The notes beneath the pieces are model-generated. The model saw nothing but the letters and a program-made list of their open reading frames with translations. It searched no databases and was not told where the DNA came from. The translations under genes were made by a program, and so were the position numbers. This document shows positions 1-38,628 of a stretch of DNA of 38,628 bases, piece after piece. The stretch comes from Candidatus Polarisedimenticolia bacterium (lineage in GTDB: Bacteria; Acidobacteriota; Polarisedimenticolia; Gp22-AA2; AA152): the NCBI GenBank assembly GCA_035764505.1, contig DASTZC010000019.1, positions 1 to 38,628 on the forward strand, given 5' to 3'. How positions within the stretch are numbered: the stretch's first letter is position 1; every line of letters starts with the position of its first letter.

Positions 1-981
1 TTCCGCGAGATCTGGCTGCTGACCGGGGATCATGCCGATGTGGCGGAGCTGGTGGGCGTCGCCCTCGGTGTCGATCGTGTCTTCGCCGAGAGGACGCCGG
101 AGGAAAAGACGCAAAGCGTCGCCGCGGCCCGCCGCGAGGGAGTGACGGTCATGGTGGGAGACGGCATCAACGATGCCCCGGCGCTGGCGGCGGCGCACGT
201 CGGTGTGGCCATGGGAGCGCGCGGCGCCACCGCCTCCTCCGAAGCCGCCGATGTCGTGCTGACGGTGGATCGGTTGGACCGACTCGAGGAGAGCGTCCTG
301 ATTTCGCGCCGCACCCGGGACATCGCGCTGCAGAGCATCCTGGCCGGGATGGGGTTGTCGATGATCGCGATGGGTTTCGCCGCGGCGGGATGGCTGCCGC
401 CGGTGGCCGGGGCGCTGCTGCAGGAAGGGATCGACGCCGCGGTAATCTTGAATGCCTTGCGGGCCCTGGGAGATGGGAAAGCGCGCCGTCAGGAGCGACC
501 CGAAGCGGTGGCGGTGGCGCGCCGGTTCCGCGCCGAGCACCGCACCCTGCTGCCGGAGGTGAAGCGAATCCGCGGCGTGGCGGATCGCCTTGGCACCCTT
601 CCGCCGGCCTCCGCCAGGTCCGAGCTCCAGCAGGTCTACGATTTCCTCACCCGCGAGCTGCTGCCGCACGAGGAGGCGGAGGACGCCACCGCCTACCCGG
701 TGGTGGCGCGCATCATCGGCGGCGAAGACCCGACCGCGACGATGAGCCGTGCCCACCTGGAAATCGCCCATCGCGTCCGCATGCTGGGGACCCTCCTGCA
801 GGAGATCCCCGAAGAGGGCCCGGCTCCCGAGGACCTGGCGGAGCTGCGGCGCATTCTTTACGGCCTCGACGCCATCCTGCGCCTGCATTTCGCGCAGGAA
901 GAGGAGACCTACCTGCCCTTGTTGGACGGCGCGGCAGCTTCCTTGCATGAGGAGGTGGCGGGAGGGAGGACTCGCTCATGA
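1..981 (+). CDS. Heavy-metal P1B-type ATPase, C-terminal part, fused to a hemerythrin domain (5' end outside window)
   Basis: The frame is open from base 1, so the N-terminus, the metal-binding domains and the CPx transmembrane motif are missing and the transported metal cannot be named. Seen: the end of the HAD/P domain with the GDGINDAPAL hinge motif, encoded near 160-190. Two hydrophobic helices follow, ending in GALLQEGIDAAVILNALRAL, the usual close of P1B heavy-metal ATPases. About 150 extra residues then carry hemerythrin (HHE) motifs, with histidines near residues 180, 223, 252, 257 and 296 of the visible part, PHEEAED, and HFAQEEE near the end. Family knowledge: P1B ATPases export or import soft metals across the inner membrane, and hemerythrin domains bind a di-iron centre that senses O2, NO or redox state. 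Inference: the cytoplasmic tail may couple transport to iron or redox state. It heads a stress-related gene row. Confidence 0.9.
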   Translation, partial: FREIWLLTGDHADVAELVGVALGVDRVFAERTPEEKTQSVAAARREGVTVMVGDGINDAPALAAAHVGVAMGARGATASSEAADVVLTVDRLDRLEESVLISRRTRDIALQSILAGMGLSMIAMGFAAAGWLPPVAGALLQEGIDAAVILNALRALGDGKARRQERPEAVAVARRFRAEHRTLLPEVKRIRGVADRLGTLPPASARSELQQVYDFLTRELLPHEEAEDATAYPVVARIIGGEDPTATMSRAHLEIAHRVRMLGTLLQEIPEEGPAPEDLAELRRILYGLDAILRLHFAQEEETYLPLLDGAAASLHEEVAGGRTRS

Positions 982-1076
982 TCAAGGGAGGATACGGCAA
1001 GGACGAAGCGAATGGATTGCGCCAAACTCTCGCGGGCTCCGGAAGCCGGCGAAATTTCTACCGTGAAGGAGGTCCC

Positions 1077-1529
1077 ATGAGAATCCTGATTGCCTACGAC
1101 GGCTCTCCGGACGCCGACATGGCGATCGACGACGTGGTGACAAGGCCCTGGCCCAAGGGAACGAAGGTCCGCCTGGTCACCGTCCTGGAGACGCCCCTCG
1201 CCGCAGCGCCCGCCAGCTTCGAGTTCTACGGGCCGATGATCGTCGGCGTCGAGACTTCCCTGCGCGAGGAGGCCTACGCAGGGATCCAGAAGGCGCTGGC
1301 GAAGTTCAAGACACGCGAGGACCTGGAGACCAGCTACGAGATCAAGGAAGGCCATCCCAAGAGCGCGCTGTTGGAGGCAATCCAGGCCTGGGACGCCGAT
1401 CTCGTGGTCGTCGGCTCGCACGGCAGGAGCCGGATCGAGCGCCTTTTCCTCGGCAGCGTCAGCCATGCACTGGTGACGCACGCCCCGTGCAGCGTGGAGG
1501 TGGTCCGCAGCCGCAGGAGAGCCGCCTAG
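1077..1529 (+). CDS. Universal stress protein, UspA family
   Basis: A 150-residue UspA-fold protein. The start MRILIAYDGSPDADMAIDD is the typical first strand with its acidic nucleotide-contacting residue. Near the C-terminus, VVVGSHGRSRIERLFLGSVSHALVTHAPCSVEVV matches the G-2x-G-9x-G(S/T) ATP-binding signature. A longer frame begins at 978, but the ATG at 1077 sits just behind a strong Shine-Dalgarno (aaggaggtccc) and matches the family start. UspA proteins are cytoplasmic and respond to starvation, oxidants and respiratory stress. The stop codon abuts the GTG start of the next gene (histidine kinase), so the two are probably co-transcribed. It is distinct from the second USP gene at 9774. 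Confidence 0.93.
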   Translation: MRILIAYDGSPDADMAIDDVVTRPWPKGTKVRLVTVLETPLAAAPASFEFYGPMIVGVETSLREEAYAGIQKALAKFKTREDLETSYEIKEGHPKSALLEAIQAWDADLVVVGSHGRSRIERLFLGSVSHALVTHAPCSVEVVRSRRRAA

Positions 1530-3233
1530 GTGCCCCGCTCTTCTCGTCGCTTCGATCCCTCGGAGGGGCTGGCTCTCCTGGGAGACCTGGTCGCGTCCCT
1601 GCCCCCGACGGCGGGGGAAGAGGAAGTCTGCGATCAAGGGCTGCGTATCGCCATGAAAGGTCTCGGCGCCACCGGAGGGGCGATCCTGCTTCAGTCCGGC
1701 AACGGCGGCGAGCCGTGGCTGGCTGCCTCGGCGGGTGAGGCGGCGCCGCTCCTACCGTGGCGAAAGCCGGCGCCCGAAGCTCTCGAGGTCGGCGAGTCGG
1801 GGGGGGAGTGCCGCCTGGCGCTGGCGCTTCCGGGGCGAGGCAGTGCCATCGGGACGATCCTGCTGCGCCTGCAGGGTTGGGATCCGCGCGCGGCTCCCTT
1901 CATCACGGCGCTCGTCAGGGCCCTGGCCTCCGCATTGGACGCTTCGAAGAAGATGGACGAGAGCCGCCTGCAGGGAGAGCTGCTGGCGCGACGCAACGTC
2001 GAGCTGGAGACACTGCGCGAGCTGGGAGATCGGATCCAGGCCAAGTCGACCGACCAGGAGATTCTGGACGCGGCGCTGCAGCTCCTGCTGCGCAAGATGG
2101 GTCTGGAGGCCGGATGGATCTTCTGGGGGGAGTCGCGCCGCGGCACGCTGGAGCTGGCCGCCTGCCGGGGGATCCAGGAGCGCTTCGTGCGCCAGGCGCG
2201 CGAGGTCGGCATCGGACCCTGCATGTGCCAGGACGTCTTCACCACCGGCAAGCTGCGTGTGGCGCGCAACACGCTCGAGTGCCCGCGCCTCCCCGATCTG
2301 CTCCCCGATCGGAGCTGCACCAGCCACGCCTGCATTCCGCTCAAGTTCGAGCGCGGCATCGAGGGCGTCCTGAACATCGCCGGTCGCGCCGGCGCCGCCT
2401 TCTCGGAGCAGGAGCTGAAGTTCCTGGAGACCGTCGGCGGGCAGATCTGCCTGGCGGTGGACAAGGCCCGCTCGACGCGCTCGGAGATGCGCAAGATTAA
2501 AGAAGTGCAGGAGGCGCTCGAGCGGATGCGCTCGGCCCAGGACGGGATGATGCGCGCCGAGCGGCTGGCCGCGGTGGGAACGCTTGCCGCCGGGCTGGCA
2601 CACGAGGTGCGCAACCCGCTCAACTCGATCAACCTGCAGCTCGTCCTGCTTGCACGGCGCCTGGAAAAGCTGGATGCGGCGCAGAAAGAGCAGATGTGGA
2701 GTTACATCGAAGCGGCGCGCAAGGAGATCGCGCGGCTGGACGACCTGGTGGGAGAGTTCCTGTCGCTGTCGAGCCTCGACCGGGTTTCCATGGCCGCCAG
2801 CCGGCCCGACGAGATCGTCCAGGAGGTTCTGGAGCTGATGGCGCCGGTGGCCGAGCAGGCGGGGGTGCAGGTGAGCTCCGAGTACGAGGGTCCCTTTGCT
2901 CCGTTCCGCCTGGATCGGGAGAAGATCAAGCAGGTCCTCGTCAACCTTCTTCGCAACGCGGTGGAGGCGATGGCGCAAGGAGGCCGCCTCATGGTGACGA
3001 CTTCGATGCGCGACGGCAACCTGAGTATCGAAGTGGCCGACACCGGCCCGGGCATTCCGCCGGGGCGCAATGTCTTCGATTTCTTCGTGACCACTAAGAA
3101 GGGCGGGACAGGGCTCGGCCTGCCGATTGCCCGGCAGATCGTCGAGGCGCACGGCGGCAAGCTGGCATACCGAAGCCGGGTGGGCGGGGGCACCGTCTTC
3201 TCGGTCGTGCTTGGGACGCGGGAGGAGACATGA
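1530..3233 (+). CDS. GAF-domain sensor histidine kinase (NtrB-like)
   Basis: A 567-residue soluble kinase with no membrane segment. Order seen: an N-terminal GAF-like region (about residues 10-145), a second GAF domain (about 165-310), a coiled coil (about 310-345), HisKA with H358 in AHEVRNP, then HATPase_c with N-box LLRNAVEA, DTGPGIP and a G2-box GGTGLGLPIARQI. The second GAF domain carries five cysteines (C231, C233, C251, C263, C268) that could hold a metal, iron-sulfur or redox switch. The start is GTG, immediately after the USP stop. The end overlaps the response regulator start by four bases (ATGA), so the pair is almost certainly a cognate two-component system. Presumed role: autophosphorylation on H358 in response to a cytoplasmic signal, then transfer to D63 of the downstream regulator. 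Confidence 0.93.
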   Translation: MPRSSRRFDPSEGLALLGDLVASLPPTAGEEEVCDQGLRIAMKGLGATGGAILLQSGNGGEPWLAASAGEAAPLLPWRKPAPEALEVGESGGECRLALALPGRGSAIGTILLRLQGWDPRAAPFITALVRALASALDASKKMDESRLQGELLARRNVELETLRELGDRIQAKSTDQEILDAALQLLLRKMGLEAGWIFWGESRRGTLELAACRGIQERFVRQAREVGIGPCMCQDVFTTGKLRVARNTLECPRLPDLLPDRSCTSHACIPLKFERGIEGVLNIAGRAGAAFSEQELKFLETVGGQICLAVDKARSTRSEMRKIKEVQEALERMRSAQDGMMRAERLAAVGTLAAGLAHEVRNPLNSINLQLVLLARRLEKLDAAQKEQMWSYIEAARKEIARLDDLVGEFLSLSSLDRVSMAASRPDEIVQEVLELMAPVAEQAGVQVSSEYEGPFAPFRLDREKIKQVLVNLLRNAVEAMAQGGRLMVTTSMRDGNLSIEVADTGPGIPPGRNVFDFFVTTKKGGTGLGLPIARQIVEAHGGKLAYRSRVGGGTVFSVVLGTREET

Positions 3234-4672
3234 TCCAGGAAGGCGAAGACCAGGCGGGAGGACGGGGGCGGTTGGTGATAGCGGACGACGAGGCCGCCGC
3301 GCGGACCTCGCTCGGACAGATCCTCACCGAGGACGGCTTCCAGGTGGCGCTGGCGGCGGACGGGGAAGAGGCGCTGCTGAAGGTGGCCAACGAGCAGCCC
3401 GACGTGCTGCTGACCGACCTGCGTATGCCGGGGATGGACGGGCAGGAGCTGCTGGCGCGCGTGCGCCAGGCCTATCCCGAGGTGGCGGTGGTCATCATGA
3501 CGGCGCACGGGACCATCCGCAGCGCCGTGCAGGCGCTGCGCCAGGGCGCCGAGGACTATCTCACCAAGCCGGTCGACGTGGAGGAGGTCGAGCTGCTGCT
3601 GGATCAGATCCTCAAGCGCCGCCGGCTGCAGGCGGAGACGCGGCTCCTGCGCGAGCGGCTGGACGAGAAGTACCGCTTCGAGAACATCATCGGCCGCAGC
3701 CCGGAGATGGTGGAAGTCTTCCGCATGGTGGAGCAGGTGGCGCCCACCCAGGCCTCGGTCCTGATCACCGGCGAGAGCGGCACCGGAAAGGAGCTGATCG
3801 CGCAGGCGATCCACCAGCGCTCGCCGCGCCGCGACGCTCCCTTCGTCAAGGTCTCCTGCGCCGCGCTGCCGGAGACGCTGCTGGAGAGCGAGCTGTTCGG
3901 CCACGAGCGGGGCGCTTTCACCGGGGCGCTGGCGCGTCGCGCCGGTCGCTTCGAGATCGCCGCCCGCGGGACCGTGTTCCTGGACGAGGTGGGGGACATT
4001 CCGCTGGGGATGCAGGTGAAGCTCCTGCGCTTCCTGCAGGAGCGTCAGTTCGAGCGCCTCGGGGGCAACCAGACCCTGACGGTCGACGTGCGAGTGCTGG
4101 CGGCCACCCACCGCGACCTGGGCGTGCTGATCAAGGAGGGAAAGTTCCGCGACGATCTCTACTACCGGCTCAACGTGATCGAGGTCGGCCTGCCGCCGCT
4201 GCGGGCCCGTTCCCACGACATCCCGCTGCTGGCCGATTTCTTCGTGAAGCAGTACGCGTCGCGCAACGGCAAGCCGGTGCCCGAGGTCCCCGACGAGACG
4301 CTCGCCGCGCTGATCGGCTATTCCTGGCCCGGCAATGTGCGCGAGCTGGAGCACGCGCTGGAGCGCGCCGTGATCCTGGACCGCCGGGGAATTCTCGACC
4401 TGGCCTTGTTCCCGGGGCTGCCGCGTCCGGCCGAGAGAAAACCGGAGGAGCGGGCCATCCCTCCTTCGGGCCGCACCATGGAGGAGATCGAGCGGGAAGC
4501 CATCCTGAGGACCCTGGAGTCGGTGGGAGGGTCGACCTCGCGTGCCGCCGCAATCTTGAGGCTCAGCGCGCGCACGATCCAGTATAAGCTCAAGCAGTAT
4601 CGATCCACGAGCGTCTCGGGATCGGCGCCAAAGGCGGCGCCCGAACCCGGGCTGGAGAAGGAGAGGTCATGA
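3230..4672 (+). CDS. Sigma-54-dependent response regulator, NtrC family
   Basis: 480 residues in three domains. The receiver (about 14-128) has acidic pocket ADDE and phosphoacceptor D63 in LLTDLRMPG. The AAA+ sigma-54 interaction domain (about 155-390) has Walker A GESGTGKE from G181, GAFTGA at 228-233 (the loop that contacts sigma-54), and a Walker B motif in FLDEVGDI. A Fis-type helix-turn-helix lies at about 425-462 (GGSTSRAAAILRLSARTIQYKLKQY). All residues needed for ATP-driven open-complex formation are present. It overlaps its partner kinase by four bases, and its own stop overlaps the gap start by four bases. Its targets are unknown, but a near-consensus sigma-54 promoter lies 4.4 kb downstream in front of an hsp20 gene. 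Confidence 0.95.
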   Translation: MIQEGEDQAGGRGRLVIADDEAAARTSLGQILTEDGFQVALAADGEEALLKVANEQPDVLLTDLRMPGMDGQELLARVRQAYPEVAVVIMTAHGTIRSAVQALRQGAEDYLTKPVDVEEVELLLDQILKRRRLQAETRLLRERLDEKYRFENIIGRSPEMVEVFRMVEQVAPTQASVLITGESGTGKELIAQAIHQRSPRRDAPFVKVSCAALPETLLESELFGHERGAFTGALARRAGRFEIAARGTVFLDEVGDIPLGMQVKLLRFLQERQFERLGGNQTLTVDVRVLAATHRDLGVLIKEGKFRDDLYYRLNVIEVGLPPLRARSHDIPLLADFFVKQYASRNGKPVPEVPDETLAALIGYSWPGNVRELEHALERAVILDRRGILDLALFPGLPRPAERKPEERAIPPSGRTMEEIEREAILRTLESVGGSTSRAAAILRLSARTIQYKLKQYRSTSVSGSAPKAAPEPGLEKERS

Positions 4673-5691
4673 CGGTCCGCGTGGGAATCAACGGTTTCGG
4701 GCGAATCGGCAGGCTGTTCCTCAGGGCGGCGAAGAGCGCCGGCAAGATGTTCAACTTCGTGGCGATCAACGACCTGGCCGACACGAAACAGATGGCGCTG
4801 CTGCTGAAGTACGACTCGATTCATGGACCCTATCCGGGGCGCGTGCAGACCGAAGGCACCGATCTGATCGTCGATGAGGACCGCATCCAGACGCGGCAGG
4901 TCACCGACAAGCGCGAAGGCGACCCGTTTCCTTTTCCGTGGGGGGAGGTGGGCGCCGACATCGTGGTCGAGGCCACCGGGATCTTCCGGCGCAAAGGGGA
5001 GCTGGAGCGGCACCTGGGGGCGGGAGCGAAGAAGGTAGTCCTGACGGTGCCGGCCAAGGACCCGCTGGACGCCACCATTGTCATGGGAGTCAACGACAAG
5101 ACCCTCAAGCCGACCGACCGGCTGGTGTCGAACTCGTCGTGCACGACCAATTGCGCTGCGCCGGTGGCCCGCGTGCTGCAGGATCTGTACGGCATCCGTG
5201 AGGGCTTCCTGACCACGGTTCATGCGTATACCAATGACCAGCGGCTGTTCGACTATCCCCACAAGGATCCACGACGCGGGCGCATGGCTCCCGTGAGCAT
5301 CGTGCCCACTTCCACGGGGGCGGCCAAGGCGCTGGGGCTGGTGATTCCGGAGCTGCAGGGAAAGCTCGAGGGGCTCGCCTTCCGCGTCCCGGTCCCGTCC
5401 GGGTCGGTCGTGGACCTCACGGTCATCACCGAGAAGCGCCCCGCAGTGGAGGAGATCCACGCGGCGATGAAGCAGGCCGCCGCGGGGCCGATGCGCGGCA
5501 TCCTGCAATTCACCCAGGATCCGATCGTCTCCGCCGACGTCATCGGCAATCCGCACTCGTCGATCTATGACAGTCTCCTGACGCAGGTGCCGCAGGAGGA
5601 CATGGTCAAGGTGATCGCCTGGTACGACAACGAGTGGGGCTACGCCATGCGCCTCGTCGAGCTCGTCGAGAAGCTCGCCTCCCTGAACTGA
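4669..5691 (+). CDS. gap: Glyceraldehyde-3-phosphate dehydrogenase, type I
   Basis: 340 residues, full length. The N-terminal Rossmann motif VGINGFGRIGRLFLRA binds NAD(P). The acidic residue in AINDLAD favours NAD. The active site is SNSSCTTNCAAPV with nucleophile C158, followed by HAYTNDQ and the sugar-phosphate loop. It converts glyceraldehyde 3-phosphate, NAD and phosphate to 1,3-bisphosphoglycerate in glycolysis and gluconeogenesis. The ATG overlaps the response regulator stop (ATGA), with an agaaggagagg Shine-Dalgarno inside the regulator gene. GAPDH at the end of a stress and two-component operon is unusual. Possible reasons are the oxidant sensitivity of its cysteine or a second, stress-specific paralogue. 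Whether another gap gene exists elsewhere cannot be seen here. Confidence 0.97.
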   Translation: MTVRVGINGFGRIGRLFLRAAKSAGKMFNFVAINDLADTKQMALLLKYDSIHGPYPGRVQTEGTDLIVDEDRIQTRQVTDKREGDPFPFPWGEVGADIVVEATGIFRRKGELERHLGAGAKKVVLTVPAKDPLDATIVMGVNDKTLKPTDRLVSNSSCTTNCAAPVARVLQDLYGIREGFLTTVHAYTNDQRLFDYPHKDPRRGRMAPVSIVPTSTGAAKALGLVIPELQGKLEGLAFRVPVPSGSVVDLTVITEKRPAVEEIHAAMKQAAAGPMRGILQFTQDPIVSADVIGNPHSSIYDSLLTQVPQEDMVKVIAWYDNEWGYAMRLVELVEKLASLN

Positions 5692-5713
5692 GCCTTCAGT
5701 TCCCGCGAATTGT

Positions 5714-5735
5714 GACACCGGCCCCCCCTGGTGTC
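5714..5735 (+). terminator. Possible terminator hairpin after gap
   Basis: GACACC (5714-5719) and GGTGTC (5730-5735) form a perfect 6-bp stem around a C-rich loop, 22 bases after the gap stop. No T-run follows, so intrinsic termination is weak or Rho-assisted at best. The hairpin directly abuts the outer end of the inverted repeat that starts at 5735. Confidence 0.35.
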
Positions 5736-5796
5736 CCTCGCGTGATTTTGAGGTAATTGCGCTGGTGTACGGGCGTTCATGCGCTTCGCGATATGT
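5735..5796 (-). repeat. Left arm of a large inverted repeat (partner 6131-6193)
   Basis: The reverse complement of this stretch aligns with 6131-6193 almost without gaps, at roughly 79% identity by eye over about 62 positions. Shared blocks include acatatc, cgaag, acaccagc and caatta. Such a match between opposite strands 400 bases apart is not expected by chance. Confidence 0.75.
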
Positions 5797-6130
5797 GGCC
5801 TCACAAAGCATGTCCTCCAAAACGCTTCGGCTCGGGCAACAGACGGTTGGGGAGCGGAGTTTTCCATTCAGGAATGTCTAGGCGACATGACGATCCAGGA
5901 CGCTCCTCTAAAAGGCGCAAGGATTTCTTGTGGTGAAAAACGGCTTCGGCGGAAGTCCATGCGGCCGAAAAAGCCTCTTCGGAAGAGGAAAACACAAGCA
6001 GCTTTTTGCGCCGCCGCAGCGCCTCGCCAACACAAAGAGGTCGTTTGGCCCCTTGGCGCGAGGGCGAACGGCAGCGACAAACCTGGCAATAGCTGTAGAC
6101 GAACGCTCTGGCTGGCGCCCGTGAAAGACC
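5797..6130. other. Spacer of the inverted repeat with nested shorter palindromes; no convincing gene
   Basis: Shorter complementary pairs are nested around the same centre (about 5960): GGCGCAA 5914-5920 with TTGCGCC 6006-6012, CTTGTG 5927-5932 with CACAAG 5993-5998, and GGCTT 5942-5946 with AAGCC 5971-5975. A 15-base palindrome CCTCTTCGGAAGAGG lies at 5974-5988. Long open frames cross this segment on both strands, but their predicted proteins are basic, low in hydrophobic residues and without any family signature. I read the segment as structured non-coding DNA or RNA, for example a MITE-like relic or a structured RNA. Confidence 0.5.
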
Positions 6131-6193
6131 GACATATCTCGAAGCCAATAAACGCGCGAACACCAGCACAATTATTTCAAATTCGCGTGAAGC
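6131..6193 (+). repeat. Right arm of the large inverted repeat (partner 5735-5796)
   Basis: It matches the reverse complement of 5735-5796 at about 79% by eye. The similarity fades on both sides, so the arm is about 62 bases long. No transposase or integrase gene lies between the arms or next to them. Confidence 0.75.
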
Positions 6194-6275
6194 ACCCCGT
6201 GGAGGGTTTCATGCGACCTGCCTTGAGTCACCACTTGCTGAGCCGGATCCAGGTATTATCGAAGTTGTATACGAA

Positions 6276-6539
6276 ATGTTCGGCACGGCCGCGGAGCTTG
6301 TCCATAAGCACGGGAAGTTCCACAAGGGATTCATCTACCTGTTTTATATGACCGATGGCGAGATCGGCGAGATAGCCTGGCCTGCGTACGATGGCCTTCT
6401 CAATCTGGACCGGCGAAAAACCGTGAAGGCACTTCAGAAGCTCCCGGTGGAGATAGGGCGTGCGTTTTGTAGTGGAATCGACCCAAAAGTGCTCTCGCTG
6501 CGAGAGGCTCAGCAAAAGTGTCATTCGGAGATGGGGTAG
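6276..6539 (+). CDS. Small protein of unknown function (87 aa)
   Basis: I do not recognise this protein. It begins MFGTAAELVHKHGKFHKGF and contains aromatic and acidic stretches such as IYLFYMTDGEIGEIAWPAYDG. Third codon positions are mostly G or C, which favours real coding on this strand, but less strongly than in neighbouring genes. The open frame continues upstream beyond the ATG (LESPLAEPDPGIIEVVYE) without another ATG and without a clear Shine-Dalgarno. It may therefore be the surviving 3' part of a longer gene cut at the inverted repeat. The opposite strand also has a 98-codon frame here (6228-6524), which I consider a shadow. Confidence 0.4.
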   Translation: MFGTAAELVHKHGKFHKGFIYLFYMTDGEIGEIAWPAYDGLLNLDRRKTVKALQKLPVEIGRAFCSGIDPKVLSLREAQQKCHSEMG

Positions 6540-6573
6540 ACGCCATTAGGGCGCAGGGGCTTGAGGAGCGAGC

Positions 6574-7011
6574 GTGAAGTACACCTTTGAGCTGGAGATC
6601 GACCGGCCGCGGCAGCGCGTGGTGGAGCTGTTCGACAATCCCGATAACTTGATGAAGTGGATGCCCGATTTGATCCGCTTCGAGCCGGTGTCGGGCGTGC
6701 CGGGGCAGGTTGACGCCCAATCGCGCCTCACCTTCCGGACACCAGCCGGAGAGCTGGAGATGCTGGAGACAGTGACCGCGCGCAATCTCCCGCACGAGCT
6801 TTCAGGCGTCTACGAGACGAAGATGGGGGTGAGCCGGATCACCAACCGCTTCGTGGAAAGCGGCGGGAAGACCCGCTGGATCGCGGACACCGACTTCCAA
6901 GGTGTCGGCGCCATGAAGCTGATGGCCCTGGCGATGGGCAGCGCGATCCGCTCCCAGACCGAAAAGGTGATGCGGCGATTCAAGGAGTTCGCCGAGTCAC
7001 AGCCCGTCTGA
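6574..7011 (+). CDS. SRPBCC (START/polyketide cyclase fold) protein
   Basis: 145 residues. The first strand MKYTFELEIDRPRQRVVELFDNPDNLMKWMPDL is the classic SRPBCC opening. It is followed by alternating beta strands and a long C-terminal helix (MGSAIRSQTEKVMRRFKEFAE) that closes the hydrophobic pocket. Members bind lipids or other hydrophobic ligands, but the sequence does not reveal the ligand here. The start is GTG with ttgaggag upstream. The 3' end overlaps the convergent sigma-factor gene by 32 bases. Confidence 0.85.
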   Translation: MKYTFELEIDRPRQRVVELFDNPDNLMKWMPDLIRFEPVSGVPGQVDAQSRLTFRTPAGELEMLETVTARNLPHELSGVYETKMGVSRITNRFVESGGKTRWIADTDFQGVGAMKLMALAMGSAIRSQTEKVMRRFKEFAESQPV

Positions 7012-7861
7012 CGCGCGCCTCGGTTTCGCGGCAGGCAGCTTCCTGCGCCAGGAAGCGCAGCAGCTTCGAGCGAGCGCGCGATTCCAGCTGGCGCACCGCC
7101 TCGCGCGAGACTCCCAGCTCGTCTCCCATTTCCTGCAACGTCATCCCGCCCCGTCCATCCAACCCGAAGCGGCGCGACAGGATTCGAAACTCGCGGCTCC
7201 CGAGGCGGCTCAGCGCCCGGCGCACTCGTTCGCGCTCCTCCCTGCGAAACAGGACCTCATCCGGAAGCTCGGATTTCGGGTCGGGAAGGATGTCCGCCAG
7301 GGTTCGCGACTCCGCTCCGGTGGGCGAATCCAGCGACAGGTGCCGGGGCGACGACGTTTCCAGCGCCGCCACCTCGCCGGGCGGCACTCCCAGCTCGCGG
7401 CCGATCTCCTCGCGGTCCGGACGCCGCCCCAGCCTGCCAGAAAGCTCGCCTCGTACCCGGCGCGCCCGCTGGATCTGGTCGGTGCGATGGCGCGGGAGGC
7501 GGATGAGCGCCGCACGGTTCTCCAGCGCATCCAGGATTGCCTTGCGGATCCACCAGATGGCGCAGGAGAGAAAGCGGTTGCCACGCCGCGGATCGTAGCG
7601 CCGCGCGGCGCGCAGCAGCCCCAGGTTCCCTTCCGCCACCAGGTCCTCCATCGAGAGAAGCCCGCCGCGATACTGGCTCGCGATCCGGATCACGAACTTC
7701 AGGTTCGACTGCACGAGGGTGTGCAGATCCTCCAGCGATTCGGCATCGCGGTAGCGCATCGCCACCGACTGCTCCGCTTCCACGGAGAGCAGGGGGAAGC
7801 GCCGGATTTCGGAGATGTAGGCGGCCATGGCGGGACGGGAGCGGGAGCGCGAGAGATTCAT
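6980..7861 (-). CDS. RNA polymerase sigma-70 family factor (RpoD-related, group 2/3)
   Basis: 293 residues. Region 1.2 is present (AAYISEIRRFPLLSVEAEQSVAMRYRD) but region 1.1 is absent, so this is not the housekeeping factor. Region 2 follows (NLKFVIRIASQYRGG, DLVAEGNLGLLRAARRYDP, FLSCAIWWIRKAIL), which melts the -10 element. Then comes region 3 and region 4 with the -35-binding helix-turn-helix (TLQEMGDELGVSREAVRQLESRARSKL). In region 2.4 the usual FSTYA appears as FLSCA, so its -10 preference may differ. It stands next to hsp20 genes and divergent from them, which fits an alternative stress sigma factor, although its regulon is unknown. The Shine-Dalgarno is weak. A second ATG at codon 12 lacks one altogether. 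Confidence 0.93.
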   Translation of the reverse strand: MNLSRSRSRPAMAAYISEIRRFPLLSVEAEQSVAMRYRDAESLEDLHTLVQSNLKFVIRIASQYRGGLLSMEDLVAEGNLGLLRAARRYDPRRGNRFLSCAIWWIRKAILDALENRAALIRLPRHRTDQIQRARRVRGELSGRLGRRPDREEIGRELGVPPGEVAALETSSPRHLSLDSPTGAESRTLADILPDPKSELPDEVLFRREERERVRRALSRLGSREFRILSRRFGLDGRGGMTLQEMGDELGVSREAVRQLESRARSKLLRFLAQEAACRETEARVRRAVTRRTP

Positions 7862-8031
7862 GGAGGGCCTCGAGCGGATGGCGGAGCGATGATTGAGGAG
7901 CGCGGGGCATTCTGCGCCGCGTCGGTGACGCCGGCACGTCCGGTTCGTGGAGTTTCGGTGACGGACGGCGCGCGCGCTCCGACCGTAGGGGGAAGGCGCG
8001 AGCCGATTGCGGGAATTACCGTATTGTTCAG

Positions 8032-8070
8032 TATGAGGTTCCCCTTTATGGTGGGTTCGAGTCCCTCATA
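8032..8070 (+). promoter_or_regulatory. Hairpin in the leader of the first hsp20 gene
   Basis: TATGAGG (8032-8038) and CCTCATA (8064-8070) are perfectly complementary and enclose 25 bases. The enclosed CCCCTTT could pair imperfectly with the Shine-Dalgarno (aaggagg, about 8110-8116). The 3' half, GTGGGTTCGAGTCCCTC, resembles a tRNA T-arm. It could act as an RNA thermometer or other leader element, but this is inference from sequence complementarity alone. Confidence 0.35.
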
Positions 8071-8124
8071 CAAACCCCCGGACCACCGCATCGGTCCCGA
8101 ACCACAAGAAGGAGGTCCACCCTC

Positions 8125-8721
8125 ATGAGCTCACTCACTCCGTACGATCCATTCCGGCGTTCCATGTCTCGGTTCGACAGGGAGCTGCGCGACATGCAGA
8201 ACCGCTTTACCAGCCTGTTCCACCGCGTCCCGATGCGCGGCGACAGCGAAGAAGAGTCGGTGGCGACCGCTCAGTGGACGCCCCCGGTGGATATCGTCGA
8301 GGACGAAAGGGAATACTTGATCAAGGCGGATCTTCCCGAGATCCGCAAGGAAGACGTCAGAGTCACCGTTCAGGATGGGGTCTTGAGCATTTCGGGGGAG
8401 AGGAGGTTCGAGACGGAGGAGAAAGGGCGTCGCTTCCATCGGGTAGAGCGCGCCTTCGGGTCCTTCAACCGGACCTTCGTGGTGCCTACGGACGCCGACC
8501 CCGAGGAAGTCACGGCCGAGTTCACCGACGGCCTCTTGCAGGTGCATCTCCCCAAGAGCGAGCAGGCCAAGCCGCGCTCCATCGAGGTGAAAGTCGGCGC
8601 CGGAAGCTCGAGCTCGCGGGAGACGGGACGCTCCAGCGGCCTCTCCGATGAGCAGCGCAGCCGTGAGAAGCGCGGCAAGATGAGCGCGAGCGACGTCAGC
8701 GAGAGCCAGTCCACCCGCTAA
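8125..8721 (+). CDS. Small heat-shock protein, Hsp20/alpha-crystallin family (paralogue 1)
   Basis: 198 residues. The alpha-crystallin domain spans about 50-150 (WTPPVDIVEDEREYLIKADLPE, EDVRVTVQDGVLSISGER, then FHRVERAFGSFNRTF and ADPEEVTAEFTDGLLQVHLPKSE). These ATP-independent holdases bind unfolding proteins as cytoplasmic oligomers. The N-terminus MSSLTPYDPFRRSMSRFDRE resembles that of paralogue 2. A Ser/Arg-rich tail of about 45 residues follows the domain and is absent from paralogue 2. A strong Shine-Dalgarno (agaaggaggtcc) supports the start. The two paralogues are very similar through the core, implying a tandem duplication. Confidence 0.95.
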   Translation: MSSLTPYDPFRRSMSRFDRELRDMQNRFTSLFHRVPMRGDSEEESVATAQWTPPVDIVEDEREYLIKADLPEIRKEDVRVTVQDGVLSISGERRFETEEKGRRFHRVERAFGSFNRTFVVPTDADPEEVTAEFTDGLLQVHLPKSEQAKPRSIEVKVGAGSSSSRETGRSSGLSDEQRSREKRGKMSASDVSESQSTR

Positions 8722-9076
8722 GCAGCGCGCGACTGCCGGGAACCGGGAGCGGCCCGCGGCCCTTCGCCGGAAGCGATGCGCGGAACGGATGATTCCCGAG
8801 GTATTTGATCGTTCGTTCCGCGAGGCGCCCGGTTTCCGACAGTCGAGCATCTTCCTCCCTTCCGTCGCGTCGCAGGCCCATGCGAGAGTGGAAAAAACTT
8901 TCGTCCACGCACTCCGCAAGCGCAAGGATTGACGCGTTACCACCGCATGACTTACCCTGCCGGACGATTCCGCACTCCCCGCGCGTATCCGCGCCCCGGC
9001 CGCAAGTCGAATCCGCCTCGAAGATTCCACGATTGACCGCGTAAACCCGTCCTCGCGTCTCGCCGACTCGACGCTC
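8722..9076. other. Intergenic region between the two hsp20 genes
   Basis: I find no convincing gene here. Minus-strand frames (for example 8696-9193) encode Arg/Gly-rich products without family features and antisense to the hsp20 ends. The region is less GC-rich near 8800-8960, and its right end leads into the sigma-54 promoter at 9077. Upstream activator sites for a sigma-54 regulator would be expected here, but I could not identify a repeated binding motif. Confidence 0.5.
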
Positions 9077-9092
9077 TGGCACTCCTCTTGCT
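9077..9092 (+). promoter_or_regulatory. Sigma-54 (RpoN) promoter, -24/-12, for the second hsp20 gene
   Basis: TGGCACTCCTCTTGCT matches the RpoN consensus TGGCAC-N5-TTGCW. The invariant GG (9078-9079) and GC (9090-9091) are separated by exactly 10 bases. It lies 88 bases upstream of the hsp20 ATG at 9180. Two sigma-54 activators are encoded in this window. Confidence 0.8.
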
Positions 9093-9179
9093 GAACGAGG
9101 AGACGGACACTCAGGGCGGGCAGGCCAATCACCGGCCGGGACCCGAGGCTGCAGCACTTTCCGGAAAGGAGATCGCACC

Positions 9180-9662
9180 ATGCTTGGACTCACTCAGTAC
9201 GATCCGTTCCGCATGACACCGCCGCTGGATCCCTTCAAGGAGATGAGGGATATGCAGACGCGCTTCGCGACGCTGTTCAACCGCCTGCCGCTCAAGAAGG
9301 AGAACGGCAAGGAGGAGTTCCTCGGCGCGACGGAGTGGATGCCGCCGGTGGACATCGTCGAGGACGAGAAGGAGTATCTGATCAAGGCGGAGCTCCCCGA
9401 GATCCGCAAGGAAGATCTGAAAGTCACTGTTCAGGACGGGGTCCTGGCGTTGACGGGCGAGAGGAAGTTCGAGAAGGAGGAGAAGGGGAAGAAGTTCCAT
9501 CGGGTGGAGCGGGCTTTCGGCTGCTTCAACCGCACCTTCGAGCTGCCGATTGACGCGAACACCGTGAAGATCACCGCGGAGTTCAAGGACGGGCTGCTGA
9601 AGGTCCATCTCCCCAAGAGCGAGGACGCGAAGCCGCGCTCGGTCGACGTTAAGATTGGTTGA
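9180..9662 (+). CDS. Small heat-shock protein, Hsp20/alpha-crystallin family (paralogue 2)
   Basis: 160 residues, with the alpha-crystallin domain at about 53-158. It begins WMPPVDIVEDEKEYLIKAEL, contains FHRVERAFGCFNRTFELPID, and ends KVHLPKSEDAKPRSVDVKIG. It is close to paralogue 1 across the whole domain but lacks its Ser/Arg tail. It is more Lys-rich (EKEEKGKKF). Start: ATG with aaaggagatcg upstream. The sigma-54 promoter at 9077-9092 implies activator-dependent induction rather than simple heat-shock sigma control. That fits a two-component or envelope-stress input. Confidence 0.96.
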   Translation: MLGLTQYDPFRMTPPLDPFKEMRDMQTRFATLFNRLPLKKENGKEEFLGATEWMPPVDIVEDEKEYLIKAELPEIRKEDLKVTVQDGVLALTGERKFEKEEKGKKFHRVERAFGCFNRTFELPIDANTVKITAEFKDGLLKVHLPKSEDAKPRSVDVKIG

Positions 9663-9673
9663 GGTTGTCATGG

Positions 9674-9722
9674 GGCACCCTTGGACGCGACGGCTATGTA
9701 TCGGCCGCGCGTCAACGGCCGC
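9674..9722 (+). repeat. Palindromic hairpin repeat, copy 1
   Basis: The left arm contains TTGGACGCGACGGC and the right arm GCCGCGCGTCAACGG, around a 9-base AT-rich loop (tatgtatcg). The stem CGGC/GCCG plus ACGCG/CGCGT has a single bulged A. Copies 2 and 3 lie on the other side of the USP gene. Confidence 0.75.
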
Positions 9723-9733
9723 CGCGTGATCGG

Positions 9734-9744
9734 CAGGTAACCTG
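9734..9744. promoter_or_regulatory. Small palindrome upstream of the second USP gene
   Basis: CAGGTAACCTG is a perfect palindrome around a central A, 30 bases upstream of the ATG at 9774. It could be an operator half or whole site. No regulator is assigned. Confidence 0.25.
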
Positions 9745-9773
9745 TGAAGCGTGATCTCTGTTGAGAGGATTCC

Positions 9774-10259
9774 ATGCGACGCAAAGGGACTGGGAAGCAC
9801 GAAGGAAACAGTGATCGGCCCTCGATTCTGGCCGGCGTCGATTTCTCGGATGCGAGCCGCAAGGCGCTGGACCAGGCCCTGTCCCTTGCTCGGGAGCGTG
9901 AGGCCCACCTCCTCATCCTCCACGTCATCGACGGAGAGGGATTGAGAGAGACCGCTCCTTTGGCCGGCGTCTCCGAGGAGGTCCTGCAGGAGAGGCTGGA
10001 AAAGGAGCGGCGGCAAAGGGTCGAGGAGGTGGTGGCGGAAGCGCGGGGCAGGAATGGCGACGCCCCTTGCCAGGTCCGTATTGCATGGGGGCGCCCGTTC
10101 CAGGAGATCTTGAGGAGCGGCAGGGAGAATGCCGTCAACCTCATCGTCCTGGGCACGGCCGGGCGCTCGGCGGATTTGGAGCGGGCTCTATTCGGCAGCA
10201 CTGCGGAAAAAGTGCTGCGCGCCGCACCCTGCCCCGTCCTCTGCGTGCCGGCCGACTGA
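9774..10259 (+). CDS. Universal stress protein, UspA family (second copy)
   Basis: 161 residues. After a short basic lead, the fold begins PSILAGVDFSDASRKALDQALSLARE with the nucleotide-contacting Asp. It ends with the ATP-binding signature VLGTAGRSADLERALFGSTAEKVLRAAPCPVLCVPAD (G-2x-G-9x-G-S/T). It probably senses or stores ATP under stress. Start: ATG with gagaggattcc upstream. The gene follows the second hsp20 by 111 bases and is bracketed by hairpin repeats (copy 1 before, copies 2 and 3 after). Copies 2 and 3 may end its transcript. Confidence 0.93.
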   Translation: MRRKGTGKHEGNSDRPSILAGVDFSDASRKALDQALSLAREREAHLLILHVIDGEGLRETAPLAGVSEEVLQERLEKERRQRVEEVVAEARGRNGDAPCQVRIAWGRPFQEILRSGRENAVNLIVLGTAGRSADLERALFGSTAEKVLRAAPCPVLCVPAD

Positions 10260-10280
10260 GCGTTATCTGAGACCCGGCAG

Positions 10281-10328
10281 GGGCACCGTTGACGCGACGG
10301 CAAAAGCGGCCGCGCGTCAACGGCCGCC
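10281..10328 (+). repeat. Palindromic hairpin repeat, copy 2
   Basis: The best-preserved copy. CCGTTGACGCG pairs perfectly with CGCGTCAACGG, and after a bulged A the stem continues CGGC/GCCG around the loop aaaagcg. That is about 15 base pairs in total. It lies between the convergent USP and exopeptidase genes. Confidence 0.8.
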
Positions 10329-10366
10329 TCTCTGGGAAGCAGATAGCCTGGACGGCTCAGTCGGCC

Positions 10367-10415
10367 CGGCATTGGACGCGACGGCAAAAAAGCGCCGCGC
10401 GTCAACGGGTGCCCT
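10367..10415 (+). repeat. Palindromic hairpin repeat, copy 3
   Basis: ATTGGACGCGACGGC, loop aaaaaagc, then GCCGCGCGTCAACGGGTGCCC. It has the same bulged A and the same TTGG variant as copy 1. It ends at the stop codon of the minus-strand exopeptidase gene. It could serve as a bidirectional terminator together with copy 2. Confidence 0.78.
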
Positions 10416-13400
10416 TATTCCACCCAACGCGCAATGAATAAGTTGGTCTGGTGGGAGTTGGGGTCGGCGCGGTTAGAAGCCCAGACGATCCAGCTCCCGT
10501 CCGGACTGAAGTGTGGAAAGCCATCGAAGCCGGGGCTGAAGGTGATCTGCTCCGGCTCCCCTCCATCTCTTCCCATCAGGTAGAGCTCGAACTCGCGCCC
10601 GTCATCGCTTCCGGCGTTCGAAGCGTACAGGATGCGGCTGCCGTCCGCCGTGAAGGTGGGACAGAAGTTGGCCGCGCCGTTCGACGTGAGGCGGTGGATT
10701 CCCGTACCATCCGCCTTCATGCGGTAGATCTCGAGCGAGTGCGGTCGAATCAGCCCCTTCGAGAGCAGCGACTGGTACTCCGTCAGCTCCTCCCCCTCGG
10801 GGCGGCTGGCGCGCCAGACAATCTCGGAGCAATCGGGACTGAAAAAGGCGCCGCCGTCATAGCCGGTCTGGTTCGTGAGGCGGCGTACCGTTCCTTCCTC
10901 GTCCATCAGGTAGAGATCGAGGTCGCCGTCGCGCACGGAGGTGAAGACCATCTTGCCGCCACGCGGGCACCAGGTCATCTCGGCATCGTAGCCCGGCGTC
11001 GTCGTGAGCCGGCGCGTTTCCGTTCCGTCCGGCAGCGCCTCGACGATGTCGAAGCTGTCGTACAGCGCCCAGACGTAGCCCTTCGAGAAATCGGGCCTCG
11101 GCGGGCAGGCCGGCCCCGCGCCTTCGGTAGTTGCGTAGACGATGCGGTCGGCTTCGGGGTAGTCGAAGTAGCCGCAGGTCGTGCGCCCCTTGCCGCTGGA
11201 GACGCGCTTCACGTTGCCCGTCGCCAGGTCGAGGAGGTATTCCTGATCGCATTCGGCGCCCGGGACGGTCGCCTGGAAGATCAGGCGCTTGCCGTCGGGG
11301 CTGAAGTAGCCTTCCGCGTTCTCTCCGCCGAAGGTGAGCTGGCGGATCTCCTTGAAGTGGGTCTCTCGGGCGATCGGCTTGTTGAACGGCTTGCCGGCGC
11401 CGATGGCGAAGTCTTTTCCGGGGCGCTCCTTGTAGTAGGGATCGACACCCTTGCGCTCGGGCGGCGCCGGAGCTGCACCGACGGCGGCCGGATCGGTCTT
11501 CGCGGGAGACGCCGCGGAAGGCGCACCCGGCGTCGCTGGCTGCGAAGCGACGCTCGGCGAAGGAGAGGGGGGTTCCTTCGAGAGCGTCGCGCGATCTCCG
11601 AGCGTGGCATGCAGCACGAGCCGGCGATCCTGACGCATGACGGCAACATCGACCGTTTCTCCCGGCTTGTGGTCCTGCAGCGCGTACGTCATGTCGTAGA
11701 GGTTCTCGATGCGCGTCCCGGCCATCTCGACGATCCGGTCGCTGCCGCGGATTCCCGCAAGGTCCGCCGGGCCTCCCTTGCGGACGTCCGACAGGAGGAC
11801 GCCGCCCGATGCCGATTCCATCGCCCGATAGTCGGGGATCGTCCCCAGGTAGGCGCCATACCCGCGGCTGTCGCCGGCCATCGCCGGCCCCGCGCTGGTG
11901 CGCACATAGGTCAGCCGGGCGGGTGCCTCCATGACACGCTCCAGGACCGCGGCTGCGAAGCGCTCCACCACCGCGGCTCCCTGGGAGTTGGTTGTCTTGG
12001 GATCGTCCTCGGGCGTGTGATACTCCTGGTGCGATCCGGTGAAGAGATGGATCACCGGGATCCCGGACGCGTAGAAGCTGGTCTGGTCGGATGGGCCGTA
12101 GCCGTCGCCGCTGCTGCTCACCTTCAACCCCGGGACCTCGGTCGAGGCTTCCTCCAGGATGGCGCGCCACTCGGGAGCGGTCTCTGCCCCGAGCGCCACG
12201 AGCGCGCCGTCCCTCAGACGGCCCACCATGTCCAGGTTGATCATCGCCGCGATCCCGGCGAGATTGATCGGGGGCTTCTGCACGAATTGGGAGGATCCGG
12301 CAAGGCCAACCTCCTCGCCGGAAAAGAGAACCACCATCAGCGCCCGACGGCTCTGCGATTCCTTCAGCTCCCCTTGCAGCAGCCGCGCGATCTGGATTGC
12401 CGCGACGGTGCCGGAGGCGTTGTCGTCGGCGCCGTTGTGGATGGCGTGCTCGTTGGGCCGCATCGATCCTTGCCCGCCGTAGCCGAGATGGTCGTAGTGC
12501 GCCCCAACGACCACCGTCTCGCCCGCCAGGGCGCCGCGCCCCGGCATCATTCCCCCCAGGTTCCAGGCGTCGGCATAGACGGCCGTCAACCCGATCTCGC
12601 CGCTGACGGTGACCCCGATCTTCTCCCGGGATCGGGGCGTCAGATCGCTATCCACGTCCTTCTGGAACTTCGCCAGGTCGATTCCGGCCCCGCGCAGCCA
12701 GTTCTGTGCCACCGACGTCCTGACCTGCAGGACCGGCAGGCCCGCCGGGCTTTCGGGCCCGTCATTGGCAAGCGCGGGCACCTTGTCCTTCTCCTCGTCC
12801 TGCAGAGGGCCCGTGGTGAAGATCACGGCCGCGGCGCCGCGCTCGCGTGCCTGCAGCACCTTGTAGCGCATTCCGGAAAAGCGGCTGGGCTTCTTGCCGT
12901 CGAAGGGCGAAGCATCATCCTTCTCCTGCGGCTCGTAGCGCAGCATGAGGACGACCTTCCCCTTGAGATCCATCCCCTCCATCTCGCGATAGCCGATGGA
13001 TGGCGCCTCGATACCGTAACCCACGAAGGCCAGCTCGCCCGAGAAAGCGCCCGGGCTCGAGAAGCCGAGCGGCGTCCAGGCCTCCCGCGCCATTCCCTCC
13101 AGCCGGTTGTTTCCCGCCAGCTTGACGCCCACCTTCACCTTGAAGGGCTGGCGGTAGGAATCTCCAAAGGCCGGCTTGAGGCCTCCCTTGCGCAGCTCGG
13201 CCTCGATCCAGTCGGCCGCCTTGCGGATTCCTTGAGTCTCCAGCCCTCTCCCCTCCATCGCGTCCGAAGCGAGCGTGTCCACGCCGCGCTGAAAATCGTG
13301 GGCGAGCTCCGTGGCCGAGGGCGTATCACCGGTAGTGGATGACTTGGCCCACAATCGAGAGGCGACCGGGGCGGCGGCCGCCAGGATGGCGATGCAGACC

Positions 13401-13444
13401 GCACCAGCCGTCACGAGGGACACGGGAAGTGCTCTTCGAGTCAT
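10415..13444 (-). CDS. Secreted M28 metallo-exopeptidase fused to PDZ and PD40/TolB-like beta-propeller domains
   Basis: 1009 residues. A signal peptide opens it (MTRRALPVSLVTAGAVCIAILAAAAP). A PA-like insert is followed by an M28 zinc peptidase domain (about 275-520) with metal ligands H316 (AHYDHLG), D340 (NGADDNASG) and E377/E378 (FSGEEVGLAGS). Next come a PDZ domain (about 535-612; ADLAGIRGSDRIVEMAGTRI) and a Pro/Ala linker (about 615-665). The C-terminal propeller (about 690-1009) has repeated FSPDGK/SPDGSWIVWASN blades. Family knowledge: M28 enzymes release N-terminal residues using two zinc ions. The propeller and PDZ domains probably bind the substrate peptide in the periplasm. A longer frame reaches 13624, but the ATG at 13444 has a GGAG site and opens a good signal peptide. 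Confidence 0.92.
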   Translation of the reverse strand: MTRRALPVSLVTAGAVCIAILAAAAPVASRLWAKSSTTGDTPSATELAHDFQRGVDTLASDAMEGRGLETQGIRKAADWIEAELRKGGLKPAFGDSYRQPFKVKVGVKLAGNNRLEGMAREAWTPLGFSSPGAFSGELAFVGYGIEAPSIGYREMEGMDLKGKVVLMLRYEPQEKDDASPFDGKKPSRFSGMRYKVLQARERGAAAVIFTTGPLQDEEKDKVPALANDGPESPAGLPVLQVRTSVAQNWLRGAGIDLAKFQKDVDSDLTPRSREKIGVTVSGEIGLTAVYADAWNLGGMMPGRGALAGETVVVGAHYDHLGYGGQGSMRPNEHAIHNGADDNASGTVAAIQIARLLQGELKESQSRRALMVVLFSGEEVGLAGSSQFVQKPPINLAGIAAMINLDMVGRLRDGALVALGAETAPEWRAILEEASTEVPGLKVSSSGDGYGPSDQTSFYASGIPVIHLFTGSHQEYHTPEDDPKTTNSQGAAVVERFAAAVLERVMEAPARLTYVRTSAGPAMAGDSRGYGAYLGTIPDYRAMESASGGVLLSDVRKGGPADLAGIRGSDRIVEMAGTRIENLYDMTYALQDHKPGETVDVAVMRQDRRLVLHATLGDRATLSKEPPSPSPSVASQPATPGAPSAASPAKTDPAAVGAAPAPPERKGVDPYYKERPGKDFAIGAGKPFNKPIARETHFKEIRQLTFGGENAEGYFSPDGKRLIFQATVPGAECDQEYLLDLATGNVKRVSSGKGRTTCGYFDYPEADRIVYATTEGAGPACPPRPDFSKGYVWALYDSFDIVEALPDGTETRRLTTTPGYDAEMTWCPRGGKMVFTSVRDGDLDLYLMDEEGTVRRLTNQTGYDGGAFFSPDCSEIVWRASRPEGEELTEYQSLLSKGLIRPHSLEIYRMKADGTGIHRLTSNGAANFCPTFTADGSRILYASNAGSDDGREFELYLMGRDGGEPEQITFSPGFDGFPHFSPDGSWIVWASNRADPNSHQTNLFIARWVE

Positions 13445-13509
13445 GGAGTCTCCGTCGAGGTCCTGGGTAATGCGGCAGAGACTAGCGCGCGCGGCGGGCG
13501 TCGTCAAAT

Positions 13510-13814
13510 ATGCCGTTCTCAATGGTTTCACCGGAAATCCAATCTTTTTTCCCGAATCGTAGAGGCACGGGCGTAGAGTTCCGCCACTCCGGTGTTCGAC
13601 GGTGCACCCGGACCTATGGTTCACCCGCCTGCAGCGGCGGCGAGCTCTGGAAGCTGTCCACCTCCACAGATGTGTCGCACCTGGTGCCTGGCGATCTGGT
13701 GCAGTTCGCTACGGGTGGGTCGCAGGGCAGGATGTATGAGGTCGAAGCGGCCTCCAGATCGACGCCGACTTCGACGGGATCGGCAATGCCTGCGAATTCC
13801 TGGGCATCCCCTGA
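13510..13814 (+). pseudogene. Remnant of a secreted protein ending in a thrombospondin type-3-like repeat
   Basis: The frame ending with TGA at 13812-13814 encodes QIDADFDGIGNACEFLGIP, a typical calcium-binding type-3 repeat (DxDxDGxGxxC). Upstream, another frame gives a plausible secreted-protein segment (STSTDVSHLVPGDLVQFA). The two are separated by a stop at 13737-13739, so at least one frameshift divides them. No start or signal peptide survives. The left boundary is uncertain. The only other content of 13445-13857 is the presumed promoter of the exopeptidase gene. Confidence 0.45.
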
Positions 13815-13857
13815 TGATGCAGCCCGACGCAGAGGTGGGAGCGGAGGCGCGCCTCGC

Positions 13858-15396
13858 TCAGCTGGCCAGCAGTGCCAGCTGGTGCTCCTGGGTGTCCGGG
13901 GTGAAGCGGGAGAGGGCCGGCACCACCACGTTGCGCGTGTAGCTGATGTAGTGATGCCCCGCGGCCGCCTGGGCAACGGCGCGGCCGAGCTTCTCGGGGC
14001 AGTTGCGCATGACCCACTGGATATAGCGCCAGTAGGCACCACGGTATCGCCCGGTGAATCCCTGTCCCCATAGAGCGCGAATCCCCGACAGCAGATCCCG
14101 GCGCCCAAGCGGACGCACGGATCCGATGGCAGGCTTCCAGCGCATCAGGTTCTCGCGGCAGCGCTGGAAGTAGATCTCCGGGTGATAGACCGTCTCGAGA
14201 ACGCGGCGATAGCCTGAGAGCATCTGCCCCACCGGCATGCGCGTCACCACATTGGTCAGGCCGAACTGATCCCCGACCAGTTCCGGCCGCAGCCTCCCTT
14301 CCTTTTCCAGCCTTTCGTACAGCGGCGTGTGCGGCAGCGCGCTCAGGACGCCCACCATGGCGTAGGGGATGGCGGCGTTCTGGATGAACTGGATCATCTG
14401 GTCGAAGCTGTCGGGGCCGTCGTTGTCGAAGCCCAGGATGAAGCCGGCCCAGACGTCCAGTCCGCGGTCCAGCAGCGAATGGACCTGCTCCACCAGGTCG
14501 CGCCTCAGGTTCTGGAGCTTGTGCGTCTCCTTGAGCGCTTCGGGGGAGGGAGTTTCGATTCCCATGAACACGGCGGTGAAGCCGGCCCGGGTCATCATGT
14601 CGACCAACGGCAGATCATCGGCCAGGTTGACCGAGGCCTCGGTGTAGAACTCCAGAGGAGGCCGGGTGCGATCCCGCCAGGCGGCGACCTCGGGCAGCAG
14701 CTCCTTCACCAGCTTCTTGTTGCCGATGAAGTTGTCGTCCACGAAGAAGACGTCGCCGGCGAAACCGGTCTGGCGAATCGCCTCCAGCTCGGCGATCACC
14801 TGCGCTGGACTCTTGGTCCGCGGCTTGCGCCCGTACATCACGATAATGTCGCAGAACTCGCAGCTGAACGGGCACCCGCGCGAGTACTGCAGCGACATCT
14901 GGTGGTAGGCGCCGGGCTTGAGCAGGTCGTAGCGCGGCAGGGGAGAGCTCATCATGTCGGGCTTGCCCGTCTCCTGGTACCGTGGCTTCGCCCGGCCCGC
15001 CTCCAGGTCAGCGGCCAGGGTTGGCACCATCTCCTCCCCTTCGCCGACGAACACATGATCGGCGTCCTGCAATTCGTCCGGGACGGCCGTGGCGTAGGGC
15101 CCGCCCACCACCGTGCGCACGCCCAGCTTGCGGCAGCGCTTGAGCACCTCGTGCAGCGACGGGCGCTGCACCAGCATCCCGGTGAGCATGACCACATCGG
15201 CCCATTTCAGATCCTCGTCGTGCAGCGGCTGGGCGTCCAGATCGACAAGGCGCAGCTCCCAGCTCTTCGGCAGCAATGCGGCGACGGTGATCAGACCAAG
15301 GGGTGGAAGGATGCTGCGGCGCCTCGCGAAGGAGAGAGCGTAGCGGCCGCTCCAGTACGAATCGGGGAAGGCGGGATTGACCAGCAGGGCTCTCAT
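13858..15396 (-). CDS. B12-binding-domain radical SAM protein
   Basis: 512 residues. An N-terminal cobalamin-binding-like domain (about 1-135; MRALLVNPAFPDSYWSGRYAL, VVGGPYATAVPDEL, FVGEGEE) is followed by the radical SAM barrel. The 4Fe-4S motif is C175-x3-C179-x2-C182 in SRGCPFSCEFCD. GIETPS and a C-terminal helical extension of the DUF4070 type follow. Members use a 5'-deoxyadenosyl radical, often with B12, to methylate or rearrange lipids and natural products. Hopanoid and bacteriochlorophyll enzymes belong to the wider family, but the substrate here is unknown. The ATG at 15396 (GAGG five bases upstream) is preferred over the GTG at 15402. Confidence 0.92.
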   Translation of the reverse strand: MRALLVNPAFPDSYWSGRYALSFARRRSILPPLGLITVAALLPKSWELRLVDLDAQPLHDEDLKWADVVMLTGMLVQRPSLHEVLKRCRKLGVRTVVGGPYATAVPDELQDADHVFVGEGEEMVPTLAADLEAGRAKPRYQETGKPDMMSSPLPRYDLLKPGAYHQMSLQYSRGCPFSCEFCDIIVMYGRKPRTKSPAQVIAELEAIRQTGFAGDVFFVDDNFIGNKKLVKELLPEVAAWRDRTRPPLEFYTEASVNLADDLPLVDMMTRAGFTAVFMGIETPSPEALKETHKLQNLRRDLVEQVHSLLDRGLDVWAGFILGFDNDGPDSFDQMIQFIQNAAIPYAMVGVLSALPHTPLYERLEKEGRLRPELVGDQFGLTNVVTRMPVGQMLSGYRRVLETVYHPEIYFQRCRENLMRWKPAIGSVRPLGRRDLLSGIRALWGQGFTGRYRGAYWRYIQWVMRNCPEKLGRAVAQAAAGHHYISYTRNVVVPALSRFTPDTQEHQLALLAS

Positions 15397-15542
15397 ACGC
15401 ACCTCGCGGCTTTTGAGTCCGGCGGCTTGCCGGAGTCTAGCACAGAATGCTGAGAGGGGTGCGCACTCAGGCTTGCGTAACTATATCCCGGGAAAGGGGA
15501 TTCGGCGACAATCGGTGCGACTGGATCGGGGAACCCCCGTCT

Positions 15543-16124
15543 TCAGGGCGTTTGCGAGGCTCCCCAGCCCCACCCGAGGATCATGCCGAGCTGAACGTAG
15601 TCGGCGTCTCCTTCCTCGCCGAAGAGGGTGACGTCGGTCCCGGCGAGAAAGCGGCCGTCGATGCCGATGTTGAAGCGCGATTTCAGGCGCCAGTAGATGC
15701 CGCCGTGGAAGTAGATGCCCCCGGAGCCGTCGTCATCGTCGATGGTGGGACCGGGGCCATCGATGCTGTAGCTGGCCCCCACGGCCGCCAGCCCGCCCCC
15801 GATGAAGGGGCGCATCACTCCCTTCTCCCAGGTCTTGTTCACCCCGAAGCTGATTTCGGACACCGCTCCGGCGATGTCGGCGTTCAGGAAGTCCTCCTCG
15901 TAGCCGATCGAAACCTGAATTCCGGTCTCGAGGTGGATCGGCCACGCCTGCTTGCCGAAGTCGACCGTCACTCCGGTCGCGAATTGCCCGTTCACCGGCT
16001 CCCAGAAGTCCTTGTCCAGCCCGCGGGTTCCCAGGATGAAGTTGGCGTTACCACCGGCCAGAGCCGGAGTCGCCAGAACCGCCAGGAGCACTCCCATCAT
16101 CGACCACCGCCATCCTGTCTTCAT
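15543..16124 (-). CDS. Outer-membrane beta-barrel protein (opacity/OmpA-like fold), paralogue 1
   Basis: 193 residues. A signal peptide (MKTGWRWSMMGVLLAVLATPALA) is followed by amphipathic beta strands such as QVSIGYEE, FIGGGLAAVGASYSI and GIYFHGGIYWRLKSRFNIGID. It ends in aromatic residues (GMILGWGWG), although extra residues follow the last Trp. The acidic loop DDDDGSGG may bind cations. The gene at 27127 encodes a relative with the same landmarks (KTWEKG/KVWESG, then FIGGG/FVGGG, and a GWGW end). Function is unknown. Such small barrels are usually structural or adhesion proteins. The start has a GGGAG Shine-Dalgarno. Confidence 0.8.
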   Translation of the reverse strand: MKTGWRWSMMGVLLAVLATPALAGGNANFILGTRGLDKDFWEPVNGQFATGVTVDFGKQAWPIHLETGIQVSIGYEEDFLNADIAGAVSEISFGVNKTWEKGVMRPFIGGGLAAVGASYSIDGPGPTIDDDDGSGGIYFHGGIYWRLKSRFNIGIDGRFLAGTDVTLFGEEGDADYVQLGMILGWGWGASQTP

Positions 16125-16225
16125 TCGGCAGCTCCCTCGTGTTCTTGGTGGATCGGGGCCCGAGCCCCGCGATGCGCGCAGTGTAGCCTGGAACGGCAGC
16201 TGGATTCAGCGTTCGCCGTGCGCGT

Positions 16226-18241
16226 CTACGGTCCGCTCGCCCGCAGGAAGGATAGCAAGAAGGTTTCGTCGGCGGCCGCGACCGCGTCGAAAAAGGCGTT
16301 CAACTCAGCATATTCCGCCGGCGGGACCTCGAGTGCGGTGAGAGAAAAGACCCGCTCGATGTGATACCCGTCCGGGGTGGATTTGACGAACAAGGCGTAG
16401 CTTCCGAAGGGCGATTCGAACTGTTGCGGAGGCGTGGTGCCGGCCGGCACGAATCCTTCAGGAGAGCGGACCTCGAGAATCAGCGATTCGATCCGCCGGT
16501 ACGGAAAGACGACCGGCAACGAACGCTCCGCCGCCGTGAAGCGAGGCACCTGTCTCAGATAAGGACCCCGGAGTGGGATTCTGTAGAGAGTCGTGGTAGG
16601 CGTCGCTTCCACGTCGGTGGAAATGGGCTGCGAACCACCACATTGGATGAAGAACCCTTGCGACAGGTCCTGGAGATTCGGGTCAACGCTGCCGCGGACG
16701 TTGAGATCTTCGGAGCCACACATCTTTGCCAGCGCTGTCCCGCGCTCCTGAGGGGTCATCATCCGCAGCTGCTCGCGCTCCCAGAGTGCCTCCTGGCCCA
16801 TCCCGGTAGTGCTCCAGCTCATGATGCGCCTCGGGTCCCGGTCGCGCTGCGGTAAATCGAACCCGACGGTCCCCCTCGTCTGCAGCAGGTTCTTCGACGC
16901 TTCGGAGGGCGGGATCATGATGGTGCGATGGCCGGATTCCGACACCATGAAGGCGCTCCCGCCGCTGAGCCACCAGGGAATCTGTCCGAAAGGGAGGCCG
17001 GAGCCGAGATCGACGAAGACGAAGTGGTCGTCAGGCTCCCCGGGCCCCTTCACCGCGACTACGGTGGAGGTGAACTGTCTCATGCTGAGCAGCTGGGGAT
17101 CGAAGTAGTGATCCCTGCGATCGGTGGCCAGGACCAGGCCAGCCTCGGCGCCCAGCGCCTTGGCGATGCCCAGGTAGAGCAGGTCCAGCTCCCAGGCGGG
17201 GGCTTCCTTCGTCTCCAGCAGGTCCAGGACGGTCCGCGAGCTTCTGCCGACGTCGCTTTGCAGCGGGTCCGCCTCGTCGCTGGTGAACGGTGTGGTATTG
17301 CGGTAGGTCGCGGCCGCCCGATGATAGGCAGCCATCTGGAGCCCATCCAGCCCAACCCGGGCGGGAAGGTCCAGGGAGGCGATGACCTTCAGAGTTTCCT
17401 TCTTCGGCGTGAAATCCTTGACCCGCCGGAGCAGACGACCGGCTTCATGGTCCCAGTACTTCGCCGGCCTCGTGGCATTCTCCCGATAATAGAAGAGTAC
17501 GGAAGCGTGCGATTCCAGCACCGGAGGCATGTTCGGCTCTTCGTGCGCCGGGGGGAGGCCGCTTGCGGTCACCAGGACCGAGTGCATGTCCTTGACGGTC
17601 TGAATGCGCAGTCCTTCGTTGTGGAACAGCCTGAACGCAGCGACATCGCTCGGAGTGGGGACCCAGCGATAGCGGAATTGCAGGACCGGGTATTCCTGCT
17701 GGAGATCGACTCGCGGCCAGGCATGGATCCCGGACAGCTGGAAGTGGAAGCCGTAGTCGATGACGCACCCCGGGACAACGCCGGGAAGCCTCATCCGCCG
17801 GAAGATGACACGCCCACGGTCAAATCCCGGGATTTCCTGCGTCTCGAGATCCGCCTGCTTCACCTCGAGCGCCGTGCCGTCCGGCGCGATGGTGAAACCC
17901 CACCATTCCTTTAGAACTCCGTTGTCGCGCGCGAAGGGGATTTCGACGTCGGCCAGGGAGAATGCTCCGTCGTCGAGAATCTTCGCCCGGACGTGCCGGA
18001 GGATCTCGGTCGAGCCGCTCTCTTCATCCCGCACGGTTTCATCCACCAGGATGATGCCGTGCTGCGCCGCGGCGGCCGGGTCGGCGACCAGCGCCTTCTC
18101 CTCGCCCGACATTGTCCTGGGTCCGGGGCCGATCACGATGGCCGTGCCTGGGTCGGCCGAGGAGGCCGCGGGAGTCGAAAGCGTGAAGACAGTTGCGAAG
18201 AGGATCGCCGCCCGTGAGCCCGGCCGGCCAGGCAGAAGCAA
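16226..18241 (-). CDS. Secreted DUF3857-domain protein with a transglutaminase-like region
   Basis: 671 residues. The start is TTG with a strong Shine-Dalgarno (ggaggtttccc), and a signal peptide follows (GRPGSRAAILFATVFTLSTPAASSA). DUF3857 covers about 60-230 (ILRHVRAKILDDGAFSLADVEIPF, GVVPGCVIDYGFHFQL, EYPVLQFRYRW). A transglutaminase-like segment follows (about 270-430; DLLYLGIAKALGAEAGLVLATDRRDHYFD, HFVFVDLGSG). I do not see the usual catalytic Cys in a clear context, so this segment may only bind. The C-terminal third is beta-rich. Many DUF3857 proteins sit in the periplasm of Bacteroidota and Acidobacteriota, and no biochemical role is established for this type. Confidence 0.85.
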   Translation of the reverse strand: MLLPGRPGSRAAILFATVFTLSTPAASSADPGTAIVIGPGPRTMSGEEKALVADPAAAAQHGIILVDETVRDEESGSTEILRHVRAKILDDGAFSLADVEIPFARDNGVLKEWWGFTIAPDGTALEVKQADLETQEIPGFDRGRVIFRRMRLPGVVPGCVIDYGFHFQLSGIHAWPRVDLQQEYPVLQFRYRWVPTPSDVAAFRLFHNEGLRIQTVKDMHSVLVTASGLPPAHEEPNMPPVLESHASVLFYYRENATRPAKYWDHEAGRLLRRVKDFTPKKETLKVIASLDLPARVGLDGLQMAAYHRAAATYRNTTPFTSDEADPLQSDVGRSSRTVLDLLETKEAPAWELDLLYLGIAKALGAEAGLVLATDRRDHYFDPQLLSMRQFTSTVVAVKGPGEPDDHFVFVDLGSGLPFGQIPWWLSGGSAFMVSESGHRTIMIPPSEASKNLLQTRGTVGFDLPQRDRDPRRIMSWSTTGMGQEALWEREQLRMMTPQERGTALAKMCGSEDLNVRGSVDPNLQDLSQGFFIQCGGSQPISTDVEATPTTTLYRIPLRGPYLRQVPRFTAAERSLPVVFPYRRIESLILEVRSPEGFVPAGTTPPQQFESPFGSYALFVKSTPDGYHIERVFSLTALEVPPAEYAELNAFFDAVAAADETFLLSFLRASGP

Positions 18242-18290
18242 GGGAAACCTCCGGGGGATGCGCCGGAGTGTACCACGTTGCCTGCCGGTC

Positions 18291-18319
18291 TTGACGGAGA
18301 GGTTCTCAAATCGTAGATT
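18291..18319 (+). promoter_or_regulatory. Possible sigma-70 promoter for the DUF4388 gene
   Basis: TTGACG (18291-18296), 17-base spacer, TAGATT (18314-18319), in the divergent region about 110 bases upstream of the ATG at 18427. The match is five of six at -35 and four of six at -10. Confidence 0.4.
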
Positions 18320-18426
18320 TCAACAAGCTCGGGGGAGCCTCGCTGCCGGTAGTCCGGGTACACGTTTGATCCCGGCGCCGGCGGAGTGGTGCTGCCATTC
18401 CAGCCATCGCGCAGGAGGATCCCGCC

Positions 18427-19137
18427 ATGAGCGACCCCCGCCCCATTGAAATTCATTCCCGGACCATTCCCGAGCTTCTCTTCGACATCCATCGGCAGGC
18501 CACGAGCGGCAGACTGCTGCTGCGTCGCATGGGAATCCAAAAGAGCCTGTACTTGCAGGGCGGCTCGCTGGTTTTCGCCGCGTCCACCGACCGCGACGAT
18601 CGCCTCATTCGCAGTCTTCTGCGGCGCAGCAGGGTCCCGCTGCCCCAGCTCCTCAAGGGGCTCGACGTGGCGCTGCGCACACAGCGGCGTCTGGGCGAGG
18701 TGCTGGTCGAGCGCGGCCAGCTCACTCGGGAGGATCTCATCATTGCCATACGCGAGCAGGTCACGGACATCGTGTGCGGGGTGTTTCAGTGGACCGACGG
18801 AACCTGTGAGTTCGAACCTGGAGTCGCCCCGGGTGCCGAGAACATCACCTTGCGATCCCATGGTCTCGAAATGATCGTGGAAGGCATGCGGCGGATCGAG
18901 TCCTGGGCAAGGGTGCAGGAGGTCGTGGGCGGATTGAACACCGAATACCGGGCGACCAAAGAGGCGAGCAGTCTGGCTGACATGGCCAGGCTTTTCCCCG
19001 GCGAGCGGGGGATTCTGCGCTACTGCGAGGAGCCGCGGACGCTGGAAGAGATTTGTGACGCGATTCCCCTGGACGACTTCCTCATCTGCAAGCTCCTATG
19101 GGGGTTCCTGATTATCGGAGCACTGATCCGGGCCTGA
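18427..19137 (+). CDS. DUF4388-domain protein
   Basis: 236 residues, no signal peptide or membrane segment. The N-terminal DUF4388 (PATAN-like) part reads TIPELLFDIHRQATSGRLLLRRMGIQKSLYLQGGSLVFAAST. A middle part (RLGEVLVERGQLTREDLIIAIREQV) resembles the type II/IV secretion GspE N-terminal fold found with DUF4388. A C-terminal winged-helix-like segment follows (ILRYCEEPRTLEEICDAIPLDDFLICKLLWGFLIIGAL). DUF4388 occurs in signalling and gliding-motility adaptors of Myxococcota and Acidobacteriota, where it acts as a protein-interaction module. The start has aggaggatcccgcc upstream. The neighbouring kinase-regulator operon is convergent, and no partner is evident. Confidence 0.85.
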   Translation: MSDPRPIEIHSRTIPELLFDIHRQATSGRLLLRRMGIQKSLYLQGGSLVFAASTDRDDRLIRSLLRRSRVPLPQLLKGLDVALRTQRRLGEVLVERGQLTREDLIIAIREQVTDIVCGVFQWTDGTCEFEPGVAPGAENITLRSHGLEMIVEGMRRIESWARVQEVVGGLNTEYRATKEASSLADMARLFPGERGILRYCEEPRTLEEICDAIPLDDFLICKLLWGFLIIGALIRA

Positions 19138-19158
19138 GGTCGGACCAGTCCCGCCTTT

Positions 19159-20937
19159 TCATTCGACGGCTTTTTCGAGCAGGTGGAGCTTGCGGGGCGC
19201 GAGGTTGGGGAAGCGTTGGACGGCGCCGCCGGGCCAGATCACCTCGACGTCGATCGGAGTATTGCCGCCCGGAGCGCCCAGGCCGAAAGTCAGCATCGTC
19301 TCGCTCTGCGAAGCATAGGAGGCTGCCGAGCGCACCCAGCGCGTCTGCGTGAGATTGCCACGGCGCACGACGACCTTGGCGCCGATGGCGTCGACGTTGG
19401 GCGCGGGTGCCTTCAGCCTGATCCGAATCCAGTCCATTCCAGGATCGCTGCCTCCGTCGTTGCGCCACAGGATGGCCGGTCCGCCGTTGACCGAGACGGC
19501 GATGTCGAGATCGCCGTCGCCGTCGATGTCGGCGTAAGCGGCTCCGCGCGCCACACGCGGGGTGGCGAACGACTCGCCCAGCGAGCGGGTCATTTCCTCG
19601 AACTTCCCGTTCCCCACGCCGCGAAACAGGTGTGGCGGCTGCGCATAGGTCACCGTCGGCTGGATCCTCTCGATGTCGCTCTCGACGTGGCCGTTGGCCA
19701 CGAATAGGTCGAGGTGCGAGTCGAGGTCGTAGTCGAAGAAGAAGCAGCCGAAGGCGAGGGTCAGCAGGCTGGGGGTGCCGACGCCGGCGGCCGGCGCCTC
19801 GTCCAGGAAGACACCGTTGCCCAGGTTGCGGTAGAGCGACACCATCTCGTTGGAAAAGTTCCCGATCACAAGGCTCTCGCGTCCCGAGCCGTCGTAGTCG
19901 GCGGCATCGATTCCCATAGCGCCGCGCGCGCGGCCATCCTCGCCGAAGCCGATCCCCGCCTGTACGCCGACCTCTTCGAAGGTGCCATTGCGCCGGTTGC
20001 GATACAGGAAGTTGGGTTGCGTGTCGTTGGCCACGGCCAGATCGGTCCAGCCGTCGCCGTCGTAATCGAGCGCCGCCACACCGAGTGATTTCCCGGACGG
20101 GTTCCAGATGCCGGCACGCCGAGACGCGTCTTCGAAGGTGCCGTCGCCGCGGTTGCGGAACAGCCGGTTGGAGGCGCCGCGATACGACTCGGGGGTGCAG
20201 TACGACTTGTTCACCCCGTCGAGCGTGCAGAAGATGTCGCCGCTCTCGCTCCACTGGACGTAGTTGCAGACGAACAGGTCGAGCCGGCCGTCGCCGTCAT
20301 AGTCGAGCCAGGTGGCGCTGGAGCCGAAGGCCGGATCCGAGACGCCGGCCTTCGCGGTAGCGTCCTCGAACTTCCCATTTCCCAGATTGCGGTAGAGATG
20401 ATCGGCACCGAGTGCGTTCACGAAGAGGTCGACGTGACCGTCGCCGTCATAGTCGGCCGCGGCGGCGCCAATCCCGTAGCTCTCCGCGCTCAGCCCCGCC
20501 GCCAGTGTCACATCTTCGAAGGTGCCGTCGCCCTTGTTGCGATACAAAGCCGAGCGCGCCGCCGCTTTATGGTGTCCCGGCCAGTCGGCCCCATTGACGA
20601 AGAAGAGATCCTCGCGGCCGTCGCCGTCGTAATCGAAGAAAACCAATCCCGAGCCCATCGTCTCGGGAAGATACTTTTTTCCGAAGGCGCCGGTGTTGTG
20701 GACGAAGCCAATGCCGGATGGCTTCGTGATGTCGGTGTAGGTGATCTTCCGGGCGGGAAGCGGGTGTGGTGGAGACTTGGCGGCGGCGCCGGGATTGCCG
20801 GGAGCGGTGCATCCGCCCACCAGGAGCAGAATCGAGATGACCGGCACGACCCGGAGAGATCGCCGCGGGTGGGCGCCTGTCGGAGAAGATCTCCTGAAAT
20901 TGCCGCGATGCAGCGGCAGCGTCTCGCCGCTTCTCAT
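19159..20937 (-). CDS. Secreted CRTAC1-like lipoprotein with FG-GAP/VCBS repeats and a C-terminal ASPIC/UnbV domain
   Basis: 592 residues. A hydrophobic segment ends in a lipobox (SILLLVGGC), implying export and lipidation. At least seven FG-GAP/VCBS repeats follow (FFDYDGDGREDLFF, AADYDGDGHVDLFV, LDYDGDGRLDLFV, ALDYDGDGWTDLAV and others). These are integrin-type, calcium-binding blades of a propeller. The C-terminal ASPIC/UnbV domain reads RIRLKAPAPNVDAIGAKVVVRRGN, ending in EVIWPGGAVQRFPNLAPRKLHLLEK. The precise function is not established. The ATG overlaps the stop of the upstream sigma-54 regulator (ATGA), so it belongs to the kinase-regulator operon and may be a surface sensor or partner of that system. 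Confidence 0.93.
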   Translation of the reverse strand: MRSGETLPLHRGNFRRSSPTGAHPRRSLRVVPVISILLLVGGCTAPGNPGAAAKSPPHPLPARKITYTDITKPSGIGFVHNTGAFGKKYLPETMGSGLVFFDYDGDGREDLFFVNGADWPGHHKAAARSALYRNKGDGTFEDVTLAAGLSAESYGIGAAAADYDGDGHVDLFVNALGADHLYRNLGNGKFEDATAKAGVSDPAFGSSATWLDYDGDGRLDLFVCNYVQWSESGDIFCTLDGVNKSYCTPESYRGASNRLFRNRGDGTFEDASRRAGIWNPSGKSLGVAALDYDGDGWTDLAVANDTQPNFLYRNRRNGTFEEVGVQAGIGFGEDGRARGAMGIDAADYDGSGRESLVIGNFSNEMVSLYRNLGNGVFLDEAPAAGVGTPSLLTLAFGCFFFDYDLDSHLDLFVANGHVESDIERIQPTVTYAQPPHLFRGVGNGKFEEMTRSLGESFATPRVARGAAYADIDGDGDLDIAVSVNGGPAILWRNDGGSDPGMDWIRIRLKAPAPNVDAIGAKVVVRRGNLTQTRWVRSAASYASQSETMLTFGLGAPGGNTPIDVEVIWPGGAVQRFPNLAPRKLHLLEKAVE

Positions 20938-22322
20938 TCGGGAAGATGGTCCGGGTCGACGTCGTGCTTGTGCAGGTAATAGCCCAGGTTGCGCTGGTCG
21001 ATCCCCAGCAGGCGCGCCGCTTCCTTGCGAACGCCCCCCGACCGCCGCAGCGCCTCGATCACGACTTCCTTTTCGCGCCGCGCCAGCGCGGCACGCAGAT
21101 TGGTCTCCTCGACCGCCGGCTCACCGGGGACCGCCGCTGCCGTCGGCGCCAGCTCGAGAGCCTCGATGCGCTCCCGTGGGTCCAGTATCAACGTCCGCTC
21201 CAGGACATTGCGCAGCTCGCGCACGTTCCCGGGCCAGGAGTAGCTCTTCAGCTCATTCAGCGCCCGGTCCGTCAGGACGGGAGCCTGGCGCCCGAGCCGT
21301 GCCGCAATCTCCCGGAGGAATGCCGCCGCCAGGATCGGCACGTCCTCGGTGCGTTCGCGCAGGGCTGGCAGCTCGATCCGCACCACGTTGAGCCGGTAGA
21401 AAAGGTCCTGGCGGAACTTGCCGGTACGCACCTCCTCCACCAGATCGGCATTGGTCGCCGCGATGACTCGCACGTCGACCCGCGTCGGCTGCTCCTCGCC
21501 GATGCGGTGGAACTCGCCGTCCTGGAGCACCCGCAGGATCTTGGCCTGGGCCGGTGCCGGCATCGCCCCGATCTCATCCATGAACAGCGAGCCGCCGTGA
21601 GCCAGGCGGAACCAACCCTCGCGGTCGGCGACCGCACCGGTGTATGACCCGCGCCGGTGCCCGAAGAACTCGCTCTCCCAGAGATCCAGGGGTACGGCGG
21701 CGCAGTTCACCCGCACGTAGGGCTTGAGCGCGCGCCCGCTCAGGCGGTGAATCAGCCGCGCCACCAGCTCCTTGCCGGTGCCCGATTCTCCCGTCAGCAG
21801 CACCGTCGAGTCGGTCGGCGCCGCCGCGCGCGCCGCCTCCAGGACCTTCAGCCAGCGTGTCGACTGTCCCAGTGGGTCGCGCTCCTCGGCGCCGCGCCCG
21901 CTTCCCCGGGCGCGCAGGTAGGTCACCTCGCGCTGCAGCGCCCGGCGCTCCAGCGCCCGCGCCAACGCCAGCTCCAATGCGTCGGGGTCGGCCGGCTTGA
22001 GAATGTAGTCGGTCGCCCCCGCCTTGATGCACTCCACGGCCGAGGAGATCGTCCCGTGTCCCGTGAGGACAAGGACCGGCAGATCGGGAAAGGCCGTATG
22101 CAGGCGACGCACCAGCTCCAACCCGTCCACGCCGGGCATCTTCAGATCGGTCAGGACGACATCAACTGGACCGCGGCTCAACCGGTCCTGTGCATCGGCC
22201 GCCGAGGTCGCCGCCATCACCTCGAATCCGCGCGACTCCAGAAGCTCGGAGAGCGAGGTGCGCACGTAGGCCTCGTCCTCCACGATCAGCACCGTCCCCC
22301 GCGAGGATTGAGTCTCAGGCAT
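20934..22322 (-). CDS. Sigma-54-dependent response regulator, NtrC family (second)
   Basis: 462 residues. The receiver (about 9-122) has phosphoacceptor D59 in VVLTDLKMPG. The AAA+ domain (about 150-385) has GESGTGKE and a Walker B motif in FMDEIGAMP. The sigma-54 contact loop is GSYTGA instead of the usual GAFTGA. The C-terminal Fis-type helix-turn-helix is GGVRKEAARLLGIDQRNLGYYLHKHDV. Substitution of Phe by Tyr in the loop occurs in working activators, so function is likely kept. It overlaps the kinase gene by eight bases upstream and the CRTAC1-like gene by four bases downstream. Confidence 0.95.
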   Translation of the reverse strand: MPETQSSRGTVLIVEDEAYVRTSLSELLESRGFEVMAATSAADAQDRLSRGPVDVVLTDLKMPGVDGLELVRRLHTAFPDLPVLVLTGHGTISSAVECIKAGATDYILKPADPDALELALARALERRALQREVTYLRARGSGRGAEERDPLGQSTRWLKVLEAARAAAPTDSTVLLTGESGTGKELVARLIHRLSGRALKPYVRVNCAAVPLDLWESEFFGHRRGSYTGAVADREGWFRLAHGGSLFMDEIGAMPAPAQAKILRVLQDGEFHRIGEEQPTRVDVRVIAATNADLVEEVRTGKFRQDLFYRLNVVRIELPALRERTEDVPILAAAFLREIAARLGRQAPVLTDRALNELKSYSWPGNVRELRNVLERTLILDPRERIEALELAPTAAAVPGEPAVEETNLRAALARREKEVVIEALRRSGGVRKEAARLLGIDQRNLGYYLHKHDVDPDHLPE

Positions 22323-23961
22323 TTGCCGTGGCTCCCGTCTTGAAGATCATCTTGAACAGCGCCCCTCCCCCCGGGCGCGACTCCACCTTCAGCTCTGCGT
22401 CGTGCCGCCGAGCGATGGCGTAACAGATCGACAGCCCCAGACCCGACGAGTTCTTGGTGGAGAAGAAAGGCTCGAAGATCTTCCCCGCCGAAGAAGACGG
22501 CACGCCGGGGCCGCGGTCGGCGATTTCCACCGTCGTCTCGGCCGCGCCGCCGCGCGCCTTCACCCGCACCTCCCCGCCGCCCGGCTGCGCCTCGCAGGCG
22601 TTCAGCAGTAAATTGAGGAAGACCTGGCCCAGCATGGCGGCGTTGCCCTTCACGACCAGGGGTTCCTGCGGCAGGTCGAGGTCGAACTTCACGCCTCCGA
22701 ACTCCGGCCGCTCCCGCACGAAGCCGGCCGACTGCCGCAGAATTTCGCCCAGCTCCACCGGCGTCTGCGGGGCCACCGATGGGTCGGCATGCGCCAGGAC
22801 CCGGCGGACGATCTCCTCGGCCCTCTTCAATCCCTCGGCTACGCCGTCCAGTCGCTTGTGTGCGGAGGCGACGTCCGATTTCCCGAGGTCGGCGCGTGCC
22901 AGGCTCAGGTAGTTCGACATTCCTTCCAGAGGATTATTGATCTCATGCGCGATCCCTGCAGCGAGCCGCCCCACCGTGCTGAGCCGCTCGGCATGGAAGA
23001 GCTGACGCTCCAGCTCGCGCACCCGCGTCTCCTCTTCGGCGATCGCTTCCAGGCGCGCCCGGCGTCGCGTCTGCTGGATGGCGAACATCCCCAGCAGAAG
23101 CGCCAGGCTCATCACTAAAGCGTTCAACAGGAGCGTCGTCCGGTAGCGTCCCGCCAGCGGCTCGACACGCGCCAGGATCTCGGCCGGGCTACGCCGACAG
23201 GTCAGCTCCCACGCACCATCGCGCTGCCAAGCTTCGGCCTGCACCGGAGCGCGGGCCACCAGATCGTCGCCGGTGGTCGACGCCGCGCCCGGCGCCGGTC
23301 CGCCTTCACGCGCCAGCATCTTTCCTGACGCATCCGAGATCCGGCAATCGCGGGTCGACCCGCTCGCGCCCGCGTCCTCCGAAAGCAGTCGCGCCGGGTC
23401 CAGCGTCGCCTGCAGCGACACCGTACCGCTCACCGTGCGGTCGCCCGTGCGGAACGCGAAATCGGCCGTCAGCGGCTGCTGCGGGACGTCCACCTCGCGC
23501 GGCTTCACCACCTTTCCCGCCTCGGCGTCCGGTGCCATCCACAGCACCGGGATGCCGCCGCGGCGCGCCGCCACCATCAGGACGCTGCCCGACTGGGCAT
23601 GCGCCTGCACCCGCGCCACCTCGGGATGGGCGCGCAGGAACAGCAGCAGAGAGCCTTCCGCCTCCAGCCGCCGCCAGCGCGCCTGCGTCGGGTCGGCCGA
23701 GCGCAGCGCGGTTTCGAGCCCGAAGAAGATGGGGGAACCCGTGAGGTAGGTCAGGTCGGCCCGCGAGGAGGCGAGCCGGCTCTCCAGGCTGCGCGCCTGC
23801 GCGGCGGTCTCGAGCGTCAGGACTCTACCGGCCTCCTCGAGCGCTCCGCGCCGGGCCAGGGCAATCCCGCCAAAACCGGCCAGGTTGATAGCCACGATGG
23901 CGGCCACCGACACGCCTATCAGCCAGCCGAAACCCAACGATCCGAGACGCCAGCGCGCCAT
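22315..23961 (-). CDS. Membrane-bound sensor histidine kinase (NtrB/ZraS-like)
   Basis: 548 residues. The first membrane helix (about 10-35; FGWLIGVSVAAIVAINLAGFGGIAL) and the second (about 275-297; LLLNALVMSLALLLGMFAI) enclose a periplasmic sensor of about 240 residues. The sensor has no family signature I recognise. HisKA follows with H339 in AAGIAHEINNPLEG. HATPase_c has LLNACEAQPGGG, DRGPGVPSS, and FEPFFSTKNSSGLGLSICYAI. All catalytic boxes are present. The 8-base overlap with the sigma-54 regulator gene marks them as a cognate pair. The signal is presumably periplasmic or envelope-derived. Confidence 0.94.
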   Translation of the reverse strand: MARWRLGSLGFGWLIGVSVAAIVAINLAGFGGIALARRGALEEAGRVLTLETAAQARSLESRLASSRADLTYLTGSPIFFGLETALRSADPTQARWRRLEAEGSLLLFLRAHPEVARVQAHAQSGSVLMVAARRGGIPVLWMAPDAEAGKVVKPREVDVPQQPLTADFAFRTGDRTVSGTVSLQATLDPARLLSEDAGASGSTRDCRISDASGKMLAREGGPAPGAASTTGDDLVARAPVQAEAWQRDGAWELTCRRSPAEILARVEPLAGRYRTTLLLNALVMSLALLLGMFAIQQTRRRARLEAIAEEETRVRELERQLFHAERLSTVGRLAAGIAHEINNPLEGMSNYLSLARADLGKSDVASAHKRLDGVAEGLKRAEEIVRRVLAHADPSVAPQTPVELGEILRQSAGFVRERPEFGGVKFDLDLPQEPLVVKGNAAMLGQVFLNLLLNACEAQPGGGEVRVKARGGAAETTVEIADRGPGVPSSSAGKIFEPFFSTKNSSGLGLSICYAIARRHDAELKVESRPGGGALFKMIFKTGATANA

Positions 23962-24111
23962 GCAGCAATGGCTTCCGGGCGCGCCGGGACGATCCCGCGC
24001 TCGCCAAGCCCCAATATTAGCAGCGGCGCGGCAGTGTCCGCATGGGCCCGTGGTCGCAAACCGCTCGGGACACCATGAGACTGGCTCCTTTATCTGTCAC
24101 GGGGAAATGCC

Positions 24112-24140
24112 TTGACAGGCATCCGAGGCAGGACTTGAAT
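24112..24140 (+). promoter_or_regulatory. Possible sigma-70 promoter for the oxidoreductase gene
   Basis: TTGACA (24112-24117) is a perfect -35 box. After a 17-base spacer comes TTGAAT (24135-24140), four of six for -10. It lies about 110 bases before the ATG at 24249, in the gap between divergent genes (23962-24248). I see no other element in that gap. Confidence 0.4.
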
Positions 24141-24248
24141 GGAATCCCGTGTGGCCGGGAAGCACGCTCCATGCACCGCTGAAAGGGATCTGAGGCGGGA
24201 CTCGACCCATTGGATCGGTGGACCACCTCACCCAATCAAGGAGAGAAT

Positions 24249-25190
24249 ATGAACCAACGAGATGATACCAAGACCACAATGAAAGCCGTGCGCATCCATG
24301 CCTTCGGCGGCCCGGAAGTGTTGCAGTACGAAGACGCTCCACGTCCGGTTGCCGACGCGGGCGAGGTCCTGATCCGAATCCATGCCAGCGCAGTCAATCC
24401 CGCGGATTGGAAGTTCCGCAACGGGTATTTCGGGAAGGACGCGCGCTTGCCGATCACCTTGGGGTTCGACTTCTCCGGAGTGATCGAAGCCCTCGGCGAG
24501 GGCGTCACGCGCTGGAAGACCGGCGATGAAGTTTATGGGTATAGCTTGGGCGCTTATGCCGAATATATCGCCGTGAAGGAGACCTTGGTGGCCGCCAAGC
24601 CGAAGACGGTAGACCATATCCATGCGGCTGCAATTGCTTCGGCGAGCTTGGCGGCCTGGAAGGCCTTGTTCGAAGCGGGCGGATTGCGTCCCGGCCAGAA
24701 GGTTCTGATCCACGGAGCCACCGGCGGCGTGGGTGGATTCGCCGTGCAGCTTGCGCATGCCAAGGGCGCCCGTGTCATCGGCACGGCGTCGAAGCGCAAT
24801 CAAAGCTACCTAAAGGAATTAGGCGCCGATGAAGCCATTGATTATGAGTCGGTTCGTTTCGAGGACGTGGTCCGGGATGTGGACGTGGTCTTTGATACCC
24901 AGGGCGGTGCAACGCAGTCGCGCTCCTGGAAGACCCTGAAGCGAGGCGGCATCCTGGTTTCCATCGCGCAGCCTCCAGCCCCGGAGGAAGCGGAGAAACA
25001 TGGCGTGCGGGCTGTTTTCATGGTCAATGAAATGAAGGCCGAGTCCTTGAACGCCATCACCAAGCTGGTCGACTCGGGGGAATTGAAAGCCGTGGTGGAT
25101 ACCGTTCTGCCCTTGTCCGAAGCGCGCCGCGCCCAGGAGCTCATACAAACCGGCCACACGCGCGGAAAGATCGCGCTCAAGGTGGTCTAA
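24249..25190 (+). CDS. NADP-dependent zinc-independent alcohol dehydrogenase/quinone oxidoreductase (MDR family)
   Basis: 313 residues. The GroES-like N-terminal domain reads MKAVRIHAFGGPEVLQYEDAPRP, with ASAVNPADWKFRNG. The Rossmann motif GATGGVGGFAVQLAHAKGARVIGTAS binds NADPH. The end VLPLSEARRAQELIQTGHTRGKIALKVV is typical of medium-chain quinone reductases. Zinc-binding cysteines are absent. Such enzymes reduce quinones or enones and protect against electrophiles. The upstream frame extends to 24210, but the ATG at 24249 follows aaggagagaat. Base composition is slightly less GC-rich than in the kinase operon next door. Confidence 0.92.
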   Translation: MNQRDDTKTTMKAVRIHAFGGPEVLQYEDAPRPVADAGEVLIRIHASAVNPADWKFRNGYFGKDARLPITLGFDFSGVIEALGEGVTRWKTGDEVYGYSLGAYAEYIAVKETLVAAKPKTVDHIHAAAIASASLAAWKALFEAGGLRPGQKVLIHGATGGVGGFAVQLAHAKGARVIGTASKRNQSYLKELGADEAIDYESVRFEDVVRDVDVVFDTQGGATQSRSWKTLKRGGILVSIAQPPAPEEAEKHGVRAVFMVNEMKAESLNAITKLVDSGELKAVVDTVLPLSEARRAQELIQTGHTRGKIALKVV

Positions 25191-25208
25191 CCGTATACAG
25201 GAGAGCTC

Positions 25209-26144
25209 ATGACCGCTTCGTCCACAGCATGGCCGCCTCTCCCACTCGAGGCCTGGAGCGACACCTACGCCACGTTACACATGTGGACCCAGATCGTCGG
25301 GAAGATCCGCCTCGCGCAAAGTCCCTGGATGAATCATGGCTGGCACTGCACTTTCTACGTGACAGCCAGAGGCCTGACCACATCGCCCGTTCCACACGGG
25401 AGCCGCACGTTCCAGATCGATTTCGATTTCATCGGCCATCAGCTCACGGTCCTGACGAGCGACGGCCTCACCGGCGGTCTTGCGCTCGAATCGCAGTCGG
25501 TCGCGACCTTCTACAAGCGCCTGATGGCGGAGATGGACAACCTCGATATGCACGTGAGAATCAACCAGAAGCCCAACGAGGTTGCCGACCCGATCCATTT
25601 CGATCAGGACGAAACTCACCGAGCGTACGACCGCGAGTACGCCAACCGCTTCTTTCGCATCCTCGTGCAGACGGACCGCGTCTTCAAAGCGTTTCGTGGG
25701 CGGTTCATCGGAAAATGCAGCCCTGTGCACTTTTTCTGGGGCGGTCCCGATCTGGCCGTAACGCGGTTCTCCGGACGTTGGGCCCCGAAGCATCCCGGCG
25801 GAATTCCGAACCTTCCGGACCCGGTGACGCAGGAGGCTTACTCGGAGGAGGTCAGCAGTTGCGGGTTCTGGCCCGGCGGCGGTCCGATTCCCCATGCCGC
25901 GTTCTATTCCTATGCCTATCCCGAGCCGGCCGGGTTTGCGGCATCTCCCGTGCAGCCTCGGGAGGCGTTTTACAGCAAGGATCTTCGGGAGTTCATCCTT
26001 CCATACGACGCCGTCCGGCAGTCGGAAACGCCGGATGACATGCTGCTCGAATTCCTGGAAACGACGTATAGCGCCGCAGCAGATTTGGCGGAATGGGATC
26101 GCAGCTCACTCGAACGCACCCAGGACCCGAAGAGTGTGGTCTAA
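25209..26144 (+). CDS. DUF5996 family protein
   Basis: 311 residues, cytoplasmic by appearance. It begins WPPLPLEAWSDTYATLHMWTQIVGKIRLAQSPWMNHGWH, then GLTTSPVPHGSRTFQIDFDFIGHQL and PVHFFWGGPDLAVTRFSGR. These are landmarks of the DUF5996 family, for which no function is known. Conserved Trp, His and Asp residues hint at a ligand pocket. The start has an aggagagctc site 18 bases after the oxidoreductase stop, so the two are probably co-transcribed. Confidence 0.88.
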   Translation: MTASSTAWPPLPLEAWSDTYATLHMWTQIVGKIRLAQSPWMNHGWHCTFYVTARGLTTSPVPHGSRTFQIDFDFIGHQLTVLTSDGLTGGLALESQSVATFYKRLMAEMDNLDMHVRINQKPNEVADPIHFDQDETHRAYDREYANRFFRILVQTDRVFKAFRGRFIGKCSPVHFFWGGPDLAVTRFSGRWAPKHPGGIPNLPDPVTQEAYSEEVSSCGFWPGGGPIPHAAFYSYAYPEPAGFAASPVQPREAFYSKDLREFILPYDAVRQSETPDDMLLEFLETTYSAAADLAEWDRSSLERTQDPKSVV

Positions 26145-26279
26145 GCGCCTCTTGGAACCATGGTCGCGAACGCCGCGCGCGGGAGCTTTACGATCCTACC
26201 GGGCCAGCATGATCGGACATCGCCTGGTTCCTGAGCGAGCAGTCGAATCATCCAAGGCAATACGGCGAGGGGATTGGCG

Positions 26280-27092
26280 ATGAAGGAATCCGAGACGAAG
26301 AAGCGGCGCATTCCGCGCGCTCTCTGGCTCGGCCTCCTGCTGGTGGTGGCTGCGCCCGTTCTTTTCCTGTTGGTCTTCATCGACTTCCCGGTGACGCGCG
26401 ATGTGCCGTGGGCGACACTCCTGATGTTCGCGCTCGGGATCGGGCTGCTGGCGCTATCTGTCAGCAAGGCCTACCGCGACACCGCCATCTATCGCGGCAA
26501 GGTATTCACGGCGATTGCTCTTGCGTTGGGAGTCGGGTTGGGCGGGATCTTCGCCTACGGCACCCTTGTCGGAACGAGAAAGCTGCCGGCATCAGGGGGC
26601 GCGCCGCGCGCGGGTCAGCCGGCGCCCGACTTCACGCTCCTCGACCAGGACGGGCGCTCGGTGACGCTTGCGGAGATGCTCGCAGCAGCTCCGGGCAGTG
26701 CCGGCCGTCCGGGCGGGGTCGTCCTGGTGTTCTTCCGCGGCCACTGGTGACCGTACTGCAACTCCGAGTTGCGGAGCCTGCAAGCCAATCTCGCCGAATT
26801 CGAGGCCCGCGGCGTACGCCTGGTCGCCATCAGCTCGGATCCGCCCGAGGTGATCCGCGAGCTCCGCGCCAAAGCAGGCTACACCTTCACATTCCTCTGC
26901 GATAAAAAGGCGGAAGTGATACGGCGTTACGACCTTCTCGACGCCGGTGCCGGCCCGGACGGCTCGGACATCGCCCGTCCCGCGGAGTTCTATGTCGATC
27001 CGTCAGGCAACGTCCGCTGGCGGCTCCTCACATCATCTTATGCCGCACGTGCCAGGCCCGAGCAGATCCTGAAGGGGATCGACGCGAGCTAG
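26280..27092 (+). CDS. Probable selenoprotein: membrane-anchored peroxiredoxin/thioredoxin-like protein with in-frame TGA (Sec157)
   Basis: Two frames in the same phase are separated only by TGA at 26748-26750. Read through, they give one 270-residue protein. Three hydrophobic helices span about 10-95. An AhpC/TSA-type redoxin domain follows (about 105-265): APDFTLLDQDGRSVTLAEML, VVLVFFRGHW-U-PYC, NLAEFEARGVRLVAISSDPPE, and PAEFYVDPSGNVRW. Relatives carry Cys at this position (FxRGxWCPYC), so the TGA falls exactly on the reactive cysteine and C160 is the second redox residue. A stem-loop follows the TGA (26756-26774), as in bacterial SECIS elements. Inference: selenocysteine insertion. A mutation or sequencing error is the alternative. 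Start: ATG at 26280 with gagggg upstream. Probably a peroxide or thiol oxidoreductase at the inner membrane. Confidence 0.78.
26756..26774 (+). promoter_or_regulatory. Candidate SECIS stem-loop after the in-frame TGA
   Basis: CTGCAACT (26756-26763) pairs with AGTTGCGG (26767-26774), including one G-T wobble, around the loop CCG. The stem begins five bases after the TGA. The loop G lies 16 bases after it, close to the spacing of bacterial SECIS elements that bind SelB. The loop is small and its first two bases are C, so the match is imperfect. Confidence 0.5.
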
Positions 27093-27126
27093 CTCTCGAT
27101 GCGGCGCGCATTCGGATTCACGACGC

Positions 27127-27729
27127 TCAAGGCGGGCCAGGCCAGCCCCAATCGATCAGGAATCCGGCTTGCGGCCCCCCCGCCTGCCGGCTTTCGTCGA
27201 AAACCGTGACGCTTCCATAGGAATAGCGCCCAAAGAAGCCCAGGCTGAAATAATTGCCCACGCGCCAGAAGACGCCACCTCCCAGCCAGGGACCGAATGA
27301 GGAATCGCTGTCGGAGCTTCCCGTCTCGGGCAGCGTGAGCTTGGCAACCAGGAAATCAGCCCCCCCACCCACAAAGGTTCGTCGGGTTCCGGACTCCCAC
27401 ACTTTGCGAATACCCACAGCCCATTCCTCGGTCCTTCCCTTGAATCGCTCGCCGTCTTGCGATGAGTCTTCACCGGAGCGCAGGTGGTCGAAAGCGAGCG
27501 CGATCGGCCACCGAACGGGCCCCGCGGTGATCTGGGAGCCTACGGCGTCCTGGAATTCGACCGGTTCCCAATCGTTCCCAAGTGCCTTCTGCCCGTAGAA
27601 CAAGAGCAGTCCCCCCCGCCATTTCGTCGATGGAGTGGACTGCGCCTGCGCCAGGCAGGTCCCTGACCCCAACAGTCCCAGCAGGACAATCAAGGCATTC
27701 CGCAGTTTGAACCTACATCGCTTGGCCAT
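27127..27729 (-). CDS. Outer-membrane beta-barrel protein, paralogue 2
   Basis: 200 residues. A signal peptide (LRNALIVLLGLLGSGTCLAQAQS) is followed by amphipathic strands: GGLLLFYGQKALG, AVGIRKVWESGTRRTFVGGGADFLVAKL, GGGVFWRVGNYFSLGFFGRYSYGS. It ends in FLIDWGWPGPP. It parallels the barrel at 15543 in length, strand order, the Lys-x-Trp-Glu segment and the GWGW/DWGW end, so the two are probably paralogues. Start: ATG with aggaggaacgcc upstream. It is convergent with the probable selenoprotein gene. Confidence 0.78.
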   Translation of the reverse strand: MAKRCRFKLRNALIVLLGLLGSGTCLAQAQSTPSTKWRGGLLLFYGQKALGNDWEPVEFQDAVGSQITAGPVRWPIALAFDHLRSGEDSSQDGERFKGRTEEWAVGIRKVWESGTRRTFVGGGADFLVAKLTLPETGSSDSDSSFGPWLGGGVFWRVGNYFSLGFFGRYSYGSVTVFDESRQAGGPQAGFLIDWGWPGPP

Positions 27730-27866
27730 ATGGCGTTCCTCCTGTGAAATCGGTGAATCCCACTTACCGTTGGTCGCAGCGACCGAATGAGTGACCGCCC
27801 GAGCTCGGGAGTAAAGAGATTTCGGACTCGGGAATTCACCCTCACGAGGTCGGCCACCGCGAGCTA

Positions 27867-28349
27867 TTAGGTAGGTTTCGGCGCCGAGAAGGGATCTCTA
27901 CGCCTCGGGCCGAAGAGGTAGGCTCCCAGTGAAATCGTTGTGGCTGCGACCGGCAGAGCGTAGACCGCGTTTCTCGGAATCCGGCCGACGTAGGTGGCCA
28001 CGAACATGAGCCAGATGACCGTCGCACCCGCCAAGGCTGATCGGCGACGCTGCCGCGCGCCGAGCAGCATGGCGAAGCTCGCGACATAGAAGACCACGCC
28101 GACGAGGAAGGTCAAGAGCGGGCCGCCACGCTGCGCGATGTTGCGGCCCGCCGTGGCGACTGTCAGCCAAGCCACGAATCCAAAGTGGATCGTGTGCGAG
28201 AGGATGAAGGCCTGGAGGGTTCTCACCGGCGCTCGTGGCTCACGTCCGCGATAGGCAGACAATGCAAGACTACTGAGCGCCAGCGAGTAGAGCACGACGG
28301 ACAGCCGCGCCGTCAGCCGTACCCAGAACGCGATCTGTGATGGTGACAC
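27867..28349 (-). CDS. Small integral membrane protein of unknown function
   Basis: 160 residues with four or five predicted membrane helices: RLSVVLYSLALSSLALSAY, LSHTIHFGFVAWLTVATAG, LLTFLVGVVFYVASFAMLLGA, LAGATVIWLMFVATYVG and AVYALPVAATTISLGAYLFG. I do not recognise the family. The start is GTG, and the GGAGG upstream is only one base from it, so the true start is uncertain. The end is Arg/Pro-rich (RRRDPFSAPKPT). Confidence 0.65.
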   Translation of the reverse strand: MSPSQIAFWVRLTARLSVVLYSLALSSLALSAYRGREPRAPVRTLQAFILSHTIHFGFVAWLTVATAGRNIAQRGGPLLTFLVGVVFYVASFAMLLGARQRRRSALAGATVIWLMFVATYVGRIPRNAVYALPVAATTISLGAYLFGPRRRDPFSAPKPT

Positions 28350-28573
28350 GCCTCCATCCTAGCCGCATCCAGCTATTTCCACACCTCGTGGACGTGATGT
28401 GATGCCACGGATTTCCCAGCGATTCCCAGTCTTCCAGACCCTGTTCGATTCACGCCTTAAACCGGCCGACAATCTATCTATCGCGCGGTGGAGGAATAAG
28501 CTCGAATGCGAAACAGTTTCTCAATCTAACGGTTGCTATCCATGTGGCCGTTCCGAGGACAGGGGCAGGAGGC

Positions 28574-28607
28574 CCCCGGGCAACCTATTAATATGTAGGG
28601 CCCGGGG
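28574..28607. repeat. Strong GC-stem hairpin upstream of the tmRNA promoter
   Basis: CCCCGGGC (28574-28581) and GCCCGGGG (28600-28607) are perfectly complementary around an AT-rich loop (aacctattaatatgtagg). It lies 37 bases before the -35 box of the tmRNA gene. It could end upstream transcription or form a cruciform. Apart from this hairpin and the promoter, 28350-28643 holds nothing I can identify. Confidence 0.5.
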
Positions 28608-28643
28608 TGCCGCATCCTGGGCCGGCGCTAGCACAGGCCAGCC

Positions 28644-28673
28644 TTGACGCTCCTCGGAGCTAGGTGCTATTTT
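28644..28673 (+). promoter_or_regulatory. Sigma-70 promoter of the tmRNA gene
   Basis: TTGACG (28644-28649), an 18-base spacer and TATTTT (28668-28673), preceded by TGC, which makes an extended -10 (TGnTATTTT). Transcription would begin near 28680, about 20 bases before the mature tmRNA 5' end. Confidence 0.65.
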
Positions 28674-28700
28674 TTGAAGGAGCCGAAACTTACCCAAAAT

Positions 28701-29052
28701 GGGGGCGAAACGGATTCGACGGGACTGCAGACGCCGGGGTAGCACGCCGAGGCCCACTAACCTCGTTAAACCGGTGGACAAACACAAACGCTAACAACAA
28801 CTTAGCGCTGGCTGCTTAAGGCAGTCCGTCCTGCGGGTTCCCCTCCCGAGGGAATCCGGTCAGGGCGTGACCAAGTCGGGATAGCTGATCGGAATGCCTG
28901 GCGCTGATCGGCGAAACTTACAGGCTGGCTTCTCACCCGACACTTTCCGGAATCGGCGGGAGAGCGGCGAGACGTTTACGAACCGGATAAGCGTGTAGAG
29001 GCCCTAGGCTGAACTCTTCCGGACGCGGGTTCGACTCCCGCCGCCTCCACCA
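28701..29052 (+). ncRNA. ssrA: Transfer-messenger RNA (tmRNA, 10Sa RNA)
   Basis: The 5' end GGGGGCGAAACGGATTCGAC is the conserved tmRNA start, and the 3' end has a T-arm (GGGTTCGACTCCC) followed by CGCCTCC and an encoded ACCA. GGGGGCG pairs with CGCCTCC (one G-T pair) as the acceptor stem. The tag frame runs from GCT at 28790 to TAA at 28817-28819 and encodes ANNNLALAA. The tag is only nine residues and ends in the ALAA degron. With SmpB, tmRNA rescues stalled ribosomes and marks the nascent protein for ClpXP. Pseudoknot-forming segments follow the tag. It is transcribed alone from its own promoter. Such genes are common integration sites, and the next 4-5 kb contain several broken genes. Confidence 0.97.
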
Positions 29053-29116
29053 TCCATCCCCGTGATTCGCATAGAATGCCCGACGGCAAGCCGCACGCTG
29101 CAGGCGTTGGAGGGAC

Positions 29117-29414
29117 ATGCCTGGTCCGCTTGAGCGAGAGATCCTCTTCGGTCTGCTCGCGCAACAGCACCATCTGATCGACGAATCGGCGCTCCAAGCG
29201 GGCGGTCATCGCCTGGCGCGCGGATCGCTCGAAGCACCTCTCGGATTACCTCATCCACAGCGGCTCTCTCGATCCGGACAGACGCCGCACCGTGGACGAC
29301 CTGGTTTCCCGTCAGCTCTTCTCGGAGTCTCGCCCGACGCACGTCCGGCGGAACCTACTGAGTCTTGTAGCTGCGCTCCCAGTACAATCGCAGTCAAATA
29401 GCACCATCGGGTGA
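29117..29414 (+). pseudogene. Frameshifted N-terminal fragment related to the N-terminal extension of some bacterial Ser/Thr kinases
   Basis: It starts at an ATG with a good Shine-Dalgarno (ttggaggg). The first frame reads LFGLLAQQHHLIDESALQA. After a one-base shift within a GGG run near 29200 it continues AVIAWRADRSKHLSDYLIHSG and then SLDPDRRRTVDDLVSRQLF, stopping at 29412-29414. The combined text resembles the module FGxLALQxxxIxxxxLxxAxxAW...LxxxLxxxGxLxxxxR found ahead of kinase domains in Planctomycetota and Acidobacteriota. No kinase domain follows. The rest of 29053-29587 shows nothing else. Confidence 0.5.
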
Positions 29415-29587
29415 ACAGCTCGCGCACCTGGAATCCGCGTTGGCAAAGGCGGAGTCTGGCCTTCCTCCGGAAGCCGTCGCTTCAATCCGATTTGCGATTC
29501 GTTCATTCGGCAAGGGATGAGGAGCTCCAGAACGCAGCAGAGCTTAGTCACGAGCAGAATGCACCATCGTGTATGCTGGTGCCGCTC

Positions 29588-30127
29588 ATGGCGCTCACCG
29601 CGACCCTCTACACTCTGCGCACCGAGCTGGCTGACATCGATCGCGGTGTCTACGAGACGCTCGAGGTGCGGCTGGCGCGGCAACCCTCCGAGACGGCCGA
29701 GTACATGGTCACGCGCTTCCTCGCCTATTGCATGGAGTACACGGAGGGGATCGAGCTCACGGAAGGAGTCGCGGCTGGAAAACTCCCGGCGGTGCTGATA
29801 CGGGACCTGACCGGCCGCGTCACGGCGTGGATCGAAGTCGGCAGTCCCGATCCGCAACGACTTCACCGCGGCAGCAAGCTCGCGGGGCGAGCGGCCGTCT
29901 ACACCCATCGGGCGACCTCGCAACTGCTGGCGGAGCTGAATGGCAGGAAGATCCACCGAGCCGCGGAGATCCCGGTCTACGAGTTCGGGCGAGGCTTCAT
30001 CGACGCGGTCGCGGCGGTGTTGCCGAGACGCGCCGAAGTGTCGGTCTCGATCACCGAACGACAGCTCTATCTAAATGTCGAGGGGCGGGGCTACAGCACG
30101 GCGGTGGTCGAGCATCGCATCGGATGA
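29588..30127 (+). CDS. yaeQ: YaeQ family protein
   Basis: 179 residues. It begins MALTATLYTLRTELADIDRGVYETLEVRLARQPSETAEYMVTRFLAYCMEY, closely matching the YaeQ opening. The wider fold is PD-(D/E)XK nuclease-like, with EGIELTEGVAAGKLPAVLIRDLTGRVTAWIEVGSPDPQRLHR holding the acidic and Lys-type core. The E. coli relative was linked to RfaH compensation, but its activity is uncertain. The frame is open further upstream, but the ATG at 29588 fits the family start. The stop overlaps an in-frame ATG of the next gene (ATGA), so co-translation with the GIY-YIG gene is possible. Confidence 0.92.
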   Translation: MALTATLYTLRTELADIDRGVYETLEVRLARQPSETAEYMVTRFLAYCMEYTEGIELTEGVAAGKLPAVLIRDLTGRVTAWIEVGSPDPQRLHRGSKLAGRAAVYTHRATSQLLAELNGRKIHRAAEIPVYEFGRGFIDAVAAVLPRRAEVSVSITERQLYLNVEGRGYSTAVVEHRIG

Positions 30128-30168
30128 ACCGCGGCGCCCCCGGCCGGCGCGAGGGGTTAGTCTTGTCG

Positions 30169-30498
30169 ATGCCTCGGTGGCATGTCTATCTGGTGCGGTG
30201 CCGAGATGGGGCCCTTTACACCGGCATCGCGACGGACGTCTCTCGCCGGCTTGCAGAGCATGAGCAGGGTGCGGGCAAAGGCGCAAAGTATCTTCGCGGC
30301 AAGGGGCCGCTACGGCTCGTGCTCAACAAGGCGGTCGGGAGACGGGGTCTTGCGCTCCGCGTCGAAGCCCGCATCAAACGGCTCCCGAAGGCACGGAAAG
30401 AAGATCTGATCGGGCAGGACGCCTTGATCGGGAGAATCGTCGCCCAGGCCGGACGAAAGGCGCTCCGGAGGGCGCGCAGACCAGGATCGGGCGCCTAG
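30169..30498 (+). CDS. GIY-YIG nuclease-domain protein (YhbQ/UPF0213-like)
   Basis: 109 residues. It begins MPRWHVYLVRCRDGALYTGIATDVSRRLAEHEQG, where VYLV and LYTG are the two GIY-YIG halves and the downstream Arg and His/Glu are in the usual places. Then GAKYLRGKGPLRLVLNKAVGRRGLALRVEARIKRLPKARKEDLI is the standard YhbQ ending. Basic extra residues follow. These small stand-alone nucleases are thought to act on damaged or branched DNA. The ATG at 30169 matches the family start. An upstream in-frame ATG at 30124 overlaps the YaeQ stop and would add 15 residues. Confidence 0.92.
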   Translation: MPRWHVYLVRCRDGALYTGIATDVSRRLAEHEQGAGKGAKYLRGKGPLRLVLNKAVGRRGLALRVEARIKRLPKARKEDLIGQDALIGRIVAQAGRKALRRARRPGSGA

Positions 30499-30525
30499 CG
30501 AATCGCACAGCGGAGAGCAGGTGCT

Positions 30526-32163
30526 CTACAGGTGCGTCCCCGGCGCCTCGTGTCCCGCCCGCTCGACATACTCCACGTAGGTTCCGGGATACACCTGCGG
30601 CTGGGCTTCGGTGCCGCTCTCTCCACCCAATTCCAGAACGCGCGTGCCGAGACCGCGGAGGAACATGCGATCGTGTGAGACGAAGATCATCGTGCCCTCG
30701 AAGGATTTGAGCGAATCCACCAGCATCTCCTTCGTGGCAAGGTCGAGGTGATTCGTGGGCTCGTCGAGGACGAGAAAATTCGGCGGGTCGAAGAGCATGC
30801 GCGCCATCGCGAGGCGTGACTTCTCGCCTCCCGACAGCACCCGAATCTTCTTGTCCACATCGTCGCCGCAGAACTGGAACGCGCCGGCCAGAGACCGGAG
30901 CGCGCCGCCGCCCTCGCGCGGGAAGTCGGCCTGCAGTTGCTCGATGACGGTGAGATCCGGGTCCAGCACGCTGAGCGACTGCTGAGCGAAATAGCCCATC
31001 TTGAGACTGGCGCCGAGCCGGACCCTGCCCGAATCCGGCTGCAGCACGCCTGCGATCATCTTGAGCAGCGTCGTCTTGCCGGCGCCGTTTCTGCCCATCA
31101 CCGCCCAGCGTTCCCCGCGCCGGATCGTCAGGCTCATATCCTCGTAGAGGACGCGGCGGCCATAAGCCTTGTGGAGGTTCTCGATCACCGCCACCTGGTC
31201 GCCCGATCGGGGCGGCTCGCGGAAAGCGAATTTCACGATGGTGCGTTGCTTCGGCAGCGTGACCTTCTCGATCTTGTCGATGGCCTTGATGCGGCTCTGC
31301 ACCTGCGCCGCCTTGGCGGCGTGCGTCCTGAAGCGGTCGATGAACCGCTGTTCCTTGGCGAGCATGGCCTGTTGTCGTCCATAGGCCGCCTCGCGGTTCG
31401 CCTCGCGCAGCGCGCGCTGGCGTTCGTAGAAATCGTAGTTGCCGGAGTAGACCGTCATCTCACCGCTGTCGATCTCCGCGATCTTCGAGACGATGCGGTT
31501 CAGGAACTCGCGATCGTGCGAGGTCATCAGCAGGGCGCCCGGAAATCCTTTCAGAAACGTTTCGAGCCAGATGATCGACTCGATGTCGAGGTGATTGGTC
31601 GGTTCATCCATCAGGAGCACTTCGGGCCGGCCGAGCAACACGCGGGCCATCGCCACGCGCATCTTCCAGCCGCCTGACAGCGCACCGACATCGCCGTCGA
31701 TCCGCTCGTCGTCGAACCCCAGTCCGTGCAGCACCTCGCGCGCCTGGCTTTCAAGCGCGTAGCCTCCCAGGTGGTCGTACTCCTCCTGCACCTCGCCGAA
31801 TCGGGCCAGGATGGCGTCCATCTCGCCGCTTCGAACCGGGTCTGCCATGGCGTGCTGGAGCGACTCGAGCTCGTGGTGAAGATCGCCGATTCGGCCGCTG
31901 CCGGCGATCGCCTCGTCCAGCACCGTGCGACCCGACATCTCTTCCACGTCCTGGCGGAAGTATCCGATGGTCACTTTCTTCGGCACCGACACCTCGCCGT
32001 CGTCGGGTGTCTCCTCCCCCACAATCATTCGGAAAATCGTGGTCTTGCCGGCGCCGTTCGGGCCGACGAGGCCGACCTTCTCGCCGGAGTTCAGCTGAAA
32101 GGATGCCTCGATGAAGAGGGCCTGCTTCCCGTACTGCTTGCTGATGTTGGCGAACGAGATCAT
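30526..32163 (-). CDS. ABC-F family ATPase (YbiT/EttA-type translation factor)
   Basis: 545 residues with two ATP-binding cassettes and no membrane segments. Cassette 1 has GPNGAGKTT (about 34-42), ALSGGWKMRVAMARVLL and VLLMDEPTNHLDIES. Cassette 2 has GRNGAGKTT (about 356-364), VLSGGEKSRLAMARML and FLVLDEPTNHLDLAT. The charged interdomain linker (RQRALREANREAAYGRQQAMLAKEQRFIDRFR) is the P-site tRNA interaction motif of ABC-F proteins. Members act in the ribosomal E site to relieve stalls or antibiotic block. There is no long C-terminal coiled coil. The coiled-coil remnant of a different ABC-F gene lies just upstream on the same strand. Confidence 0.95.
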   Translation of the reverse strand: MISFANISKQYGKQALFIEASFQLNSGEKVGLVGPNGAGKTTIFRMIVGEETPDDGEVSVPKKVTIGYFRQDVEEMSGRTVLDEAIAGSGRIGDLHHELESLQHAMADPVRSGEMDAILARFGEVQEEYDHLGGYALESQAREVLHGLGFDDERIDGDVGALSGGWKMRVAMARVLLGRPEVLLMDEPTNHLDIESIIWLETFLKGFPGALLMTSHDREFLNRIVSKIAEIDSGEMTVYSGNYDFYERQRALREANREAAYGRQQAMLAKEQRFIDRFRTHAAKAAQVQSRIKAIDKIEKVTLPKQRTIVKFAFREPPRSGDQVAVIENLHKAYGRRVLYEDMSLTIRRGERWAVMGRNGAGKTTLLKMIAGVLQPDSGRVRLGASLKMGYFAQQSLSVLDPDLTVIEQLQADFPREGGGALRSLAGAFQFCGDDVDKKIRVLSGGEKSRLAMARMLFDPPNFLVLDEPTNHLDLATKEMLVDSLKSFEGTMIFVSHDRMFLRGLGTRVLELGGESGTEAQPQVYPGTYVEYVERAGHEAPGTHL

Positions 32164-32193
32164 GGGTGGTTATCCGCTCTTCATGCCGGTGCG

Positions 32194-32430
32194 TTACTTA
32201 TGTTTCTCATCGAGGGCGGCCCATCGGGCGTAGAGCCGATCGACCTGGGCCCGGTGATCCGCGAGCTCGGCGAGCCGCTTCTGCAGCATATCCGCATCCG
32301 TCGCGATCGAAGGATCCTCCGCGCACGCCCGCGTCTCGGCGACGCGTGCCTCGGCTTCGAGAACGACGGCCTCCATCCCGGACCATTCGCGCTGCTCGAG
32401 ATAGCCGAGCCGCCGGGCTCCGGACGGCGG
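32194..32430 (-). pseudogene. C-terminal coiled-coil remnant of a Uup-type ABC-F gene
   Basis: The frame ending in TAA at 32194-32196 reads LGYLEQREWSGMEAVVLEAEARVAE and ends QVDRLYARWAALDEKHK. This is the helical C-terminal domain of Uup-like ABC-F proteins. Upstream of about 32430 the similarity stops and neither ATP-binding cassette is present, so the gene has lost its 5' part. It lies 31 bases upstream of the intact ABC-F gene, and a family-like stop codon is retained. Confidence 0.6.
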
Positions 32431-32479
32431 TGCCTTCGCCGTCGATTAGCGCCGCCGTTGCCTCATCCATGCTGCTGGA

Positions 32480-33508
32480 ATGGATCGATGCGCGCGCCGT
32501 GCGCTGCGATTCACGGGGAGCCTAGACTTCCTCAACTTTCTTCCGGCGTGCCTGATACCGGGATTTGCCTGTGGCATGCTGCTCTATTCCAACGAGCGGC
32601 TTTGGCCGGTGGTCTTCGCGGTGGTTCTTTCCATCAGCTCGAAGCTCATTTTCCGCGCCCCCGTGGGCAACGGTCACATCTTCAATCCGTCGAACCTGGG
32701 TGTCGGGGCAACGCTCGTCCTGCCTCCCGAGGTCTCCTTCGCGCCACCCTACCACTTCACCGAGAACGTCACCGGCCTCTGGGATCTCGGGATTCCCATG
32801 ATCGTCCTCGTCTCAGGCATCATTATCCATGCATTGTTCACCGGGCGTCTGCCTCTGGTGGCCGGGTGGGTCGGCGGCTTCATCCTGCAGGGGGTCGCTC
32901 GCGCCATAGTCGGCGGCACACCTTTTTTCGTTCCGCTGACCAGCGCCGCGTTCATCATCTTCACGCTCTACATGATTCCCGACTCGGCCACCACACCTCT
33001 CAAGCCAGGACGTCAGGCATTGTTTGGATTTTCCGTGGCAATCGTCTACGGCCTCTTGCAAACGCTGCACGTGGTCTTCGGACTCTTCTACGCGTTGCTG
33101 ATAGTCGCCGCCGCTCGCGGCGTATCGTTGCATGCCTTCCACTCGTGGCGCAGATTTCTAGAGGTATCCGGCGCAGCGAAACCTGCTGCCGAACCGGTCG
33201 ACCTGCACAGGAGTACCTCGCGGCATTCCCGCAAACTCCATGGGGCTTCTTCAGGCGGAAGAGCGCGCCGCTTCGAGGTTCCGCATCAGTTCCTTGACGA
33301 AGGGCGTGTCGTGGCTCCACAGCACGAACAGTTGGTCGGTCGGACGCGTCAGCGCGACGTACATCAACGCCCGGCCGTCATCACCCTGCAAATCCTCCGC
33401 CGCAACGAGGATCACCGCCTTGGCCTGAAGGCCCCGCGCGTCATGAATGGTCCTGACGTTAACAGTCAGGCTGCACCTGTCGAGCTCGGCGGCGATCCGA
33501 TCGCGTAA
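32480..33508 (+). pseudogene. Truncated UnbU/RnfD-like membrane protein gene
   Basis: Residues from about 12 to 230 of this frame form six or so membrane helices with LIFRAPVGNGHIFNPSNLGVGATLVL. That asparagine- and glycine-rich segment is typical of the NQR2/RnfD/RnfE family, especially UnbU-type proteins. The expected first two or three helices are absent: the similarity begins at the junction with the ABC-F remnant. After about 33170 the sequence becomes polar, and from 33251 the frame is simply antisense to the helicase gene. I therefore treat the gene as broken at its 5' end and probably at its 3' end. It may still be translated. UnbU relatives often accompany UnbV/CRTAC1-like proteins such as the one at 19159. 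Confidence 0.6.
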
Positions 33509-34951
33509 AGAGTTCTTCACGCAGAGCACCATGATTTCCTGGGCGGCAAGGTGATCTGCGCCATTCAGGAGATCGCTGACGATCTCCACGCAACGACTGA
33601 TCTGCGCATCCTGATTGGCGGCCTGGATGATGACAGGCCACGCGCCCAACCGCGCGCAGTTCTCGCGACGGAGGGCGATAGCGTGGGGCAGGTCATCGTC
33701 GCCCGCAGATTCCGCCACCCCGAAACTCCATGCAGCTGAAACGATCTCGCGAGTGTTGCGGTAGTTGAGCGTGAGCCGTTTCGTGCGCCCCTGCGCCTTT
33801 ACGCCGACCTTGCTCCAGTTAGGCAGTTTGGAGCGATAGAGGTTCTGGCTGACATCGTAGGCGATGATCAGGGTACCGTCCGCCGGCTCCTTGAGCGCGA
33901 GCACGGCGCTCTGGAACCAAGAGGCGGGGAAATCCTGGCCTTCGTCGATCAGCACAGCGTCGTATTTTCCTGAGTCGCCGCGGCCGGATTCGACGATGGA
34001 GAGCAAACCCCGGCCGAAAGCGTCCATGTCGTTGAGCTCAGCGGGGGCACCCTGCATGCGGCCCCAGACACCGAAGGTGTGAACCGCGATGTTTGCGTGA
34101 CGTTTCAAGGTCATCGCGAGATAGTGTTGCAGTGTACGGTTGAAGCAGAGCATGAGTACGGACCTGTTCGATTCGGCCAGAAGTCTTGCTGCCGCGATGA
34201 GAACGATCGTTTTGCCCGAGCCGGGCACGCCATAAATGATGCGGTGGCCCGAACCGAGCTGGCGGGCCACTCTTTCCTGCTCGAGGTCAAGCACGTCGAC
34301 TGAGAGCTTCGGTGGTTTGTCGCCGAACAGGGAACCAGTTTCGACGCGGCTTGCGGGGCTGACGACCGAGCGGATTGCGCGCATACGCTTCGGCGGGATC
34401 GGGACGACGGGGATATGCGGCGGCACGGCGCCCTTGAGCGCAGCCATCAGCGCGGGTGGATCACCGGCAACTGCATCGAACTCGTCGGCGCAGAGCGTCT
34501 CACCTCCCGGGAACAGCTGCGCCCACACACTGGCATCGAGATCCGCGCGGCGCATGGACGTCATGATGGCGAGATGGCCGAATGCGAACGAAAAATGGCG
34601 GTCACGCTTCAGTTCGGCCGCAGAGGGATGCGTTTGACAGGTGTTCATGAGGTCGCGCATGTAGGCGAGTGCCTGACGGGACGGGTGGGGCTGATCCTGC
34701 CGGCTGCCTCCCTGCGTGTATGCGATGTGATGCGTGTCGACATTCGTGATCGCTTTCAGCGGGATCCCCTTTACTTCGATCACGATGACACCGATCGTGG
34801 GAGCGATGACGATGAAGTCTGGAAAGCGGCGGCGGATCACCGGCTCGTAGTAGACGACCACATCGTCGGGCAGGGACTGCAGTGCGGCAAAGACACGGCG
34901 TTCGCCCTGCGACGCTCCGTCAGGCAGGAATTCAGGAATCATTTCCGCCAA
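33251..34951 (-). CDS. NERD-domain nuclease/helicase, UvrD-like (SF1)
   Basis: 566 residues. The N-terminal NERD domain (about 12-130) opens MAEMIPEFLPDGASQGERRVFAAL and contains PDFIVIAPTIGVIVIEVKG, a PD-(D/E)XK-like nuclease core. The SF1 helicase part has Walker A GVPGSGKT (about 241-248), Walker B LIDEGQDF (about 332-339), LNYRNT, RTIHDARGLQAKAVILV and YVALTRPTDQLFVL. It probably unwinds and cuts DNA, in repair or in defence against foreign DNA. Homologues often lie in mobile regions. The start is TTG at 34951, chosen because relatives begin with a similar MAxMIP. The ATG at 34942 is the alternative. Neither has a strong Shine-Dalgarno. Confidence 0.92.
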   Translation of the reverse strand: MAEMIPEFLPDGASQGERRVFAALQSLPDDVVVYYEPVIRRRFPDFIVIAPTIGVIVIEVKGIPLKAITNVDTHHIAYTQGGSRQDQPHPSRQALAYMRDLMNTCQTHPSAAELKRDRHFSFAFGHLAIMTSMRRADLDASVWAQLFPGGETLCADEFDAVAGDPPALMAALKGAVPPHIPVVPIPPKRMRAIRSVVSPASRVETGSLFGDKPPKLSVDVLDLEQERVARQLGSGHRIIYGVPGSGKTIVLIAAARLLAESNRSVLMLCFNRTLQHYLAMTLKRHANIAVHTFGVWGRMQGAPAELNDMDAFGRGLLSIVESGRGDSGKYDAVLIDEGQDFPASWFQSAVLALKEPADGTLIIAYDVSQNLYRSKLPNWSKVGVKAQGRTKRLTLNYRNTREIVSAAWSFGVAESAGDDDLPHAIALRRENCARLGAWPVIIQAANQDAQISRCVEIVSDLLNGADHLAAQEIMVLCVKNSLRDRIAAELDRCSLTVNVRTIHDARGLQAKAVILVAAEDLQGDDGRALMYVALTRPTDQLFVLWSHDTPFVKELMRNLEAARSSA

Positions 34952-35041
34952 GAGACCATCCCTAATGAGGTCGACTGCGGCCAGCTCCCGCCGCCGACAC
35001 GATCCTTGATGTCGCCCTGCCGATCGGCTCCATGCGCGCCG

Positions 35042-36421
35042 TCAGTCGCTGGACAGCCAACCCCCGGTGAATCCGGCGGCCCGAAGGCCATCGACGATAG
35101 GGGGACATTCCCGCATCAATCGCCACACGAGCCCCGTTCGGTGGTTCTCGATCATGACCACGATCGGACCTTCGTTGATGCCGAAGTGCCACGGCGATAC
35201 CCAACCATCCCGAAAGCCGCGGACGGGGAAGGTCGGATTGAACGTTGCCTTGAAGCCGTACTTGTGGACGCCTCCGACCTTCCAGCGCATGAAGTCCGTG
35301 ACCGTCGGCAGGACGATCTCCGGCGCGAACGGGAGCGAGGCGACCACGGCCCAGGGAGCGATCGTGCCGTCGTCGGGGCCATCCGGCACGCTGCGCGCGA
35401 GATAGTCGAAGAACTGCCGCTCGACCCCGTCGATCGTGAGCTTGACCTCCCCCGGTCCGTCGCTCGCGGTGAGGCCCCAGCAGAATTCACCATAGTGTGC
35501 GAAGCCGCCGGGATTGCGGATGGCGTACTGCTGGTGCACCAGGGTTGCACGCCGGCTGTTCTCGAAATAGTCGATCCCGTGTTCCCGCATGAAAGCGTCC
35601 TGGATGCCGCGGAAGTCGATCCACACATGAGAAAGCTGGTGCGTGAAGAGCGGTCCCGCATAGAGGAACTGCGTATCGTAGATGGTCTTCCATTCATAGG
35701 TCGACGCCCACGCCCGATAGCTCTCTGGGGAGAGAGGGTGGGTACGCGATGCGAGTCCGAGCACGTACAGCAGCAGCGCCTCGTCATACCCTTCCCACCG
35801 ATACGGCAGGAATCCGCTCTCCGGCTTCCATCCGTGGGTCACCGTGGCTCCGCCGTTGAGGGCCCATCGCCAATCGACGCGCGCATACAATCGATCGGCG
35901 AGGTCGCGGATCTCGCGCTCGGCCGGCGAATTCCCGTCGAAGTAGGCGGCGGCCGTCAGGATGCCGCCCATCAACAGGGCGGAGTCGATCGTTGACAACT
36001 CGCACTGCCAGGCGCGCGCGCCGGTCTGCATGTCGAGAAAGTGATAGTAGAACCCCTTGTACCCTGTCGCGTCGGGCTCCGGTCCCTGCCGGCTCCCCCA
36101 GAAAAACCGCAGCGTCTTTAGCGTGCGTTCCGCGGCCTCGGCGCGCGTGACGAGCCCGCGCTCCACGCCGACAGGGTAGGCGGTGAGCCCCAACCCCACC
36201 GCTGCGATGCTCGCGGGCCAGTTGGCGCATGTCTTGTCGAGCACTAATCCGTTGGTAGGGTTGGTCTCGTGCAGGAAGTAGCTGAACGCGTCGCGCTGGT
36301 TCGCATCGAGCATGCGCCAATCCGGGTCGACCGGACGGCCCGCCCGGCTCAGCCGCGCCTCGCGCGACCCGTTTGCGCCGGCCGCCGACGTCGATTGCAG
36401 GTTTTGCCCGGTGTCACGCAT
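35042..36421 (-). CDS. Glucoamylase-like family protein (PF10091/COG5368, GH144-type)
   Basis: 459 residues from the ATG at 36421. An alpha-toroid fold is indicated by DAFSYFLHETNPTNGLVLDK, ASIAAVGLGLTAYPVGVERG, RTLKTLRFFWGSRQG, GFYYHFLDMQTG, ELSTIDSALLMGGILTAAAYF, and YDEALLLYVLGLASRTHPL. These are family landmarks. Characterised relatives include endo-beta-1,2-glucanases, but the substrate here is not shown by the sequence. There is no clear signal peptide, which is odd because most members are exported. A 5' truncation or mis-set start is possible. The open frame extends to a TTG at 36460, also without a Shine-Dalgarno. Confidence 0.88.
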   Translation of the reverse strand: MRDTGQNLQSTSAAGANGSREARLSRAGRPVDPDWRMLDANQRDAFSYFLHETNPTNGLVLDKTCANWPASIAAVGLGLTAYPVGVERGLVTRAEAAERTLKTLRFFWGSRQGPEPDATGYKGFYYHFLDMQTGARAWQCELSTIDSALLMGGILTAAAYFDGNSPAEREIRDLADRLYARVDWRWALNGGATVTHGWKPESGFLPYRWEGYDEALLLYVLGLASRTHPLSPESYRAWASTYEWKTIYDTQFLYAGPLFTHQLSHVWIDFRGIQDAFMREHGIDYFENSRRATLVHQQYAIRNPGGFAHYGEFCWGLTASDGPGEVKLTIDGVERQFFDYLARSVPDGPDDGTIAPWAVVASLPFAPEIVLPTVTDFMRWKVGGVHKYGFKATFNPTFPVRGFRDGWVSPWHFGINEGPIVVMIENHRTGLVWRLMRECPPIVDGLRAAGFTGGWLSSD

Positions 36422-36568
36422 GGGACGGTCAAGCGCTGCCCCCTCGGCTCCGTCACGCAATCTTATGCCAGGTAGGGTCTTCTTGGGCAGTCTAGAGTAC
36501 GACGGCGTTACCTCATCCCTCCACCCTGGCGGACGAGCGCTGTCAACGGGCGGCGACCGGTGGATAGC

Positions 36569-36582
36569 ATACCCACGGGTAT
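36569..36582. promoter_or_regulatory. CsoR/CstR-like operator palindrome
   Basis: ATACCC-AC-GGGTAT is a perfect palindrome around two central bases and matches the G-tract type of operator bound by CsoR/FrmR/CstR family repressors. It overlaps a TATACT (36580-36585) that could be a -10 box. It lies 81 bases upstream of the ATG at 36663, so it probably controls that gene. No repressor of this family is encoded in the window. Confidence 0.45.
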
Positions 36583-36662
36583 ACTAAGTCGAAGGGTAGG
36601 ATAAGGACTTCCAAGCAGTTAAGTTGTCAGGGAAGCGGACCGAAAGGGGAAAGGAAACTTCC

Positions 36663-37073
36663 ATGAAGAGAATCGTAGGGTTGTGGATTGACCATCGGAA
36701 GGCCGTGATTGTGGTGGTCTCGGACAAAGGGGAAGAAACCAAGGAGATCGAATCGAATGTCGAAAAGCAGCCGGGACGGTTCGCAGGTAAACGCTCGACA
36801 GTCCCCTATGAATCGCAGAAGGTTCAAGCGGACGATAGCCGCGAGAGGGAGTTCACGAATCATCTGCAAGGCTACTACGATGAGGTCGTAGCGGCCATCC
36901 GCGACGCGGAATCGATTCTGATCTTTGGACCGGGTGAGGCAAAGGGCGAATTGAGGAAACGCCTCGAGAGGAACGAGCTCCATGGGCGAATCGTGGCCCT
37001 GGAAACAGTCGACAAGATGACAGATCGCCAGATCGCGGCGAAGGTTCGAGGGTACTTCCTAAAAGCAGAGTAG
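36663..37073 (+). CDS. Conserved hypothetical protein, possibly eRF1/pelota-like (baeRF-type)
   Basis: 136 residues. It opens MKRIVGLWIDHRKAVIVVVSDKGEETKEIESNVEK, followed by FTNHLQGYYDEVVAAIRDAESILIFGPGEAKGELRKRLERN and VALETVDKMTDRQIAAKVRGYF. The pattern of a short beta strand with WIDHRKA, then ILIFGPGEAK and a terminal DKMTDRQIA helix, is shared by many bacterial proteins of unknown function. It recalls the central domain of archaeo-eukaryotic release factors and Pelota. Function is not established. Start: ATG with ggggaaaggaaac upstream. A CsoR-like palindrome lies 81 bases before it. Confidence 0.82.
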   Translation: MKRIVGLWIDHRKAVIVVVSDKGEETKEIESNVEKQPGRFAGKRSTVPYESQKVQADDSREREFTNHLQGYYDEVVAAIRDAESILIFGPGEAKGELRKRLERNELHGRIVALETVDKMTDRQIAAKVRGYFLKAE

Positions 37074-37142
37074 AGAACGAGACCTGCCTCCAGCTTCCGA
37101 CGGGGCGAGGCTCTCACATTCCTCAACAAGGAGACCGAAGCC

Positions 37143-37241
37143 ATGGCCGCGAAACGAGTCCCAGATGGATTTCACCGGGTGACGCGATGCCATAGCGGTC
37201 GCCCCAAAACTGGTCGTTTGTTATGCAGGCGGCAGCCGTAG
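37143..37241 (+). pseudogene. Truncated start of a VOC/PhnB-like gene
   Basis: The frame has a good Shine-Dalgarno (acaaggagaccgaagcc) and begins MAAKRVPDGFHRVT, close to the opening of PhnB/VOC-type proteins (MAAKxIPxGYHTVTPYL). It then runs into unrelated codons and stops at 37239-37241 after 32 residues. The fold-forming part is absent. Confidence 0.4.
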
Positions 37242-37298
37242 CAGGCCGGCGCTCGGTTCGGGGGTCTCTGGCAAACACGGGATCGGGAGGACCTAAGG

Positions 37299-37691
37299 AT
37301 GGAGGAGAACGAAAAGCGTGTCCGCGCGTTCTACGAGTCGACGGCCCCAGGCCACCGCGAGGCGCTGCGGGGGATCCAGGCGCCGCACGTCATCTATGAC
37401 ATTCAGAAGGGGATGCCGGTCGGCGCCGGTCATTTCGAAGGGCTCGAGGACGTGCTCGAGCGCTTCCTGACGAGCTTCTACGGCGCATTCGATGTTCACT
37501 TCGACGCCGAGGAATTCATCACGGCCGGCTCGCAAGTGGTCGCCCTCGGCCGCATCGTGGGCAAGACTCGGAAGTCCGCCGTGCCGGTAGATGTACCGTT
37601 CGTCCACGTATGGACGGTCAGCGGCGGGTATCTGCGCCGGCTGCGCGCCTTCACCGACACGGCGCTTCTCTCCGCAGCCCTGAAGGAATGA
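37299..37691 (+). CDS. SnoaL-like (NTF2 fold) protein
   Basis: 130 residues. The opening helix KRVRAFYESTAPGHREALRGIQAPHVIYDI, the segment GAGHFEGLEDVLERFLTSFYGAFDVHF and the strand VVALGRIVGKTRKSAVPVDVPFVHVWTVSGGYLRRLRAFTDTA build the cone-shaped NTF2/SnoaL fold. Members are small-molecule isomerases, cyclases or binding proteins. The substrate is unknown here. Start: ATG with gggaggacctaagg upstream. It is convergent with the broken metallo-beta-lactamase-fold gene. Confidence 0.88.
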   Translation: MEENEKRVRAFYESTAPGHREALRGIQAPHVIYDIQKGMPVGAGHFEGLEDVLERFLTSFYGAFDVHFDAEEFITAGSQVVALGRIVGKTRKSAVPVDVPFVHVWTVSGGYLRRLRAFTDTALLSAALKE

Positions 37692-37785
37692 GCCGTGGGT
37701 GGCGTTCCTCCTCAACATGAAGTCTCGCCTATCCAGGGGCCAGGGACGCCATATTACCGGACAAGTCGGCGCTGAGAATGCGGAT

Positions 37786-38628
37786 CTATCGCTTGACCGC
37801 GCGTGCCGAGCTCCAGAGCGCCCACCCGGGATTGACGCGGTCCGGATAGATCTCCAGCATCCTGTCGTAGAGCTCTTGGGCCGTCTTGGTCGTTTCCGCC
37901 AGCCGGTCGAAATCGCGAATGTACTGACGGGTCTCTTCGATGATTCGGGGACTATCGTCGTTCTCGGGTCGCTTGTGCGATGCGACGACTGCGCGCGGGC
38001 TGAGCGACTCGATCTTGTCGAGGGCGGCGATCCACTCCCGCCGTGTCTGCGGGTTGGACTCGACGAGGTAGAGGTGGACGTCGTTGTAGGCGGCATCGCC
38101 GGCGACTACCAGCCCGATCGAAGGCACATGCAGGCACGTCGTAAGGTCCGTGTCGGTGTGACCCAGCTCGACGACCACCAGCTCATGCCCTTCGAGATCG
38201 AGGACATTTCCGTCGAGCTCCTCCGCGATGACCAGCCTGTCCGGAATCTGGCCTGGAAAACCCGCCTGCCACAGCTTCAGGATCTCCGGAGAGACGTTGA
38301 GGCGCATCACCTTCACCGTGCCCGGCGTTGCGACCGCTTTCGCACCTGGGAAGCGCTCGAGAAGAGTGCCTACTCCGAACCAATGGTCCCCATGACCATG
38401 CGTCAGGTAGATGGTCGTCAGGTTCTTTGCCCTTTGCGGCGACCCAATCGGCCAGACCATTGGCCTGTTTGACTGTCATGAAGGCATCGACCAGGACGGC
38501 GTCCCGCTTGCCATAGATGAGGGTCGACGCCATCGCCTGAAAACGTGCGTCTCTGACGCCCGGAGGCACGTCGGTCATGACAATGGGTATGCCAGGTGTC
38601 ACGAAAACGTCCCAGTTCAGATCGGTGT
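37786..38628 (-). pseudogene. MBL-fold metallo-hydrolase gene with a one-base frameshift (5' end at window edge)
   Basis: The upstream frame, open to the window edge, reads GIPIVMTDVPPGVRDARF, then LIYGKRDAVLVDAF and ends near VAAKGK. The next frame continues NLTTIYLTHGHGDHWFGVGTLLERFPGAKAV to a stop at 37786-37788. The shift is one base near 38425, where one extra G-C pair sits in aaagaacc. Zinc ligands are intact in HGHGDH, then ELGHTDTD and VAGDAAYND. The remainder (about 225 residues) resembles complete MBL-fold hydrolases, perhaps thiol- or lactone-acting. Without the extra base it would be one reading frame of about 280 residues, so a recent mutation or a sequencing error is likely. Confidence 0.8.

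Follow-up and report, generated by a model that had tools for sequence, protein, structure and literature searches.

An in-frame TGA within a redoxin domain

Positions 26280-27092 on the forward strand of the window, by which we mean the whole 38,628-nt stretch of DNA that was analysed, hold a single reading frame that opens with ATG at 26280, contains one in-frame TGA at 26748-26750 and closes with the stop TAG at 27090-27092. Read with the TGA as selenocysteine (Sec), the gene is complete and gives one protein of 270 residues, with three membrane helices and a single AhpC/TSA redoxin domain; Sec would then occupy residue 157 in FFRGHW-U-PYC and form a UxxC motif with Cys160. Orthologues are 30-60% identical to this protein over the alignment. 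The open reading frames divide the same DNA into an upstream (26274/26280-26750) and a downstream one (26769-27092), and standard gene-calling programs would annotate 26280-27092 as two broken genes.

An initial annotation of this DNA had joined the two same-phase frames across the TGA, and rightly so, as ATG, TGA and TAG share one frame. Its remark that the downstream half lacks a start of its own needs qualifying: there is one start, an internal TTG at 26769 within the redoxin domain, and no other. That this half continues the domain agrees with the AhpC-TSA profile (Pfam PF00578; residues 112-247, 26613-27020), which gives 65.6 bits with the sequence 3' of the TGA and 102.5 bits with the joined protein. 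Since the part before the TGA has no match alone and the joined score exceeds that of the downstream part, one domain spans the TGA.

Membrane anchor and fold

The AlphaFold2 model, based on a 19-row alignment, has a pLDDT of 89.6 and contains a thioredoxin-like domain and helices at residues 13-31, 44-66 and 71-100, which, together with hydropathy, we interpret as three transmembrane helices (about 26316-26579, forward strand). Positive charge at the N-terminus and in the second loop suggests an N-in topology that would place the redoxin domain in the periplasm. In Foldseek searches the best matches were Bcp4 and Mycobacterium tuberculosis AhpE, and ResA-type folds matched too. When aligned, C160 falls on the peroxidatic cysteine of AhpE and Bcp, and U157 on the Thr of their TxxC motif. 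It is from the fold matches, this alignment and the charge pattern that we propose a membrane-tethered selenol oxidoreductase. As a known domain for the membrane region, DUF2721 was considered and rejected: its matches are weak and limited to 6 of 19 family members (best 1.8e-4), and the window protein scores 12.7 bits where 28.3 are required.

Conservation of the TGA among relatives

Among the matches listed from 396 genomes of the window's phylum, full or near-full relatives with the three-helix region occur in 19 genomes, the window's included; three of these rows (L122, L127 and L129) were used with a truncation or frameshift at the N-terminus. The codon is TGA in all 19 and Cys in none. 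W156, position 157 and C160 are invariant in their alignment, and the residues between the TGA and the TTG at 26769 are conserved. A profile search of 41 genomes of the class recovered 11 three-helix genes, every one with the TGA; in one match there is a second TGA, which seems to lie where the match extends beyond an end of the gene. Within the sampled genomes we found no three-helix relative with Cys at this position. Cys is present there in more distant relatives (L146, L147, L148, L149 and L043), and across homologues the column holds TGA or Cys, the two possibilities that the initial annotation had wanted compared, and never Trp. One search for related loci was biased towards Cys relatives because it used a Cys pattern.

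At least 87 of the 396 sampled genomes carry a TGA-containing redoxin relative. The three-helix orthologues differ mostly by synonymous substitutions on both sides of the TGA, and downstream of it dN is below dS in every pair compared (for example, 0.062 against 0.67 and 0.28 against 1.25). A tree of 50 redoxin domains places all three-helix genes in a TGA-only branch of 23 rows (support 97/94) and requires three changes of the Sec/Cys label. A separate observation concerns a Betaproteobacteria metagenome-assembled genome, in which a locus near position 5117 (L051) has TGA at the same site (FYRGHWUPYC) and clusters with a relative from the phylum that has Cys, possibly through transfer or a binning error.

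Selenocysteine machinery

The genome to which the window belongs (4.46 Mb in 288 contigs, listed as 100% complete) encodes selB (336 bits), selA (543 bits) and selD (366 bits), each above the curated cut-off, together with a tRNA-Sec (73.8 bits) with anticodon TCA (UCA). Its selD gene itself has an in-frame TGA (SSGGUAAK). The initial annotation had called for a search for these four genes and would have given up its reading if selB and selC were missing; the whole set is there.

Across the sampled genomes selA is associated with the TGA. All 19 three-helix genomes carry selA, against a background of 251 of 396 (p = 1.3e-4), and among the matches listed selA is found in 81 of 87 genomes with a TGA-type redoxin versus 12 of 27 with only Cys-type, stop-free matches (Fisher p = 2e-7), these p-values being optimistic because the genes and genomes compared are related. 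The six TGA-type genomes in which selA was not detected range in completeness from 75 to 97%, with G226, G083 and G314 below 90%.

The window's genome appears to be rich in selenoproteins. The motifs are SADWUPYC and RGTWUPNC in two further TGA-containing redoxins, L016 (G000:C232) and L017 (G000:C276), and a strong hairpin lies 3' of the TGA in both. Two ResA/TlpA-like frames with TWUGSC, L021 (G000:C2) and L023 (G000:C264), are candidate selenoproteins.

The hairpin downstream of the TGA

A probable bSECIS element lies at 26757-26782 on the forward strand, where the RNA 3' of the TGA reads UGCA-CUCCG-AGUUG-CGGAG-UGCA. Its outer stem is UGCA/UGCA and its inner, upper stem of 5 bp is CUCCG/CGGAG (26762-26766 with 26772-26776), enclosing the loop AGUUG (26767-26771), which starts 16 nt past the UGA; the folding energy is -9.9 kcal/mol. 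With -10.9 kcal/mol in the comparison with the bSECIS model of a 2026 review, the hairpin agrees with that model (loop of 3-9 nt, stem of 4-16 bp, G within the first two nucleotides of the loop, spacing of 16-37 nt to the UGA, MFE at most -7.5; PMC13188914). Such agreement discriminates little by itself, because 65% of the 916 TGA triplets on the two strands of the window also pass, and we therefore rejected the consensus as proof. Folding of the individual sequence is also unremarkable: the 45-nt stretch after the TGA has a z-score of -1.13 against shuffles, and the hairpin of the window alone reaches only -1.3 under synonymous randomisation.

It is the comparative data, covariation and the contrast between Sec and Cys genes, that lift the hairpin above chance. 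In an alignment of 12 sequences, of which 11 are three-helix orthologues and the other is the relative L142, four of the seven hairpin pairs are altered on both sides, for example UA to CG and GC or CG to UA, with most of the double changes coming from two sequences, L129 and L142. The counts were reached in 0-1 of 500 shuffles, and slid controls gave far lower ones. Under synonymous-codon randomisation the mean z-score of the hairpin is -2.3 in Sec genes (n = 35) versus -0.2 in Cys genes (n = 16; p = 6e-7), so that Sec-type genes have a stronger hairpin than their protein sequence calls for, and their Cys-type relatives do not. A whole-region MFE test separates the two groups less well (mean z -1.3 versus -0.55, p = 0.005). 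The stem-loop that the initial annotation had placed at SECIS-like spacing is real and has comparative support; its match to the consensus is weak evidence by itself. The loop itself occupies two alternative positions among three-helix genes: at about +24 nt, with GGU, in L128 and L130-L135, and at +16, with AGUU[G/A], in L015 and L121-L127.

Interpretation and alternative readings

Judged from sequence, 26280-27092 is very probably a genuine selenoprotein gene: its product would be a redoxin of the AhpC/TSA fold, anchored in the membrane by three helices, with Sec inserted as residue 157. We infer the insertion from what was observed directly, namely the conserved frame, its conserved TGA, the Sec genes, the domain and the covarying hairpin. 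SelB, the Sec-tRNA and the hairpin just 3' of the UGA would together place selenocysteine at residue 157, the redoxin domain would most likely face the periplasm, and through its U157-x-x-C160 pair the enzyme would probably use a selenol to exchange thiols and disulfides or to reduce peroxides, with reaction, substrate and electron donor all putative. The initial proposal of Sec in a membrane redoxin is therefore supported, having withstood every objection it had raised against itself.

Three readings would do without Sec. A pseudogene or an error of sequencing or assembly, in which a Cys codon has been turned into TGA, could draw on the Cys found at this position in relatives such as L146 and L147. 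However, 18 further genomes, with identities as low as about 30%, have TGA at the same codon, which excludes a sequencing error, such as the TGC or TGT at 26748-26750 considered initially; the conservation of the TGA across families of the phylum already refutes a broken codon, purifying selection continues past the TGA and the Sec machinery is present, leaving this account a negligible probability. The TGA might instead be a true stop that separates a 156-residue membrane protein from a redoxin fragment starting at the in-frame TTG 26769, and at low selenium in particular a Sec UGA is indeed expected to terminate some translation. Starting at the TTG would nevertheless yield a product without the invariant active-site residues U157 and C160, and both the AhpC-TSA domain spanning the TGA and the conserved residues between TGA and TTG speak against it, so we consider a true stop very improbable. 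Near-cognate suppression, with Trp or another residue inserted, would dispense with a SECIS element altogether, but it accounts poorly for a column that holds Cys and never Trp in homologues, for the covarying hairpin and for the association with selA; it strikes us as scarcely credible.

A fourth alternative accepts the selenoprotein and differs in its chemistry: the protein would work as a peroxiredoxin proper, in which C160 is the peroxidatic residue and Sec the resolving one, and not as a thiol/disulfide oxidoreductase. The positions of C160 and U157 on the AhpE/Bcp cysteine and threonine favour it, as does the fact that peroxiredoxins are the best structural matches. On the other side, Sec in place of the peroxiredoxin Thr creates a dithiol-type UxxC motif like that of published Prx-like thiol:disulfide oxidoreductases, and ResA-type folds match as well. 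We hold the peroxiredoxin chemistry to be possible, if rather doubtful. For the selenoprotein as a whole, a broader picture may be ventured, tentatively and with slightly more conviction than the peroxiredoxin chemistry: redoxins with three helices and a domain facing the periplasm would make up a family that uses Sec only, not described before and present in many families of one phylum. Its members might connect electron carriers of the membrane with a selenol in the periplasm, and its SECIS hairpin would have shifted between the loop positions +16 and +24 nt with the architecture unchanged.

Relation to known selenoproteins

The window protein has both the PF00578 domain and the UxxC motif, and its domain falls within the published group of UxxC Prx-like thiol:disulfide oxidoreductase selenoproteins or next to it. 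The review lists as predicted families a 'Prx-like thiol:disulfide oxidoreductase, PF00578, UxxC/UxxU' and a 'Redoxin family protein, PF08534, UxxC' (PMC13188914), and a study of GOS data describes UxxC Prx-like groups (Prx-like 1), some fused to extra domains (PMC2398784). In common with these are the AhpC/TSA domain, UxxC and bacterial Sec insertion; the published family is itself predicted, as is the oxidoreductase activity here. The window protein differs in its added N-terminal three-helix anchor and in the lack of a Cys orthologue of this architecture in our sample, and these two features, with the two alternative hairpin positions, are what is new relative to the published UxxC selenoproteins. 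The passages of PMC13188914 and PMC2398784 that we consulted make no mention of a three-helix anchor, which is no proof of its absence from the literature. That a membrane-anchored UxxC redoxin is uncommon, as initially stated, holds for the anchor, which is unusual, but not for the rest, as UxxC Prx-like selenoproteins are tabulated (PMC13188914, Table 1) and TGA relatives occur in at least 87 of the 396 sampled genomes of the phylum.

Other families are more remote. The peroxiredoxin selenoprotein with TxxU shares fold and Pfam family, whereas the window protein has Sec at the Thr position and Cys at the peroxidatic position. SelL has the motif UxxU, in contrast to the UxxC and membrane anchor found here. 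The SelL-related model NF040769 of NCBIfam describes a Prx-like fold with a Sec/Cys CxxC-type site, like the one at hand, but the window protein scores 41.3 bits against a cut-off of 120, and the weak matches of all 19 three-helix members are a family hint only; the window protein stays below the cut-off of every NCBIfam model. AhpE/Bcp peroxiredoxins and ResA are the closest solved structures, but they are without Sec and the matched chains without the three-helix anchor.

These results add to the UxxC Prx-like selenoproteins a membrane-anchored architecture that is Sec-only in the sampled genomes, and they point to a phylum in which standard annotation would split many genes. Two hairpin positions in one protein family represent a natural experiment on SECIS movement under coding constraint. 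For this GC-rich DNA they also offer a calibration: the bSECIS consensus alone is of little value, and good discrimination comes from covariation and from the contrast between Sec and Cys genes.

Gene surroundings

Comparison of the window with nine orthologous regions showed no conserved gene neighbour, only cross-matches of common regulator families, and a plasmid collection had no place covering 80% of the window protein. Upstream lies a gene for a DUF5996 protein (25209-26144; 471 bits), which was not found beside the redoxin elsewhere, and a tmRNA gene with the tag ANNNLALAA is found at 28701-29052.
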